Shown here: positions 1 through 64,000 of the stretch, piece after piece
Position numbering within the stretch: the first letter of the stretch is position 1
Layout of the letters: every line of letters starts with the position of its first letter
Assembly: GCA_022826245.1 (NCBI GenBank)
Contig: JAJDVG010000058.1
Location: 62,001 to 126,000 of the forward strand
Length of the DNA: 64,000 nucleotides
From: Gammaproteobacteria bacterium
Lineage (GTDB): Bacteria; Pseudomonadota; Gammaproteobacteria; Steroidobacterales; Rariloculaceae
Reading direction: 5' to 3'
Notes under the pieces: generated by a model
What the model was told of the DNA's origin: nothing
Seen by the model: only the letters and a program-made list of their open reading frames with translations
Databases searched by the model: none
Translations under genes and position numbers: made by a program

Positions 1-2
1 AG

Positions 3-836
3 GTCCGCTTCGACGGCGAGACGCTGCCCGGGCGCTACCGGCCCGCGGACTTCCAGCGCTACGCGAGCCGCATGCAGATGATCTTCCAGGATCCCTACTC
101 GAGCCTGAACCCGCGCATGACGGTCGGCGAGATCATCGGCGAGGGCCTGCGCCTGCACAGCGATCTTTCGGGCGCCGAGATTCGCGAGCGGGTCCACGAC
201 TGGCTGCGCCGCGTCGGGCTCGAGCCCGATCACGCCTCGCGCTATCCGCACGAGTTCTCGGGAGGTCAGCGGCAGCGCGTCGGCATTGCGCGGGCGCTGA
301 TCATGCAGCCGCAGTTCGTGGTCTGCGACGAGCCGATCTCCGCGCTCGACGTCTCGGTGCAGGCGCAGATCGTGAGATTGCTCGGCGAGCTCAAGTCCTC
401 GATGGGCCTGACGATGCTGTTCATCGCCCACGACCTGTCGATGGTCCGCTATGTGTCCGACCGCATGGCCGTGATGTATCTCGGCTCGCTGATCGAGGTG
501 GGCGTTTCGGACGACGTGTTTTTCCGCCCGAAGCATCCGTATACGGAGCTGCTGATCGGCTCGAACCCGCAGCCGGATCCGAGGATCGAGAGAGGCCGCG
601 AGACCGTCGCGATCGAGGGAGAGATCCCGTCGCCGGTCAATGTCGGCGCCGGCTGCCGGTTTGCCGGGCGATGTCCCAAGGTCATGTCGGTCTGCAGGAC
701 GGATACGCCGCCGCTGTTCAAGGTGCGGGACGAGACGGGGGAGCGGCGCGTGGCCTGTCATTTGTATGCCGATGGTGGCGATACAGCTCCGTCCGGCGTG
801 CAAGGTAATGGTGGTAGCAATGGCGGCGGTGTCTGA
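3..836 (+). CDS. Oligopeptide/dipeptide ABC transporter ATP-binding protein (5' truncated by window edge)
   Basis: Reading frame open from base 3; Q-loop MIFQDPYSSLNPRMTV, signature FSGGQRQRVGIARAL, Walker B VVCDEPISALDVS, C-terminal oligo_HPY-like CRFAGRCP region. Confidence 0.95.
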   Translation, partial: VRFDGETLPGRYRPADFQRYASRMQMIFQDPYSSLNPRMTVGEIIGEGLRLHSDLSGAEIRERVHDWLRRVGLEPDHASRYPHEFSGGQRQRVGIARALIMQPQFVVCDEPISALDVSVQAQIVRLLGELKSSMGLTMLFIAHDLSMVRYVSDRMAVMYLGSLIEVGVSDDVFFRPKHPYTELLIGSNPQPDPRIERGRETVAIEGEIPSPVNVGAGCRFAGRCPKVMSVCRTDTPPLFKVRDETGERRVACHLYADGGDTAPSGVQGNGGSNGGGV

Positions 837-1001
837 AGGCTGGGTCACGGCGCGGGGGCTGCCGCTGGGTGCGTCTCGGAACAAGTCCGGCCGCAGGTTT
901 CAACGCGACGCGAGGACGAGCGCAATGTGCGGCGCGGCGCCGCGAGCTGCGCCACCCGGACGGCAGCACGGGAGCCCGTCATGATCGGAGGAGGGACGGC
1001 C

Positions 1002-2264
1002 ATGCGTGCCGGCACGCGTAAGCTCTCAATCATTGTGTTGGTCCTTTGGCCCGTATTCGCTCTGGCGCAGGACGCGGCCGTGCAGCGTGGAGCCATCCAG
1101 CTCGGCCCCCGGCCGGCGTTCCTCGTCGACGCGATGGCCGACGGCGAACTAAAGAGCACGCTGGAACAGTGCGCCGCTGGCCCGTTCCAGCCGACCGACT
1201 TCTCGATCGGCCATCGCGGCGCCGCGCTTCAGTTCGCCGAGCACACACGCGAGTCGTACGTGGCCGCGGCGCGCCAGGGCGCTGGCATCGTCGAGTGCGA
1301 CGTCACGTTCACGCAGGATCGCGAACTCGTCTGCCGCCATTCGCAGTGCGACCTGCACACGACGACGAACATCCTCGAAACGCCGCTGGCCGCGAAGTGT
1401 TCCGTGCCGTTCATGCCGTTCGACCCGGCGAACGTCGATCCCGAGACGGGCCGCCCGCGCCCGGCAATGGCGCAGTGCTGCACGAGCGACATCACGCTCG
1501 CCGAGTACCGTACGCTCAAGCCGAAGATGGACGGATTCAATCCCACGGCGACGACGGTCGACGAATATCTCGCCGGCACGGCGGCCTGGCGCACGGACCT
1601 CTACTCCGCCGACTCGACGCTCATGACGCACGCCGAAACCATCGCGCTCTTCCGGGAACTCGGCGTCAAGATGACCCCCGAACTCAAGTCGCCGAGCGTG
1701 GAAATGCCGTTCGAGGGCGACTACTCGCAGCAGGACTACGCCCGGCAACTCATCGGCGAGTACAGGGCGGCCGGCGTCGCGCCCAAGGACGTGTTTGTGC
1801 AGTCCTTCGACCTGCGCGACGTGCTCCACTGGATCGAGCATGAACCGGAGTTCGGCAGACAGGCCGTATACCTGGACGGCCGCGACGGCCTGGATCCTCC
1901 CATCGACCCGAACGAACCGGAAACCTTTGTCCCGAGCATGACGGAGCTTGCCGCGATGGGCGTACGCATCATCGCCCCACCGATGTGGATGCTCGTGACC
2001 GAAAGCGACGGCGAGATCGTGCCTTCGGCGTACGCGCAGGCCGCGCGAGCCGCCGGCCTCGACATCATTGCCTGGACCTTCGAACGGTCAGCGCCCCTGA
2101 CCGGCAATCCGCAGTACTACTATCGCTCCATTTACGAAATCGCCGACACCGACGGCGACCGCTACGTCATGCTCGACGTACTCGCCCAAGAGGTCGGCAT
2201 CATCGGCATCTTTTCGGACTGGCCCGCGAGCGTGACCTACTACGCCAACTGCATGGGGCTGTAG
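1002..2264 (+). CDS. Glycerophosphodiester phosphodiesterase family protein, secreted
   Basis: Signal peptide [27 protein letters not shown] motif [38 protein letters not shown]. Confidence 0.88.
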
Positions 2265-2404
2265 CACGGAGTATCCGTGCATGTGCTGGGCGTTACAGAA
2301 GTTGCCGTAGAATCGGTGGCACGCGATCACGTGCGATTGGTGAACGGGATCACCTGGAATATCCCATACAGACTGGAGATGCATTGCCATGCGGGAGCGC
2401 CGGA

Positions 2405-3049
2405 ATGACCGATGATGCCGTCCCCCGACCGCTCGTCCTGCTCGGCGAGGAGTTTCGCCGGATGTGCACGGAAGTAGACACGCGGATGGATGCGGCGCCG
2501 TTCAGGTCCGCTACGCTGTACGACATCCACGAACTGCTCGATGAGCACCTGCCCCTTCTTACCACGCATGTGGCCGGGTTTGGCGAAGAGATCGAGGAAG
2601 GGCTTGGCCATCTGACCCATGAGCCGGACTCCTATTTCCGCCGCATAGCGAGACGCATGAGCTCACATCTCGATGCCATTCTGGATGGGTATGACGACGT
2701 GCGCAGCCTCGACGCGAACGCCGAGGACTACACAGGCTGGTCCCTTCTGGTCGAAATCTATGAGGAGACGCTGTTCCAGATTCACCTCTGGCTCGACGAA
2801 GTCGTGGACTTCGTGGATGACCCGGTTGCTGTTCTGAAGCAACGAGGTATTCCGCCGGGTGGAACGTTGAACCTGCGTCTGCAGATGGAGCCTCCGCCGC
2901 AATTCGACCGCCTGACGCGATGGCTGAATCGCCGAGGACTTGCTCTGCAGGCCGCCCAGGAAGAAGAATTCGGGAAAGCTCTGCAACGCTCGCACACGCA
3001 GGGCCTCGTGGCGGGGGCGCTATTCGGATGGTGGTTGGGCAGCAGGTGA
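2405..3049 (+). CDS. Hypothetical acidic protein, 214 aa, with C-terminal hydrophobic tail
   Basis: ORF with ATG at 2405 (MTDDAVPRPLVLLGEEF...), no family recognised; C-terminus QGLVAGALFGWWLGSR. Confidence 0.6.
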   Translation: MTDDAVPRPLVLLGEEFRRMCTEVDTRMDAAPFRSATLYDIHELLDEHLPLLTTHVAGFGEEIEEGLGHLTHEPDSYFRRIARRMSSHLDAILDGYDDVRSLDANAEDYTGWSLLVEIYEETLFQIHLWLDEVVDFVDDPVAVLKQRGIPPGGTLNLRLQMEPPPQFDRLTRWLNRRGLALQAAQEEEFGKALQRSHTQGLVAGALFGWWLGSR

Positions 3050-3130
3050 GCTACCGGTTGCAGCTACATGAAGCCGAGACCGCGCAGGGAGTCACCGGCG
3101 GTTGCGCGGATCAATCGCTGACGGCGAGCG

Positions 3131-4357
3131 TTACTCCCGATCCCGATACGCCCGCAACTGGTCGTTGAAGTCTTCGGCCAACTGCTCCATGACGGTGACC
3201 ATGCGGTTGTGCTCGCGGACCGCGAGCGAGTGGTCCTCGTCGGAGAGGTCTTCGCCGTCGATGATGTCGGAGAGGCAGGCGAGGTACATGTCGCCCGCGC
3301 CGATGAATTCCTGAACGTCGTCGCGTCCGGCGATCATCGCGTCGCGGTCGGCTATGGATCCGTCGGGAATCTCCGGTCGAGCCGGCGGATCGCACTCGCC
3401 GATCATCCTGGTGATTGCCGGCTCCGCGTCAGGCGCCACGGCGGCGTAAAGTTCGAGCGCCATGCGATAGTCCTCGTGCGTCTCGCTGGCGAGCGTCAGG
3501 TACTCGTCGAGCGCCCACTGCGCCCGGGCGGTGCGCAGCAGCGCCGCGGCGGCGCTTGCCTCGATGAATAGCAGGTCGGGATCCATGACCGCGCAGGTCG
3601 CCCGGTAATGGCCGATCCATTCGAGCACATCGATCCGGTTCCCGGCGTCGAGCGCCTCGCCGATGCGTTCCCTGATCGTGATGGTGCGCGCATCCTCGGG
3701 CAGTGACGCCATGACCTCCCGGTCGAGGCGTGCCATCGAGGTCACGGCGACGAGCGGTTCAGGGACATCGGACGCGAAAGGTCCGACACCGCTGGTCGGC
3801 AGCGCGCCGATCGTGTCAACGATTTCCATGCCTTCGGTCACCCGCCCGAAGACGGTGTATCCCGGGCTCCCCACGGAAGCGTCGAGCTGGTCGTTGTCGA
3901 CGAGGTTGATGAAGAACTGCGCCGCGGCCGAGTTCGGATCATTCGTGCGTGCCGCGGCCACGGTGCCGCGCACGTTGCCGAGACCGTTGCCGGACTCGTT
4001 GATGACCGGTGCGAGCACAGGCTTGCGATCGAGCTGCCGGTCGAAGCCGCCGCCCTGAACCATGAAACCCTCGATAACGCGGTGAAACACCGTGCCCGAG
4101 TAGTAACCCTGATCGATGTACTCGAGGAAGTTCGCGGTGTGCAACGGCGACTCCTCGTCATGGAGTTCGATCGTCACCGCGCCGAGGTCGGTGCACACGG
4201 AAACTTCAGTCGCCCGCGCCTGCACGAGTTCCTGCTCCTCGGCCTGGGCCGGCCCCTCCGCTTGCGCCTGAGCCTGTTCCTGCGCGCGCGCCTGAGCCCC
4301 GAAACCCAGCGTGACGGAGAGTGCGCAGACAAGTTGTGCAGCGTATTTCGTCGTCAT
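3131..4357 (-). CDS. Cyclophilin-type peptidyl-prolyl cis-trans isomerase with long C-terminal extension
   Basis: GAVTIELHDEESPLHTANFLEYIDQGYYSGTVFHRVIEGFMVQGGG ... NDPNSAAAQFFINLVDN; N-terminal signal peptide. Confidence 0.92.
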   Translation of the reverse strand: MTTKYAAQLVCALSVTLGFGAQARAQEQAQAQAEGPAQAEEQELVQARATEVSVCTDLGAVTIELHDEESPLHTANFLEYIDQGYYSGTVFHRVIEGFMVQGGGFDRQLDRKPVLAPVINESGNGLGNVRGTVAAARTNDPNSAAAQFFINLVDNDQLDASVGSPGYTVFGRVTEGMEIVDTIGALPTSGVGPFASDVPEPLVAVTSMARLDREVMASLPEDARTITIRERIGEALDAGNRIDVLEWIGHYRATCAVMDPDLLFIEASAAAALLRTARAQWALDEYLTLASETHEDYRMALELYAAVAPDAEPAITRMIGECDPPARPEIPDGSIADRDAMIAGRDDVQEFIGAGDMYLACLSDIIDGEDLSDEDHSLAVREHNRMVTVMEQLAEDFNDQLRAYRDRE

Positions 4358-4546
4358 GATTGCGGCTGCGCGGGCCAGCGCGCCGATCGAATCCCGTTCG
4401 GTTGCCGGTGCTCTACGATGCACGCGTCGGGGCGGCTCTGCAAGCGTCGGTGGCGGGCCGCGGAACTGCGCGTCGTTTTCGCCGTTCGTCGCAGGCCATG
4501 CCGTTCCAGACCGCGCTGCAACCGGCCTCTCTCGCGAGCCGGGACA

Positions 4547-4786
4547 CTAGCTCGAAGCACCCTGCCGCTCGAAGTTGCGGATCGCGCCGACGCTCGACAG
4601 GGTCGAGACGATGAACGGGACGAGCGGCGTCAGAGTCATCTTCGCGATCCGCACGCCGTCGATATCGCCCATCAGCAGCGCATCGCCGTGGTTGATGGTG
4701 ATCAGAATGGCGCCGACGACAACGCCGTACAACGCCGCCCGGCGCATGACTCTGGGCCGGGTCGCGATCGAAAGCCAGGAGGACAT
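4547..4786 (-). CDS. NrtS-like small nitrate/nitrite transporter family protein, 79 aa
   Basis: MSSWLSIATRPRVMRRAALYGVVVGAILITINHGDALLMGD...LTPLVPFIVSTLSSVGAIR: INHGD and LVPFIVSTLSSV motifs of the NrtS family. Confidence 0.75.
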   Translation of the reverse strand: MSSWLSIATRPRVMRRAALYGVVVGAILITINHGDALLMGDIDGVRIAKMTLTPLVPFIVSTLSSVGAIRNFERQGASS

Positions 4787-4971
4787 GGTCCGAATCTCCG
4801 CTGATGCCGATTCGGCAATGCTAACAGCACGCGTCCCGCCTGCCAGAGCGCCGACGAGCCGGCGGCGCCCGTGTTGCGAAGGCTCCGGGAATACGGTCCA
4901 CCGCATAAGATGCGCTTGCTTTGCCGGATTACCCCGCTTGCAATAGACTCCGACGCATGGAGGGCTCCGGA

Positions 4972-5085
4972 ATGAACGTGAAGACGCGGAACGTCGTGAT
5001 CTGCGCCGGCTGCCTCGCCATGGCCGACCCGGTGGCGGCGCATCACTCGGTCGCGGGGCAGTTCGACGTACGTCCTTGCCCGTAA
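4972..5085 (+). pseudogene. Truncated N-terminus of a DUF6152-like secreted protein
   Basis: MNVKTRNVVICAGCLAMADPVAAHHSVAGQFDVRPCP*: signal peptide plus AHHS...FD motif, then premature stop. Confidence 0.45.
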
Positions 5086-5144
5086 GTATTGACGCCGAAT
5101 CCTGCCGATACGCCGCACCGCCCGAATTCCCCGAGGAGACCAGA

Positions 5145-5759
5145 ATGCTGCGAGTACATTCGACGATGCCATCGATCAACGGCTACAAGGTTCGCATCCT
5201 GCTGTCGATGCTCGACGTGCCCTATGAACTCGTCGACATCGACATGTACGGCGGCGAACACAAGCGCGAGCCGTTCCTGTCGCTGAACCCGTTCGGGCAG
5301 ATGCCGGCGATGGAAGACGGCGACTACACGATCGCCGACTCGCACGCCTGCCTCGTGTATCTCGCCCGCAAGCACGACCCGTCGAACCGCTGGTTGCCGG
5401 TCGACGCCGAACGCGAGGCCAAGGTCGCGGAGTGGCTGTCGAAGTCGGCGAACGAGGTGCACCAGGGGCCGTGGATGAAGCGGGCCAAGATCAGGCGCCC
5501 CGACGCGATCAAGCTGCCGGACGAGGAGATCGACGCGCGCTGCGACCACGTCCTCGGCATCATGGACGGGCACCTCGCCGGCCGCGAGTGGCTCGCGCTC
5601 GAACACCCGACGATCGCCGACGTGTCGTGCTTCTCGCCGATCTCCATGCTCAAGATTTCCGGTTACGACACGGACAAGTGGGCCAACGTGACGGGCTGGC
5701 TCGACCGCTTCCGCGCATTGCCCGGCGCGATCGACGCCGACGGCAATCCGTTCGCCTGA
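5145..5759 (+). CDS. Glutathione S-transferase family protein
   Basis: N-terminal thioredoxin-like GST domain MLRVHSTMPSINGYKVRILLSMLDVPYELVDID...LNPFGQMPAMEDGDYTIADSHACLVYLARKH. Confidence 0.92.
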   Translation: MLRVHSTMPSINGYKVRILLSMLDVPYELVDIDMYGGEHKREPFLSLNPFGQMPAMEDGDYTIADSHACLVYLARKHDPSNRWLPVDAEREAKVAEWLSKSANEVHQGPWMKRAKIRRPDAIKLPDEEIDARCDHVLGIMDGHLAGREWLALEHPTIADVSCFSPISMLKISGYDTDKWANVTGWLDRFRALPGAIDADGNPFA

Positions 5760-5777
5760 TCGCTGCGCGCGCCCCGC

Positions 5778-7589
5778 TCAGAACGAGGCTTTCTTCTCCA
5801 CGAGAAGCTGCACGTTGTCGATCGACTGATCGGCGTTGATCGGGAACGCGAGATCGATGTGCACGACCGAACCGCGGCTCGCGCGCGGCGAGGTCAGGCG
5901 CAGGCCGATGCCGACGTCGTAGAGCGTGCCGCGGCTCGGCGTCCCGCGCGGATCGCTGCCCCAGACGCGGCCCGCGTCGAAGAACACCGCGTAGCCCACG
6001 CGGATGAGCCGGAACGGGTACCAGTCCGAGAAGAAACGCTGCTCGATCGTCACCGTGGCGCTGCGTTCGCCGGCCTGGTAGCGCAGCGGATAGCCCCTGA
6101 GGTTGTTGTCGCCGCCGAGCAGCACCTGGTTTTCGGCGTCGAGGTTGTTGCTGAGCGTCGCCGTGACGCTCGCCGAGAACAGGTGCCGGCCCATGTTGCG
6201 GCGGTAGTAGCGGACGCTGCCGTGGACGATGCCGTTGCGCACCCGGTCGGCTTCGAGCCGCGCCGACGCTGAGGCATCGAGCAGCAGGAGCCTTCCCGGG
6301 CCGCCGGGTTCCCAGCCTCTGGAGGCGGAGGTGTCGAATATCCACGCCTCTCGGTCCGCGCCGAAAACCTTGTCCGAGCGGCCGACGCTGAAGAAGAAGT
6401 TCAGACCCAGCGGCACGTCCTCGGTCCGGCCGATGTCGTTGAGTTCCGTGAGTTCGCGATAGTCGTCCGCGACGATCTGGATGCCTGCCCAGGGATACGC
6501 AAGCTCGCGGTTCCCGGGCAGCAGCATCGGCTCAGGCATCTCGACGGTCGGCCGGAAAATGTCCTCCTCGTAGCTGACTCCGCCGAGCCAGCGGACCGTC
6601 CGGCCGTCGACGTAGCCGCGCGATCGTCCGCCGTAGATCGACCAGGTGCGCGTGTCCTGATGGAACTCGTCGATGACCTCCCCGAGATCGTACATCGACT
6701 CGATGCGTTCGTCGTCGAGCAGGCTGGCCGTGAACGACCAGCGCGAATCGAGCGAGAAGAACGGCCGGCCCGCTTCGAATCCCGCGCGCTTGCCGTCGCT
6801 GTTGTCGGCGTAAAGCACCGTGAAGCGGTCGCGGCCGTTGTTGATGTTGTTGTCCGTGTAGCTGAACAGCCGCTCGTCGCGATCGACGTCGCTTCGGAAG
6901 GCGATGTCGAGGCGTTTGCCGCGCCCGGCCAGGTTTTCTTCGACCAGGCCGAATCCGTATTCGTTCGCGCCGCCGCTGCGGCCGAGTTTGAGAGACGGCT
7001 TGAGCGACCACGAGTCGCGCACGACCACGTCGATGTCGACCGTGTTGCCGCTTGCGTCGTAGTCGGCCGGCCTGACCGCGGCATCGGCGACGTAACGGAG
7101 GTTGCGCAGGAGGCGCGCCGACTCGTCGACGACGCGCGCGACGTACGCGTCGCCGGGTTCGAACAGCAGGATGCTTCTGATGACGCTCTCGCGCGTCGTG
7201 ACGTGAATGCGGTTCGCGAGTCGGTACAGCGGCTTGTCTTCGGCCGGATCCGCGGGATTGAAGACGTTCTCGACCGTGACGTTGACCGCGCCGATCAGCG
7301 CGCCGCGCTGCTCGAGTTCGGCTTCGAAGCTCGTGGCCGCTGCGCTATCCGCCGCTCCACCCGCCGCGCCGTCGGCGGTTTCGGACTCCGCGGCCGGCTC
7401 GCCGACGGCTTGCGCAGCCGCGGCTGGCAGGCCCGGCGTGCCGAGCAGCAAACCGATCAGCGCACCGGGCAGAATGCCGCGCAGAGTGCCGGCCCGGGCC
7501 CCGTACAGCGAGTCGCGCCGGACACCGACCGCGATACGGCCGGTGGCCGGGCGCCGGCTGCTCGGCCAGGAGTCGGCGGACCCTGTCAT
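5778..7589 (-). CDS. BamA/TamA-family outer membrane protein (POTRA plus surface-antigen beta-barrel)
   Basis: POTRA-like region IRSILLFEPGDAYVARVVDESARLLRNLRYV; barrel with LLGGDNNLRGYPLRYQAGERSATVTIEQRFFSDWY and C-terminal FDAGRVWG; ends in F. Confidence 0.85.
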   Translation of the reverse strand: MTGSADSWPSSRRPATGRIAVGVRRDSLYGARAGTLRGILPGALIGLLLGTPGLPAAAAQAVGEPAAESETADGAAGGAADSAAATSFEAELEQRGALIGAVNVTVENVFNPADPAEDKPLYRLANRIHVTTRESVIRSILLFEPGDAYVARVVDESARLLRNLRYVADAAVRPADYDASGNTVDIDVVVRDSWSLKPSLKLGRSGGANEYGFGLVEENLAGRGKRLDIAFRSDVDRDERLFSYTDNNINNGRDRFTVLYADNSDGKRAGFEAGRPFFSLDSRWSFTASLLDDERIESMYDLGEVIDEFHQDTRTWSIYGGRSRGYVDGRTVRWLGGVSYEEDIFRPTVEMPEPMLLPGNRELAYPWAGIQIVADDYRELTELNDIGRTEDVPLGLNFFFSVGRSDKVFGADREAWIFDTSASRGWEPGGPGRLLLLDASASARLEADRVRNGIVHGSVRYYRRNMGRHLFSASVTATLSNNLDAENQVLLGGDNNLRGYPLRYQAGERSATVTIEQRFFSDWYPFRLIRVGYAVFFDAGRVWGSDPRGTPSRGTLYDVGIGLRLTSPRASRGSVVHIDLAFPINADQSIDNVQLLVEKKASF

Positions 7590-8221
7590 CGTCGGGCTCG
7601 ATCAGCCGAGTCGTGGCCGGGTTCGCAGCGCCGTTCGCCGCTGCAGGCGATGAGCTGGGCCAGCGCCGCCGGACGCCCGTCGGGATCCTGCACGATGCCC
7701 TCGCGATAGAACAGCACACGCAGATTGGACGCGGCCGCGAGCAGTTCGTTCGGTTCGAGCCGGTAGGCGGGGTTCCTGGGACCCGCCACGTCGAGCGTGG
7801 TCTGCAGATGCTGCTCGCAGAGCAGACAACCGCCGTCGCCGAGCCGCTCCGCGAGCAGCGGAATCAACGGCATGTTGACGTAGCGAACCAGGACGATCAG
7901 GGCGTAGTCGCTGTTCGGCAGCGCCTCCGGCGCCGGCGATTCCTCGAGATCGGCCTCGATCCAGTTGACCGCGAGTCCGCGCTCGGCGGCGGTCCGGGCG
8001 CCGCGTTCGAGGCCGACGCTCGACACGTCAACGGCATCGACTTCGTAACCGGCCGCGGCGAGGAAGAGCGCATTGCGTCCGGCGCCGCAGGCGACGTCGA
8101 GGGCGCGTCCGCGCGGCAGATCCGCCAGACGGTCCGCGAGCAGTTGGGTCGGGTGTGGACGAGCCGCGTAGCTGCCGGCCCGATAACGCTCATCCCACTT
8201 GAGGCGATCGGCGTGACTCAC
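7586..8221 (-). CDS. Class I SAM-dependent methyltransferase (TehB-like)
   Basis: ALDVACGAGRNALFLAAAGYEVDAVDVS motif I; 4-bp stop/start overlap with the OMP gene. Confidence 0.9.
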   Translation of the reverse strand: MSHADRLKWDERYRAGSYAARPHPTQLLADRLADLPRGRALDVACGAGRNALFLAAAGYEVDAVDVSSVGLERGARTAAERGLAVNWIEADLEESPAPEALPNSDYALIVLVRYVNMPLIPLLAERLGDGGCLLCEQHLQTTLDVAGPRNPAYRLEPNELLAAASNLRVLFYREGIVQDPDGRPAALAQLIACSGERRCEPGHDSADRARR

Positions 8222-8290
8222 CTGGTCTGTCTGGCGGGCTCGGAGGGACCCGAATGATAACGGGATACGCGCCGGCGAGGCACGCGCAGA

Positions 8291-8800
8291 TCACTCGCAC
8301 TGCGACCAGTGCCAGGGTTCGTAGACGATTCCGTGGATGTTGTCGCGGCCATAGGGCATCGAGAACGCGAACCGCGCGGCGTTGGCACCGAGCCAGGCGA
8401 ATGCCGGGGAGTCCTCGAATTCCTCGGTCAGCGGGCGGCAACCGGGCGTTGCGAGGTCGAGTGCCTGGCCGGTGTGGTGCTGGCTGAATCCGGGCGCCGC
8501 GTTGACTTGCAGGATCCTGTCGATCGTCAGGCCCTTCGAGAGCTTGTTGCGGATGAGCTCGACCTGGTAGGTGACGCTGCGGTATCCGGAGACGATCAGG
8601 AGTTCGACGCCGTCGTCGAGCGCGGCCTGTTTCATGGTTAGCCAGTCGCGCGCCGTGCCGGGCGCGAGCCGCAGCGATCGTCCGAACATGTCGTCTTCGA
8701 TCTCGACGAGTTCCTCGGCCTCGTCGTAGCGGGGCAGGTACGGCTGCGTGCCGTAGTCGGCCGGGATGCCGAGTTCGGAGAGCAGCGTCGAATCTTTCAT
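8291..8800 (-). CDS. M15-family D-alanyl-D-alanine carboxypeptidase
   Basis: LLIVSGYRSVTYQVELI ... APGFSQHHTGQALDLATPG ... NIHGIVYEPWHW: M15 zinc and catalytic motifs. Confidence 0.88.
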   Translation of the reverse strand: MKDSTLLSELGIPADYGTQPYLPRYDEAEELVEIEDDMFGRSLRLAPGTARDWLTMKQAALDDGVELLIVSGYRSVTYQVELIRNKLSKGLTIDRILQVNAAPGFSQHHTGQALDLATPGCRPLTEEFEDSPAFAWLGANAARFAFSMPYGRDNIHGIVYEPWHWSQCE

Positions 8801-8999
8801 GGCAGGGTTGGCGGTCGGGTCGGGGTTGGTTCGCAAGCGGTGTTTCCGGGCAATCGAGCGTGATTCACGGCAGGAGGCTCGAAAAGTATCCTATAGTTTC
8901 CGGCCGCGCGACATTGTTCAGGCCGAATATCATTGTCGCGCGCCGAAGCGGAACGAGGATCGACGCGCGCAAGCGGTCAGGCGCAGCGAGGTTGAGAGC

Positions 9000-9833
9000 A
9001 TGACGTCGACAGCCGTCGGCAAGGAGCGTTCGGGCAGGGCCTTGCTCGTCGTGACGGCCCTGACGCTGTCCTGCGCCGCGGACACGATGACGGTCGACCT
9101 CGCCTGCGATGGCCCGGCGCCGCAAGCCGCCGTTCCCGTGCCGGCCGACACCACGGGCAGGCTCATCGTGCTGCCGGGCGTCGGCAATACCAAATACCAT
9201 CTCGCGCCCTTCGTCGAGCGCGCAACGCGGCAACTGCCGGGTTTCGAGATCGACTTCAGGCCCTGGGGCGTACCGTTCCTGATCATCCGCAACATCCAGG
9301 CCGAAGCGCGCAATGCCGAGACGGCGAAGCAGATGGCGCGGGAGATCAGCGACTGGCGCCGCGCTCACCCCGACGAACTGCTGTATCTCTTCGGCTATTC
9401 GGGCGGCGGCGGGCTCGCGACGCTGATCGTGAGCGAGCTGCCCGACGACGTGACCGTCGACCGGCTCGTGCTGATGGCGCCCGCGATCTCGCCGGATTAC
9501 CCGATCGGGGAGCGCGTTCTGCCCAAGGTCACGGAGTTCGCCGTGAACTACGCGAGCACCTACGACGTCCAGGTCGGCTGGGGCACGCGCAACTTCGGCA
9601 CGATCGACCGGGTCGACACGAACGGCGCTGGCGCCGTCGGTTTCGATGCGAAACACACCGACCTGCTGCAGTGGCACTGGAGAGAGAGTTACCGCGCCCT
9701 GGGTCACCGCGGCAATCACCGAAGCTATCTCGCCGGGCGCTGGCAGTACGAGTTCCTGCTTCCGGCGATCGATCCGCGCCTGTCGGCCGACGATGTGCGG
9801 GCGCGCTGGGCGGGGGCCTGCGGGGCGCCATGA
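9000..9833 (+). CDS. Alpha/beta hydrolase family protein, secreted
   Basis: LLYLFGYSGGGGLATLIVSELP nucleophile elbow GYSGG; signal-like N-terminus. Confidence 0.75.
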   Translation: MTSTAVGKERSGRALLVVTALTLSCAADTMTVDLACDGPAPQAAVPVPADTTGRLIVLPGVGNTKYHLAPFVERATRQLPGFEIDFRPWGVPFLIIRNIQAEARNAETAKQMAREISDWRRAHPDELLYLFGYSGGGGLATLIVSELPDDVTVDRLVLMAPAISPDYPIGERVLPKVTEFAVNYASTYDVQVGWGTRNFGTIDRVDTNGAGAVGFDAKHTDLLQWHWRESYRALGHRGNHRSYLAGRWQYEFLLPAIDPRLSADDVRARWAGACGAP

Positions 9834-12592
9834 GCGTGTCGATCATCGTTGGCATCCTGGTCGGCGCTGTTCTTGGTCCGGCGCTTTTCGGCGGAGGCCT
9901 CGGCGGCATGCTCGGCGGTGTTGCGTTTGGCGCGCTGGCCGGCTGGCTGTTCACACTCGACCGGAGATTGCGCGAGATCGAGCGTGCGGCGGGGCGGAGC
10001 GGGCGGACGAGAAAACTCGTCGATGAGCCGGTCGACGAGCCGCGGCGAACGTCGGAAACCGAAGCGGCATACGGCTGGGCGACCGGGGCCGGCACGGCCG
10101 ACGCGCCGGAGTCCGAAGCAGGCGCGGGCGGGAAGGAGGAGCCTGACGCCGATTTCGGGACCGAATCCGAACCTTCGATACCGCCGGACCCCGAGCCCGC
10201 GACAGCCGAGGCGCGAACTACGGAGCCCGCCGATCCCGGAAAGTTCGAGCCGAGCATCGCCGAGCAACTCTTCGAACGCGTCAAGGGCTGGTTCACGACC
10301 GGCAACGTGCCGGTCAAGGTCGGCGTGATCCTGTCGCTGATCGGCGTCGGCTTTCTGGTCAGGGTGGCCGTCGACCGCAACTGGATCGCCCTGCCGATCG
10401 AGATGCGCCTGGTCGGCGTCGCACTTTTCGGTCTCGCGCTGCTCGGCATCGGCTGGCGGTTGCGCGACTCGCGTCCGGGCTATGCGCGCAGCCTTCAGGG
10501 CGGCGGCGTCGCGATCGTTTACCTCACCATCTACGCGGCGTTCGCGTTCTACGATCTGCTGCCGACCATTCTTGCGTTCGCGCTGCTCGTGGTCGTCACC
10601 GCCGCCGCAGGCACGCTGGCCGTGCTCAACAACTCACGCGAACTCGCTGTACTCGGCATCGTCGGCGGCTTCATGGCGCCGGTGCTCGCATCGTCGGGGG
10701 CCGGGGATCACGTCATACTCTTCAGCTACTACGCGTTGCTCAACGCCGCGGTCGTCGCGATCGCCTGGTTCCGGGCCTGGCGCGAACTCAACGTCCTGGC
10801 CTTCCTGTTTACCTTCGGCGTCGCCTCGGTCTGGGGACACTCGGCCTACAGCCCGGCCGAATTCGCGACGACCGAGCCGTTCCTGATCCTGTTCACGGCG
10901 ATGTACATCGTCATCCCCGTGCTGTTCGCGAGCCGCGCCGCGCCGAAGCTCCGCGGTTTCGTCGACGGTACGCTCGTGTTCGGCACGCCGCTCATCGGCT
11001 TCGGTCTGCAGACGCAGCTCGTCGGCGACATCGAGTACGGTCTTGCGATCAGCGCGGCAACGCTCGCCGTCGTCTACGGCGCGCTCGGAACCTGGCTCTT
11101 CCGGCGCGGGATCGCCGAACTCAGGGTCCTGGCCGAAGCATTTCTGAGCCTCGGCGTCGTGTTCGTGGCGATCGCCCTGCCGCTTGCACTCGACGCGGCC
11201 TGGACCTCGGCGGCCTGGTCGGTGCAGGGCGCGGCGATGATCTGGCTCGGTTTCCGCCAGGGCAGGCGGTTGGCGCTGCTTGGGGGTCTCATCTTGCAGC
11301 TTGCCGCCGGCGTCGCATACCTGATTCAGCCGGACGCCGTCGGCGATGCGCTTGCGGTGCTGAACGGCCACTATCTCGGCGCGCTCCTGATCGCCGTCGC
11401 CGGATGGCTCTCGAGCCGGTTCTTCGACCGCATACATGCAGCCGACGACAGGCGGCGTACCCAGGTCGCGACCTGGGGTCTGCTCGTCTGGGGCGCGGCC
11501 TGGTGGTTCGGCGCAGGGCTCGCCGAGATCGGGCGCTTCGTTCCGGAACGATTCGAGACGAACGCCGCGCTCGCGCTGGTCGCGGGTACCTCCTGGGCCG
11601 CGATGCTGGCCGCGGCACGACTCGGCTGGCAGCGAGTGGCAACGCTTGGCTGCCTGCTCGTCCCCGCGCTGGCGATCGCTCTGGTTTTCGCCATCGCCGA
11701 GCCGGGTCATGCGCTCGGGGAGTTGGGCTGGTTGGCCTGGCCGCTTGCGCTTGCCACGCACTTCGCCTTCCTGCGCCGGCACGAGATGCAACTCGGCAGC
11801 GTCTCGAACGCGCAACACGTCGGCGGCTACACGATGATCGCCGCACTGCTTGCGACCGAGGCCCACTGGTGGGTCGCGCGCTCGACGACGGGAGTCTGGG
11901 CTATCGCCGCGGCAATAGCGGTCGTCGTCGTGCTCCAACTCGCGACGCTTCGGACGCGCGATGTGCTCGAATGGCCGCTGCGCGCGCATTGGCGGAACTA
12001 CGTGCTCAGGGGCGTGGGCGGCACGCTGGTGGGGATCGGCTCCGTGGCGCTCGCGATGCTCCTGGTCTCGCCGGGCGATCCCGATCCATTGCCTTACGTC
12101 CCGTTGCTGAACCCGCTCGAACTCGCGAGCGGCCTCGTGTTCGTCGCGGGCTGGTACTGGTACGAGGCCGTGCGCGAAAAGCTCGGCGTCGACGGATTGG
12201 CGCCGCGCTATCGTGTGCTCGCGCCCGCGCTGCTCGGGCTGTTTTTCGTGACGATGATGGCCGCGCGCACCGTGCACCACTGGGCCGACGTTGCGTTCGC
12301 GCTTGAGCCGCTCGCCGATTCCACCGTGCTGCAGGCTTCGCTGTCGATCGTCTGGGGCAGCAGCGCGCTTGCCGGCATGGTCGCGGGCGCGCGGAGCGCG
12401 AACCGCACGATCTGGATTGCCGGCGCCGTGCTCATGGCTGTCGTCGTGCTCAAGCTGTTCGTCGTCGAGCTCGGCAACACGGGTACGGTTGCACGCGTCG
12501 TGTCATTTCTCGGCGTCGGCGTGCTGCTCCTGATTGTCGGCTACTTCGCGCCGGCGCCGCCGCGCAGCGGATCGCAGGCCGCGGCGTCCTGA
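9830..12592 (+). CDS. DUF2339 domain-containing multi-pass membrane protein
   Basis: About 920 aa with more than 20 hydrophobic segments; N-terminal cytosolic acidic linker; FTTGNVPVKVGVILSLIGVGFLVRVAVDR and LGIVGGFMAPVLASSGAGDH typical of DUF2339; overlaps the upstream stop. Confidence 0.85.
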   Translation: MSVSIIVGILVGAVLGPALFGGGLGGMLGGVAFGALAGWLFTLDRRLREIERAAGRSGRTRKLVDEPVDEPRRTSETEAAYGWATGAGTADAPESEAGAGGKEEPDADFGTESEPSIPPDPEPATAEARTTEPADPGKFEPSIAEQLFERVKGWFTTGNVPVKVGVILSLIGVGFLVRVAVDRNWIALPIEMRLVGVALFGLALLGIGWRLRDSRPGYARSLQGGGVAIVYLTIYAAFAFYDLLPTILAFALLVVVTAAAGTLAVLNNSRELAVLGIVGGFMAPVLASSGAGDHVILFSYYALLNAAVVAIAWFRAWRELNVLAFLFTFGVASVWGHSAYSPAEFATTEPFLILFTAMYIVIPVLFASRAAPKLRGFVDGTLVFGTPLIGFGLQTQLVGDIEYGLAISAATLAVVYGALGTWLFRRGIAELRVLAEAFLSLGVVFVAIALPLALDAAWTSAAWSVQGAAMIWLGFRQGRRLALLGGLILQLAAGVAYLIQPDAVGDALAVLNGHYLGALLIAVAGWLSSRFFDRIHAADDRRRTQVATWGLLVWGAAWWFGAGLAEIGRFVPERFETNAALALVAGTSWAAMLAAARLGWQRVATLGCLLVPALAIALVFAIAEPGHALGELGWLAWPLALATHFAFLRRHEMQLGSVSNAQHVGGYTMIAALLATEAHWWVARSTTGVWAIAAAIAVVVVLQLATLRTRDVLEWPLRAHWRNYVLRGVGGTLVGIGSVALAMLLVSPGDPDPLPYVPLLNPLELASGLVFVAGWYWYEAVREKLGVDGLAPRYRVLAPALLGLFFVTMMAARTVHHWADVAFALEPLADSTVLQASLSIVWGSSALAGMVAGARSANRTIWIAGAVLMAVVVLKLFVVELGNTGTVARVVSFLGVGVLLLIVGYFAPAPPRSGSQAAAS

Positions 12593-12612
12593 CTCCACGG
12601 GGCTCGCGGACG

Positions 12613-13155
12613 ATGACGGGCCGGACCGAGCCGACCACTCCGTTTTCGCACGGCTTCCCGCCCGTCGCTGCGCCCGGGGCCAGGATGCTGATTCTCGGCA
12701 GTCTGCCCGGCGTCAGATCGCTCGAGGAACAGCGGTATTACGCGCAGCCGCAAAACGCCTTCTGGAAAATCATGGGCGAACTCTACGGAGCGGGGCCGGA
12801 GGTTCCGTACGCAGCGAGGCTCGGGGCGTTGACCGCGAACGCGGTCGCGCTCTGGGACGTGCTGGCCTCGGGCCGGCGGCCGGGCAGCCTCGATTCGGCG
12901 ATCGACCGGGCCACGGCCGTCACGAACGACTTCGCCGCGTTCTTCGAGAGTTACCCGTCGATAGGCGCGATCTTCTTCAACGGGGCGACAGCCGCGAAGC
13001 TCTACGAGACCAGGGTCCTGCCGCGGCTCGATCCACGCCGCGCGCAGATCGAGCGCCGGACCCTGCCGTCCACGAGTCCGGCGCACGCGCGGATGCGCTT
13101 CGCCGAGAAGCTGGCGCACTGGTCGGCGGCGCTCGGCGCCGCGCACGACCGCTGA
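12613..13155 (+). CDS. DNA-deoxyinosine (hypoxanthine-DNA) glycosylase, UDG superfamily
   Basis: GFPPVAAPGARMLILGSLPGVRSLEEQRYYAQPQNAFWKIMGELYG ... IFFNGATAAKLY ... LPSTSPAHA. Confidence 0.88.
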   Translation: MTGRTEPTTPFSHGFPPVAAPGARMLILGSLPGVRSLEEQRYYAQPQNAFWKIMGELYGAGPEVPYAARLGALTANAVALWDVLASGRRPGSLDSAIDRATAVTNDFAAFFESYPSIGAIFFNGATAAKLYETRVLPRLDPRRAQIERRTLPSTSPAHARMRFAEKLAHWSAALGAAHDR

Positions 13156-13158
13156 CGC

Positions 13159-14790
13159 TTATTCGCAGACGAAGTTGTCGGCGACCCAGTTCGCCGGGTC
13201 GTTCGCATCGCCGTCACCGACGTAGACCGCCTGCTCGGGATACGGGCAGACAAGCCGTTCGTTGACCACGGCGCCGTCGTCGAGCTTCTGCACCGTCAGC
13301 GAATCGGGCGGCGTGCCGTTCTCGACCCATTCGACGATCGGCGCCAGCCGGTCCCAGCTATCCGGACCCGGACCGCCTGCGCAGTGCGCCACGCCCGGCG
13401 GCATGAAGAGCCGCACGGATTCGTCCGAAGCCGCGCGGTCGCCGTCGAAGGTCACGTCCACGACCTCGCCGTAGAAGTCGACCATCGGCTGCGCCGGGAT
13501 GACCGTGTCGGCCCAGCCGTGCCAGATCAGCAGCTTGCCGCCTTCCTGCTTGAGGTAGCGCGACATGTTCGGATCGTCGGCATCGGTAATGGCGCGCATC
13601 GTGTCGCCGAGACCGCGCGTGAAGTCGTCGAAGTCGAACTGCCACCAGGCGAACTCGGGCGGCTCGCGGGTCGCGTCGGGCTCGAGCGAGAGGTCGGTCG
13701 GCCGCGCCGTAGGCACGCCGGGATCGTTGTCGTAGAAGAGGAAGTTCACATAGTCCGACGCGAGGCCCATCTGGCCCGGACGGTGGTTGTTGCCTTCGTG
13801 CGGGACCACGATCAATGGCCAGCGCATTTCAGACCCGTAGGACTTGCCCTTGTAGATCGACGTGCCGGCGGAATCGTACGGGCCGCTGTAGATGGCCTGG
13901 ATGGCTTCGAGCTGAGTGGTCGTGAAGCAGTTGTCGCCGTTCACGTCGTCCACGCACATCGCGTGGGCGAGGTCGCGCTCGGGCACGAAGTCGCAGGTCT
14001 CGGGATTGTTGACCACCCGGTCGACGATGCCGTCGTTGGCGTCGCACTGCGCGAGCACGGCTTCGGTCAGCATGTCGGCCTTGGTCAGGCTGTCGAGCGT
14101 GCCGTTGTCGTCCGTGTCGTAGGACAGGGAGCCCGCGTAGTTGTCCCTGAGCATGACCTGCATGTCCCAGTTGTGGGTGACGTTGAGGCGCTGCAGGAAC
14201 GATGCGGGCGCGCCGGCGACGATGCCGTCGAAGATCTGCGGCCAGCGCTGCGCGGCCATGAGGCCCTGACGGCCGCCGGTCGAGCAGCCTTCGTGGTAGG
14301 AATAGTCCGCCGGCCGGCCGTAGAAGGCGCTGATAGCGGTCTTTGCCGCGTCGGCGGTCATCTTGATGTGGCCGTAGCCATAGACGCGTTCCGCGTGCCG
14401 GTCGTTGAACGCGAACGTCGCTCCGGGCTGGGAGCCGTTGTCGTGGCCCATGTTGCTGTTGGCGACCGCATAGCCCTCGGCGATCCGGTGCGGGGCGTAG
14501 TCGAGGTCGCCGTCGTGGCCGCCGTCGCCCCAGTTCAGGAAGCGCCCGTTCCAGGCCTCGGGTGCAGGAAGCTGGACGTAGTAAGTGAGCCCGGGGCCGA
14601 CCTGGCCCTGGACATGGCAGTACGCGGGACCTGATTCGCTCGCCGGGCGCCACTCGGCGCGGTACAGCGTCAGGTTGCGCGTATCGATCATGGCTTCGCA
14701 ATGCGCGGCATGATCCTCCTGGCCTTGGGCGGCGGCGGCAAATGCCAACCAACCTGGAACAATAATCTTCAGGGCTGCAATGAATCTCAT
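13159..14790 (-). CDS. Tannase/feruloyl esterase family alpha/beta hydrolase
   Basis: YSYHEGCSTGGRQGLMAAQRWPQIFDGIVAGAPA; LLIWHGWADTVIPAQPMVDFY; C-terminal GVAHCAGGPGPD. Confidence 0.93.
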   Translation of the reverse strand: MRFIAALKIIVPGWLAFAAAAQGQEDHAAHCEAMIDTRNLTLYRAEWRPASESGPAYCHVQGQVGPGLTYYVQLPAPEAWNGRFLNWGDGGHDGDLDYAPHRIAEGYAVANSNMGHDNGSQPGATFAFNDRHAERVYGYGHIKMTADAAKTAISAFYGRPADYSYHEGCSTGGRQGLMAAQRWPQIFDGIVAGAPASFLQRLNVTHNWDMQVMLRDNYAGSLSYDTDDNGTLDSLTKADMLTEAVLAQCDANDGIVDRVVNNPETCDFVPERDLAHAMCVDDVNGDNCFTTTQLEAIQAIYSGPYDSAGTSIYKGKSYGSEMRWPLIVVPHEGNNHRPGQMGLASDYVNFLFYDNDPGVPTARPTDLSLEPDATREPPEFAWWQFDFDDFTRGLGDTMRAITDADDPNMSRYLKQEGGKLLIWHGWADTVIPAQPMVDFYGEVVDVTFDGDRAASDESVRLFMPPGVAHCAGGPGPDSWDRLAPIVEWVENGTPPDSLTVQKLDDGAVVNERLVCPYPEQAVYVGDGDANDPANWVADNFVCE

Positions 14791-14897
14791 CGGTCGCCTC
14801 CTGTAACGCGGCTGACGATCAAGCCGAAATCATCATAAGACATTGATTGAAAAAGGATTATATTTTGATTCTTGGCGAACGGGCCATGGAATTGCGT

Positions 14898-14925
14898 TTG
14901 ACAGATTAGCACAGACCACGATAAT
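14898..14925 (+). promoter_or_regulatory. Candidate sigma70 promoter upstream of the 15006 micro-ORF
   Basis: TTGACA (14898-14903), 16-nt spacer, GATAAT (14920-14925). Confidence 0.6.
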
Positions 14926-15005
14926 CGAAAGCGTGCTCTACTGTCTCCGGGTCGAACAGCGAAAGAGGAAGACGCAAGAGGCCATTTCAGGCGGCTGGGA
15001 TCTGT

Positions 15006-15176
15006 ATGAATTACGAACTGTGGATTAACGCTGCTGTCGGCATTGCGATTCTCGCCTTCCTGTGGAACCTGCATCGAATTATGGCCGACGTTCGGGAGCG
15101 TCTCGCGCGACTCGAAGGCACGGTAGCAACGCTGCGGGACATGCTCTCGGGCATTCTTACAAAGCGCGACTCCTGA
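15006..15176 (+). CDS. 56-aa single-pass membrane protein with coiled-coil-like tail
   Basis: MNYELWINAAVGIAILAFLWNLHRIMADVRERLARLEGTVATLRDMLSGILTKRDS*; one TM helix then heptad-like segment; preceded by a near-consensus promoter; below the ORF-track length cutoff. Confidence 0.6.
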   Translation: MNYELWINAAVGIAILAFLWNLHRIMADVRERLARLEGTVATLRDMLSGILTKRDS

Positions 15177-15283
15177 CGCCGCGCGCTACCCGACAGCCCG
15201 CGTGACTTTCACGCTGTTTCATGAACGTCGCGATCCCCGACGGCGATGCAGGGCCATGATCGCGCTTGCAAGCAGCCGGTAGT

Positions 15284-16018
15284 TCAGAAGTATCCTGCGT
15301 CGCGAACGATCCGGCGCGCTTCGGCGGACCGCAGAAACTCGACGAGCGCAACCGCTGCGGCGTTGTCGGCGCCGCGGCCGAGGAGGACCGCGTCCTGTTC
15401 AATCGGCTCGTGAAGTTCGGGCGGAACGGTCACATAGCTCGCGGGATCATCCCAGGCGAGCGCCTGCGACAGCGCGACGAGCCCGAGTTCCGCGTTGCCC
15501 GTGGCGGCCATCGCGAAAGCCTGGCCGATGCTCTGGCCGACCGCGATTCTCGGCCGGTACGCCTCCCAGAGATCGAGCCGCTCGAGGACCTGCCGCGCCG
15601 CGGCGCCGTACGGGGCGAGTTCGGGGCTTGCGATCGCGAGGTGGCGGAAGTCGCCGTCGGCCAGGCGCTCGATCCCGAGTTCATCGAGCGCGCCGGGGTC
15701 GGCGCTCCAGAGCACGAGGCGGCCGCGCGCGTAGGTGAATCGGCTTCCGGCGACGGCCAGATCGTTCTCGGCGAGCAGGGCAGGGCGCCCGGCGTCGGCG
15801 GCGAGGAACACGTCGAACGGCGCGCCGTTCAGGATCTGTGCGTAGAGCTGACCCGTCGAGCCCGGCACGAGGACGAGCTCATGACCGGTCTCGTCCTCGA
15901 ACGCCGCGGCGATGGCCTGCATCGGCACGAGGAAGTTCGCGGCGACGGCGACGGTTGCAAGCTCCGCCCGAGCCGGCGCCGACACCAGCAGGGCCGCTGC
16001 GCTCAGCGCGAGGCGCAC
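15284..16018 (-). CDS. modA: Molybdate ABC transporter substrate-binding protein (ModA-like)
   Basis: Signal peptide; ATVAVAANFLVPMQAIAAAFEDETGHELVLVPGSTGQLYAQILNGAPFDVFLAAD ModA signature; GTG start proposed. Confidence 0.87.
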   Translation of the reverse strand: MRLALSAAALLVSAPARAELATVAVAANFLVPMQAIAAAFEDETGHELVLVPGSTGQLYAQILNGAPFDVFLAADAGRPALLAENDLAVAGSRFTYARGRLVLWSADPGALDELGIERLADGDFRHLAIASPELAPYGAAARQVLERLDLWEAYRPRIAVGQSIGQAFAMAATGNAELGLVALSQALAWDDPASYVTVPPELHEPIEQDAVLLGRGADNAAAVALVEFLRSAEARRIVRDAGYF

Positions 16019-16143
16019 ATGCCGGGAAGTGCGTCGGCGTATCGTTCGTCTCCCGTTACGGGTATCGCGCCGTATGATCGACCGGACCCCGGAAGCGGTC
16101 AACCGCGCCGCAAGCGGCCCCATGCGGGCGCAACGCGCGTCGT

Positions 16144-19100
16144 TCAATCGTCGTCGAGCGACAGCAGTTCCATGTTGCCGCCGACCGCGGCCGTGTTCAG
16201 GGTCAGCACCTTTTCGGTCGTGAAACGCAGCAGGTAGTGAGGGCCGCCGGCCTTCGGTCCCGTCCCTGACAGCCCCTGGCCGCCGAAGGGCTGCGAGCCG
16301 ACGACCGCACCGACCATGTTGCGGTTCACGTAGACGTTGCCGACCGAGACGAGTTCGAACAGCTTCTCGGCGCGGCCCGCGATGCGGCTGTGCAGCCCCA
16401 GCGTGAGCCCGTAGCCCGTGCCCGTGGCTTCGTGGACCGCCGATTCGATTGCCGCGCCCGGGAATCTCACGACATGCAGCACCGGCCCGAACTGTTCCGC
16501 ATCGAGCCTGCGGATGCTGTCGATCTCCAGAAGCACCGGCGCGACGAAGGTGCCGTCGAAGCATTCGGCGCTCAGCGGCGCCGCGTGCCCGCTTGCGGCC
16601 GTCGGCGTCAAGCGGACGACGTGCGCCTCGAGCTCGGCGGCCGCTGCCCGCGAAATGACGGGCCCGACGTCGGTCGCAAGCTTGCCGGGATCGCCGACGC
16701 GCAGTTCGTCCATGGCGCCCTTGATCATCGCGAGCGTGCGGTCGGCGATGTCGTCCTGCAGATAGAGCACGCGCAGGGCCGAACAGCGTTGTCCGGCGCT
16801 GCCGAATGCCGACTGGATCACGTCGTCCGTGACCTGTTCCGGGAGCGCTGTCGAGTCGACGAACATGACGTTCTGCCCGCCGGTCTCGGCGATCAGCGGC
16901 GCGATGGGCGCATCGCGCGCGGCGAGCGTGCGGTTGATGTTCCATGCCGTGTGCGTGCCGCCCGTGAACGCGACGCCCGCGACCGCGGGCTCGGACACGA
17001 GCGCTGCGCCGACCGTGCCGTCGCCGGTGACCAGATGCAGCACGCCCGCGGGCACGCCTGCCTCGTGCAGGAGGCGGACGGCCCTGAACGCGATCAGCGG
17101 CGTTTCCTCGGCCGGTTTCGCGACGACGGTGTTGCCGCTCACGAGGGCCGCGGCGATCTGGCCGACGAAGATCGCGAGCGGGAAGTTCCACGGGCTGATG
17201 CAGGCGAAGACGCCGCGCCCGTGCAGGCTCAGTCGATTGGACTCGCCGGCGGGCCCGGGCAGCGTCGCCGGCGCCGCCGTGAGCCGTCGCGCCTCGGCGG
17301 CGTAGTAACGGCAGAAGTCCACGGCTTCGCGGACCTCGCCCACGGCGTCCGGCAGCGTCTTGCCGGCCTCCTTGACGAGCAGGGCGACGAACGTCTCGCG
17401 GGCCGCCTCGAGTCTGTCGGCTGCCGCCTCGAGCAAGGCCGCCCGCCCGGCGGCGTTTCCGTCGTTCCAGGCGGCATGTTCGCGTTGGGCGATCGCGACC
17501 GCTCGCCGGACATCCGCGGGCCTTGCATCGACGCAGTAGCCGAGCAGTTCGCCGCGGTTGGCCGGGTTGAGGATCGCCCGGCTGCTGCCCGGCGGCGCCT
17601 TGCCCGCAACGATGGGCGCGGCATGCAGCGGCGACTCGGTCAAGGCCGCGCAAGCGCGCTCGAGGTTCTCGACGTTTCCGGCGTCGGTCAGATCGAGGCC
17701 CGCCGAGTTTGCGCGCCGCTCGCCGAACAGCCCGCCCGGAGCGCGGATACGCGGATGCGCGGCGGGGGAGGTCCCACGCACCTGGCGCAGCGGGTCGCTT
17801 GCGAGCGTTTCCGGCGGCAATTGTTCGTCGAGCACGCGGTTGACGAACGAGGCGTTCGCGCCGTTCTCGAGCAGCCGCCTGACGAGATAGGCCAGCAGGT
17901 CCTCGTGCGAGCCGACCGGCGCATACACGCGCAACGGCGGCAGGTCCGGATAGTGCGCCGCCGCCGCCCGGTAGAGCGATTCGCCCATGCCGTGCAGCCG
18001 CTGGAACTCGAAGTCGCGGAACGAGCCCGCGAGCGCCATGACGGCGGCGACGGTATGCGCGTTGTGGCTCGCGAACTGGGCGGCGAGCTCGTCCGGGTGC
18101 TCGAGCATCCGGCGCGCGCAGGCAAGATACGAGAGGTCGGTATTCGCCTTGCGCGTGAACACGGGGAAGTCGGGATAGCCGAGAATCTGCGCGTGCTTGA
18201 TCTCCGCGTCCCAGTAGGCGCCCTTGACGAGCCTGACGGGAATGCGGCGGCCGGTCGACCGGGCGAGCGCAACGAGCCAGTCGATGACGGGCAGGGCACG
18301 CTTCCCGTAAGCCTGCACGGCCAGGCCGAGCCCGGACCAGCCGGCGAGTTCGTCGGCGGCGGCGAGCCACTCGAAAACGTCGAGGGAGAGATCCAGGCGA
18401 TCGGCTTCCTCGGCGTCGATCGTGAGCGCGATGCCGCTCGCGGCGGCGGCCGTCGCCAGCCGCCTGACGCGCGGCAGGAGTTCGGCGAGCACGCGCTCGC
18501 GCTGGGCGAACGCGTAGCGCGGGTGCAGCGCCGAGAGCTTGACGGACACCGACGCATCGGCGGCGTCGCCTTCCCGCTTTGCGGTCGCGAGCGACTCGAT
18601 CGCGTGCGAGTAGGCCTTGAAGTAAGCGTTCGAGGACCGCGCGTCGCGGGCGCCCTCGCCGAGCATGTCGTAGGAATGGCGCACCGACTCCGCGCTCCGG
18701 CGCAGTGCCTCCCCGATCGTGCGTCCGAGCACGAATTCCGCGCCGAGGATATGCATCGCCTGCCGGAGCGCGCCCTGGATGACCGGTTCCCCGAGCCGCT
18801 TGGCCAGGCGGCGCATCCACTCCAGCGGATCGCTCGCGAACTCCCGGTCCAGCGCGACGAGGCGCCCCGTCAACATCAGCGCCCAGGTGGATGCATTGAC
18901 GATGAGATCCTCGGAATGGCCGATGTGCGACGACCAGGCGCCCGTGCCGAGCCTGTCGGCGATGAGCCGCTCGGCCGTCCTGCTGTCGGGTATGCGCAGC
19001 AGCGCCTCGGCCAGGCACATCAGGGCGACGCCCTCCTGGTTGCTGAGCCCGTATTCGGCGAGAAAGCGGTCGAGCATGGTGCGTCCGGCGCGGTCGGCAC

Positions 19101-19272
19101 GGACCGCGCGGACCAGCGCCGCCGCGTCGTTGCCGATGCGCCCGGCCAGTTCGTCGTCGTAGGGCGCTGCGTCGAGCAGAGTCGCGATCAGCGACTCCTC
19201 GTCCGTGAACTTGGCGCGGCGTATGGCGGAGCGCAGCGTCGCAAGATCGCCGGTGTTCTCCGTGGATATCAC
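16144..19272 (-). CDS. putA: Bifunctional proline dehydrogenase / L-glutamate-gamma-semialdehyde dehydrogenase
   Basis: N-terminal PRODH domain (GYPDFPVFTRKANTDLSYLACARRML, EFQRLHGMGE); C-terminal ALDH domain (GQRCSALRVLYLQDD, FTGGTHTAWNINRTLA, NRNMVGAVVGSQPFGGQGLSGTGPKAGGPHYL); no DNA-binding N-terminus; start codon uncertain (up to 19404). Confidence 0.95.
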   Translation of the reverse strand: MISTENTGDLATLRSAIRRAKFTDEESLIATLLDAAPYDDELAGRIGNDAAALVRAVRADRAGRTMLDRFLAEYGLSNQEGVALMCLAEALLRIPDSRTAERLIADRLGTGAWSSHIGHSEDLIVNASTWALMLTGRLVALDREFASDPLEWMRRLAKRLGEPVIQGALRQAMHILGAEFVLGRTIGEALRRSAESVRHSYDMLGEGARDARSSNAYFKAYSHAIESLATAKREGDAADASVSVKLSALHPRYAFAQRERVLAELLPRVRRLATAAAASGIALTIDAEEADRLDLSLDVFEWLAAADELAGWSGLGLAVQAYGKRALPVIDWLVALARSTGRRIPVRLVKGAYWDAEIKHAQILGYPDFPVFTRKANTDLSYLACARRMLEHPDELAAQFASHNAHTVAAVMALAGSFRDFEFQRLHGMGESLYRAAAAHYPDLPPLRVYAPVGSHEDLLAYLVRRLLENGANASFVNRVLDEQLPPETLASDPLRQVRGTSPAAHPRIRAPGGLFGERRANSAGLDLTDAGNVENLERACAALTESPLHAAPIVAGKAPPGSSRAILNPANRGELLGYCVDARPADVRRAVAIAQREHAAWNDGNAAGRAALLEAAADRLEAARETFVALLVKEAGKTLPDAVGEVREAVDFCRYYAAEARRLTAAPATLPGPAGESNRLSLHGRGVFACISPWNFPLAIFVGQIAAALVSGNTVVAKPAEETPLIAFRAVRLLHEAGVPAGVLHLVTGDGTVGAALVSEPAVAGVAFTGGTHTAWNINRTLAARDAPIAPLIAETGGQNVMFVDSTALPEQVTDDVIQSAFGSAGQRCSALRVLYLQDDIADRTLAMIKGAMDELRVGDPGKLATDVGPVISRAAAAELEAHVVRLTPTAASGHAAPLSAECFDGTFVAPVLLEIDSIRRLDAEQFGPVLHVVRFPGAAIESAVHEATGTGYGLTLGLHSRIAGRAEKLFELVSVGNVYVNRNMVGAVVGSQPFGGQGLSGTGPKAGGPHYLLRFTTEKVLTLNTAAVGGNMELLSLDDD

Positions 19273-19412
19273 TTGAACGGTCCTTCTTCCGACTCTTCGG
19301 GATTGTAGTCGCTGAGCGCGTTCGTACGCGTCAAGCCCGGCCGGAATCGCTTGCGGGCGACGGTTTTTTTGCACGACAATCACTCGCTCCCCCTCAAATC
19401 GCATGTGCGGGC

Positions 19413-20906
19413 ATGTCCACGACGTCGGGCGGACAAACGGGAAGCGAAGGCGCGGGCCCGGCGAACGGAAATCGCCTGTTCGCCGGATACGCGACGCGCG
19501 ACGAGTTCTACGACGAGATGTTCGAGGCGCCGGGCGTGCCGCGGCCGCATTGCAGGGAACTCTGCGAGGCGCTCGACCGCATGTCTGCGGAGGAAATCGC
19601 CGCGATGCAGGAGTACGCCGAGCGCTCCTTCCTGCAGCAGGGGATCACGTTCGCGGTCTACGGGGAGGACGACGCGCAGGAGCGCATCATCCCGATCGAT
19701 TTCCTGCCGAGGCTCCTCGACGCCGCCGACTGGAGCCTGATCGAGCGCGGGCTCAGGCAGCGGCTCGAGGCGCTGAACCGCTTCCTCGGCGACGTCTACG
19801 GGCAGGGACACATCCTGAGCGAGGGCGTCGTACCGACCGAGCTCGTGCGCGGCTGCCCGCAGTACCGTTCCGAGATGCAGGGGCTGCACGTGCCGCACGG
19901 CGTTTACGTCGCCGTCTGCGGCACCGACATCGTCAGGACGAACAACGGCTTCGCCGTGCTCGAGGACAACCTGCGCGTACCGTCGGGCGTCTCGTACATG
20001 CTGGCCAACCGCCGCGCCCTCAAGAGCAGCCTGCGCAACCTCTTCCGGCGCCACCACGTGCGCCGGATCGATCACTACGGCCGGCTGCTGCGCCAGACGC
20101 TCGAGGAACTCGCGCCGGCCGGAGTCACCGATCCCTGCGTCGTCCTGCTGACGCCGGGCGTCTTCAATTCGGCCTTCTACGAGCACATGTTCCTCGCGCA
20201 GGAAATGGGTGTGGAGCTCGTGCAGGGCAGCGATCTCGTCGTGCACAACGGCTTCGTCTACATGCGAACGACGGCGGGGCTCAGACGGGTCGACGTGATC
20301 TACCGGCGCATCGACGACGACTTCATCGATCCGCTGGCGTTCCGGGCCGACTCGCTGCTCGGTACGCCGGGCCTTTTCCACGCCTACCGGCTCGGCAACG
20401 TGACGATCGCCAACGCGCCCGGAACGGGCGTCGCCGACGACAAGAGCGTCTACGCCTACGTGCCGGACATGATCCGCTACTACCTCGCCGAGGAGCCGCT
20501 GCTCGCCAATGTCGAGACGCACCTGTGCTGTACGCCCGACGGCCTGGCCTACACGCTCGACAATCTCGACAGGCTCGTGGTCAAGATGGTCGGCGAATCC
20601 GGCGGCTACGGCATGCTGATCGGGCCGCACGCCACGCCCGAGGAACGCGAGGCCTACGCGAAACAGATCCGCGAGGATCCGGCCAACTTCATCTCCCAGC
20701 CCGTGCTCGACCTCTCGGTCTCGCCCTGTCATACCGACGCCGGCGCGGCGCCGCGGCACGTGGATCTGCGCCCCTTCGCGCTCAGGGGACGCGAGACGCG
20801 CCTCGTGCCCGGCGCGTTCTGCCGGGTTGCGCTGGTCGAGGGTTCCCTCGTCGTCAACTCGAGCCAGGGCGGCGGCGGCAAGGACCTCTGGGTGCTGTCG
20901 GGCTGA
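19413..20906 (+). CDS. Circularly permuted type 2 ATP-grasp protein (DUF404/DUF407)
   Basis: FLPRLLDAADWSLIERGLRQRLEALNRFLGDVYG; LEDNLRVPSGVSYMLANR; VVLLTPGVFNSAFYEHMFLAQEMGVELVQGSDL; VDVIYRRIDDDFIDPLAFR. Confidence 0.94.
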   Translation: MSTTSGGQTGSEGAGPANGNRLFAGYATRDEFYDEMFEAPGVPRPHCRELCEALDRMSAEEIAAMQEYAERSFLQQGITFAVYGEDDAQERIIPIDFLPRLLDAADWSLIERGLRQRLEALNRFLGDVYGQGHILSEGVVPTELVRGCPQYRSEMQGLHVPHGVYVAVCGTDIVRTNNGFAVLEDNLRVPSGVSYMLANRRALKSSLRNLFRRHHVRRIDHYGRLLRQTLEELAPAGVTDPCVVLLTPGVFNSAFYEHMFLAQEMGVELVQGSDLVVHNGFVYMRTTAGLRRVDVIYRRIDDDFIDPLAFRADSLLGTPGLFHAYRLGNVTIANAPGTGVADDKSVYAYVPDMIRYYLAEEPLLANVETHLCCTPDGLAYTLDNLDRLVVKMVGESGGYGMLIGPHATPEEREAYAKQIREDPANFISQPVLDLSVSPCHTDAGAAPRHVDLRPFALRGRETRLVPGAFCRVALVEGSLVVNSSQGGGGKDLWVLSG

Positions 20907-20910
20907 TCCC

Positions 20911-21882
20911 ATGCTTGCGCGAAACGCCGAAGGCCTTTACTGGATTGGCCGGTATCTCGAACGGGCACGGCACGGTTGCCGCCTGCTCGCCGAGCAGATT
21001 TCGGCGCTCGAGGATCAGCCCGTCGAGCAGATCGACCGCAACTGGCGGCGCCTCTACCGGGCAGTCGGCCGGACCCCGATAGGCGGCGAGCTCGTGTCGA
21101 ACGGCGACGACGATTTCATGCTCGCCGACGCCTACACGCTGACCGACGACCTGACCTTCGAACGCAATAATCCCGATTCGATCCGTAACTGCGTTGCCAA
21201 CGCTCGGGAAAATGCCCGGCAGGTGCGCAACGTCATTGCCGACAGCTTGTGGTCGTGCCTGAACCTCGCCTGGCTCGACCTAAGCGAGGTCGGGATCGAG
21301 GCGATCTGGACCGACCGGCCGGAAGTCTTCTATGAGCGTACCGAGAACGCCATCCGCACCTTCTCCGGCGTCGCCGAGAGCGCGATTTATCGCGACGACC
21401 CCTGGCAGTTCCTCAAGCTCGGGCGCTTCATCGAACGCACGCAGCTTCTCGCCGCGCTGCTCGATGCGCATATCGCGCTGTTTCCGACCGACGATCCCCA
21501 CCACGAATCGGACTGGCGCTCGCTGCTTCAGGTCTGCGAGGCGGAGTTCGCCTATCGTCACCTGTATTCGCTCCGGCACCGGCCGCGCTTCGTGATCGAC
21601 TTCCTCGTCGTCGATGCCCGGCTCGCACATTCGATCCGCTATGCGCTCGCGCGGATTGTCGAGGCGCTCGACGCCGTGTCCGGCGGGCGGCCTCTCGAGA
21701 GCGCGCCCGGACGCCGCGCGGGCCGGATGGTTGCGGCGATCGACTACGACTGGCCCGAGCGCGCCCGGGAAGACGATGCCGCAACGCAAGCGGCGCTCGA
21801 AGACGTGCGGACCTCCTGCCGCAACCTGCACGACGAAATCTCGGCGACCTATTTCGATTACGAGATCGAGGACACGCCGTGA
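20911..21882 (+). CDS. Alpha-E domain-containing protein (DUF403)
   Basis: MLARNAEGLYWIGRYLERARHGCRLL; all-alpha DUF403 motif RNCVANARENARQVRNVIADSLWSCLN. Confidence 0.93.
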   Translation: MLARNAEGLYWIGRYLERARHGCRLLAEQISALEDQPVEQIDRNWRRLYRAVGRTPIGGELVSNGDDDFMLADAYTLTDDLTFERNNPDSIRNCVANARENARQVRNVIADSLWSCLNLAWLDLSEVGIEAIWTDRPEVFYERTENAIRTFSGVAESAIYRDDPWQFLKLGRFIERTQLLAALLDAHIALFPTDDPHHESDWRSLLQVCEAEFAYRHLYSLRHRPRFVIDFLVVDARLAHSIRYALARIVEALDAVSGGRPLESAPGRRAGRMVAAIDYDWPERAREDDAATQAALEDVRTSCRNLHDEISATYFDYEIEDTP

Positions 21883-22850
21883 CCGCCGCGTCCGGCGCGC
21901 GTCGTTTTCGGATCGAGCACATTTCCGCCTTCAGCTTCGAGACGCCCGCCCGCAACAGCGTCATGGTGCTGCGCCTGCGGCCGCGCGATGACGCCACGTC
22001 GAAAACGTTCGCATTCGATCTTGAGATCGATCCGGAGGCCTCGCCGGTACCTTTCGAGGACCAGTTCGGCAACGCCTGCCATCTCGTGAACATCCATCGG
22101 GCGCATGAGAGCAACACCGTGCGCTCGCGTGCCGCTGTCGAGACGGTCGACCCGGAGCCGCTGCCGGCAAGCCTGGGCGCGGACGCCTGGGAGGCGCTCG
22201 GTGAGCCGTCGGTCGCGTTGCGCCAGTGGGATTTCCTCGCGCCGAGCCGGTTCGCGCGGCCGAGTCCAGCGCTCGCGGCATTCACGAGGTCAAGACGAAT
22301 CCGGCGCGGCAGCGATCCGCTCGATTCGCTTCGGACGCTCGCCAGGAAGTTGTACACGGTGTTCTGCTACGAGCCGGGCCGCACCGACGTCGACTCGCCC
22401 ATCGAACAGATCCTCAGGACCGGCCGCGGCGTCTGCCAGGACTACGTCCACGTGATACTCGCGATCGCCCGGTCCTGGGGCATTCCGAGCCGTTATGTCT
22501 CGGGCTATCTGCACCTGGAGCGATTGCGGGGCGAACAGGCGCGCGAAGGCGCGACGCACGCGTGGGCAGAGTTTCTGCTGCCCGATCTCGGCTGGGTCGG
22601 CATCGACCCGACCAACGATACGCTGGCCGACCACCGCCACATCCCGATCGCCGTCGGCCGCGACTACGCGGATGCCGCGCCGACACGGGGCGTCGTGGCA
22701 GGCGGCGGCGCGTCGCAACTCGACGTACGCGTGATCGTCTCCGACTACGCGGGGTCCGACGCGTCGCCGCCGCTGCATCGGGAACGCTCGACCCTCGCCG
22801 ACGCCGCGAGATTGCGGCCCGCCGGAGACAGATCCTCCGGTCAGCAATAA
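21879..22850 (+). CDS. Transglutaminase family protein
   Basis: GRGVCQDYVHVILAIARSWGIPSRYVSGYLH ... ATHAWAEFLLPDLGWVGIDPTND: Cys-His-Asp triad context; 4-bp overlap with the upstream gene. Confidence 0.93.
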   Translation: MTAASGARRFRIEHISAFSFETPARNSVMVLRLRPRDDATSKTFAFDLEIDPEASPVPFEDQFGNACHLVNIHRAHESNTVRSRAAVETVDPEPLPASLGADAWEALGEPSVALRQWDFLAPSRFARPSPALAAFTRSRRIRRGSDPLDSLRTLARKLYTVFCYEPGRTDVDSPIEQILRTGRGVCQDYVHVILAIARSWGIPSRYVSGYLHLERLRGEQAREGATHAWAEFLLPDLGWVGIDPTNDTLADHRHIPIAVGRDYADAAPTRGVVAGGGASQLDVRVIVSDYAGSDASPPLHRERSTLADAARLRPAGDRSSGQQ

Positions 22851-22892
22851 ACTGTTCCCGGAACGGCTAAACCGGACGGGAACGCTGAATCC

Positions 22893-25700
22893 ATGAAACC
22901 GAAGCAACGGAAGCTCAGCCTCGCCATCTCCACGGCGCTTGCCGGGTCCGCCGTCAGCGTCGCCAACGCGCAGATCGAGGAGATCGTCGTCACGGCCACG
23001 CGCCGCGCGGCCGGCGCACAGGACATACCCGTGGCCGTGCAGGCCGTCAGTGGCGACGCGCTGAGGGAATGGCGCATCGATACCTTCGACCGCTACGTCG
23101 ACTACCTGCCGAACGTCGTTGCGGCCGGCGACGGACCCGGCAGGAAGGAGCTGTACATTCGCGGCAGCGCGACCGAGCAAACCGGCGTCAGCGTCGCCGC
23201 AGCCCAGGGTTCGGCCCCCGGAGTGGCGCTTTACGTCGACGAGCAACCGGTGTCCTTCGGTTCACGCAATCTCGACATCTATGCCGTCGATCTCCAGCGC
23301 ATCGAGGTGCTGTCCGGGCCGCAGGGCACGCTGTTTGGCGCAAGCTCCCAGTCCGGCAACCTGAGACTCATCACCAACAAGCCCCTGCCGGGTGTTTTCG
23401 ACGCCGGCTTCAACATGCGTTACGGGACCACGGACGGCGGCGGCGACAGCACCGCGGTTGACGGTTTCGTGAACTTTCCGCTCGGCGACCGCGTCGCGGC
23501 GCGCGTCACGGTCTACAACGATTCGCAGGGCGGGTGGATCGACAACGTGCCGGCCGTCTTCACGCCGAGCAGCGAGGTCATCGACCGCAACGACTTCACG
23601 AATTTCGGGCCGAAGCTCACCGGTGCGGATTCCGTCGAGAGCGCCCGGAACGACGCGGTGGTGCAGGACGACTGGAACACGGCCGTGTACCGCGGCATCC
23701 GGCTTGGACTGGCCTGGGACATCGGCGACGACTGGGACGCGCTCGTCCAGCACACCGCCCAGACGATCGACGCCGAAGGATCGTTCCTGGTCGAACCGGA
23801 CCTCGGCACCGAGTCTTCGGCGTCGTTCCAGCCCGACCACAACCTCGATGACTTCGGGCTCACGACCTGGACGCTGAACGGCCGGCTCGCCAACCTCGAA
23901 CTCATCTACACGGGCGGGCGCCTCGACCGCTCCGTGGACGCGCTGGTCGATTACATCCACTACAACAACGGCGGCGGCTACATCACCTACTATCTTTGCA
24001 GCGGAAACATCTACGATCTGAGCGATCCGAACCACTGTTTCGACCCGACCAAGTGGTACACGGAGGACACGAGAAACCGCCGCTCGACCCACGAGTTCCG
24101 CGTCCACACCGCCCAGGACCGGCGCGTGCGACTGCTCGGCGGCGTCTACCACAATGACGTGGAAACCAATCACGTCGGCGATTTCAACTACCGCTCGACC
24201 AACCGGGCGTTTGGCGAGCACGCCAACAACTACTACAACGACAACAGCGGCGACGGTTTCATGGTCGGCAACATTGCCGTGCCGACGGCCGGTGTGAACA
24301 CGAGCGGGCCGCGCGGTCCCTACACGACCTTCTTCAACGACTTTACTCGCACCGAGGAAGAACTCGCTTTCTTCGGCGAAGTCGCCGTCGATATCAGCGA
24401 CACGGTGAGCTTTTCGTTCAGCGCGCGATCCTACGACCTCAACTCGCAGTTGACCGGAGCTTCGAACTTCTCGTTCGGCTGCCGCTACGGCATCGGCGGT
24501 TTCGGTAACTCCCATTACACGGACGACGGCCGCTGCAACAGCCACGCCTTCAGCAACGATGTCACGGCGCGGCTCAGAACGCTCGGGCAATACCGGGAGA
24601 GCGGGGACGACAGCGTGATCCTCGACGCGACGAGCCCCGACGGCAACCGCGACATGTTCCGCGGCGGCGGCAGCAACGCGGCGACCCTGGCCGCCATCGA
24701 GGCCGGCCACCTCGACATCGGCGGTATCAATGCCGACGGCTCGATCGACGAGACGGACACCATCGTCAAGGCTACGCTCGACTGGCAGCCCGGCAACGAT
24801 CTGCTGGTCTTTCTGACCTACGGCGAGGGTTACCGGCCTGCGACCCAGAATCGCAATGCGGGTCTACTGTCGACAAACCAGTCCGGTGTCTTCGAGAACT
24901 ACGTGGTCCCGGCGACTGCGCGGACCGACAGCCTTACGAGCTACGAGATCGGCGTGAAGAGCTTTCTGCTCGACCGGTCGCTGAGACTCAATGCGACGCT
25001 CTTCCTGTCCGAGATCGAGGACCTGCAGGTGTCGCGGTTCGATCCCTCGAACGTGGCGTTCCTTTACTTCATCGAGAACGTCGGCGACGCGGAGTCGATG
25101 GGGCTCGATGTCGACTTCGAGTGGCAGCCCGTGAATTCGCTGAGCATCGCCGGCGCCTTCAGCGTACTCGACACGGAACTCACACGCATCAACGACCAGT
25201 TGCGGGGGATTGCCGTGCCGGTCGGCAGCGAGTTGCCGCTCGCGGCGTCGGTCGCCGGCAACCTGAGGGTGCGCTACGGCTTCGCCGTCGAACGGATGGG
25301 TGTCGACGCCTACCTCAGCGCCGCCGTGACCTGGCGGGGCGACCACGTCTCGGGCATCGTCGGCAGCGCCGAGTTCATGGACGACACGCTGTTCCACCAT
25401 TCCGGGGCCTACTCCGGACTCGAGTTGCAGCACGAGGGCGGAAGTTTCGGCACGGTACGCATCCCCGACGGCGCGGGCGGCTCGCGGCTGCCCTCGAACG
25501 CGCGCTTCGTCAATCCCGCGACCACGACGCTGAACGTTGCGATGGGTTTCGAGCGGGACAACTGGGGGGTTGAGCTCTTCATCGACAACATGAACAACGA
25601 AGCGGCGCCCGTCATGCAGATCGCCGGGCGGTACACGCCCGTGCTGACCGTGCAGCGCCCGCGAACGGTGGGTTTGAGGATGGCGCTCGACTTCGAGTAG
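22893..25700 (+). CDS. TonB-dependent receptor
   Basis: Signal peptide; plug EEIVVTATRRAAGAQDIPVAVQAVSGDAL; VLSGPQGTLFGASSQSGNLRLITNKP; long beta-barrel with a C-terminal aromatic region. Confidence 0.94.
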   Translation: MKPKQRKLSLAISTALAGSAVSVANAQIEEIVVTATRRAAGAQDIPVAVQAVSGDALREWRIDTFDRYVDYLPNVVAAGDGPGRKELYIRGSATEQTGVSVAAAQGSAPGVALYVDEQPVSFGSRNLDIYAVDLQRIEVLSGPQGTLFGASSQSGNLRLITNKPLPGVFDAGFNMRYGTTDGGGDSTAVDGFVNFPLGDRVAARVTVYNDSQGGWIDNVPAVFTPSSEVIDRNDFTNFGPKLTGADSVESARNDAVVQDDWNTAVYRGIRLGLAWDIGDDWDALVQHTAQTIDAEGSFLVEPDLGTESSASFQPDHNLDDFGLTTWTLNGRLANLELIYTGGRLDRSVDALVDYIHYNNGGGYITYYLCSGNIYDLSDPNHCFDPTKWYTEDTRNRRSTHEFRVHTAQDRRVRLLGGVYHNDVETNHVGDFNYRSTNRAFGEHANNYYNDNSGDGFMVGNIAVPTAGVNTSGPRGPYTTFFNDFTRTEEELAFFGEVAVDISDTVSFSFSARSYDLNSQLTGASNFSFGCRYGIGGFGNSHYTDDGRCNSHAFSNDVTARLRTLGQYRESGDDSVILDATSPDGNRDMFRGGGSNAATLAAIEAGHLDIGGINADGSIDETDTIVKATLDWQPGNDLLVFLTYGEGYRPATQNRNAGLLSTNQSGVFENYVVPATARTDSLTSYEIGVKSFLLDRSLRLNATLFLSEIEDLQVSRFDPSNVAFLYFIENVGDAESMGLDVDFEWQPVNSLSIAGAFSVLDTELTRINDQLRGIAVPVGSELPLAASVAGNLRVRYGFAVERMGVDAYLSAAVTWRGDHVSGIVGSAEFMDDTLFHHSGAYSGLELQHEGGSFGTVRIPDGAGGSRLPSNARFVNPATTTLNVAMGFERDNWGVELFIDNMNNEAAPVMQIAGRYTPVLTVQRPRTVGLRMALDFE

Positions 25701-25725
25701 CGTGCATGCCGCACCGAAGCCGTGC

Positions 25726-25833
25726 GGGGAGGCGCCCGCCGATCGCTTGAGACACGCTGTGAATACATCCCTGTACGCTCCGCGTGCGCGTCCCTGCGCG
25801 CGTGGGTCTCAAGCGACCGGCGGGCGCCTCCCC
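25726..25833. repeat. Long inverted repeat, 28-nt arms with one mismatch and a nested double-hairpin loop
   Basis: Left arm GGGGAGGCGCCCGCCGATCGCTTGAGAC (25726-25753); right arm GTCTCAAGCGACCGGCGGGCGCCTCCCC (25806-25833). Confidence 0.85.
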
Positions 25834-25938
25834 TTGGCGACCGCGCGAGACCGCATAGCTCGACGAAGGTGCGATGATCGATGCATGATTGGCCAGAATC
25901 ACCGCATGATCGGCATAATTTGGCGCTGATCTCCGACG

Positions 25939-27993
25939 ATGGCGGCACGTTCGGCACAACGCATCGACGAAGCCAGGCGCTTGCTCGCCGCGGGCGAGCC
26001 GCGACGGGCCGAGCGCTTGCTGCGGGAACTGCCGGCCGACGAAGCCGACGACATCGAAGCCCGCTATACGCTGGCCGTCGCCCTGCGGCATCAGCGCCGC
26101 TTCGCGCCGTCGCTCGAGCAGCTCGGGCAGATTCTGGCCGCCAGGCCCGGTTTCGGTCGCGCGCACCAGGAAGCCGGTTACAACCACATCGGACTGAAGG
26201 ACTTCGCCCGCGCCGCAGCGTCGTTCGAGCGGGCCGTGGCCGCAGACCCGGGCCTCCTCAATAGCTGGAAGTGCCTGGCCAGGCTGTATCGGGACGGCGG
26301 TCGACGCGAGCGCCTGCCCGAAGTCGAGAACCGGATCGCCTACCTTGAAACCCTGCCGCGCGAACTGCGCTCGGCGATCAGCCACATGGCCGAGGGCCGC
26401 GGCGAGCGGGCCGAGGACCTGTGCAAGCAGTTCCTGCGCGATAACGCGACCCACGTCGAGGGCATGCGTCTGCTTGCCGAGATTCTCACGCGCAACGGCG
26501 TCCACGATCAGGCCGAGTTCCTGCTCGAAAGTTGCCTCGAGTTCGAACCGGGCCACGCGCAGGCACGCATCCAGTACGTCAATCTGCTGCTCAAGCTGCA
26601 AAAGCACGCCCGGGCTTTCGACGAGGCGCGCAAGCTGCTCGACGGGGACGGCGCCGAGCAGCCTGTCGTCCGCTCGCTCTATGCGGCCGCCTGCAACGGG
26701 GTGGGCCGGACCGACGAGGCCATCGAGCACTACCGGCAGCTCATCGAGCGCCATCCCCGGAACCACCTCGTGCCAATCTCCCTGGGCCACGTCTACCGGG
26801 CGCAGGGCGACATCGACGCGGCGATCGAGTGCTACCGCGAGGCCGCGCGGATCAGGCGCGAGCACGGCGACGCGTACTGGAGCCTCGCGAACACCAAGTC
26901 GTACCGCTTCACGGACGTTGAGCTTGCGCAGATGGAGGCGGTCGAGGCGGATCCGGCCACGGGCGAGGAGGACCGCATCAACGTGAGTTTCGCGCTCGGC
27001 AAGGCCTGGGAGGACCGGGAGGAGTTCGAGCGTTCCTTCCGCTACTATCGCCGCGGCAACGCGCTCAAGCGCGCACGCAGCAGGCACAGCCCCGAGCATC
27101 TCGACGTCAGGATCAGGAGCCAGATCGAGGTCTGCACCGAGAAGCTGTTCGCCGAACGCGGCGGTCTCGGCCATCAGGCTCCGGACCCGATCTTCATCGT
27201 CGGGCTGCCGAGGTCGGGCTCGACGCTGCTCGAGCAGATCCTGTCCTCGCACTCCGCGGTCGACGGGACGATGGAACTGCACGAGATCCTGAACCTCGCC
27301 AAGCGGCTTCGCGGGCGCGGCGGCGACCGCCCGGGCTCGCCGCGCTATCCGCGCATCCTCACCGAGCTCGATGACGATTATTTCCGGCGGTTCGGCGAGC
27401 AGTACCTCGAGCTGACTCGCGCGTACCGCGGCAATGCGCCGCGCTTCATCGACAAGATGCCGAACAACTTCTTCCACGTCGGGCTCATCCGGCTGATCCT
27501 GCCGAACGCGAAGGTCATCGACGCCCGCCGCCATCCGCTGGCCACGGGCTTCAGCGGCTTCAAGCAGCTTTTCGGGGAAGGCCAGGAGTTCTCCTACGCG
27601 CTCGCGCACATCGGCAACTACTACCGTCAGTGCGCGAGGCTCATGGATCACTGGGACCGCGTCCTGCCGGGATTCGTGCTGCGCGTGCGGTACGAGGAAG
27701 TCGTCGCCGACCTCGAGGGCCAGGTGCGCCGCCTGCTCGACTTCTGCGGCCTGCCGTTTGAGCCGGCCTGCCTCGAATTCCACCGCACCGAGCGCAGCAT
27801 CCGCACGCCGAGCGCCCAGCAGGTCCGCGAACCCATCTTCACGGCGGGACTCGCGCAGTGGCGCCACTACGAGCGCTGGCTCGGTCCGCTCAAGGACGCG
27901 CTCGGTCCGGAGCTGCTCGCGCGCTATCCGGTTGAAACGGCGACTTCGCCCGAACGCGAGGCGCGTCGGTCCGGCAGTCACGGCCAGCCGTGA
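25939..27993 (+). CDS. TPR-repeat sulfotransferase family protein
   Basis: N-terminal TPR-like repeats; C-terminal PAPS-binding PIFIVGLPRSGSTLLEQILSSHSAVDGTMEL and DKMPNNFFHVGLIRLILPNAKVIDARRHPLATGFSGFKQLF. Confidence 0.92.
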   Translation: MAARSAQRIDEARRLLAAGEPRRAERLLRELPADEADDIEARYTLAVALRHQRRFAPSLEQLGQILAARPGFGRAHQEAGYNHIGLKDFARAAASFERAVAADPGLLNSWKCLARLYRDGGRRERLPEVENRIAYLETLPRELRSAISHMAEGRGERAEDLCKQFLRDNATHVEGMRLLAEILTRNGVHDQAEFLLESCLEFEPGHAQARIQYVNLLLKLQKHARAFDEARKLLDGDGAEQPVVRSLYAAACNGVGRTDEAIEHYRQLIERHPRNHLVPISLGHVYRAQGDIDAAIECYREAARIRREHGDAYWSLANTKSYRFTDVELAQMEAVEADPATGEEDRINVSFALGKAWEDREEFERSFRYYRRGNALKRARSRHSPEHLDVRIRSQIEVCTEKLFAERGGLGHQAPDPIFIVGLPRSGSTLLEQILSSHSAVDGTMELHEILNLAKRLRGRGGDRPGSPRYPRILTELDDDYFRRFGEQYLELTRAYRGNAPRFIDKMPNNFFHVGLIRLILPNAKVIDARRHPLATGFSGFKQLFGEGQEFSYALAHIGNYYRQCARLMDHWDRVLPGFVLRVRYEEVVADLEGQVRRLLDFCGLPFEPACLEFHRTERSIRTPSAQQVREPIFTAGLAQWRHYERWLGPLKDALGPELLARYPVETATSPEREARRSGSHGQP

Positions 27994-28087
27994 ACGGCGC
28001 GACAGGCGTTGCGACGCCAATTCGGTCGAGCCCCTATATACTGCGCTACCGTAATTGACGTTTCCTTGGCAGGGGGATTTGCAACGA

Positions 28088-29260
28088 ATGATTTCCAGAA
28101 CGTGGTTGGCTGGCCTTGCGATCGGCATCACGGCAACGCCCGGCTTCGCCCAGGAGTTCGACGCGTTCGGGCGCTCGGAGGTGCTGCCGGAGCCGGAACG
28201 GGACTGGATGTTCGTCGACTACAGCCTCGTCGATGTCACCGACGATCGTTACCTCGGCTTGATCGGCGTGGCCGAGACCTTCTCGCCGGCAGCGATCGAG
28301 TTCTCTCCCGACGGATCGTCGCTGTTTGCTCTTGAGACCTTCTACACGCGCGGCAACCGCGGGGACCGAACCGACACCGTCACGATTTTCGACACGGTTA
28401 CGCTCGGCGTTGCGGGCGAGGTCGTGATCCCCGCCAAACGGGCGCTGGCGCTGATCGTCAAGGGCGCCCTGGCGCTGACCGACAACGGCCGCTTTCTGGG
28501 CGTGTTCAACCTGACGCCCGCCACGTCCATCAGCGTCGTTGACATCGAAGCAGGGACGTTTGTCGGTGAAATCTCGACTCCCGGCTGCAGCCTCGTGTTC
28601 TCCGGGGGCGATCTGCGCTACCTGATGATCTGCGCCAACGGCGACCTGCTCACCGTAACGGTCGACGAGGTAGGCCGCGAAGTGTCCAAGGAGCGCACCG
28701 AAAGCTTCTTCGACCCGGAAATCGATCCGCTCCGTGAGGCCGGCGTGCGCTTCGGGGACGAATGGCTGTTCGTGTCGTTCGACGGAACGATGCATTCGGT
28801 GGACGTTGCCGGCGAGATTCCGCGGATCGGCGAGAGCTGGTCGCTGCTCAGCGAAGCTGACCGCGAAGAGAACTGGCGCATCACGGGGCGCCAGCCGCTC
28901 GCCGTTCACGAGCAGAGCGGTCGACTGTACGTCCTGGCGCGGCAGAGCGAAGAACCGCTCGACGATCCGGCGGACTGGGACGGAACCGAGATCTGGGCGT
29001 TTGATCTCGCAACGCGCGAACGCGTGCAGCGACTCGAAGCGCGCCCGGAACTCGAGGAAGGCGGAGGACCCGGCGGCGCGATCGGGTCGACCAGCGGGGA
29101 CGGCACTTCCAACATCCAGGTCACCCAGGGCGACGAGCCGTTGCTGGTCGCGGTCTCCGATACGGGTATCTCGGTCCGCCACGCGCTGAACGGCGACTAT
29201 CTTCACGAGCGGCTGGAAAACGCTCCGGCGAGCGGGTGGCTGTCGCTGCGCATCCGCTAG
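28088..29260 (+). CDS. mauB: Amine dehydrogenase large (heavy) subunit, MauB/AauB-like
   Basis: Secreted beta-propeller-like protein DWMFVDYSLVDVTDDRYLGLIGVAETFSPAAIEFSPDGSSLFALETFYTRGNRGDRTDTVTIFD; followed by mauE, mauD and mauA homologues. Confidence 0.9.
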   Translation: MISRTWLAGLAIGITATPGFAQEFDAFGRSEVLPEPERDWMFVDYSLVDVTDDRYLGLIGVAETFSPAAIEFSPDGSSLFALETFYTRGNRGDRTDTVTIFDTVTLGVAGEVVIPAKRALALIVKGALALTDNGRFLGVFNLTPATSISVVDIEAGTFVGEISTPGCSLVFSGGDLRYLMICANGDLLTVTVDEVGREVSKERTESFFDPEIDPLREAGVRFGDEWLFVSFDGTMHSVDVAGEIPRIGESWSLLSEADREENWRITGRQPLAVHEQSGRLYVLARQSEEPLDDPADWDGTEIWAFDLATRERVQRLEARPELEEGGGPGGAIGSTSGDGTSNIQVTQGDEPLLVAVSDTGISVRHALNGDYLHERLENAPASGWLSLRIR

Positions 29261-29272
29261 CGGCGGCAGACG

Positions 29273-29803
29273 GTGGATACGGTCATCGCGCTCGTTGTCG
29301 TCCTGTCATTGGCGTTGCTGTGGGTCGTGGCCGCGGTGCACAAGATTCGCGGTTTCGAAGTTTTTGCGGTCGTTCTGGCCGATTACCGCCTGGTCCCGGC
29401 GCGGGCGACCGGTGCCTGCGCCGCGGCCGTAATCGCTCTCGAACTGGGGTTGGGGATCTGTCTCCTGATTCCCGCCACGCGAAGCCTCGCATTGGCCGGC
29501 AGCGCACTGCTGCTTGTGGCTTACGCGGCAGCCATTGCGGTGAACCTGCACCGGGGGCGGCGCTTCATCGACTGCGGCTGCGCGGGCGTCGCCGGCCACC
29601 AAGCCCTGAGCGGCTGGCTCGTCGCGCGCAACCTGCTGCTGGCCGCCCTCGCGCTTGCCGCGATGCTGCCCGTGCCGGCGCGGCCGCTGATCTGGCTCGA
29701 CGCGATCACGGTAGCGGCGGCTGTCGGCGCAGCGGCGTTGCTCTACGCAGTGAGCAATCGGCTCATCGCCAACGGGCCGGACCTTGCCCGATTGAGGGGC
29801 TGA
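29273..29803 (+). CDS. mauE: MauE/DoxX family redox-associated membrane protein
   Basis: Multi-pass membrane protein with VAAVHKIRGFEVFAVVLADYRLVP and FIDCGCAGVAGH; position between mauB and mauD. Confidence 0.87.
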   Translation: MDTVIALVVVLSLALLWVVAAVHKIRGFEVFAVVLADYRLVPARATGACAAAVIALELGLGICLLIPATRSLALAGSALLLVAYAAAIAVNLHRGRRFIDCGCAGVAGHQALSGWLVARNLLLAALALAAMLPVPARPLIWLDAITVAAAVGAAALLYAVSNRLIANGPDLARLRG

Positions 29804-29805
29804 GC

Positions 29806-30423
29806 ATGTCCGGCGCGCTGCTGGCATCCAACGTATTGCTCTGGATCCTCGTGCTCGTCATGGGCGGCGTGATCCTTGCGCTGGTCCGGCAGATCGGCGT
29901 GCTGTACGAGCGGGTTGCTCCGGCCGGCGCCCTGGTGGTAGGCAGCGGCCCGAAGGCCGGCGAGGCGGCGCCCGAGTTCACCGTCGGCGACCTCGCGAAC
30001 GATGAGCATCGGGTCGGGGGCAAGCGATCGGACGACCTCAGTACCCTGCTGTTCTTCCTGTCGCCGACCTGTCCCGTCTGCAAGACCTTGCTGCCGGCGC
30101 TCAAGTCCATCGCGCGCGAGGAGCGCAAATGGCTGAACGTCTTGCTTGCCAGTGACGGCGCGCGCAAGGAGCACGAAGCGTTCGTCGCCGAGTATCGGCT
30201 GCAACAGTTTCCCTATCTGCTTTCGTCGGAACTCGGCCTGGGCTACCGGGTCGGACGCCTGCCCCACGCCGTGCTGATCGATCCGGAGGGCATCATTCGC
30301 TCGACCGGACTCGTGAATTCCCGGGAGCACCTGGAGAGTCTGTTTGAGGCCAACGAGCGCGGTGTGGCAACCTTGCAGGAGTACATGGCCGCGGAGCAAT
30401 CGCGGGAAGAGGAGGTCGCCTGA
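29806..30423 (+). CDS. mauD: Methylamine dehydrogenase accessory protein MauD (thioredoxin-like)
   Basis: N-terminal TM; TLLFFLSPTCPVCKTLLPALKSIAREE with CPVC active site. Confidence 0.92.
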   Translation: MSGALLASNVLLWILVLVMGGVILALVRQIGVLYERVAPAGALVVGSGPKAGEAAPEFTVGDLANDEHRVGGKRSDDLSTLLFFLSPTCPVCKTLLPALKSIAREERKWLNVLLASDGARKEHEAFVAEYRLQQFPYLLSSELGLGYRVGRLPHAVLIDPEGIIRSTGLVNSREHLESLFEANERGVATLQEYMAAEQSREEEVA

Positions 30424-30425
30424 TC

Positions 30426-30968
30426 ATGGATTCGACGAACTGGATGGACCGCAGGTTCGAGACCGGCGCGAGATACCTGGCCAGACTCACGTCGCGGCGC
30501 AGCTTTCTGACCCGGCTCGGCACGCTGCTCGTGGGCGCGGCATCCATTCCGCTGCTGCCGATGTCGCGGGCGGCCGCACAGGCCGCCGATGCCGGTTTCA
30601 GGGAGCCCGACATCGACGGCGATGCGGGCGATCCCATGAACTGCAACTACTGGCGCTACTGCTCGATCGACGGTTTCATGTCGCCGTGCTGCGGCGGATC
30701 GGCGTCGTCCTGCCCGCCCGGTACCGAGATGTCCGCCGTGACCTGGATCGGAACGTGCCAGAATCCGGCCGACGGCAACGACTACCTCATTTCCTACAAC
30801 GACTGTTGCGGCAAGAGCCCCTGCGGTCAGTGCTTCTGCAACAACAACGAAGACGACATGCCCGTCTATGTCACCGGCAGGTCGAACAATATCAACTGGT
30901 GCCTGGCCCACAGCACCACGGCCTATCACAGCACCGTCGCCCTGGTGCTGGGACGCGCCGACGGCTGA
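30426..30968 (+). CDS. mauA: TTQ amine dehydrogenase small (light) subunit, MauA/AauA-like
   Basis: Twin-arginine leader SRRSFLTRLG; Cys-rich CNYWRYCSIDGFMSPCCGGSASSCPPGTEMSAVTWIGTC ... NDCCGKSPCGQCFCNNN ... NNINWCLAHST with both candidate TTQ tryptophans. Confidence 0.94.
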   Translation: MDSTNWMDRRFETGARYLARLTSRRSFLTRLGTLLVGAASIPLLPMSRAAAQAADAGFREPDIDGDAGDPMNCNYWRYCSIDGFMSPCCGGSASSCPPGTEMSAVTWIGTCQNPADGNDYLISYNDCCGKSPCGQCFCNNNEDDMPVYVTGRSNNINWCLAHSTTAYHSTVALVLGRADG

Positions 30969-30974
30969 GCAGAC

Positions 30975-31394
30975 ATGGTGCGGATTGCGCTCGCACTATT
31001 GACCTTTGCGTTCGGGCTGGCAGCGGCGGGCGCCGGGTCCGCCGCATCGCCCCGATTCAACTACATCCTCCATTGCCAGGGTTGCCACCTGGCCGACGGC
31101 GGGGCAACGCCCGGCAAGATTCCGCCCCTGATCGGAACCGGCAGGTTCCTTGCGGTGGAAGGGGGCAGGGAATTCCTGGTGCGCGTCCCGGGCGTGTCCC
31201 TGTCGATCGTTCCCGACGACGAACTCGCTGAGCTCATCAACTGGATGCTTTTCCGATTCAGTGCCGATGACGTGCCGGCCGACTTCGAGCCGTACACGGC
31301 GGAGGAGGTCGGCCGCTACCGGCAGGAGCCGCTGGTCGAAGTCGAAACGGTTCGGGTCGGGCTGATCGGCCCCTACGACGAGACGCCGGAATAA
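30975..31394 (+). CDS. Small secreted mono-haem c-type cytochrome
   Basis: Signal peptide plus single CXXCH (FNYILHCQGCHLADGG); 6 bp downstream of mauA. Confidence 0.83.
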   Translation: MVRIALALLTFAFGLAAAGAGSAASPRFNYILHCQGCHLADGGATPGKIPPLIGTGRFLAVEGGREFLVRVPGVSLSIVPDDELAELINWMLFRFSADDVPADFEPYTAEEVGRYRQEPLVEVETVRVGLIGPYDETPE

Positions 31395-31498
31395 GCGGAC
31401 CAGCCCCGGGAGCCGGCGCCGCAGGAATTCACGGCTGCAAATTCGCTATCGCGACTTCCTGCGGCGCAGGCTCGCGGAACTTCCCGAGATTTGCCGGA

Positions 31499-32866
31499 CT
31501 ATCGCGGTCGATTCGCGCCCGGCAGCTCGAGCGAGACGATGAGTCCCGGCGCGTTGTCGGCGAGCGTGAGCCGGCCGTCGTGCTGGTCGGCCACGGCGCG
31601 AACGAGCGCAAGTCCGAGCCCATTGCCGGGCTGCGAGCGCGCCTGGTCGAGGCGGGCGAAGCGCGCGAGCACGCGCTCGCGGTCGGCTGCCGCGATCCCG
31701 GGGCCCGTGTCGGCGATGCTGACCGTGACCAGCTTCGCGAGGTGCGTGAGGCGAACGTCGATGCGGCCGTTCGCAGGCGTGTACTTGACGGCGTTGTCGA
31801 GCAGGTTCGACAGCGCCTGGGCGAGCAGTTCGCGATCGCCGAAGACCCGCGCATCGCGGGTGTTATCGAGCCGCAGCATGATGCCGCGCTCTTCGACGGC
31901 GGCCTGGTAGAGCTCGCAGGTGTCGCGCACGATCCGGCTGAAATCGAGCTCCGCGAAGGCGCTGCGGTAGGCGCCCGACTCGACGCGCGCGATGCGCAGC
32001 AGGGCATTGAACGTCTCGAGCAGGCCGTCGGCCTGTGCGAGGCACTGCTCGATGCTCTCCCCGTTCGGCTCGGGCTCGGCCGACAGCGCCTCGAGCCGCG
32101 TGCGCAGCCGCGTCAGCGGGCCGCGCAGGTCGTGGGCGATGCTGTCGCCGACGTGGCGCACGCCGCTGAGCAGGCTCTCGATCTGGTCGAGCATCGCGTT
32201 GACGTTGGTCGCGAGCTCCTCGTGCTCGTCGCGGCTGCCGCGGATCGGCACGCGTTGGGAGAGGTCGCCGGCGATGATCCGGCGCGTCGTGCGGTTGAGC
32301 TGGCTGACGCGGCGCTGGGCGCTGAGTCCCATGAGCAAACCGCCGGCAAGCGCAAGCCCGATCGTCAGTCCGAACCCCCAGATCGCGGTTTGCCGCAGAA
32401 GCGCGTCGATCTGCTCCAGTTCGCGGATCTCGCGGCCGACCAGCAGTCGAAATCCCGGGCCGACGCCGAGCACCTGCGCGCGCACCGGGACCCTCTCGTT
32501 GTCGGGCGCCGCGATGACGAAGTTGACCCATTCGCCCTGCTGGTTGAACTCCCGCGGCCAGTAGCTGACGTTGCCGGCCAACGGCCGCAGGTTCGCATCG
32601 ACGAGCAGGTAGGCCGAGCGGTCCTCGGTGTCGCGCCGCACGCGGTCGCCTATCACGTCGACGAGCCCCGCAAGCCCCCGCCGCTCGTACTGCTCGGCGA
32701 GCCCGACGATCTCGGCCTCGATGACCGCGTCGGTCTGCCGCTCCATGAAGCCGATCGTCGACCAGTAGATGAACGCGAAGAGCGCGATGACCGACAGGCC
32801 GAAGACGACGACGTAAATCAGCGTGAGCTGGAAGACGCTGGTTCTGAACACCGCCGGCAGGCGCAT
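31499..32866 (-). CDS. Sensor histidine kinase (HAMP, HisKA, HATPase_c)
   Basis: Two TM segments; GDSIAHDLRGPLTRLRTRLEAL H-box; LLDNAVKYTPANGRIDV N-box; IADTGPGI; GNGLGLALVRAV. Confidence 0.95.
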   Translation of the reverse strand: MRLPAVFRTSVFQLTLIYVVVFGLSVIALFAFIYWSTIGFMERQTDAVIEAEIVGLAEQYERRGLAGLVDVIGDRVRRDTEDRSAYLLVDANLRPLAGNVSYWPREFNQQGEWVNFVIAAPDNERVPVRAQVLGVGPGFRLLVGREIRELEQIDALLRQTAIWGFGLTIGLALAGGLLMGLSAQRRVSQLNRTTRRIIAGDLSQRVPIRGSRDEHEELATNVNAMLDQIESLLSGVRHVGDSIAHDLRGPLTRLRTRLEALSAEPEPNGESIEQCLAQADGLLETFNALLRIARVESGAYRSAFAELDFSRIVRDTCELYQAAVEERGIMLRLDNTRDARVFGDRELLAQALSNLLDNAVKYTPANGRIDVRLTHLAKLVTVSIADTGPGIAAADRERVLARFARLDQARSQPGNGLGLALVRAVADQHDGRLTLADNAPGLIVSLELPGANRPR

Positions 32867-32879
32867 GGTCGCGGTCCGC

Positions 32880-33578
32880 CTAGTCGCCGAGCCGGTAGCC
32901 CGCGCCGCGCACGGTATGCAGCAGCGGACGGTCGAAGCCCTTGTCGATCTTCGCGCGCAGCCGGCTGATGTGCACGTCGATGACGTTGGTCTGCGGGTCG
33001 AAATGGTAGTCCCATACGCCTTCGAGCAGCATCGTGCGCGTGACCACCTGGCCCGCGTGCCGCATCAGGAATTCGAGAAGCTGGAACTCTCTCGGTTGCA
33101 GATCGATCCGCGCCGCGCCGCGCCGGACTTCGCGCTTGAGCAGGTCCATGTTGAGGTCGGCCACTTCGAGGGTCGTCCGGGCCGCCGTGGCGGCGGTTCT
33201 CGAGCGGCGGATCAGCGCCTCGATACGCGCCATGAGCTCGCTGAACGCGAAGGGCTTGACGAGGTAGTCGTCCCCGCCGGCCTTGAGGCCGCTCACGCGG
33301 TCGTCGACTTCGCCGAGGGCGCTCAGGATCACCGCGGGAGTGTCGATGTCCGACGCCCTGAGCGTCCTGACGACGGTCAGCCCGTCGATGCCCGGCAGCA
33401 TGCGGTCGACGATGAGCGCGTCGTATCGCTCGGTGGTCGCGAGGAACAGCCCGTCCTTGCCGTTGTCGGCATGATCGACGTTCCAGCCCGCCTGGTTCAG
33501 TCCCTTGCGGATGAACGCGGCAACCTCCCTGTCGTCCTCGATGATCAGTAATCGCACGTGTTGTTCTGACCGCCCCAA
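32880..33578 (-). CDS. OmpR-family response regulator
   Basis: VRLLIIEDDREVAAFIRKGL; LIVDRMLPGIDGL phosphoacceptor; DDYLVKPFAFSELMARI; winged-helix TNVIDVHISRLRAKIDKGFDRPLLHTVRGAGYRL. Confidence 0.95.
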   Translation of the reverse strand: MGRSEQHVRLLIIEDDREVAAFIRKGLNQAGWNVDHADNGKDGLFLATTERYDALIVDRMLPGIDGLTVVRTLRASDIDTPAVILSALGEVDDRVSGLKAGGDDYLVKPFAFSELMARIEALIRRSRTAATAARTTLEVADLNMDLLKREVRRGAARIDLQPREFQLLEFLMRHAGQVVTRTMLLEGVWDYHFDPQTNVIDVHISRLRAKIDKGFDRPLLHTVRGAGYRLGD

Positions 33579-33752
33579 GCCCTGGAATATCCCGGCGGCA
33601 GTTTCCGTTGCCCGCTCAACAGATTAATGCAAACCGTCTGCCCGGAACGCTTTATGACAAAACCGTAGGGAAACGGTGAAGTCGCCGTAATGTGCCGGCC
33701 CGTATCGTCGTCCTCAGGTCGACAGACATTCGGATTACAGGAGGTTGGTGCA

Positions 33753-34943
33753 GTGGGCAAGGATCAAGCGAGAGGCGTCGACGCGATTCACGGCCGCCGG
33801 CGGGCGCGCTGGCGCTACGCCGCAGCCGCGGTGCTTGCGGTCGCGCTCGTGCCGCTGTTGTCGGCGGGCTTCCAGGCCGGCGACGACGCAGGCTCGTCGA
33901 ACTCTGCGGCGGTGACGCCGCCGGGCGCGGTGTCATTCGCCGACGTCGTCGAGCGGGTGAGTCCCGCGGTCGTCAACATCGCGGTCACGAGGTCGTCAAG
34001 ACCGACGGCCGAGTGGCGCGAGCGTGTCCCGGGCGGCGACGAGTTCGAGCGGTTCTTCAGGCGGTTCTTCGACGGTCCGGGCGTGATGCCGGACGGACCG
34101 AGGTTCCCGAGACAGATGCGCGGCGCAGGCAGCGGTTTCGTCGTCGATTCGGCGGGCTATATCGCTACGAACCAGCATGTGATCGAGGGCGCCGAGGAGA
34201 TCGTCGTGACTCTGTGGTCAGGCGAGCAGCTCGAGGCCGAGGTGATCGGTCAGGACGAGCGGACCGACCTCGCGCTCATCAGGATCGATGCGCCCGACGA
34301 ACTCACGGCACTCGAGTTCGGCGATTCCGACCGCGCCCGCGTCGGCGAATGGGTGCTCGCCATCGGCAACCCCTTCGGTCTCGGCGGCACGGCAACCGCG
34401 GGCATCATCTCGGCCCGCGGTCGCGACATCCGGTCCGGGCCCTACGACGACTTCCTGCAGATCGACGCACCGACCAATTCGGGCAACTCCGGCGGTCCCG
34501 TCTTCAACACGGCGGGCGAGGTCATCGGCGTCAACACGGCGATCTACTCGCCGAACGGCGGCAGCATCGGGATCGGGTTCGCGATCCCGGCCAATCAGGC
34601 CAGCGAGATCCTCGACGAGCTCAGGGATGAAGGCTTCATCGAGCGCGGCTGGCTCGGCGTACGGATTCGCAACGTCGATCGCGAACTTGCCGAGTCGCTC
34701 GGTCTCGACGCCGCGCGCGGAGCCCTCATCGCGATGGTCGAGGACGACAGCCCGGCGGATGAGGCGGGCCTGCTCGATGGCGACGTCGTCACGGAGTTCG
34801 ACGGCGAGCCCGTGGATTCGTCACGGACGCTCAGCCGGCTCGTCGGCTCCAGCGATTCCGAGGACGAGGTATCGATCCGCGTCTGGCGCGACGGCGATTC
34901 TCTCGAATTCACGGTGCAACTCGGGGAACTATCGAGCGCCTGA
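33753..34943 (+). CDS. HtrA/DegP-family serine protease with C-terminal PDZ domain
   Basis: GSGFVVDSAGYIATNQHVIEGAEEIVV; RTDLALIRID; QIDAPTNSGNSGGPVFNTAGEVIGVNTAI; PDZ-like C-terminus; GTG start proposed. Confidence 0.94.
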   Translation: MGKDQARGVDAIHGRRRARWRYAAAAVLAVALVPLLSAGFQAGDDAGSSNSAAVTPPGAVSFADVVERVSPAVVNIAVTRSSRPTAEWRERVPGGDEFERFFRRFFDGPGVMPDGPRFPRQMRGAGSGFVVDSAGYIATNQHVIEGAEEIVVTLWSGEQLEAEVIGQDERTDLALIRIDAPDELTALEFGDSDRARVGEWVLAIGNPFGLGGTATAGIISARGRDIRSGPYDDFLQIDAPTNSGNSGGPVFNTAGEVIGVNTAIYSPNGGSIGIGFAIPANQASEILDELRDEGFIERGWLGVRIRNVDRELAESLGLDAARGALIAMVEDDSPADEAGLLDGDVVTEFDGEPVDSSRTLSRLVGSSDSEDEVSIRVWRDGDSLEFTVQLGELSSA

Positions 34944-34997
34944 GTGTTCGAAGCGTTGCGGCCCGGCGAAAAGTTTCCCCCACTCGCGTCCCGTCTT

Positions 34998-35020
34998 CCC
35001 CGGCGGGGCGCATTTTTTTT
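34998..35020 (+). terminator. Candidate intrinsic terminator after the HtrA gene
   Basis: CCCC-GGC-GGGG short stem followed after CGCA by a run of eight T (35013-35020); stem only 4 bp. Confidence 0.4.
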
Positions 35021-35154
35021 GCACGCGGCCGGGATTCGTTGGCGCGCGGTTCGCCGCGCAACCTCCGCGGCGGTCTGCTAGATAAACGCGGTAGCCCCTG
35101 CTAGTCTCAGTCGCCGGGCGTGGGCGGCGAGGCCTGCGCACCGGACCGACCCTG

Positions 35155-36048
35155 ATGCGCAGCTTGCTCAAGGACCCGTTGCTCCATTTCGTCGTGCTCG
35201 GCGGGCTGCTGTTCGCCATTTCGTACTGGCAAGGCGACGCGGACGAGGCGGGGCCGCAAGCGATCCGCATCAGCGCGGAACAGGTGGAGCAGGTGCGCCA
35301 GTCGGCAATCCTCTTCAGCGGCAACGAGCCGAGCCGCGAGGAACTCGCCGCACTCGTGGAGCCCTTCATCCGCGACGAGGTCATGTACCGAGAAGCGCTG
35401 GCGCTCGGTCTCGACGTCAACGACGACGAGGTGCGCACGCGGCTGATCGAGAAGATGCGCTACCTGACCGAGGATCTCGCCGATCCCGAGCCCGCTTCCG
35501 ATGAGGAACTTCAGGCGTTTTACGATGCTGGAGCCGAGCAGTTTCTGATACCGGCGCTCGTAACCTTCGATCAGATCTATTTCAGCCCGAGCGAGCGCGG
35601 CGATAGCCTCGAGGCGGATGCGGCTGCAGCGCTCGATGCGCTGACGGGCGGCAGCGATCCGGAGGAACTCGGCGACAGCACTCCGCTGCAGTTCCGCGTG
35701 GGCGACAGGCCGCGCGAGCAGGTCCAGGTGCTTTTCGGCGAGGCGCTGACGGATGCCGTGTTCACGATGGAAGCGGATGTCTGGACCGGGCCGTTCGAGT
35801 CCGACTTCGGCCTGCACCACGTGCGGCTCGTGTCGCGCAGCGAAGCTCGGCAGCCTCCGTTCGAGGAGGTTCGTGACGAGGTGTTGCGGCGCTATGCCGA
35901 GGACCGCCGCACTCAGGCCAACGACGCGAATTACCGCGAGATCCGGGACCGCTACGAGATCGTCGTCGAGTGGCCCGAGGACGCGGTGGATACTTCGGAC
36001 ACCGCAGACACCGCAGACACGGCAGACACGGCGGAGGCTGGTCCTTGA
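35155..36048 (+). CDS. Parvulin-like peptidyl-prolyl cis-trans isomerase, membrane anchored
   Basis: MRSLLKDPLLHFVVLGGLLFAISYW; PALVTFDQIYFSPSERGDSLEADAAAAL; PFESDFGLHHVRLVSRSEARQPPFEEVRDEVLRRY. Confidence 0.85.
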   Translation: MRSLLKDPLLHFVVLGGLLFAISYWQGDADEAGPQAIRISAEQVEQVRQSAILFSGNEPSREELAALVEPFIRDEVMYREALALGLDVNDDEVRTRLIEKMRYLTEDLADPEPASDEELQAFYDAGAEQFLIPALVTFDQIYFSPSERGDSLEADAAAALDALTGGSDPEELGDSTPLQFRVGDRPREQVQVLFGEALTDAVFTMEADVWTGPFESDFGLHHVRLVSRSEARQPPFEEVRDEVLRRYAEDRRTQANDANYREIRDRYEIVVEWPEDAVDTSDTADTADTADTAEAGP

Positions 36049-37106
36049 AGCCTGTGCGTCCTGTCAGGCAGGCGCCTCGCCCGTTTCGGTGCGACGCGGC
36101 GTTCTGGCGCGGGCTGCCGACGCTTCTGCTCCTGTGCTCGGTCGCCGGCAACGCGTTCGCCCATCGCCTGAGCCCCGCGTACTTCGGCTTGACCGAGATC
36201 GAGCCGAACACCTTCGAAGCGCAGTGGAAAGTGTCGATCTCCGGCGGTCTCGCCGACGCGATGCAGCCGCAGGTGCCGGCCGGTTGCGCCGTCGAAGGCG
36301 CGGTGCGCACCTACGCCGTGGAAGACTCCAGGATCGATCACGGGCGCATCGGCTGCGACGAGCCGCTGCCCGGCAAGCTGTTCGAAGTCAGCGGGCTCGC
36401 CGCGACGCAGACCGACGTGCTGCTGCGCGTCGACTACCTCGACGGCAGTTCGTTCACCCACCGGCTCGTGCCCGAAAGCCCGAGCGTCGTCATTCCCGAG
36501 GAAGCAGGCGCGCTGCAGGTTGCGGCCACCTATCTCGTGCTCGGCGTCGAGCACATCCTGCTCGGCATCGATCACCTGTTGTTCGTGCTCGCCTTGCTGC
36601 TGCTCGTGCGCGGCCTCGGCCGCCTCGTCATCACGGTGACGGCCTTCACCGTCGCGCACAGCATCACGCTCGGCGCGGCGACGCTCGGCTTCGTCAACGT
36701 GCCGATCGCGCCCGTGGAAGCGACGATCGCCCTCAGCATCGTGTTCGTGGCGATGGAACTCGCGCGCGGCGAGGGCGCAAGCGCGCAACCGGGAGCGGAC
36801 AGCAGCCTGACCGTGCGCTTCCCGTGGATCGTCGCGTTCACCTTCGGCCTGCTGCACGGCTTCGGTTTCGCGGGGGCGCTCAGCGAGGTCGGTCTGCCGC
36901 AAAGCGCCATACCGCTCGCTTTGCTGTTCTTCAACGTCGGCGTCGAACTCGGTCAACTGATGTTCATAGCGGCGGTGCTCCTGCTCGGCTGGGGGCTGCG
37001 CTACCTGTCGGTGCCGATCCCGCGCTGGTCGGCGCGGCTCGCGGCCTACGCGATCGGTTCCGTCGCCGCGTTCTGGGTGTTCGAACGCACCGCAACGGTT
37101 ATCTGA
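36045..37106 (+). CDS. HupE/UreJ family membrane protein
   Basis: GVEHILLGIDHLLFVLALLLLVRG; FTVAHSITLGAATLGFV; FTFGLLHGFGFAGALSEVGLP; start probably TTG overlapping the upstream stop. Confidence 0.88.
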   Translation: MKPVRPVRQAPRPFRCDAAFWRGLPTLLLLCSVAGNAFAHRLSPAYFGLTEIEPNTFEAQWKVSISGGLADAMQPQVPAGCAVEGAVRTYAVEDSRIDHGRIGCDEPLPGKLFEVSGLAATQTDVLLRVDYLDGSSFTHRLVPESPSVVIPEEAGALQVAATYLVLGVEHILLGIDHLLFVLALLLLVRGLGRLVITVTAFTVAHSITLGAATLGFVNVPIAPVEATIALSIVFVAMELARGEGASAQPGADSSLTVRFPWIVAFTFGLLHGFGFAGALSEVGLPQSAIPLALLFFNVGVELGQLMFIAAVLLLGWGLRYLSVPIPRWSARLAAYAIGSVAAFWVFERTATVI

Positions 37107-37115
37107 AGGGGAATC

Positions 37116-38858
37116 ATGGACGCAATCGTCGCCGTCACTTCGGCAATCAACAGCGTGATCTGGCACGACTATGCGCTGCTCGTCGTGCTCGGCGTGGGCG
37201 TGCTGTTCACCTTCTGGAACGGCTTCGGCCAGTACCGGGCGCTGACGCACGGCGTCGCGGTCACCCGGGGCAAGTACGACGAAAAGGGCGACCCCGGAGC
37301 GATCAACCATTTTCAGGCGCTGTCGACCGCGCTCTCCGCAACCGTCGGGCTCGGCAACATCGCCGGCGTCGCCATCGCGATTTCTCTCGGGGGACCGGGG
37401 GCGCTCTTCTGGATGTGGATGGTCGGCGTCGTCGGCATGTGCCTGAAGATGACCGAGGTCACCCAGTCGATGATGTTCCGGGACACCTCCGATCCCACCA
37501 ATCCGCACGGCGGGCCGATGTGGGTCTGCCACCGGGGCGTCGCGCGGATCGCACCGAAGCTTGCGCCCGTCGGCACGAGTGTCGGCGTGCTCTTCAGCCT
37601 GACGCTGCTCGTCTCGACGGCGACGGGCGGCAACATGTTCCAGGCCTGGAATGTCGCGGACATCTCGTTTACCTACTTCGGGCTGCCGCACTGGATCGCC
37701 GGCGTGATTCTGACGATCGCCGTGGGGCTCGTCATCGTGGGCGGGATCAAGCGCATCGGCGAAATCGCCGGCCGCATCGTGCCGTTCATGTGCGCGGCCT
37801 ACCTGCTGGCGGGGCTCTTCGTCATCGCGATCAACGTTTCCGAAGTCCCGGCCATGTTCGCGCTCATCTTCACGGAGGCTTTCTCGCCAAGCGAGGGCGT
37901 CGGTGCGTTCATCGGCGGCACGGCCGGTTACGGATTCCTCAAGGGGCTGCAGCGCGCGTTCTTCTCGAGCGAGGCCGGCCAGGGTTCAGCGCCGATCGCC
38001 CATTCGGCGGCGAAGACCGAGGAGCCCGTGCGCGAAGGCGTCGTTTCGGGGCTCGAGCCGTTCATCGACACGCTCGTGGTCTGCACGGTGACCGGCCTCG
38101 TGATCCTGTCGAGCGGCGTGTGGAACCGCGATGCGGCGCTCGTCTACGACACGGCGCCCGCGATCTCGCCGGTCGTCGTCGATGGCGGCGAAGCTGCGGG
38201 CGCGGGCGGCGACATCGACTGGCGGATCGATCCCGTCGGCGTCGCGATCGGCGACGATCTGCTTGCCGACGCGCAGATGCGTGCCGGCACGGTCGTGTTC
38301 GCGGTCGTCGAGGCCGGCACGAACGCCGAGACCGGACTCGAGCGCTCGCGAGTCTTCGGCACGCTGGCGGGCAGCGAGACCGCCGGCTGGTCCGTCGAGT
38401 TCGATGAGTTCAGCGCGCCGTCAGGCGTCACTCCGGCGCTCGCCGCCGACGGCGTTTTCTTCGATTTCAAGGGCGCATCGCTGACGGCGAAGGCCTTCGA
38501 TCGCGCGGTGCCGGGATTGGGCGCCTGGATGGTGCCGGTGGTTGCGTGGCTCTTCGCATTCTCGACGATCATCTCCTGGGGCTACTACGGCGAGCAGGGC
38601 ATCATCTACCTGCTCGGCCAGCGCTCCGTGATGGCCTATCGCGTGATCTACTGCCTGCTGATCCTGGTGTCCGTGCAGTTCATCCGCACGCAGGACGAAC
38701 TCGACCTGTTCTCGACCTTCGGCACCGGCCTGATGCTCTGGGTCAACGTGCCGATCATGCTGATCTTCGCGCCGTTGTCGATGCGCGCTCACCACGACTA
38801 CTTCGGTCGGCTGCGCAAGGGAGAGATGCGGCCGGTGACCGAGCGGGCGGGGGAGTAG
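37116..38858 (+). CDS. Alanine/glycine:cation symporter (AGCS) family protein with an internal insertion
   Basis: FWNGFGQYRALTHGVAVTRGKYDEKGDPGAINHFQALSTALSATVGLGNIAGVAIAISLGGPGALFWMW; GQGSAPIAHSAAKTEEPVREG; ISWGYYGEQGIIYLLG; extra region approx 38128-38505. Confidence 0.93.
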   Translation: MDAIVAVTSAINSVIWHDYALLVVLGVGVLFTFWNGFGQYRALTHGVAVTRGKYDEKGDPGAINHFQALSTALSATVGLGNIAGVAIAISLGGPGALFWMWMVGVVGMCLKMTEVTQSMMFRDTSDPTNPHGGPMWVCHRGVARIAPKLAPVGTSVGVLFSLTLLVSTATGGNMFQAWNVADISFTYFGLPHWIAGVILTIAVGLVIVGGIKRIGEIAGRIVPFMCAAYLLAGLFVIAINVSEVPAMFALIFTEAFSPSEGVGAFIGGTAGYGFLKGLQRAFFSSEAGQGSAPIAHSAAKTEEPVREGVVSGLEPFIDTLVVCTVTGLVILSSGVWNRDAALVYDTAPAISPVVVDGGEAAGAGGDIDWRIDPVGVAIGDDLLADAQMRAGTVVFAVVEAGTNAETGLERSRVFGTLAGSETAGWSVEFDEFSAPSGVTPALAADGVFFDFKGASLTAKAFDRAVPGLGAWMVPVVAWLFAFSTIISWGYYGEQGIIYLLGQRSVMAYRVIYCLLILVSVQFIRTQDELDLFSTFGTGLMLWVNVPIMLIFAPLSMRAHHDYFGRLRKGEMRPVTERAGE

Positions 38859-38998
38859 CCGGCCGGTTGATCCGGAAATGATGTGCAACTCGCGTTGTTC
38901 GCCCGGTGCGGCATGCCGCGAAATACCGCGCCAATGGCGTGGTCCGGGCACATTGCCCGTGAACGCCGAGCGCGTTTCAGTCGCAGCCGATTGCTGTT

Positions 38999-39991
38999 TC
39001 AGGCGGTACCGGAGACTTCCAGCACGCTGCGCCTGACGAGCGCGCGCGCCATCGTGACCTTGTAGCCGTTTTTCGCGAGCGGCTGGGCGCCCTCGAGCGC
39101 CGTATCGGCGGCCTGTTGCGCAAGCTCGGCAGTGATGCCCTGGCCGTGCAGCACGTCTTCGGCCGCGGACACGCGCCACGGAATCGGCGCCACGCCGCCG
39201 AGCACGATGCAGGCGTCGCGGCAGACATCCCCGTCCATGTCGAGCGTCAGCGCGACGCTGACGACGGCATGCGTCCAGGCTTCACGGTCCATGACCTTGC
39301 GGTAGGCGCCGTTGCGGCCCGCCTGTGACGCCGGCAGCGAGATTCCAACCAGAAGCTCGTCGGCGTCGAGCACGTTCTCGCGCTGAAGGTTGTCGCGCGG
39401 CAGGACGAAGAACTCCGACGCGGGGACGCGGCGTTCGCCGTTCGGCCCCGCGACCTGGAATTCGGCGTCGAGCGCAACGAGCGCGTTGGCCGTATCGGAG
39501 GGGTGCACGATGAAACTCGGGCCGCCGCCGAAGATCGCATGCTGCTGGTTCTCGCCAATCACCGAATAGCATTGGTCGCCGCCGCGTTTGAGGCAGTCGA
39601 ATCCCTGGCGGAAGTACCAGCACCACGGTCGCTGGCAGACGTTGCCGGCGATCGTGCCGGTGTTTTTGAGCTGCGGTGTGCCGACGGCCGCGGCAGCTTC
39701 GGCGAGCACCGGATAACGCAAGCGGATGCCCTCGTCGCCGGCGAGCGTGTCGACGGTAACGAGGCCGCCGATGGCTGTCCCGCTGTCCGAGACGCGGATC
39801 GAGTCGAGTCCCGGGATGCGCTTCAGATCGACGATGCTGTCGGGCGCCGCGACGAGCTCGTCCTTGACCATGCCCAGCAGATCACTGCCGCCGCCTGCCG
39901 GATAAGCGATCTCACCGTTGGCGCGGGCCGCGCCGAGCAGCTCGACCGCCTCGGCGAGCGTGGCCGGGCTCAGGTTCGCGAAGGCCTTCAT
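38999..39991 (-). CDS. Xanthine dehydrogenase family FAD-binding subunit
   Basis: GEIAYPAGGGSDLLGMVKDEL; IGGLVTVDTLAGD; LKNTGTIAGNVCQRPWCWYFRQGFDCLKRGGDQCYSVIGENQQHAIFGG. Confidence 0.92.
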   Translation of the reverse strand: MKAFANLSPATLAEAVELLGAARANGEIAYPAGGGSDLLGMVKDELVAAPDSIVDLKRIPGLDSIRVSDSGTAIGGLVTVDTLAGDEGIRLRYPVLAEAAAAVGTPQLKNTGTIAGNVCQRPWCWYFRQGFDCLKRGGDQCYSVIGENQQHAIFGGGPSFIVHPSDTANALVALDAEFQVAGPNGERRVPASEFFVLPRDNLQRENVLDADELLVGISLPASQAGRNGAYRKVMDREAWTHAVVSVALTLDMDGDVCRDACIVLGGVAPIPWRVSAAEDVLHGQGITAELAQQAADTALEGAQPLAKNGYKVTMARALVRRSVLEVSGTA

Positions 39992-42114
39992 GACATTGCT
40001 CCGATGACCCGGTCGCGGCCGATCGGCAGCTCCTTGATGCGCCTGCCGGTCGCGTTGAATATCGCATTCGCGATCGCGCCGACGACCGGAATGATCGTCG
40101 ATTCGCCGATGCTTTTTGCGCCCCAGGGTCCGTGGGCATCTTCGGTGTCCACGAACACCACGTCGATCGGCACGGTGTCGAGGTGCGTGGCGATGCGCGC
40201 CCCGTAGTAGCCGGGATTGACGGGGATGCCGGTGTTCCGGTCGTAGAGCAGTTCCTCGTGCAGCGCCATGCCGATGCCCTGGATCACGCCGCCCTTGACC
40301 TGGCTCGTGGCCGTCAGCGGGTTGACGATGCGCCCGCTGTCGTGCGCGGCGACGTACTTCGTCAGGTGCACGCCGCCAAGCTCGGTGTCGACCTCGAGTT
40401 CCACGAAATGCGCGGCGAAGGAATAACGCTGCTCGCCGTCGAGAGTCGGGTTCGGGCTGGCTTCGGCGACGAGTTCCTCGCCCGGGCCCGGCGGGCCGCG
40501 CTCGTCGAGCTGCCGCTTGAGGTCCTCCGCGGCCTCGACGATCGCAAATCCCGTGTGACTCGTCGTGCGTGACCCAGACTCGCCGACCGAATAGGGCGAA
40601 CGGTCAGTGTCGCCCCAGACGACTTCGACGCGGTCGAGATCCATCTCCATCGCTTCGGCCGCAATCATGGCGAGCGTCGTCTTCGCGCCGGTGCCGATGT
40701 CGGTCACTCCGGCGTGCAGCCAGAGCGTGCCGGCATCATCGAGCCTGAGCATGGCGTTGCTCAAACCGAGCCGCGCCGTGAACGCGCCGATCGCCATGCC
40801 GGTGCCGCGCCGGATCGGCCCGGCATCGACGGCGGCCGGCCGGCGGCGACCGCTCCAGTCGAAGGCTTCCGCACCCTGCTCGATGCAATCGATGAGCCCG
40901 TAGCTCGTGTACGGCGTCGCGTCGCGATACTGACGCGTTGCGTTCCTGAGGTGAAACTCGACCGGGTCCATGTCGATCTCGTGACAGATCGCGTCGAGAA
41001 CCGAGGCGATGCCGAACACGCCCTGCGGATACGACGGCGCGCGGTAGTTGGCGCTCGTCGTCACGTTCGTATGCACCGTATGGACGGTCTTCCTGACGTT
41101 CGGGCACTGGTAGAAGTCGATGCCGGCGATGTCGCCGCTGCTCTTGATGTGCGGGCCCATGCCGCTGTAGCCGGTGAGTTCGATCGCGTGCAGCGTGCCG
41201 TCGCGCTTCGCGCCGACCCGATAATATTGGCTCGTCGGCCAGCGGCCGTGGATCGACAGAAAGTCCTCCTTGCGGGTCAGCTCGAGCTTGACGGGACGCT
41301 CCGTGCGCCTGGCCAGTTCCGCGGCGATCAGGTCGGTGTCCTGGCACTGGTTCTTGTTGCCGAAGCCGCCGCCCATGTACTCGCAGATCACCCGCACCTG
41401 CTCGTACGGGAGGCCGAACGCTTCGGCGATGTCGTCGCGGCAGTTCGTGATGCCCTGCGTCGGCGTCCAGACCGTGAGCTTGCCCGACTCCCACTGCGCA
41501 ACCGCCGTGCGCGGTTCCATCTGCGCGTTGTTGTGGTGTTTCGAGACGTAGTGGTCTTCAATGACGATGTCCGATTCGGCGAGACCCGCTTCGACGTCGC
41601 CGCGTTCGTAGACGGCAGGTCCGGGCACGGCCGCGCCGCCCCCCGCCAAGGCGCCGAATGGAGGGGCGAGGTTGCCGCCGGGCTGAACCGGCACGGCACC
41701 GGGTTCGAGCGCTTCCTCGGCATCGAGCACGAACGGCAGCGTGTCGTAGTCGACCGCGATGAGTTGCGCCGCGGCCTCGGCCGTGTGCCGGTCCGTGGCG
41801 GCGACCGCAGCGACGGCATCGCCGTAGTAGCGCACGGGATTGTTGAACAGCATGCGCGGGTTGGCGCGGTCGCCGGACGCCCACTCGATATCGCAGTTCT
41901 CGTGCGTGAGCACGGCGACGACGCCGTCGAGTTCGAGTGCGGCTGCAAAGTCGATGGCCCGGATCAGCGCGTGCGGATGCGGACTTCTCAGAATCCGCGC
42001 ATACAGCATGCCGGGAAGCCGGATGTCGGGCGAGTAGCGTGCCTGCCCGGTGACGCGTTCGAGCGCATCGAGCCTTGGGGTCGGCCGGCCGACGACATTC
42101 ATCGGGTCGGCCAT
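39988..42114 (-). CDS. Xanthine dehydrogenase family molybdopterin-binding subunit
   Basis: RVTGQARYSPDIRLPGMLYARILRSPHPHALI; EYMGGGFGNKNQCQDTDLIAAELARRTERPVKLELTRKEDF; ATSQVKGGVIQGIGMALHEELLYDR; 4-bp overlap with the FAD subunit. Confidence 0.94.
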   Translation of the reverse strand: MADPMNVVGRPTPRLDALERVTGQARYSPDIRLPGMLYARILRSPHPHALIRAIDFAAALELDGVVAVLTHENCDIEWASGDRANPRMLFNNPVRYYGDAVAAVAATDRHTAEAAAQLIAVDYDTLPFVLDAEEALEPGAVPVQPGGNLAPPFGALAGGGAAVPGPAVYERGDVEAGLAESDIVIEDHYVSKHHNNAQMEPRTAVAQWESGKLTVWTPTQGITNCRDDIAEAFGLPYEQVRVICEYMGGGFGNKNQCQDTDLIAAELARRTERPVKLELTRKEDFLSIHGRWPTSQYYRVGAKRDGTLHAIELTGYSGMGPHIKSSGDIAGIDFYQCPNVRKTVHTVHTNVTTSANYRAPSYPQGVFGIASVLDAICHEIDMDPVEFHLRNATRQYRDATPYTSYGLIDCIEQGAEAFDWSGRRRPAAVDAGPIRRGTGMAIGAFTARLGLSNAMLRLDDAGTLWLHAGVTDIGTGAKTTLAMIAAEAMEMDLDRVEVVWGDTDRSPYSVGESGSRTTSHTGFAIVEAAEDLKRQLDERGPPGPGEELVAEASPNPTLDGEQRYSFAAHFVELEVDTELGGVHLTKYVAAHDSGRIVNPLTATSQVKGGVIQGIGMALHEELLYDRNTGIPVNPGYYGARIATHLDTVPIDVVFVDTEDAHGPWGAKSIGESTIIPVVGAIANAIFNATGRRIKELPIGRDRVIGAMS

Positions 42115-42116
42115 GT

Positions 42117-42707
42117 CTATGCTCCTCGGCTCGCGGCGAGGACCGCGGCCTGGTAATTGAGGAAGTTGGAACAGCGGCAGATGTTGCCGACCAGCGCTTC
42201 GCGGACGCTCTGTTCGGTGACTTCGGCGCCCTCGTTGAGCAGCGCTTTCGCGGACATGAGTTGGCCCGACGTGCAGAACCCGCACTGCGGGGCATCGTGC
42301 TCGATGAAGGCTTGCTGCAACGGGTCGAGAACGCCGTTGCGTGCCAGCCCCTCCACCGTCTCGACGGCCTTGCCGTCGGCCCAGACGGCGAGGTAGCTGC
42401 AGGCGTAGATGTTCTTGCCGTCGAGGAGCACCGTGCACGCGCCGCATTCGCCGCGGTCGCAACCGACGCGCGTGCCCGTGAGCTCGAGGTGATCGCGCAG
42501 GACCTCGACGAGCGTCCAGCGGTCCTCGACCTCGAGCGCATGGGATTCGCCGTTGACCGTGAGTTCGATGCGCGTTCGCGGGGCTGGCCCGGATTGCTGG
42601 GCAGCGGCTTTCTCTTGCGGACCGGCCGTCAGCGCCGGCAATGTTGCGGTCGCCGCGATGCCCGCGCTGCTTCGTCCGAGGAAGGAACGTCTCGTGATGC
42701 CGGTCAT
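42117..42707 (-). CDS. (2Fe-2S)-binding subunit of a molybdenum hydroxylase, with Tat signal
   Basis: TRRSFLGRSSAGIAATATLPAL leader; VGCDRGECGACTVLLDGKNIYAC and CGFCTSGQLMSAKALL...VGNICRCSNFLNY cluster motifs. Confidence 0.94.
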   Translation of the reverse strand: MTGITRRSFLGRSSAGIAATATLPALTAGPQEKAAAQQSGPAPRTRIELTVNGESHALEVEDRWTLVEVLRDHLELTGTRVGCDRGECGACTVLLDGKNIYACSYLAVWADGKAVETVEGLARNGVLDPLQQAFIEHDAPQCGFCTSGQLMSAKALLNEGAEVTEQSVREALVGNICRCSNFLNYQAAVLAASRGA

Positions 42708-42923
42708 GCATGCACTCCCGATGGACCGATTACGGTAACGATAGCCACAGCCGCCGACCGTTGGCAAGGCGCGGACCGTTGCGAGATGAGCTGCCGTCGC
42801 GCCGTCGGGCCAGCACCCGGCCCGTACGCGGGACCGTGAAAGCGCACTCGCAGCCGCTGTTCCCCGGGTCCGCGGGACGGGAGTTAGAATTCGGCGAGCG
42901 CGGCATCCAAACGCAAAGCATCG

Positions 42924-43955
42924 ATGGCAGAACAGCTCCTCACCGCCGTCGTCGGCAGTTATCCCCAACCGGACTGGCTCGTCGACCGCGATCTGCTGCG
43001 CAAGTACATGGCGCCGCGTATCCGCGTCGAGCAGATCTGGCGCGTGCCGGAGCCGGAACTCGAGCAGGCGCAGGACGATGCGACGCTCGACGCGATCCGC
43101 GACCAGGAGCGCGCCGGCATCGACATCATCACCGATGGCGAAATCCGGCGCGAGAGCTACTCGAACCGGTTCGCAAACGCCCTGAGCGGCATCGACCCGC
43201 AGCGGCACGGCGAGATCGTCGGGCGCACGGGCGTCAGGGTCCCCGTGCCGCTCGTTTCCGGTCCGATCGAGCGCCGAGAACCCGTCGAAGTTCGCGATCT
43301 GAAGTTCCTGCGCGCACATACCGATCGCAGGATCAAGGTCACGCTGCCGGGTCCGTTCACGATGGCCCGGCAGGCCGTCGACGAGCACTACGGGAGCGAA
43401 GCGAGCCTGGCGTTCGCCTACGCCGATGCGGTCAACGAGGAGGTCCATGCGCTCTTCGGCGCGGGCGCGGATGTCGTGCAGCTCGACGAGCCCTGGCTGC
43501 AGTCGCATGCGGAGCAGGCCCGGCGCCACGGCGTCGCGGCGATCAACCGGGCGCTCGCAAACGCGCCGGGCACGACGGCCGTGCATCTCTGCTTCGGTTA
43601 CGCCGCGCTCGTCAGGAACAAACCTGCCACCGGCTACGCGTTTCTCGCCGAGCTCGAGAATTCCGCCGCCGACCAGGTCTCGATCGAGGCCGCGCAGCCC
43701 GCACTCGACCTCGAGATCCTGCGGTCGCTGCCGTCGAAGACCCTCATGATCGGCGTGCTCGACCTGAACGATCCCGCAGTTGAGACGCCCGAAACCGTCG
43801 CCGTGCGCATTCGCCGGGCCCTCGATGTCCTGCCGCCCGACCGGCTCATCGTCACGCCCGATTGCGGCATGAAGTACCTGCCGCGCGATACAGCCTTCGG
43901 CAAACTCGAATCTCTCGCCGCGGGTGCGGCGATCGTCAGGCGCGAATTACAGTAA
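42924..43955 (+). CDS. Cobalamin-independent methionine synthase family protein (MetE C-terminal-like)
   Basis: LTAVVGSYPQPDWLVD; AGIDIITDGEIRRESYSNRF; VVQLDEPWLQSHAEQARRHGVAAINRAL; LIVTPDCGMKYLPRDTAFGKLESL. Confidence 0.9.
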   Translation: MAEQLLTAVVGSYPQPDWLVDRDLLRKYMAPRIRVEQIWRVPEPELEQAQDDATLDAIRDQERAGIDIITDGEIRRESYSNRFANALSGIDPQRHGEIVGRTGVRVPVPLVSGPIERREPVEVRDLKFLRAHTDRRIKVTLPGPFTMARQAVDEHYGSEASLAFAYADAVNEEVHALFGAGADVVQLDEPWLQSHAEQARRHGVAAINRALANAPGTTAVHLCFGYAALVRNKPATGYAFLAELENSAADQVSIEAAQPALDLEILRSLPSKTLMIGVLDLNDPAVETPETVAVRIRRALDVLPPDRLIVTPDCGMKYLPRDTAFGKLESLAAGAAIVRRELQ

Positions 43956-44075
43956 CTGCTGAGCCGCCCGCTCGCCCTCTTGCAGCGCGCCGCGGCCGAC
44001 GAGCGTGCCGCCGACGAAGTCGCGCCTGGACATCGGCGCCGCCTTGCCGGGAAATCCTGTTTTCTTGCTTGTCAT
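43947..44075 (-). pseudogene. Residual Tat-leader ORF, possible internally deleted oxidoreductase
   Basis: MTSKKTGFPGKAAPMSRRDFVGGTLVGRGALQEGERAAQQLL*: Tat motif SRRDFVGGTLVG followed directly by a tail resembling FAD oxidoreductase C-termini. Confidence 0.4.
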
Positions 44076-44241
44076 TCCGGTTTCCTGGTTGATTCGGTCG
44101 CCGTGGCGGTCCAAACGAGACACGGGTCCGTTTATGGCATTGTTTTTTTGGCGGCTCGAACCGCCGCGAACGCCTGCCGGCTTGACTCGACTCGGGAAAC
44201 AACTAAAGATTGCGCACAAGCGAGCCTGCGGAATAACAAGA

Positions 44242-45327
44242 ATGTCCAACGCATCAGACGACTCCACGGAAGGTACTGCGCGTCGCCAGCGGCTCGGTTA
44301 CGTGCAACTCGGCCTGATTTTGGTCGTGGTCGTCGTCGCCCTGTTCCTGGCGAGGGCGCCCGAACGCATGGAGATGGATGTCGGTTCCGGCATCGGGAGT
44401 GCGTCGGGAAGTCCCGTCGTCAGTGTCATCCGTCCGGAACCGACCGAACAGTCGCTTACGGTCGAGCTTACGGGCGGTGTGGAACTCGATGACCGCGTTT
44501 CGGTGATGTCCGAGGTGGCGGGCCGGATCAGCTTCGTGTCCGCGGAATTCAGGAACGGCGGAGCGATTGCCGCGAACGAGCCGATCATCCGGATCGATCC
44601 GACCCGTTACGAGCTTGAACTTGCCGCCGCGCAAGCCCGGGTCGCGGAAGCCGAAGCGGCGGGAGGCGGCGCCGCCGCGCAAGCCGCGCTGCAGAGCGCC
44701 CGGGCGGCGCAGAGCCTGGCCGAGCTTGCGCTCAGTCGAACCGAGATCTCGCTGCCTTACGACGTCACGGTGATCGCCGCCGACGCGAGCGTCGGCGAGC
44801 TGGTCGGGCCGCCCGATTTCGCTGGCGCGCAGGCGATCATGGGAGTCGTCTATCGGCCCGACGCGCTGCTGGTCAGTGCGCCGATCACGCTGGACGACCT
44901 TGCCTATCTGGAGCCCGTGATCGGACGTGCCGCGCGGGTCTACGCGGATGCGGAGGTCTACGACGCCGAGATCGCGCAAATATCTTCCGTGCTCGCGCCG
45001 CAGACGCGTCTGGCGACGGTGTTTCTGACGTTTACGGACGATCAGCCCGCCGATACGCTGCCCCGTCCAAACACGTTCGTCGAGATCGAGATCGCAGGGC
45101 CCGTGTTCGAGAACGTCTACGTACTGCCCGACTCCGTTCTGCAGGAACGAAACTCGGTCTGGGTCGTCAGCGGCGGCGCGCTGACGTCTTTCTCGCCCCG
45201 GGCGATCGGGCGCACGAACGCGGGCCTCGTCGTCGAGGCATTTGACGCCGGAGAAGGGATCCTCGTCGGCACCTTGCCGGGAGCGAGCGAGGGACTGCAA
45301 GTCGAGGTAACGGAAAACGCGCTCTAG
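44242..45327 (+). CDS. RND efflux periplasmic adaptor (membrane fusion) protein
   Basis: VSVMSEVAGRISFVSAEFRNGGAIAANEPIIRIDPTRYELELAAAQARVAEAEA; SLAELALSRTEISLPYDVTVIAADASVGELVGP. Confidence 0.92.
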   Translation: MSNASDDSTEGTARRQRLGYVQLGLILVVVVVALFLARAPERMEMDVGSGIGSASGSPVVSVIRPEPTEQSLTVELTGGVELDDRVSVMSEVAGRISFVSAEFRNGGAIAANEPIIRIDPTRYELELAAAQARVAEAEAAGGGAAAQAALQSARAAQSLAELALSRTEISLPYDVTVIAADASVGELVGPPDFAGAQAIMGVVYRPDALLVSAPITLDDLAYLEPVIGRAARVYADAEVYDAEIAQISSVLAPQTRLATVFLTFTDDQPADTLPRPNTFVEIEIAGPVFENVYVLPDSVLQERNSVWVVSGGALTSFSPRAIGRTNAGLVVEAFDAGEGILVGTLPGASEGLQVEVTENAL

Positions 45328-45345
45328 CAGAGTCGTCCGGCCATC

Positions 45346-48300
45346 GTGCGCCGGTTGCAGAGCGTGGTACCAGGAGCTGCCGTGAGATCAGGGCCAATAG
45401 CATATTTTGCCGGCAACCCCGTCGCCGCCAACATGCTCATGGCGTTCTTCATTGTCGGCGGCCTGATCGCCGGATCCAACCTCGCCGTTCAGAGTCTTCC
45501 CGATCTCGATCTCAGAACCGTGACCGTGACGGTCGCGTCCCCCGGCTCGTCTCCGCAGGAGGTTGAGGAGGACATCGTTCGCCGGCTCGAGGAGAACGTG
45601 ATCGGCCTGCCCGGTACCGAGCGGGTCGTGGCAACCGCCTATGAAGGCCTTGGCGAAGTCAGGATCGAGCTTGCGACCTTCGCCAACGCCGACTCCGTTC
45701 TCGGCGACGTGCAAAGCGCGGTGGATCGTATCGAGAACTTCCCGCCGGCTACGGCCGAACAACCGGAAGTCGAGTACGCGCGACTGGACATCGAGGTCAT
45801 GACTCTCGCGGTATCGTCCGCGTCGTCCGCCGAGAACGACCTGCGGCTTGCGGCCGAGGATCTGCGCGAGCACCTGCTCGAGTTGCCGTCGGTCTCCCAG
45901 GTGTCGCTGCTCGGCACCCGGGACCGTGAGATTTCCATCGAACTGAGCGAAGAGGACCTGCGGCGAAACCGGCTCTCCTTCAACCAGATCTCCGACGCCG
46001 TGCGGCGGGCGTCGCTCAACATGACCTTCGGCGAGCTGCGCACGGGCTCGGGAGGCCTGATCCTGCATACGGATTCGAAACGGCAGGTCGGCGCAGAGTT
46101 CGAGGACATTCCGCTGATTACCCGGCTCGACGGAACCATCGTCACGCTCGGGGACGTGGCGACGATCCGCGACGGGTTCGTCGACGCGGACATCGTCGCG
46201 CGGGTGGATGGCGACCCGGCCGTGTTCGTCCGCGTCGACGCCGCGGAGCAACAGTCGATCGTGGCGATGGGCGAGGAGATCACGGAGCGCCTCGCCGACT
46301 ACGCGCCCCCCGCCGGCATCACGGTGGCGCTCTGGAACGACCGCGCGAGCGAGGCGATCGATCGGATATCGCTGATCATGCAGAACGTGATCATCGGTGT
46401 CCTTCTGGTGTTCCTTTCCCTCATTGTCTTCTTCGATCTGCGCGTCGCGGTCTGGATCACCGTGGGCATTCCCCTGGCGTTTCTGGGTTCCCTGGTGTTC
46501 TTCAATCCGCTGGGCCTGACGCTCAATCTCGGCACGATATTCGCATTCTTCCTCATGGTTGGAATTGTCGTCGACGACGCCGTGGTGGTCGGCGAGGCCA
46601 TCGCCGCGGAACGGGAAACCGGCAAGGGCGGGGTCGAGGCCGCGATTTCCGGAGCACGAATGATGGTCGGCCCGATCACGATCGGCGCCGTCACGACGAT
46701 TCTCGCCTTCCTGCCGCTGCTCTTCGTCACGCCGATCAGACTGCAGATCGTCAACGTCTTTCCGTACGTCGCGATCGTCGTGCTGCTCGTTTCGCTCATC
46801 GAGGCTTTCTTTATCCTGCCCTCGCACCTGTCGCATGCCGGGAACTGGAGCATTCCGCCGCTCAGCACGTTTCAGGCCCGGGTACGGAACCGTCTGAACG
46901 CGCTGCGCGACAACGTTGTGGCGCCTGCCGTCTCCTGGTCGGTACGCCGCGTCTGGTTCGCGCCGATCTGCAGTATCCTGCTCGCCGTCTTCGCCCTGAT
47001 GCTGATGCGCGTCGACGCCGTTCGGGTCGTGTTCTTCGATGATGTGATCAACGCCGCCCAGGACCTTCAGGTGGACCTGACCCTGCCGATCGGCACGCCG
47101 TTCGAGACGACACTGGCAACCGCGCAGCGATTCGTGGATGCCGCGGAACAGATCAACGACCGGAGTGACGGGACGCCCGTCGATTCGGTCAGCGTCATGG
47201 TCGGCAACTGGTTCGCGGCGCCGAACTTCGTGTTGACGTCGATCAACAGCCACCTGGCTTCCGTCGTGGTGCACCTCAACGATCGGTCGTTGCGAGATTC
47301 GTCCATACAGGACGTTCAGCGGCAGTTGCGCGAAAACGTCGGAGACGTGTCCTACCTCGAGGACATCAGGTTCTACACCGGGAATCAGCGGCCGGCTTCG
47401 GGCATCGCCTATGCCCTCAAGCACGACGATCCCGACATCCTGCTGCAGGCAAGCAATGAACTGAGTTCGCGGCTGACCACCATGCCGGGGGTCTACGGAA
47501 TCTCGAACAGCCAGGCGCTCGGCAAACGGCACCTGGCGATCGAACTCACGCCGGAGGGACTGGCCGCAGGACTCACGCCGGGATTGATCGGCGCACAGTT
47601 GCGCTCGAGCTTCCATGGCGCGGTCGTGCAGCGGATTCAGCGCGGCGCCGACGAAATCAAGGTCGTCGTGCGCTACCCGGAGGACAGGCGTCAGAGCCTG
47701 CGCGAACTTGCGAGCGAACGGATCTTCCGGCCCGGCAGAAATCCGGGCGGCGCCGGCGTTCCGGGCGGCGGCGGAGAGGTTCCGCTGTCGGCCGTGGCGA
47801 ACCTGATCGAGCGGCGCGACCTGTCGACGCTGGTCAGTATCGATGGCCGGCCGACCGCACGGGTAACCGGCGAGGCCGATGCGGCTGTCATCACACCGCT
47901 GCAGGCCCGGCGTCAGATCGACGAGGTGCTGTTACCGGAACTGTTCGCAGCCTACCCCGGCCTCGTCGTCGAGCCCGACGGCAGCGCGCGGGAAGAGCAG
48001 GGCATGCTCGCAACGCTTGGCGTCCTCATTCCGCTCGTGCTCATCGCGATGTACGTGCTCATCGCGGCCTTCCTTCGCAGTTACTGGAAGCCGCTGGTCG
48101 CCGTCGTCGGCATTCCGGTTGCGTTCGCAGGTTCCGTGCTCGGCCACTGGATACTGGGATGGGACTACGGGTTCATGTCCCTGTTCGGCCTGATCGGTGT
48201 CGCGGGCGTCATCGTGAACGACGCGCTCGTGCTCATGGATCGCTACAACAGCCTGCGGCGCGAGAACGAGATGCTGCCGGCGATCGCCGCGGCATCGGCC

Positions 48301-48507
48301 GCGACGCGGCATCGTTTCCGTGCGGTATTCCTGACGAGCCTGACGACGATTCTCGCGCTCGCGCCGCTGGTCTACGAGCGCAGCGACGAACTCATGTTCC
48401 TCGTGCCGTTCGTCGTCAGCATGCTCGGCGGGCTCGTGTTCTCGGGCCTCTTCATCCTGTTCCTGCTGCCGTCGCTCGTGATGATCGCGGAGGCGGGCAG
48501 GGAATAA
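45346..48507 (+). CDS. RND efflux transporter permease subunit
   Basis: NPVAANMLMAFFIVGGLIAGSNLAVQSLPDLDLRTVTVTVASPGSSPQEVEEDIVRRLEENVIGLPG; GIVVDDAVVVGEAI; FGLIGVAGVIVNDALVLMDRYN; FLTSLTTILALAPLVYE. Confidence 0.96.
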   Translation: MRRLQSVVPGAAVRSGPIAYFAGNPVAANMLMAFFIVGGLIAGSNLAVQSLPDLDLRTVTVTVASPGSSPQEVEEDIVRRLEENVIGLPGTERVVATAYEGLGEVRIELATFANADSVLGDVQSAVDRIENFPPATAEQPEVEYARLDIEVMTLAVSSASSAENDLRLAAEDLREHLLELPSVSQVSLLGTRDREISIELSEEDLRRNRLSFNQISDAVRRASLNMTFGELRTGSGGLILHTDSKRQVGAEFEDIPLITRLDGTIVTLGDVATIRDGFVDADIVARVDGDPAVFVRVDAAEQQSIVAMGEEITERLADYAPPAGITVALWNDRASEAIDRISLIMQNVIIGVLLVFLSLIVFFDLRVAVWITVGIPLAFLGSLVFFNPLGLTLNLGTIFAFFLMVGIVVDDAVVVGEAIAAERETGKGGVEAAISGARMMVGPITIGAVTTILAFLPLLFVTPIRLQIVNVFPYVAIVVLLVSLIEAFFILPSHLSHAGNWSIPPLSTFQARVRNRLNALRDNVVAPAVSWSVRRVWFAPICSILLAVFALMLMRVDAVRVVFFDDVINAAQDLQVDLTLPIGTPFETTLATAQRFVDAAEQINDRSDGTPVDSVSVMVGNWFAAPNFVLTSINSHLASVVVHLNDRSLRDSSIQDVQRQLRENVGDVSYLEDIRFYTGNQRPASGIAYALKHDDPDILLQASNELSSRLTTMPGVYGISNSQALGKRHLAIELTPEGLAAGLTPGLIGAQLRSSFHGAVVQRIQRGADEIKVVVRYPEDRRQSLRELASERIFRPGRNPGGAGVPGGGGEVPLSAVANLIERRDLSTLVSIDGRPTARVTGEADAAVITPLQARRQIDEVLLPELFAAYPGLVVEPDGSAREEQGMLATLGVLIPLVLIAMYVLIAAFLRSYWKPLVAVVGIPVAFAGSVLGHWILGWDYGFMSLFGLIGVAGVIVNDALVLMDRYNSLRRENEMLPAIAAASAATRHRFRAVFLTSLTTILALAPLVYERSDELMFLVPFVVSMLGGLVFSGLFILFLLPSLVMIAEAGRE

Positions 48508-48538
48508 TCGAACAGCCGCTGTACGCGGCCCCGATTGC

Positions 48539-49564
48539 TCAGTGCATGCCGGCAGGTTCCGCCGAACACTCGGCGTGAATCCCGATCAGATGTTCGACCT
48601 GCTCGACGGTACGCTGCCGCGCGATGCCGCATTCGGTCGCAATGCCGAACTCCGGTACATACTTGCTCGCGGTGGCGATGCGCCTGTCGGTCGCTTCGGG
48701 ACCGTCGTCGTGCACCACGCCGAGGTAGATTTCCGTATCAGGATCGAGCTTGAGCTCGCGGAACGGTTCGAAGAAAGCCTCGTCGTTGCGCTCGATCGGT
48801 ACGGGCATGTGCATGAAGGCCAGAGGGTGTTCGGCAGCCCGGGCGATGGCGTTCGCGAGGCTGACCATGGCCGATGCGTCGACCGGTTCGATGAAGTGCT
48901 TCGCGTCGAAGTCGCCGTAACACAGGTGGATGCCCAGCTCGACGTCCGCGGGAATCGCATCGCAGAGCTTGCCGAGTGACGCGGGAATGATCTGTTCCTT
49001 GTTCGGCAACGGCGGCACGATCGAAGGCTGACCGTCCCAGATCACCATCTCGACGCACACGTCCCACTGAATCGACAGATCGTCATGCGGGATCGCCGTG
49101 CAGATGTTCTGCGCTTCCGCGATCATCGCCCGTTCGTAGGCCGCAAGCACCGGGAACATGCCCTCGCCGCGTACGAGCGCGGTGACGACCGCGGCCGGCG
49201 TCGGCAGGCTGACCTGAAAGCGCACATCCCGGGCGATGTCGCCGCGGTCGCGCGCCGCACAGAAATCCTGATACGAGATACGCGCTTCGCGGCAGTAGCC
49301 CAGTTCGCCGAATCGGATGTCCTCAGGGTTGACGCCGGGCGCAAGTTCGACCGGAGTGATGTCCATCGCGTCGCCGACCGGCCGCAGGTAAGGGCTCGCG
49401 CGAAACAGCGGCACCTGCCAACTGACCCAGAGCCGCCGGCCGCCGGGCTCGCCGTCCGGAAGACGCTTCAGCCGCCGGCCGAGCTGTGGGCCGCAGGTCC
49501 TGAATACGTCATCGACGCTGTCGAGCGCGATGCTGCCGACGAAATGTACGCGACTCGGTTGCAT
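48539..49564 (-). CDS. MetE/UROD-like TIM-barrel family protein of unknown function
   Basis: VHFVGSIALDSVDDVFR...LPDGEPGGRRLWVSWQ; ELGIHLCYGDFDAKHFIEPVD; GIATECGIAR resembles the C-terminal layout of methionine synthase-like proteins. Confidence 0.55.
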   Translation of the reverse strand: MQPSRVHFVGSIALDSVDDVFRTCGPQLGRRLKRLPDGEPGGRRLWVSWQVPLFRASPYLRPVGDAMDITPVELAPGVNPEDIRFGELGYCREARISYQDFCAARDRGDIARDVRFQVSLPTPAAVVTALVRGEGMFPVLAAYERAMIAEAQNICTAIPHDDLSIQWDVCVEMVIWDGQPSIVPPLPNKEQIIPASLGKLCDAIPADVELGIHLCYGDFDAKHFIEPVDASAMVSLANAIARAAEHPLAFMHMPVPIERNDEAFFEPFRELKLDPDTEIYLGVVHDDGPEATDRRIATASKYVPEFGIATECGIARQRTVEQVEHLIGIHAECSAEPAGMH

Positions 49565-49666
49565 GTCAATGCTCCATTGGTAGACGCCGCGCTAGGCGCA
49601 GCAATCGTGTGTTGCTTGTGTCGGGCACGATCCGCCGCGGCTTGCTGCGGTGCGATGCCGTGCTCG

Positions 49667-50929
49667 TTACCGTTTGAACACCTCGCCGCCCTTCATGACG
49701 AAGTGCACGCGCCCGAACTCGTCCACATCGTCGCGCGGGTCGCCGGGTACGGCGATGATGTCGGCGTACTTGCCGGGCTCGATGGAGCCCAGGTTGTCCC
49801 ACTGGTTCAACAGCATCGCCGCGCTCCTGGTGGCGCTCACGATGGCCTCGGCGGCCGGCATGCCGCCTTCCGTCATGTAGACGAACTCCCGCCAGTTGTC
49901 GCCGTGCGGCGACACGCCCGTATCCGTGCCGAACGCGATCGGCACGCCCGTCCGGTACGCCCGGGCAAAGGTACCGGCGATCACGGGGCCGATCTCCGCG
50001 GCTTTGGAACGCACCACCTCCGAGAAAAAGCCGTCGACCTGGGCCATCTCTTCCACGAATTTGCCGGCGATGATGGTCGGTACGAACCAGGTGCCGCGCT
50101 CCTTCATGAGCTGCATGACCTCATCGGACATGAAGGTGCCATGCTCGATCGAATCGACGCCTGCGACCACGGCGCGCCGCATGCCTTCGGCGCCGTGGGC
50201 ATGGGCAGCCACCCGAAATCCGTAATCCCGGGCCGCGGCGACAATGGCTTCGATCTCCGCCACGGTGAACTGCGGGTTCTCGCCGCTTGCGGCCTGACTC
50301 AGCACGCCGCCGGTGGCGGTGAGCTTGATCAGGTCCGAGCCTTCCTGGTAGCGGGCGCGCACGGCCTGGTAGGCATCGTCCACGCCGTTGACGACGCCCT
50401 CCGCAGGCCCTGGAACACTGCGCAATTCGCTGTTGACGCCGTTGCTCGGGTCGGCGTGTCCGCCGGTGGTGGCGAGACTCTTGCCGGCAGTGAAGATGCG
50501 CGGCCCGACGATGTGGCCTTCGGCGACCGCCCGGCGGATCGACTGGGCCACGCCATTGTCCGTGCCGAGATCGCGGACCGTGGTGAATCCCGCCATGAGC
50601 GTGCGCTCGGCGTAGGGAACCGCCCGCAACGCCATGTCGGCGGGTTCGAGCGTAAAGCTCTCGAGGAATCGGTCGGGGTTTTGCTCGCTGCCGATGTGCA
50701 CGTGCATATCGATCCAGCCGGGCATGACGAAGGCGTCGGTCAGGTCGATGTCGGGCGCGCCCACGTAGCCCGTCTGCACGGACGTGATGCGATCGCCGTC
50801 CACCACGATGGTTGCACCGTCGATCACTTCGCCGGCGGCTGCGTCGAACAGCAGGCCTGCGTGAATGACGGTCTGGGCCCAGCCGCTGCCGGACAGGAGC
50901 AGTGCTGATACAAGGGCGAAGAATCTCAT
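49667..50929 (-). CDS. Amidohydrolase family protein, secreted
   Basis: Signal peptide; DAFVMPGWIDMHVHIGSEQNPDRFLESF; FRVAAHAHGAEGMRRAVVAGVDSIEHGTFM; PIAFGTDTGVSPHGDN; GSIEPGKYADIIAVPGDP. Confidence 0.94.
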   Translation of the reverse strand: MRFFALVSALLLSGSGWAQTVIHAGLLFDAAAGEVIDGATIVVDGDRITSVQTGYVGAPDIDLTDAFVMPGWIDMHVHIGSEQNPDRFLESFTLEPADMALRAVPYAERTLMAGFTTVRDLGTDNGVAQSIRRAVAEGHIVGPRIFTAGKSLATTGGHADPSNGVNSELRSVPGPAEGVVNGVDDAYQAVRARYQEGSDLIKLTATGGVLSQAASGENPQFTVAEIEAIVAAARDYGFRVAAHAHGAEGMRRAVVAGVDSIEHGTFMSDEVMQLMKERGTWFVPTIIAGKFVEEMAQVDGFFSEVVRSKAAEIGPVIAGTFARAYRTGVPIAFGTDTGVSPHGDNWREFVYMTEGGMPAAEAIVSATRSAAMLLNQWDNLGSIEPGKYADIIAVPGDPRDDVDEFGRVHFVMKGGEVFKR

Positions 50930-50996
50930 GACGTTTCCTCGTTCGTGTTCGGTCAGACTGGATATCGCGTAGCGGATGAGAACGTTCTACCGTCGG

Positions 50997-52553
50997 TCAG
51001 CCGCTCGCGTTTATTTCCTCGACCGCAATGCGTGAACGCGTCTTGTTGACGGCGCGTTCGAGGGTCATGTTGTAGTAGCGGACAGCTTCCGCGTTCTCGC
51101 CCATCGCCCGCAGTGCGTCGCCGGCGGCCTCACCGGCGGGCTGCACGATGGTTGGCGGGCCGATGAACGGCGGCAGCGAATGCTCCATCGCGGCCGCGGC
51201 CTTGAGCCGTTCGATGCCTTCCTCGGCATTGCCCTGCGCGATCAGCAACTGTCCCTGACCGATATCCTTCAGCACGCGAGGTATGGCGGCGCCCCCTCCG
51301 GGTCCGGGGCTCTCGGCGATTACGATCGCGTCCACCTCGGCCGCCATGGTGTCCAGGTCGTTGTTCGCCAAAGCCCGGCGAGCGCGGATGTAGTGCTCTG
51401 TCGCGCTTTGCATCGGGTTCACCTGGCCGAGGTCGACCTCGACATCGAGCAGGGGGTCGTTCCAATCGCCGGTTTCGATCGCGAGAAACGCGCGGCCCAT
51501 GATGAGCTGCCCGTTGGCCAGGTTGTCGCCGGCCTCGATCTGACTGGCCAGGTAGTCGAGCATTTCGCGGGCCTCATCGAACTCGTGCAACTGGATGTGC
51601 GAATAGAGCAGCCAGCTATGGGTGTGATAAGCCTCGTTGCGGGCCAGCATGCCGCCGCGATCCGCACGCCGGGCGATGGAGGCGTCGTAGGCGCGCCGGT
51701 TGAGGTCGCGCGTGCCCTCGAAATCCCCGAGCCCGAGAAAGATGTGCGACGGCATATGCAGTGCGTGCACGGCATCGGGAGCTACGTTGGCGTAGACGCG
51801 CGCCGAGCGCAGTCCCAGCGGCGCGTGTATCGGGTCGTCGTAGCTGTGGATGTTGTAGTGCAGGGCGCCGGGATGCAGCGGGTTCCTGTCGAGGATCTCC
51901 TCGGTGACCGCCGCTGCGCGCATGAACTTGTCGAACTCCCGCCCGTCGTGGCTCGTCGTCAGGATCGCAAGCGCGTAGAACGCGCCTGCATCGAGATCGT
52001 CGGGCCAGCGTTCGTAGATGTCGCCCATCATCTCGGCGTAGTCCGTCTCGATCTCGAGTTCGGTCCCATCTTCGGAGAAGAGCCGGTGGGCGGCTGCCAT
52101 GTACGCCCGTTCACGCTCCGTGGGAGCGAGTTCCAGCCGTTCCTCGGGCGTGGGGGCCAGTTTCTCCAGGGCCGCGCGTCCGGCCGCCAGGTCTTCGCGG
52201 TTCCAGAGCGGCTGCTTCTGAGTCAGGGCCTCGCCCCAGTAGGCCATGTAGAAGTCGGGGTCGATTTCCTGCGCCTCGCGAAAAGTCTCGCGCGAGTCTT
52301 CGAACTCGAAGTTGTGCAACTGCAGGAGTCCACGCAGGAACACCGGGTAAGCCTCGGCGGAACCCGTGGCTTCGAAGTCGGTGACGCCGTATGTCGTCGG
52401 CTCTTCGGTCGCTGCCACAGCGACGTCGCTCGACGATGCGTCGGATGCGGCTCCGGTCGCGGTGTCGGCCGCGGCTGCCGGCGGCGAAACCTCCGAATCA
52501 GAACATCCCGTTACGATCATCAGGGCGAGTGCGCTGGCAAGTAGTCTCCACAT
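50997..52553 (-). CDS. TPR-repeat lipoprotein
   Basis: Lipobox-like MWRLLASALALMIVTGCSDSE; TPR-like helices LRGLLQLHNFEFEDSRETFREAQEIDPDFYMAYWGEALT. Confidence 0.85.
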   Translation of the reverse strand: MWRLLASALALMIVTGCSDSEVSPPAAAADTATGAASDASSSDVAVAATEEPTTYGVTDFEATGSAEAYPVFLRGLLQLHNFEFEDSRETFREAQEIDPDFYMAYWGEALTQKQPLWNREDLAAGRAALEKLAPTPEERLELAPTERERAYMAAAHRLFSEDGTELEIETDYAEMMGDIYERWPDDLDAGAFYALAILTTSHDGREFDKFMRAAAVTEEILDRNPLHPGALHYNIHSYDDPIHAPLGLRSARVYANVAPDAVHALHMPSHIFLGLGDFEGTRDLNRRAYDASIARRADRGGMLARNEAYHTHSWLLYSHIQLHEFDEAREMLDYLASQIEAGDNLANGQLIMGRAFLAIETGDWNDPLLDVEVDLGQVNPMQSATEHYIRARRALANNDLDTMAAEVDAIVIAESPGPGGGAAIPRVLKDIGQGQLLIAQGNAEEGIERLKAAAAMEHSLPPFIGPPTIVQPAGEAAGDALRAMGENAEAVRYYNMTLERAVNKTRSRIAVEEINASG

Positions 52554-52873
52554 GTCCGTACGCCTCCGTTCTATTGCGGTTTTTCGGTTCGGAGGTCGAT
52601 TATAGCGACACGACAGGCGCAAGCCGTGAGGGTCATGGAACGGCGGTATCCGGGCGGCTGCACGCCCTGCGGCTGCGGCGCCCGCCGCATGCGCGGCGTC
52701 GCCAGCCTCTGCCGGGCGCGCGAGAATGATGTTGGCCGCCGACCTCCGCCGGGCAAGCGGGAGCCACGCTGCTGGCCGCCCTGTCAATTGGCGCCGCATA
52801 TGCCGCCTGATTTAGACTCCGGCGGGCCGGTTCGCAGCCATTTCGCGCTCATGTCATCAGTTCCGTACAGCGC

Positions 52874-55800
52874 ATGAACCACGGAGCCCGTTTCACCGTA
52901 CGCAGGGTCGGGAATCTCGTTCCGGCGCTCGCAGCGCTCCTGCTCGCCGCGGGATGCGAACGTCCGGGTACCGAAACCGCGGTCGACTACAACTGGGACA
53001 TCCGCCCGATCCTGTCCAACAATTGCTACCGGTGTCACGGGCCGGACGACGGGGCGCGCGAGGCGGGGCTGCGGCTGGACATTCGCGAGGAGGCCGTGGC
53101 GCAGACACCGGGGTCGCCCGGACGGGGCGTGATCGAACCGGGAGACCCGTCGCTCAGCGAGCTCATCAGGCGCGTGTCGTCGGACGACCCCGAATACCGC
53201 ATGCCGCCGCCGCACACGCATCGGACGCTTTCGGACGCTCAGATCGAGACCCTGACACGCTGGATCGAACAGGGCGCCGAGTACAAGCGCCACTGGTCGT
53301 TCATCCCGCCTGCCGACATCGACCCGCCGGAATCGGGTTTGAGCGCCGATGCGGTCAATCCCGTCGACGAGTTCATCCTTGCCGAAATCGAGCAACGGGG
53401 ACTGACTCCCGCTGGCGAGGCCGATCGGGAGACGCTGATCAGCCGCGTCACATTCACGCTGACCGGGCTGCCGCCGACTCCCGAGGAAATGGACGCGTTC
53501 ATCGCCGACGCCGACCAGGACGCCTACGAGAAGCTCGTCGACCGCCTGCTGGCCCGTCCGGCCTATGGCGAACGCATGGCGACGGAGTGGCTCGACGCCG
53601 CGCGCTTCGCGGATTCCGACGGCTATCTCGACGACGAATATCAGCGCCTGCTTTATCCCTGGCGCGACTGGGTCATCGAGGCGTTCAACTCGAACATGCC
53701 CTATGACCGCTTCGGCACCGTGCAGCTTGCCGGCGACCTCGTCGAGAACCCGTCGAAGGCCGATCTGCTCGCGAGCGGGTTCGGCCGCCTGCACCGGAAC
53801 TCCGCCGAGAACGGCATCATCGACGAAGAATACCGCGTCGAGTACGTGATCGACCGCACCGATACGCTCGGCACCGCGTTTCTCGGCCTTTCGGTCGGTT
53901 GTGCGCGCTGCCACGACCACAAGTTCGACCCGATCAGCCACGTCGATTACTACTCGCTGACGGCGTTTTTCAACAGCACGGACGACGCCGGTTTCTATCC
54001 GCAGGAGAAGTGGGAAACCGGGCCGACGATGTATCTCACGGACGAGGCGACCGACCTGCGGATCGCGGAGTTCGAAGCGGAGATCGCGGAACTCGAGGCG
54101 GACTACGAATCCGAACTGGCCAGTGCGGCCGAACGGCTGGCGGCGGAGTCGCGTGTTGCAGGCGCCGCGAACTCCCGCGATGAGACCGTCGCTGCGTCGA
54201 ACTCCATTGATGCCGATTCCCGCGAATCGATAGCCGCGATAGCACGGAGCGGCTCGGTATCCGGCGAGTCGGCAGCGGCGGCGCCGCAGGACGGAGCCGG
54301 TCGCGCCCGGTCGCTCGCGGCGCTACGGCGCGCGATCGCCGATGCCGAAGTCGCGCATTACCCGTTCGAGGCCGCGGTGGAGGATGCCGAGGCGGCTGAG
54401 GCCTACGCGGGTGCGGCAGGTCTCGAGGCCTCGCTGCCCCCGGTCTTCTCTCCCTCCGGCACGAGGGGCCTCAAGCCTGCCGTCTTGCAGGCGCCTCTGT
54501 TCGGCCCGGGCGTCGACGGCAACGCGCTTTACTTCGATGCGAACAACAAGGGCTTCCTCGACAAGTCCGACGGCGTCGGCTACTTCGATCACCATGAGAG
54601 CTTCTCGGTCGACTTCTGGCTCTACACGGCCAGGGAGTACGAGGAAGCGGGCGTGCTGAACCACAGCGACCACCTGCGGTTCGGGTCCGGCGGCTGGTCG
54701 ATCGATCTCGAGCACAACCTCATCAGGGTCGGGCTCGTGCACGCCTATCCGCGCGACCAGATCATCGTTCGCACGCGCGAGCCGTTGCCGGCCGACGCCT
54801 GGACGCGCGTGACGCTGACTTACGACGGCTCTGCGAAGGCCAGCGGGGTCCGCCTTTATCTCGATGGCGAGGCCGTCGAACTCGCCGTCGAGCGGGACGG
54901 CCTCACCAAGTCCATGCTGCCGATCGGCATGGCCTTCGCGGGGCTCGACGACTTCCACGGACTCGCGTTCGGCAAGCGTTGGCAGCAGACGCCGCTCGAG
55001 GGTGGGGCCATCGACGAGTTGCGCGTGTTCGATCAGGAATTGTCGCCGCTCGCGGTCGCCGTGCTGCACGAGGGCGCCGAGGCTTTGCGCGTTGCGGATG
55101 CGCCCGCACGCCTCGCGGAGCACCTCGCGCTTCTCGATCCCGGTACCGTAAGCGCCAGGAGCGAACTGACCGCCGCCCGGGCCGAGCTCAATGCGCTGCT
55201 GACCTCCCTGCCGGAAGTCATGGTCATGGGCGATACCGCGCATCCGAGGCCGACGTACGTGCTCGAACGCGGGGTGTACTCGAACCACGGCGAGGCGGTC
55301 ACGCCGCGCGGGCTGATTCAGGTCTTCCCGTATGCCGAGGATCTGCCGCAAGACCGCGCCGGACTTGCGCAGTGGGTCTTCGATCCCGGGCATCCGCTCA
55401 CCGCGCGCGTCTACGTCAACCGCCTGTGGCAGATGCACTTCGGCACGGGGCTCGTGCGCACCGCCGAGGAGTTCGGTTCACAGGGCGAGACGCCGACGCA
55501 TCCGGAACTGCTCGACTGGCTCGCGAGGCGGTTCGTCGAGTCCGGCTGGGACATCAAGGCGCTGAACCGGCTCATCGTGATGTCGGCGGCGTTCAGACGC
55601 GATTCGACCGTGCGTCCCGGCGACGCGGAGAGCGATCCGGAGAACCGCTGGCTCGCACGCGGGGTCACGCGGCGGCTGACCGCCGAGATGGTCAGGGACA
55701 ACGCCCTTGCCGCGAGCGGCCTGCTCGACAGGACGATCGGCGGACCGAGCGTCTTCCCCTATCAGCCTGACGGCGTCTGGGAGGCGGTCGCGTTCTATGA

Positions 55801-56302
55801 TCGTTCGCGCGCGTACCCCGACCCCGAGACTGTGCCGGCCGACCAGCACCGGCGCAGCATCTACACGCTCATCCGCCGCGGTGTCCCCTCGCCGTCGATG
55901 ACGATCTTCGACTTTCCGCGGCGCCACACGAGCCAGGTCCGGCGGCCGACCGCAAGCACGCCGCTGCAGGCGCTCGTGTTGCTCAACGATCCGCAGTATG
56001 TCGAGGCGTCGCGCGCACTCGCGGCGCTTGCAATGCGCGAGCACGAGGACATCGACGGGCAGATCGTCGAGATATTCCGCCGTGCCGCTCGGCGCACCCC
56101 GAGCCCGGCCGAGATCGAGACGCTCAGGGCGTTCTTCGACGGGCAGCGCGCGGAATTCGCCGCTTCCGCCGAGGCCACCGCGAGCTATCTCGACATCGGT
56201 GTCGTCGAACCCGACCCGAATCTCGACGGCGTGTGGCTCGCGGCGCTCGGCGCGACGGCCAACGTCATCTTCAATTCGCCCGACTCGTACACGTTGCGGT
56301 GA
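52874..56302 (+). CDS. Planctomycete-type cytochrome c / DUF1549 / LamG / DUF1553 (PSCyt1-PSCyt2-PSD1) protein
   Basis: VDYNWDIRPILSNNCYRCHGPDDGAREAGLRLDIREEA (CXXCH); DUF1549 DEFILAEIEQRGLTPAGEADRETLISRVTFTLTGLPPTPEE; LamG-like middle; DUF1553 LAQWVFDPGHPLTARVYVNRLWQMHFGTGLVRTAEEFGSQGETPTHPELLDWLA. Confidence 0.94.
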   Translation: MNHGARFTVRRVGNLVPALAALLLAAGCERPGTETAVDYNWDIRPILSNNCYRCHGPDDGAREAGLRLDIREEAVAQTPGSPGRGVIEPGDPSLSELIRRVSSDDPEYRMPPPHTHRTLSDAQIETLTRWIEQGAEYKRHWSFIPPADIDPPESGLSADAVNPVDEFILAEIEQRGLTPAGEADRETLISRVTFTLTGLPPTPEEMDAFIADADQDAYEKLVDRLLARPAYGERMATEWLDAARFADSDGYLDDEYQRLLYPWRDWVIEAFNSNMPYDRFGTVQLAGDLVENPSKADLLASGFGRLHRNSAENGIIDEEYRVEYVIDRTDTLGTAFLGLSVGCARCHDHKFDPISHVDYYSLTAFFNSTDDAGFYPQEKWETGPTMYLTDEATDLRIAEFEAEIAELEADYESELASAAERLAAESRVAGAANSRDETVAASNSIDADSRESIAAIARSGSVSGESAAAAPQDGAGRARSLAALRRAIADAEVAHYPFEAAVEDAEAAEAYAGAAGLEASLPPVFSPSGTRGLKPAVLQAPLFGPGVDGNALYFDANNKGFLDKSDGVGYFDHHESFSVDFWLYTAREYEEAGVLNHSDHLRFGSGGWSIDLEHNLIRVGLVHAYPRDQIIVRTREPLPADAWTRVTLTYDGSAKASGVRLYLDGEAVELAVERDGLTKSMLPIGMAFAGLDDFHGLAFGKRWQQTPLEGGAIDELRVFDQELSPLAVAVLHEGAEALRVADAPARLAEHLALLDPGTVSARSELTAARAELNALLTSLPEVMVMGDTAHPRPTYVLERGVYSNHGEAVTPRGLIQVFPYAEDLPQDRAGLAQWVFDPGHPLTARVYVNRLWQMHFGTGLVRTAEEFGSQGETPTHPELLDWLARRFVESGWDIKALNRLIVMSAAFRRDSTVRPGDAESDPENRWLARGVTRRLTAEMVRDNALAASGLLDRTIGGPSVFPYQPDGVWEAVAFYDRSRAYPDPETVPADQHRRSIYTLIRRGVPSPSMTIFDFPRRHTSQVRRPTASTPLQALVLLNDPQYVEASRALAALAMREHEDIDGQIVEIFRRAARRTPSPAEIETLRAFFDGQRAEFAASAEATASYLDIGVVEPDPNLDGVWLAALGATANVIFNSPDSYTLR

Positions 56303-56432
56303 CAGGTTTGAGAACGCATATCGGTTCAGGCAAGCGGCACTGGCAGCGGATTTCTGCCTGGGCCACACCTGCCCGCCCGCGTGGTCACTTGCGCGACGAT
56401 ACGCGATGCGCCAGGCATGGCAGGCGAAGGTC

Positions 56433-57911
56433 ATGAGCCAGCGTAATCCGTACCCACCCCTGACGCCCGCCGAGCGTGCACTGGCGATATCCCGGCGCGC
56501 ATTTCTCGGACATGCCGGGGCCGGTCTCGGCAGCATCGCGCTCGCCGAGCTGCTCGGGAGTTCGTTGGCGCAGGCGCAGGAGCCCGCGGCGGCCGATCCC
56601 GGCGTGCTCGGGACCACGCACCATGAGCCGCGCGCCAAGCGCGTGATCTTCCTGTTCATGGCGGGGGCGCCGTCGCAGATCGAGTGCTTCGACCACAAGC
56701 CGACGCTGACGCGGCTGCACGGCACGGAAGCGCCTGATTCGATCATGGGCACGCAGCGCCTGTCGACGATGGTCAAGGGCCAGACGACCTTCCCGCTCGT
56801 CGCCCCGATCGCGCCGCTGTCGCAGCGCGGCCAGAGCGGGGCATGGGTCAGCGATCTGCTGCCGCACATGGGCCGCGTGATCGACGAGTTCACGATCGTC
56901 AAGTCGATGTACACCGAGCAGGTCAACCACGATCCGGCGATCAAGTTCATCCAGTCGGGATTCCAGCTTGCCGGACGGCCGAGCATGGGTTCGTGGGTGC
57001 ACTACGGGCTCGGTTCGGACAATGTCGACCTGCCGTCGTTCATCGTCATGTCGTCGCGCGGTGTCGGTCCCGGACAGAACATCAACTCCGAGATCTGGAG
57101 TTCGGGGTTCCTGCCGTCGCATCACGGCGGCGTGCTCTTCCGGCCGGGAGACGATCCGGTGCTTTACGTCGGCAATCCGGACGGAATCACGACGGAGGCT
57201 CGCGGTCGCGCGATCAACGCGATTGTGGAGCTTGCGCGCGCCCAGCACGAGCGGACAGGCGATTCGGAAATCCTGTCCAGGATCACGCAGTACGAGATGG
57301 CCTACCGCATGCAGAGTTCGGTGCCCGAAGCGACGGATGTCGGCGACGAGCCGGACCATGTTGTCGAGCTCTACGGCGACTCCGTGCACACGCCGGGCTC
57401 CTTCGCCCGCAACTGCCTGCTCGCACGGCGCCTCGCCGAGCGCGACGTCAAGTTCGTGCAGCTCTACCACAACGCCTGGGACCACCACGCCGGGCATCCG
57501 GTCTTTCACCCCGTCAGCATGGAGGAAGTCGATCAGGCGACGGCGGGCCTGATCGAGGATCTCGGGCAGCGGGGACTGCTCGAAGACACGCTCGTCATCT
57601 GGGGCGCCGAGTTCGGCCGCACCTGCTTCGCCCAGGGCGAGCTCGTCGGCGAGAACTGGGGCCGCGACCATCATCCGGGTTGTTTCACCTATCTCATGGC
57701 GGGCGCCGGCATGAAGCGCGGCTTTTCGTACGGCGAGACGGACGACCTGAGCTACAACGTCGTGAGCGATCCCGTGCACGTCCACGACCTGCAGGCGACG
57801 ATCATGCACCTGCTCGGCGTCGACCACGAACGGCTGACCTACCGCTATCAGGGGCGCGATTTTCGCCTGACCGACGTGCACGGGCGCGTCGTCCACGAAC
57901 TGTTGGCCTGA
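56433..57911 (+). CDS. DUF1501 domain-containing protein with Tat-like leader
   Basis: ISRRAFLGHAGAGLGSIALAELLG; RAKRVIFLFMAGAPSQIECFDHKPTL; WGAEFGRTCFAQGELVGENWGRDHHPGCFTYLMAGAGMKRG. Confidence 0.94.
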   Translation: MSQRNPYPPLTPAERALAISRRAFLGHAGAGLGSIALAELLGSSLAQAQEPAAADPGVLGTTHHEPRAKRVIFLFMAGAPSQIECFDHKPTLTRLHGTEAPDSIMGTQRLSTMVKGQTTFPLVAPIAPLSQRGQSGAWVSDLLPHMGRVIDEFTIVKSMYTEQVNHDPAIKFIQSGFQLAGRPSMGSWVHYGLGSDNVDLPSFIVMSSRGVGPGQNINSEIWSSGFLPSHHGGVLFRPGDDPVLYVGNPDGITTEARGRAINAIVELARAQHERTGDSEILSRITQYEMAYRMQSSVPEATDVGDEPDHVVELYGDSVHTPGSFARNCLLARRLAERDVKFVQLYHNAWDHHAGHPVFHPVSMEEVDQATAGLIEDLGQRGLLEDTLVIWGAEFGRTCFAQGELVGENWGRDHHPGCFTYLMAGAGMKRGFSYGETDDLSYNVVSDPVHVHDLQATIMHLLGVDHERLTYRYQGRDFRLTDVHGRVVHELLA

Positions 57912-57982
57912 GCTGGCGGCGGCTGCCCGCGATGCTGCCGCGTTGCGTCGGGCGCACTATCTTCCGGAAACGAGGTAACGGT

Positions 57983-59215
57983 ATGCGTTGCAGAGCTTCG
58001 ATGACCCTTCCTGCCTTGGGCGCGCTGACTGCACTTGCGGTTGGCGGCGCCGTACGGGCCCAGCCGGATTCGCCGGACAACCCGGCCGTCGAGCGTTTCA
58101 CGATCGACGTCCCGCAGGCGACGCTCGACGATCTCAACGAGCGTCTCGACCGCACGCGCTGGCCGGACCAGTTGCCCGGAACCGCTTGGGACCTGGGCAC
58201 CGACACCACGTACATGCGCGAACTCGCCGACTACTGGCGCAACGACTACGACTGGCGGGCCGAGGAAGCGCGCCTGAACGGTTTCGAGCACTTCCATGCG
58301 ACCGTGGACGGGCTGCGCGTGCACTTTGTCCACGAACGCAGCGACGATCCAGACGCGGTGCCCGTGCTGCTTCTGCACGGCTGGCCGAGCACGTTCGTGC
58401 AGATGCTCGATCTGATTCCGCTGCTCACGTCGCCGGGCGAGCACGGGCTGCCGGAGAGCCCGTCCTTTCACGTCGTTGCGGCCTCGTTGCCGGGTTACGG
58501 TTTCTCGGACATCCCCGACCGGACGCTCTTCGGCTTCGCAAGCTCGGCGCGCCTCATGATCGGACTCATGCACGATGCGCTCGGCTACGAGCGCTACGGC
58601 GTGCGCGGCAGCGATATCGGGGGCGCTGTCGTCAGGCAGATGGCGCTCATGAGCCCGGAGCAGATCATCGGCGTTCACCTGACCGGGGTCATCGGTCTGG
58701 GCGGCGGCGAGCCGCCCTATACCGAAGCCGAGGAGGCCTACATCGCGGCCAGCGAGGCCATCGAGCCGGAACTCGCCTACGCGCGGCTGCACATGTCCAA
58801 ACCCCAGACGCTCGCGCATTCGCTGAATGATTCACCGGTCGGGCTCGCCGCCTGGATCGTGGAGAAATTCCGCGCCTGGAGCGACGTGAACGGCGACGTC
58901 GAGAGCCGCTACACGAAGGACGAACTGCTCACCAACCTCATGCTGTACTGGGTCACGGGAACCGCGCCCGCCTCGGTCCGCACCTACTACGATTTCATTC
59001 GCGAGCCTTCGATGACCGGGTGGGTGGAAGTCCCCGTCGGCATGCTCGATACCACGAAGGACCTGTTCCCGGCTGCGCCGCGCGAGTGGGGAGAGCGGCT
59101 GTTCAACGTGCATAGCTGGAACGTGACCGATGTCGGCGGGCATTTTCTCGAGTGGGAGGAACCGGAGCTCGTCGCGAGGGACATGCAGGAGTTTTTCGGG
59201 TCGATCGAGCGCTGA
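57983..59215 (+). CDS. Epoxide hydrolase family alpha/beta hydrolase, secreted
   Basis: N-terminal EHN-like domain RFTIDVPQATLDDLNERLDRTRWPDQLPG; VPVLLLHGWPSTFVQMLDLIPLL; YGVRGSDIGGAVVRQMAL. Confidence 0.93.
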   Translation: MRCRASMTLPALGALTALAVGGAVRAQPDSPDNPAVERFTIDVPQATLDDLNERLDRTRWPDQLPGTAWDLGTDTTYMRELADYWRNDYDWRAEEARLNGFEHFHATVDGLRVHFVHERSDDPDAVPVLLLHGWPSTFVQMLDLIPLLTSPGEHGLPESPSFHVVAASLPGYGFSDIPDRTLFGFASSARLMIGLMHDALGYERYGVRGSDIGGAVVRQMALMSPEQIIGVHLTGVIGLGGGEPPYTEAEEAYIAASEAIEPELAYARLHMSKPQTLAHSLNDSPVGLAAWIVEKFRAWSDVNGDVESRYTKDELLTNLMLYWVTGTAPASVRTYYDFIREPSMTGWVEVPVGMLDTTKDLFPAAPREWGERLFNVHSWNVTDVGGHFLEWEEPELVARDMQEFFGSIER

Positions 59216-59349
59216 GGCACACGTTTCGCGGAACGGAATGGCGGCGACCGTTACGCGCTCGCTCGGTTGAACTTCGCGGGGCACCGTTCCGCGCTCGCTG
59301 GCTCAAGCGTAACGCAGTGCCGCAAGCGGGAGACCGTTACGCGCCCGCG

Positions 59350-60582
59350 TTACGTGCCGCTGCCTGCTGCAACCGCGTCGGCTGGCCTGGTCCGCGGCAG
59401 CAACCCCGCAAGTAGGCCGAGCACCGGCAACACCGAGCACAACAGAAACACCTGCCGGATGCTCGTCTGATCGGCGACTTCGCCTATCGCGGCGGCGCCG
59501 AGCGCGCCGAGGCCGAAAGCGAGCCCGAAAAAGAGTCCCGCGACCGTGCCGACCCTCGCCGGCATGAGTTCCTGGCCGTAGACGACGATCGCCGGGAAGG
59601 CCGACGCGAGGATGGCGCCGATCGGCACGCTGAGCACTCCGGTCCAGAAGAGATTCACGTGCGGCAACGCCAGCGTGAAAGGCAGCACGCCGAGGATCGA
59701 GAACCAGATTACGAACTTGCGGCCAAAGCGGTCGCCGAGCGTGCCCCCCGCGACGGTGCCGAACGCGACGGCCGCGAGAAACACGAACAGATGAATCTGG
59801 GCGTTCTGCACAGATACCGCGAATCGGTCGATCAGATAGAACATGTAGTAGCTCGTCATGGCCGCCATGTAGACGAACTTCGACAGGACCAATGCGATGA
59901 GCACGGCGAGCGCCAGCCTGATCTCCCGGCGGGAGTAGCCGGACTCGGCCACGGCTCGTAGCGTTGGGTGCGGCAGCCGTCCGAGCCCGTGATGGCGGTA
60001 CCAGTGCCCGACCCGAAGCAGCAGGATCATCGCAAACAGAGCCGCCGCCGCGAACCAGGCCACGCTTGTCTGCCCGTAGCGCAGCACGACGAAGGCCGCA
60101 AGCAACGGTCCGAGCGACGAACCGACGTTTCCGCCGACCTGAAACAGCGCCTGTGCGAGGCCGGGTCGGTCCCCCGAAGCCATGCGAGCGACGCGCGACG
60201 ACTCCGGATGGAGCACCGCCGAACCCATGCCGATCAGCGCAGCGCCGAGCAGCAGTATCGAGTAGCTGCCGGCCCTTGACAGGATCAGCAACCCGACAAG
60301 CGTGAATCCCATCCCCGCGGCCAGCGAGTACGGCAGCGGCTTGCGGTCGGTGTAGAAGCCTACGGCGGGTTGCAGCAGCGACGCGGTGAACTGGAACGTG
60401 AACGTCAAAATCCCGATCTGGCCGAAGTCCAGCCCGTAGTTCTCCCTGAGAATCGGGTAGATCGCCGGCAGCAGCGACTGCAGCATGTCATTCAGGAGAT
60501 GACAGACGCTGATCGCGGCGATGATCGAGAAGGTCGTCGTGGCGGCCTTGTCGCCGGCGGCTGGGGCTCGGGCGGCGCTCAT
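59350..60582 (-). CDS. MFS transporter, fosmidomycin-resistance (Fsr)-like
   Basis: 12 TM segments; ISVCHLLNDMLQSLLPAIYPILRENYGLDFGQIGILTFTFQFTASLLQPAVGFYTDR; GSAVLHPESSRVARMASG; FQVGGNVGSSLGPLLAA. Confidence 0.93.
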   Translation of the reverse strand: MSAARAPAAGDKAATTTFSIIAAISVCHLLNDMLQSLLPAIYPILRENYGLDFGQIGILTFTFQFTASLLQPAVGFYTDRKPLPYSLAAGMGFTLVGLLILSRAGSYSILLLGAALIGMGSAVLHPESSRVARMASGDRPGLAQALFQVGGNVGSSLGPLLAAFVVLRYGQTSVAWFAAAALFAMILLLRVGHWYRHHGLGRLPHPTLRAVAESGYSRREIRLALAVLIALVLSKFVYMAAMTSYYMFYLIDRFAVSVQNAQIHLFVFLAAVAFGTVAGGTLGDRFGRKFVIWFSILGVLPFTLALPHVNLFWTGVLSVPIGAILASAFPAIVVYGQELMPARVGTVAGLFFGLAFGLGALGAAAIGEVADQTSIRQVFLLCSVLPVLGLLAGLLPRTRPADAVAAGSGT

Positions 60583-60595
60583 GGTCGTATTCGGC

Positions 60596-61477
60596 TCAAC
60601 CGTCGTCTTGTTCCGTGACCGGGTCAAGGAGAATCATGCCGTATTCGCCGGTCCGTTCGAAGCCGAGCGCTTCGTAGGCCTTTTGTGCCGGATGGTTGTC
60701 CATCTCGGTGAACAGGATGGCTTCGACGGCGCCGGCTGCTTTCGCGTCGAACAGGGAACCGGCCACCGCTGCGCGCCCGTAGCCTCGGCTGCGCCACTCG
60801 ACGGGAGTGAACACGCCGCCCACCTGCACCATGTCCGGCAGGGCAGCGTTGAACGCGGTCATCGACACCACGGAGCCGTCCTCTTCCAGTACCCAGAGCG
60901 TCCCAGCATCGACCATGCGCGCGAGATCGTCACGAATTGCGGCGTCATCGATAGTGTGACCGGCATAGCCCAGCGTGTGCTGATCGTATTCACGCCGCCA
61001 TGGGACCAGTCTCGGCAGATCGTCGATTCGTGCACGGCGATGAACGACCCGGCCAGAGGACAGCGGCGCCGGCACGACCAGGTCGGCAAGATCGAGGCGA
61101 TAGAGGTACTCCGGCACGACCTTGCCGAGACGTGACCGGTCGAGATTCAGTGCGCATTCTGCTGCCTCAACCTGCGGCCACGGACCGAGCAGACCATCGA
61201 TGCGCCGGCCCGACTCTCGAGCCACGGCCAGCGCCAGTTCGGCGGGCTGCGTCGGCGCTTGCAGGATGATGTTGCCGTTCCAGTAGTGGGCGGCGACATC
61301 CGTCAGGACATCGTCGGAAAAGGCGCCCACGTAGAGGCCCTGGAACCGATCGGGACCATCTACAAGCCCACTGTGAAACGCGTTGGCACGCAGAAACATG
61401 GACGTCGCCCGATGGCGATCGAGGAACGCGTCGAAGGCGGGACGGTCGTCGGGGGTGAGGCAGCGGAAGGATGACAT
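60596..61477 (-). CDS. GNAT family N-acetyltransferase
   Basis: VGGVFTPVEWRSRGYGRAAVAGSLFDAK acetyl-CoA motif A; HPAQKAYEALGFERTGEYGMILL. Confidence 0.9.
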   Translation of the reverse strand: MSSFRCLTPDDRPAFDAFLDRHRATSMFLRANAFHSGLVDGPDRFQGLYVGAFSDDVLTDVAAHYWNGNIILQAPTQPAELALAVARESGRRIDGLLGPWPQVEAAECALNLDRSRLGKVVPEYLYRLDLADLVVPAPLSSGRVVHRRARIDDLPRLVPWRREYDQHTLGYAGHTIDDAAIRDDLARMVDAGTLWVLEEDGSVVSMTAFNAALPDMVQVGGVFTPVEWRSRGYGRAAVAGSLFDAKAAGAVEAILFTEMDNHPAQKAYEALGFERTGEYGMILLDPVTEQDDG

Positions 61478-61624
61478 GTTGTTCGGTGTGTGGACAGTGT
61501 GCCGAAGTGTAGACCCGGGGAACGGAACCGCGCGAGCCGTTTGCTCACGAAAGCGCTCCAGACTACTCAGTTCCTACGCAAGTCGATTTGGTTCCGTCGG
61601 GATGCCGGAGTGTGATCCGGAAGC

Positions 61625-61648
61625 ACGGGTACACAACCCGTAGTTTTT
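61625..61648 (+). terminator. Intrinsic-terminator-like hairpin with no obvious upstream + strand gene
   Basis: ACGGGT-ACACA-ACCCGT perfect 6-bp stem, then AGTTTTT. Confidence 0.45.
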
Positions 61649-61761
61649 CAGCAGTTTCTTGGAGTTTCCCGACGCGTGATCATCATTCGCTTCAGGATGC
61701 GATCAGCGGGTCATGGTATCCTCCGCCCCGGCTATCGCGGGTTTCCGGGTGTCGTATCTTC

Positions 61762-62643
61762 ATGTTTTATAGGAGAAAAGTTCTTCTCGGGCTGTTAGAG
61801 GCACTCCGATTCCAGGTCCCCAAGACCGACATGCAGAAGTACCTGTTCCTGGTCTCGCAGGAGCAGAAGGCCCCTTCCTATCACTTTGTCCCGTACCGTT
61901 TCGGGTGCTACTCGTTTCAGGCAGATGCCGACAAGCGAACTCTGGCCAAGTACGGTCTCATCAGAAGCCACGACAAGTGGGTTCTCGTCAATAGACAAGG
62001 TTTCCTTCCGACGCTCAAGCCGGAAGATGGCGCCGCGATACGTAAGGTGGTTCAGGCGTTCAGGCGAGTACGAGGGCGGGATCTCGTGCGGCACGTGTAT
62101 CGGAATTACCCGTATTACGCGATCAATAGCGAAATCAAGCACGACGTTCTAAATCGCGCCGAGCAGCAACTTGTCGAGGAGAGGCGACCTGCCGCAACGT
62201 CTCCGCGTCTCTACACCATCGGATACGAAGGGTTGTCGCTAGAGCAGTTCCTGAACAAACTCGTCAGGCAGTCCGTGGCCGTGCTTTGCGACGTCAGGCG
62301 AAACGCAATCAGCATGAAGTACGGGTTCAGCAAGCGCCTGCTACAGCACGCTTGCGATGGCGTAGGCATTAGCTACATCCACATGCCCGAGCTTGGGATT
62401 GATTCCCACAAGCGCAAGCACCTGCGCTCGCGCTCCGACATCGATGCCCTATTCCACGACTACGTCAACACAACGTTATCGGAGAGCAAGGACTCCCTCG
62501 ATTCGATCGTCAAGCTTGTGCGTAAGAACGGGCGAGTTGCGCTTACCTGCTTTGAAGCTGATGCGGACCTCTGCCATAGAGGCTGTGTCGCGAGCGCACT
62601 TCTCGCCAGATCCGATTTCGGGCATCAGGTCGCCCATTTGTAG
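61762..62643 (+). CDS. DUF488 domain-containing protein with an additional N-terminal domain
   Basis: C-terminal PRLYTIGYEGLSLEQFLNKLVRQSVAVLCDVRRNAISMKYGFSKRLLQHACDGVGISYIHMPELGI ... CFEADADLCHRGCVASAL; N-terminal MFYRRKVLLGLLEALRFQVPKTDMQKYLFLVSQ. Confidence 0.82.
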   Translation: MFYRRKVLLGLLEALRFQVPKTDMQKYLFLVSQEQKAPSYHFVPYRFGCYSFQADADKRTLAKYGLIRSHDKWVLVNRQGFLPTLKPEDGAAIRKVVQAFRRVRGRDLVRHVYRNYPYYAINSEIKHDVLNRAEQQLVEERRPAATSPRLYTIGYEGLSLEQFLNKLVRQSVAVLCDVRRNAISMKYGFSKRLLQHACDGVGISYIHMPELGIDSHKRKHLRSRSDIDALFHDYVNTTLSESKDSLDSIVKLVRKNGRVALTCFEADADLCHRGCVASALLARSDFGHQVAHL

Positions 62644-62646
62644 AAA

Positions 62647-62768
62647 GTGGCCAGGACGCGTGTCCTCATCACCGTCACCACATATCCGTTGCCGTCACGC
62701 TCGCATGGTGAGCTGGTCTGTACAGCGGGAATTCTGGAAGACGGTGCTTGGGTTCGAATCTACCCCGT
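62647..62768 (+). pseudogene. 5' fragment of a dual-OB (DuOB)-like gene
   Basis: GTG start, ARTRVLITVTTYPLPSRSHGELVCTAGILEDGAWVRIYPV then loss of similarity; adjacent to the DUF488 gene. Confidence 0.55.
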
Positions 62769-63046
62769 TCTGGTTCACCTCCGTCGAGAGTTTCGCCAGG
62801 GTGCTAACCCAGCGCAACCAGGAATTGCTTGCTTTGATTGCGCGGGAAAAGCCGGACTCGCTCACCGAACTGGCGGAACTCGCGGGACGAAAGAAAGGGA
62901 ACCTGTCGCGGACCCTGAAGACGATGTCGCGCTATGGCTTGGTGGAGTTACAAGCGGGTCCGAGGGGCACGTTGATTCCTCGCGTTATGTACGACCAGGT
63001 GCGTCTGGATCTTTCGCTGAGGCCGGTATCGGGGCGCGTGGCCTAG
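62764..63046 (+). pseudogene. 3' fragment of an HTH transcriptional regulator (HVO_A0114-like)
   Basis: FWFTSVESFARVLTQRNQELLALIAREKPDSLTELAELAGRKKGNLSRTLKTMSRYGLVELQAGPRGTLIPRVMYDQVRLDL; different frame from the preceding fragment; no own start region. Confidence 0.6.
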
Positions 63047-63714
63047 TCGTACGACCGCGCCAGATACTCGTCGATAGCTTCCTTCAGCTCGCCCGGCTTG
63101 AAGCCGAACGGCCCCAGCCCGCCCGCGTAGGCGATCCGGCCGTCCGTGCCGACCAGGTAGAGGCGATCGGGCATCGAGGCATAGGCTTCGGACACGGCAT
63201 TGTCCATTTCATCGACGTACGTCTTGATGCCGTACTTCATGGCGACTTCGCACATGGCGGCGACCTCGCGCCGTTCTTCCATTGACGAGTGCTGCCGGAT
63301 GTCGTGATTGCCCAGATACCAGCCGTCAGTGGGATGGGCTTCCGCGGTATAGATGACGATGAAACGGACCCGGTCGTTGTAGTCGCGGTAGAGATCTCGA
63401 AGGCTCACGGCCCCGGCAACAAACGGGGGTCACGTGAAGCTGCCGAAGACCAATGCTACGGGTTCGCGGCCGAAGTGCTCGGACAGCGTGATGGGATTCT
63501 CGCCCTTGACATCCGATAGCGTGAAATCCGGTGCCATGTCGCCTTTCTTCGGCGCCAAGGGATTGAATTTCTTCTTCCAGGCCAGGCTTCTCCGCAGGCC
63601 TTTGATTGTTCCCCAAAATTTTCCGAGGAAACCCTTTGGCTTGCGGACGGGCTCGGCGGTTCCTGCCTGGCTTGCATCGAAGTCGTCTGTCGCTACGGAT
63701 CTGTCGTAGTTCAT
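63043..63714 (-). CDS. Iodothyronine deiodinase-like selenoprotein (223 aa, in-frame UGA read as Sec)
   Basis: Frames of ORFs 63430..63714 and 63043..63408 are identical; readthrough gives ...LSEHFGREPVALVFGSFT-U-PPFVAGAVSLRDLYRDYNDRVRFIVIYTAEAHPTDGWYLGNHDIRQHSSMEERREVA...YVDEMDNAVSEAYASMPDRLYLVGTDGRIAYAGGLGPFGFKPGELKEAID; GAGGA-like RBS upstream of the ATG. Confidence 0.85.
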
Positions 63715-63838
63715 GTGGCGGGGGTCCTCAATAACTGGTCAATCGTTTGGCACTTGTTGCGGGTGGCGCCAATGGTACTACTGCGCGAGACGGCGTGGCA
63801 TTGCATCGACTGTCGGGCGAAGTTTCGGGCGCCGTAGT

Positions 63839-63952
63839 GTCCAACTTGCGCTCGGTAGCCGAAACGTCGGGCGTTGCGCTGTCCAACTTGCGTCGGTAGC
63901 CGAAGCGTCGGACGTTGTGCTGTCCAACATGCGCCCGGCGGCCGACGCGTAC
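63839..63952. repeat. Tandem repeat, about 2.7 copies of a 41-42 bp unit (plus a degenerate upstream half-copy)
   Basis: gtccaacttgcgctcggtagccgaaacgtcgggcgttgcgct / gtccaacttgcgtcggtagccgaagcgtcggacgttgtgct / gtccaacatgcgcccggcggccgacgcg. Confidence 0.85.
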
Positions 63953-64000
63953 TTGCGCCATGTCACCGACAATCTGAAGGTGCACTAATTCCATCAGTCT

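Follow-up and report, generated by a model that had tools for sequence, protein, structure and literature searches.

A tight TTQ amine dehydrogenase operon with a loop-deleted mono-haem cytochrome c, a candidate for cofactor completion without MauG

Positions 28088-31394 of the window (the whole 64,000-nucleotide stretch of DNA analysed here) hold a tight operon that encodes a TTQ (tryptophan tryptophylquinone) amine dehydrogenase. Its five open reading frames lie on the same strand in the order B-E-D-A-cytochrome c. The intergenic gaps, read directly from the window, measure 2-12 bases, which bears out the compact mauB-mauE-mauD-mauA-cytochrome c cluster of the initial annotation. The genes are listed below with the codons and motifs discussed; AADH and MADH denote aromatic amine dehydrogenase and methylamine dehydrogenase.

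28088..29260, + strand: large (alpha) subunit, beta-propeller, signal peptide MISRTWLAGLAIGITATPGFAQ (PF06433, 3.9e-28; ATG at 28088)
29273..29803, + strand: MauE, membrane protein (PF07291, 2e-25; GTG start)
29806..30423, + strand: MauD, thioredoxin-like, active site CPVC (TIGR02661, 5.5e-62)
30426..30968, + strand: MauA/AauA, TTQ-bearing small subunit (PF02975, 1.9e-47; AADH and MADH light chains in the PDB)
30681..30683, + strand: Ser86 codon; Cys in most relatives, pairing with position 169 (alignment of relatives)
30744..30746, + strand: Trp107 codon, first TTQ tryptophan (aligned to AADH/MADH)
30801..30803, + strand: Asp126 codon, catalytic/maturation Asp
30897..30899, + strand: Trp158 codon, second TTQ tryptophan (aligned to AADH/MADH)
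30930..30932, + strand: Ser169 codon, partner of the lost disulfide (alignment of relatives)
30975..31394, + strand: family-1 mono-haem cytochrome c, Sec leader (alignment with 74 TTQ-cluster relatives)
31074..31088, + strand: haem-binding motif CQGCH of the family-1 cytochrome (direct reading)
31185..31193, + strand: VPG motif of the family-1 cytochrome, at the site of a deleted 19-residue Met-ligand loop (alignments including Thermus c-552)

Both subunits score above their Pfam cut-offs (98.8 bits for the large subunit with PF06433, 160.8 bits for the small subunit with PF02975), and MauD exceeds that of TIGR02661 (208.6 against 188.6 bits). The large-subunit frame has a further TTG start upstream, at 28055. 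The small subunit carries a twin-arginine leader (SRRSFLTRLG), and MauE probably acts in its export or disulfide formation. A promoter scan gave no signal above chance. The upstream sulfotransferase, TonB receptor and transglutaminase were rejected as parts of the system, as their conservation with the cluster stops at close relatives. Within the operon, mauF, mauJ, mauG and amicyanin are all missing. The initial annotation had already remarked on the lack of mauG, mauF and amicyanin and on the mono-haem CQGCH cytochrome that follows mauA.

That the small subunit keeps both TTQ tryptophans is confirmed by the alignment to AADH and MADH, and Trp107, Trp158 and Asp126 are each conserved in 121 of 121 relatives. 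Asp82 and Thr170 are also retained. Together, both subunit families and Trp107, Trp158 and Asp126 identify the predicted product as a member of the TTQ amine dehydrogenase superfamily. MauA has lost one disulfide as a pair, a difference from the aau/AADH type: in the alignment, Cys occupies both positions 86 and 169 in 105 sequences and neither in 16, and a single Cys is never found. A second difference is Tyr167, which stands in place of Phe169 of AADH.

The window subunits are closer to AADH than to MADH. Against the PDB, the large subunit reaches 147 bits with the AADH large chain and 86 bits with that of MADH. Both subunits fall under the NCBI MADH equivalog cut-offs (101.7 versus 454 for the large subunit, 166.6 versus 196.9 for the small one) and are therefore relatives of MADH, not MADH. 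In the large-subunit tree, the window groups with Myxococcota and gammaproteobacterial relatives, outside a supported clade (99) that holds the Alcaligenes faecalis AADH and the Pseudomonas large subunit. MADH of Paracoccus and Methylobacterium lies in a separate clade, as do the five mauF/J/G-type clusters, whose clade is supported. On these scores and this phylogeny, which had been recommended as a check, the enzyme is not an ordinary MADH, and its large subunit belongs to a distinct clade. The suggestion of an aromatic-amine-type enzyme stands as regards the closer likeness to AADH; as regards substrate it is a possibility only, with the window outside the A. faecalis clade.

The order B-E-D-A followed by a c-type cytochrome, with no mauF/J/G, is that of the aau (AADH) type, and the window shares it with A. 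faecalis (AADH, PDB 2AGL) and with the Pseudomonas aau cluster (plasmid LT969519). The latter also has no mauF/J/G and includes a family-1 cytochrome, annotated cycA_1. As described in 2001, the A. faecalis aau cluster reportedly has aauA followed by the gene of a mono-haem cytochrome c and is said to lack mauF/J/G. The mau (MADH) clusters of Paracoccus and Methylobacterium encode homologues of mauB, E, D and A and share the TTQ residues; unlike the window cluster, they also possess the mauF, mauJ, mauG and amicyanin that mark the mau type.

The search was extended beyond the window to the assembly, which is 96.5% complete, and of the genes that had been proposed for a genome-wide search, mauG and amicyanin were not found and azurin was. 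Paracoccus MauG as a query against the assembly returned nothing at E<=1e-10. The rest of the assembly encodes one di-haem CCP-family protein (contig C10), which scores 86 bits to ordinary peroxidases versus about 50 bits to MauG, has an Fn3-like region at its C-terminus and is surrounded by unrelated genes. These scores indicate a genome without a MauG orthologue, in line with the earlier idea that TTQ maturation relies on something other than an operon MauG. An azurin is encoded on contig C1 (144 bits to azurin-1). It is the sole match to its copper-protein family in the genome and the only blue copper protein found, and amicyanin is therefore counted as not found in the genome. The outcome named in advance as a refutation, mauG and amicyanin encoded elsewhere together with an ordinary MADH phylogeny, did not materialise. 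Azurin is the known partner of AADH, and its presence in the genome is a further trait in common with the aau systems.

The distribution of the family-1 cytochrome was followed in 274 genomes drawn from the same class, ten of which are TTQ genomes, as defined by the presence of PF02975. The cytochrome lies beside mauA in nine of these ten (E<=1.2e-31) and at that level in none of the 264 TTQ-negative genomes, which gave two weak matches near 4e-7. When a second class and relatives are included, 27 of 28 TTQ genomes have it, and the sole exception (G109) carries mauF-B-E-D-A-J with a di-haem CCP (peroxidase family). Among 114 loci, family 1 is missing from each of the five clusters with mauF/J/G, and no family-1 locus has mauF/J/G or amicyanin. 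Family 1 adjoins mauA nearly wherever it is found and is absent from three MADH plasmids. Loci without it were dismissed as counter-examples, since seven such genomes encode it elsewhere. Family 1 is strictly tied to MauG-free TTQ clusters. The B-E-D-A-cytochrome layout is not rare, being the aau order held by most sampled TTQ genomes, and the absence of mauG and mauF, rather than being particular to this locus, is the usual state of the TTQ clusters sampled.

Of 48 distinct aau-type genomes, 14 lack any match to PF03150 (the CCP/MauG family) at E<=0.01; among them are one of 3.74 Mb in a single contig and one that is 96% complete. MauG is therefore dispensable here. Absence of the whole PF03150 family was used for this purpose, and identity to Paracoccus MauG was set aside as the sole test of presence: that protein shows only 35% identity to the Methylobacterium MauG, and solitary MauG-like proteins reach 47-53% with it. 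Proteins of this kind with at least 49% identity occur in five of 40 genomes and were rejected as the missing MauG, as all five are distant from the mau genes. True MauGs diverge, and a distant MauG could therefore hide among the CCPs of the 34 PF03150-bearing genomes.

The family-1 cytochrome was modelled with AlphaFold (pLDDT 91.9), and the closest solved fold is Thermus cytochrome c-552 (1C52; TM-score 0.73-0.75, E 2e-5 to 1e-4). The two have the fold and the CxxCH haem site in common, and both Cys and the His are invariant across the family alignment. General cytochrome c families in Pfam match only weakly. The loop that provides the axial Met in Thermus c-552 is deleted in family 1. Compared with family-2 c-552 neighbours, this is a clean 19-residue deletion: the spacing from Arg to AsnTrp measures 24 in family 1 and 43 in the neighbours, whose extra residues bear Y-x-G-x-M. 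No conserved column of the family-1 alignment offers a replacement Met or His on that side. The His-Met coordination of a c-552-type electron carrier thus appears to be missing, which would leave the haem open; a sixth ligand could come from a partner protein or from a residue unconserved in the alignment. The cytochrome also stands outside the MauG family, whose members have a di-haem CCP fold. With one CxxCH and a c-552 fold, it has no kinship to MauG in sequence or structure, and the likeness lies in the proposed functional role only.

MauG finishes the TTQ of MADH from a precursor with a mono-hydroxylated Trp (PMC7876137). We propose that the open-haem, mono-haem family-1 cytochrome completes TTQ in place of MauG, and give this an even chance. 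The product would be an aau-type (AADH-like) TTQ amine dehydrogenase located in the periplasm, its cofactor completed without MauG. MauA would be exported via Tat, and homology suggests that MauE and MauD make its disulfides. One Trp would be mono-hydroxylated with the active-site Asp, probably autocatalytically, as is thought for the first mono-hydroxylation in MADH. The cytochrome would then drive the remaining oxidations, namely the second hydroxylation, the Trp107-Trp158 cross-link and the quinone. With a His ligand from CQGCH and the sixth-ligand loop gone, the haem might bind peroxide or oxygen and form a ferryl, from which holes would reach the pre-TTQ via protein aromatics. Peroxide chemistry and TTQ completion are both putative here, and a single open haem would do the job of MauG's two. 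The working TTQ would pass its electrons to azurin or another c-type cytochrome.

Against such a role, two oxidising equivalents must be stored without the second haem of MauG, and the co-occurrence of family 1 suits an electron acceptor equally well. Family 1 would then be the dedicated acceptor of AADH-like enzymes, like amicyanin for MADH, with TTQ completed spontaneously or by a general enzyme. This is the main rival explanation, which we consider less likely than not. It agrees with the gene position, which is that of amicyanin in Paracoccus, with the strict tie to the enzyme, with the periplasmic leader and with the electron-transfer function of Thermus c-552. However, the whole family lacks the ligand loop by which an electron-transfer c-552 is tuned, and many clusters gain ordinary Met-ligated or di-haem cytochromes and still keep family 1. 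The acceptor role can also be filled otherwise, by the azurin of the genome (PDB 2H3X and 2IAA, matched here as AADH, are AADH-azurin structures) or by the second, Met-ligated c-552 present alongside in 12 loci. Moreover, family 1 swaps most tightly with the maturation set, because mauF, mauJ and the di-haem protein each occur in five of five mauF/J/G-type clusters and amicyanin in two of five.

It is unlikely that a remote member of the CCP/MauG family, encoded elsewhere, completes TTQ. The window genome has one such protein, which on its sequence may be the finisher, and at least one occurs in many relatives, but the 14 of 48 aau-type genomes with none detected refute this as a general explanation, and the peroxidase likeness, Fn3-like C-terminus and unrelated neighbours of the C10 protein speak against it locally. 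That the family-1 cytochrome is an operon bystander, such as a general respiratory cytochrome c, is scarcely credible: the weak Pfam matches would fit, but at family level it is absent from the 264 TTQ-negative genomes of the class, and it sits next to mauA almost everywhere that it is found.

More broadly, a widespread and hitherto unrecognised family of loop-less mono-haem c cytochromes might finish TTQ in the majority of TTQ amine dehydrogenases, leaving MauG to a smaller methylotroph branch, a possibility that we place somewhat below even. We know of no TTQ-completing enzyme other than MauG, and how AADH-type TTQ forms without MauG in the cluster has, as far as we know, been a question since the genes were sequenced. 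No paper on the family-1 cytochrome or on AADH maturation was found in the open literature; the tie of family 1 to TTQ genomes, the deletion of the axial-Met loop and the 14 of 48 genomes without the CCP/MauG family are new. The question of MauG-free TTQ thereby gains one named candidate gene with a structural oddity, and the genomes without di-haem family members offer a test ground. Should the cytochrome not complete TTQ, family 1 would still stand out for its strict tie to TTQ and its unexplained haem site. If it does, long-range protein oxidation of the kind credited to a di-haem state is achieved with a single haem, heterologous production of TTQ enzymes would be simpler, and two unrelated haem enzymes would have been recruited to the same six-electron protein modification.

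The operon at 28088-31394 is encoded on the forward strand and comprises five genes, separated by gaps of only 2-12 bases:

First gene, + strand: large subunit (PF06433, 3.9e-28)
Second gene, + strand: MauE (PF07291, 2e-25)
Third gene, + strand: MauD, with active site CPVC (TIGR02661, cut-off exceeded)
Fourth gene, + strand: MauA, the small subunit, with a twin-arginine leader (PF02975, 1.9e-47)
Fifth gene, + strand: mono-haem cytochrome (haem motif CQGCH) carrying a Sec-type leader

Alignment to aromatic amine and methylamine dehydrogenase (AADH and MADH) light chains indicates that MauA retains Trp107 and Trp158, which form tryptophan tryptophylquinone (TTQ), as well as Asp82, Asp126 and Thr170. 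Against the PDB set, the large subunit scores 147 bits with AADH and 86 bits with MADH, and both subunits fall below the NCBI MADH equivalog cut-offs. In an unrooted tree of the large subunit (80 rows), the window protein joins its own genus and family, close to Myxococcota loci, while the AADH of A. faecalis is placed with Pseudomonas and Derxia sequences. The mauF/J/G clusters form a single group (support 99) amid clusters carrying the cytochrome found here. A TPR-sulfotransferase fusion gene (25939-27993) lies immediately upstream of the operon, an adjacency not kept in relatives.

The disulfides of the small subunit differ between lineages. MauA positions 86 and 169, aligned here with what we take to be Cys36-Cys121 in MADH numbering, are both Cys in 105 sequences, neither in 16 and mixed in none. 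The window MauA (codons 30681-30683 and 30930-30932) belongs to the latter 16, all from its own lineage or Myxococcota-type relatives, in which this disulfide is lost as a pair. An extra Cys pair at positions 89 and 133, absent from MADH-type proteins, points to a further disulfide in most aau-type small subunits.

The cytochrome (hereafter family 1) matched no Pfam or NCBIfam model, either as a whole protein (E<=0.01) or as its mature part (E<=0.05); most of its relatives do match the general cytochrome c model, though weakly. Its nearest solved relatives, both by sequence and by fold (model pLDDT 91.9), are the Thermus c-552 proteins. Some loci encode, in addition to family 1, an ordinary c-552 (family 2) in which a loop of pattern G-x-x-G-x-[IL]-x-V-x-G-x-x-Y-x-G-x-M supplies the axial Met. 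The conserved Arg and the Asn-Trp helix are spaced by 24 residues in family 1 and by 43 in family 2 (spacings of 33-37 in some family-1 rows arise where the pattern caught an earlier residue; the printed segments agree with 24). The 19 absent residues correspond to the axial-Met loop, replaced by VPG, and no column on that side of the family-1 alignment holds a conserved Met or His. As judged from these alignments, the axial-Met loop has been deleted in family 1. In window numbering, the family-1 residues that never or hardly ever vary are Tyr30, Arg65, Pro72-Gly73, Asn89, Trp90, Glu111, Arg116 and Arg127. Of the genes in the Pseudomonas aau cluster, cycA_1 belongs to family 1 and cycA_2 is of the Met-ligated type. 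The A. faecalis cluster, described in 2001, reportedly encodes a mono-haem cytochrome (orf-2) and is said to lack mauF/G/L/M/N.

The distribution of family 1 was followed in 274 genomes drawn evenly from one class, and in a second class, whose centre was picked for having the cluster and whose remaining genomes were drawn by the tool, plus relatives; many are metagenome bins. PF02975 was present in 10/274 genomes, nine of which encode family 1, always adjoining mauA (E<=1.2e-31). Among the 264 genomes without PF02975, the top two family-1 matches reached only ~4e-7. With close relatives and the second class counted as well, family 1 is present in 27 of 28 TTQ-positive genomes; G506, with a weak PF02975 match (E 2.8e-4) interrupted by stops, was excluded. 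The one exception, G109, has a classical mauF-B-E-D-A-J cluster and a di-haem CCP. Another genome, G664, holds both cluster types, each with its separate accessory set. By gene content, family 1 is strictly tied to MauG-free TTQ clusters.

A wider genome-contig scan returned >560 small-subunit relatives. Nearly all of the best 80 loci are mauB-E-D-A-cytochrome or a subset thereof, and no di-haem gene of MauG size was identified in the flanks retrieved for those 80.

Cluster layouts among scan, plasmid and whole-genome loci
B-E-D-A + cytochrome: 88 loci
B-A + cytochrome: 8 loci
B-A alone: 8 loci
B-E-D-A alone: 2 loci
Truncated, with cytochrome: 3 loci
mauF + mauJ + di-haem protein, cytochrome never present: 5 clusters

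The mauB-mauA pairs without mauE, mauD or cytochrome (L041, L051, L052, L069, L214, L227, L229) are extra copies. As family 1 is encoded elsewhere in the same genomes (7/7 tested), these pairs probably draw on accessory functions in trans. In marine gammaproteobacterial clusters, an extra two-CxxCH protein of ~190-210 residues, a possible electron acceptor, directly follows the family-1 gene (L017, L024, L028, L063 and about ten more loci).

The window's own assembly (3.6 Mb, completeness 96.5%) encodes one TTQ enzyme and had no match to Paracoccus MauG at E<=1e-10. Its single CCP/MauG-family protein, a di-haem protein with a C-terminal Fn3-like region on a different contig (C10, L003 1387-2886), is nearer to ordinary di-haem peroxidases than to MauG and is adjoined by unrelated genes. 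Proteins with >=49% identity to Paracoccus MauG occur in 5/40 genomes with aau-type clusters, never near mau genes. Because MauG sequences diverge, the whole PF03150 family was also counted: 14 of 48 distinct genomes (G001 and G313, the same genome, entered once; G109 excluded) gave no match at E<=0.01. These 14 include two Paraglaciecola isolates, one genome assembled as a single contig of 3.74 Mb and one that is 96% complete. Both TTQ Trp residues and the Asp are kept in all 121 MauA proteins examined. These counts indicate that MauG, and the di-haem family as a whole, is dispensable for aau-type clusters. Paracoccus MauG shares 35% identity with that of Methylobacterium and 47-53% with solitary MauG-like proteins sited away from mau genes (L086 9874-11037, L119 10016-11074, L120-L124), as if each of the two mau clusters had drawn its di-haem protein from a different branch of that family.

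The strongest rival to a maturation role, and still a plausible one, is that the family-1 cytochrome is a dedicated electron acceptor. Against this stands the loss of its ligand loop, and some clusters hold additional Met-ligated cytochromes. An azurin is also on hand in the window's genome (contig C1, L005 1429-1878), and AADH has been crystallised with azurin as partner. Immediately downstream of the azurin gene is a cytochrome c oxidase subunit II-like gene that carries two additional c-type domains. Moreover, family 1 varies inversely with the mauF/mauJ/di-haem protein set (5/5 clusters), not with amicyanin (2/5). In the maturation role that we propose, deletion of the Met loop would leave the haem site open, the open haem would react with peroxide or oxygen, and the cytochrome would complete TTQ in place of MauG, a likeness limited to the proposed function; the two proteins share no kinship.
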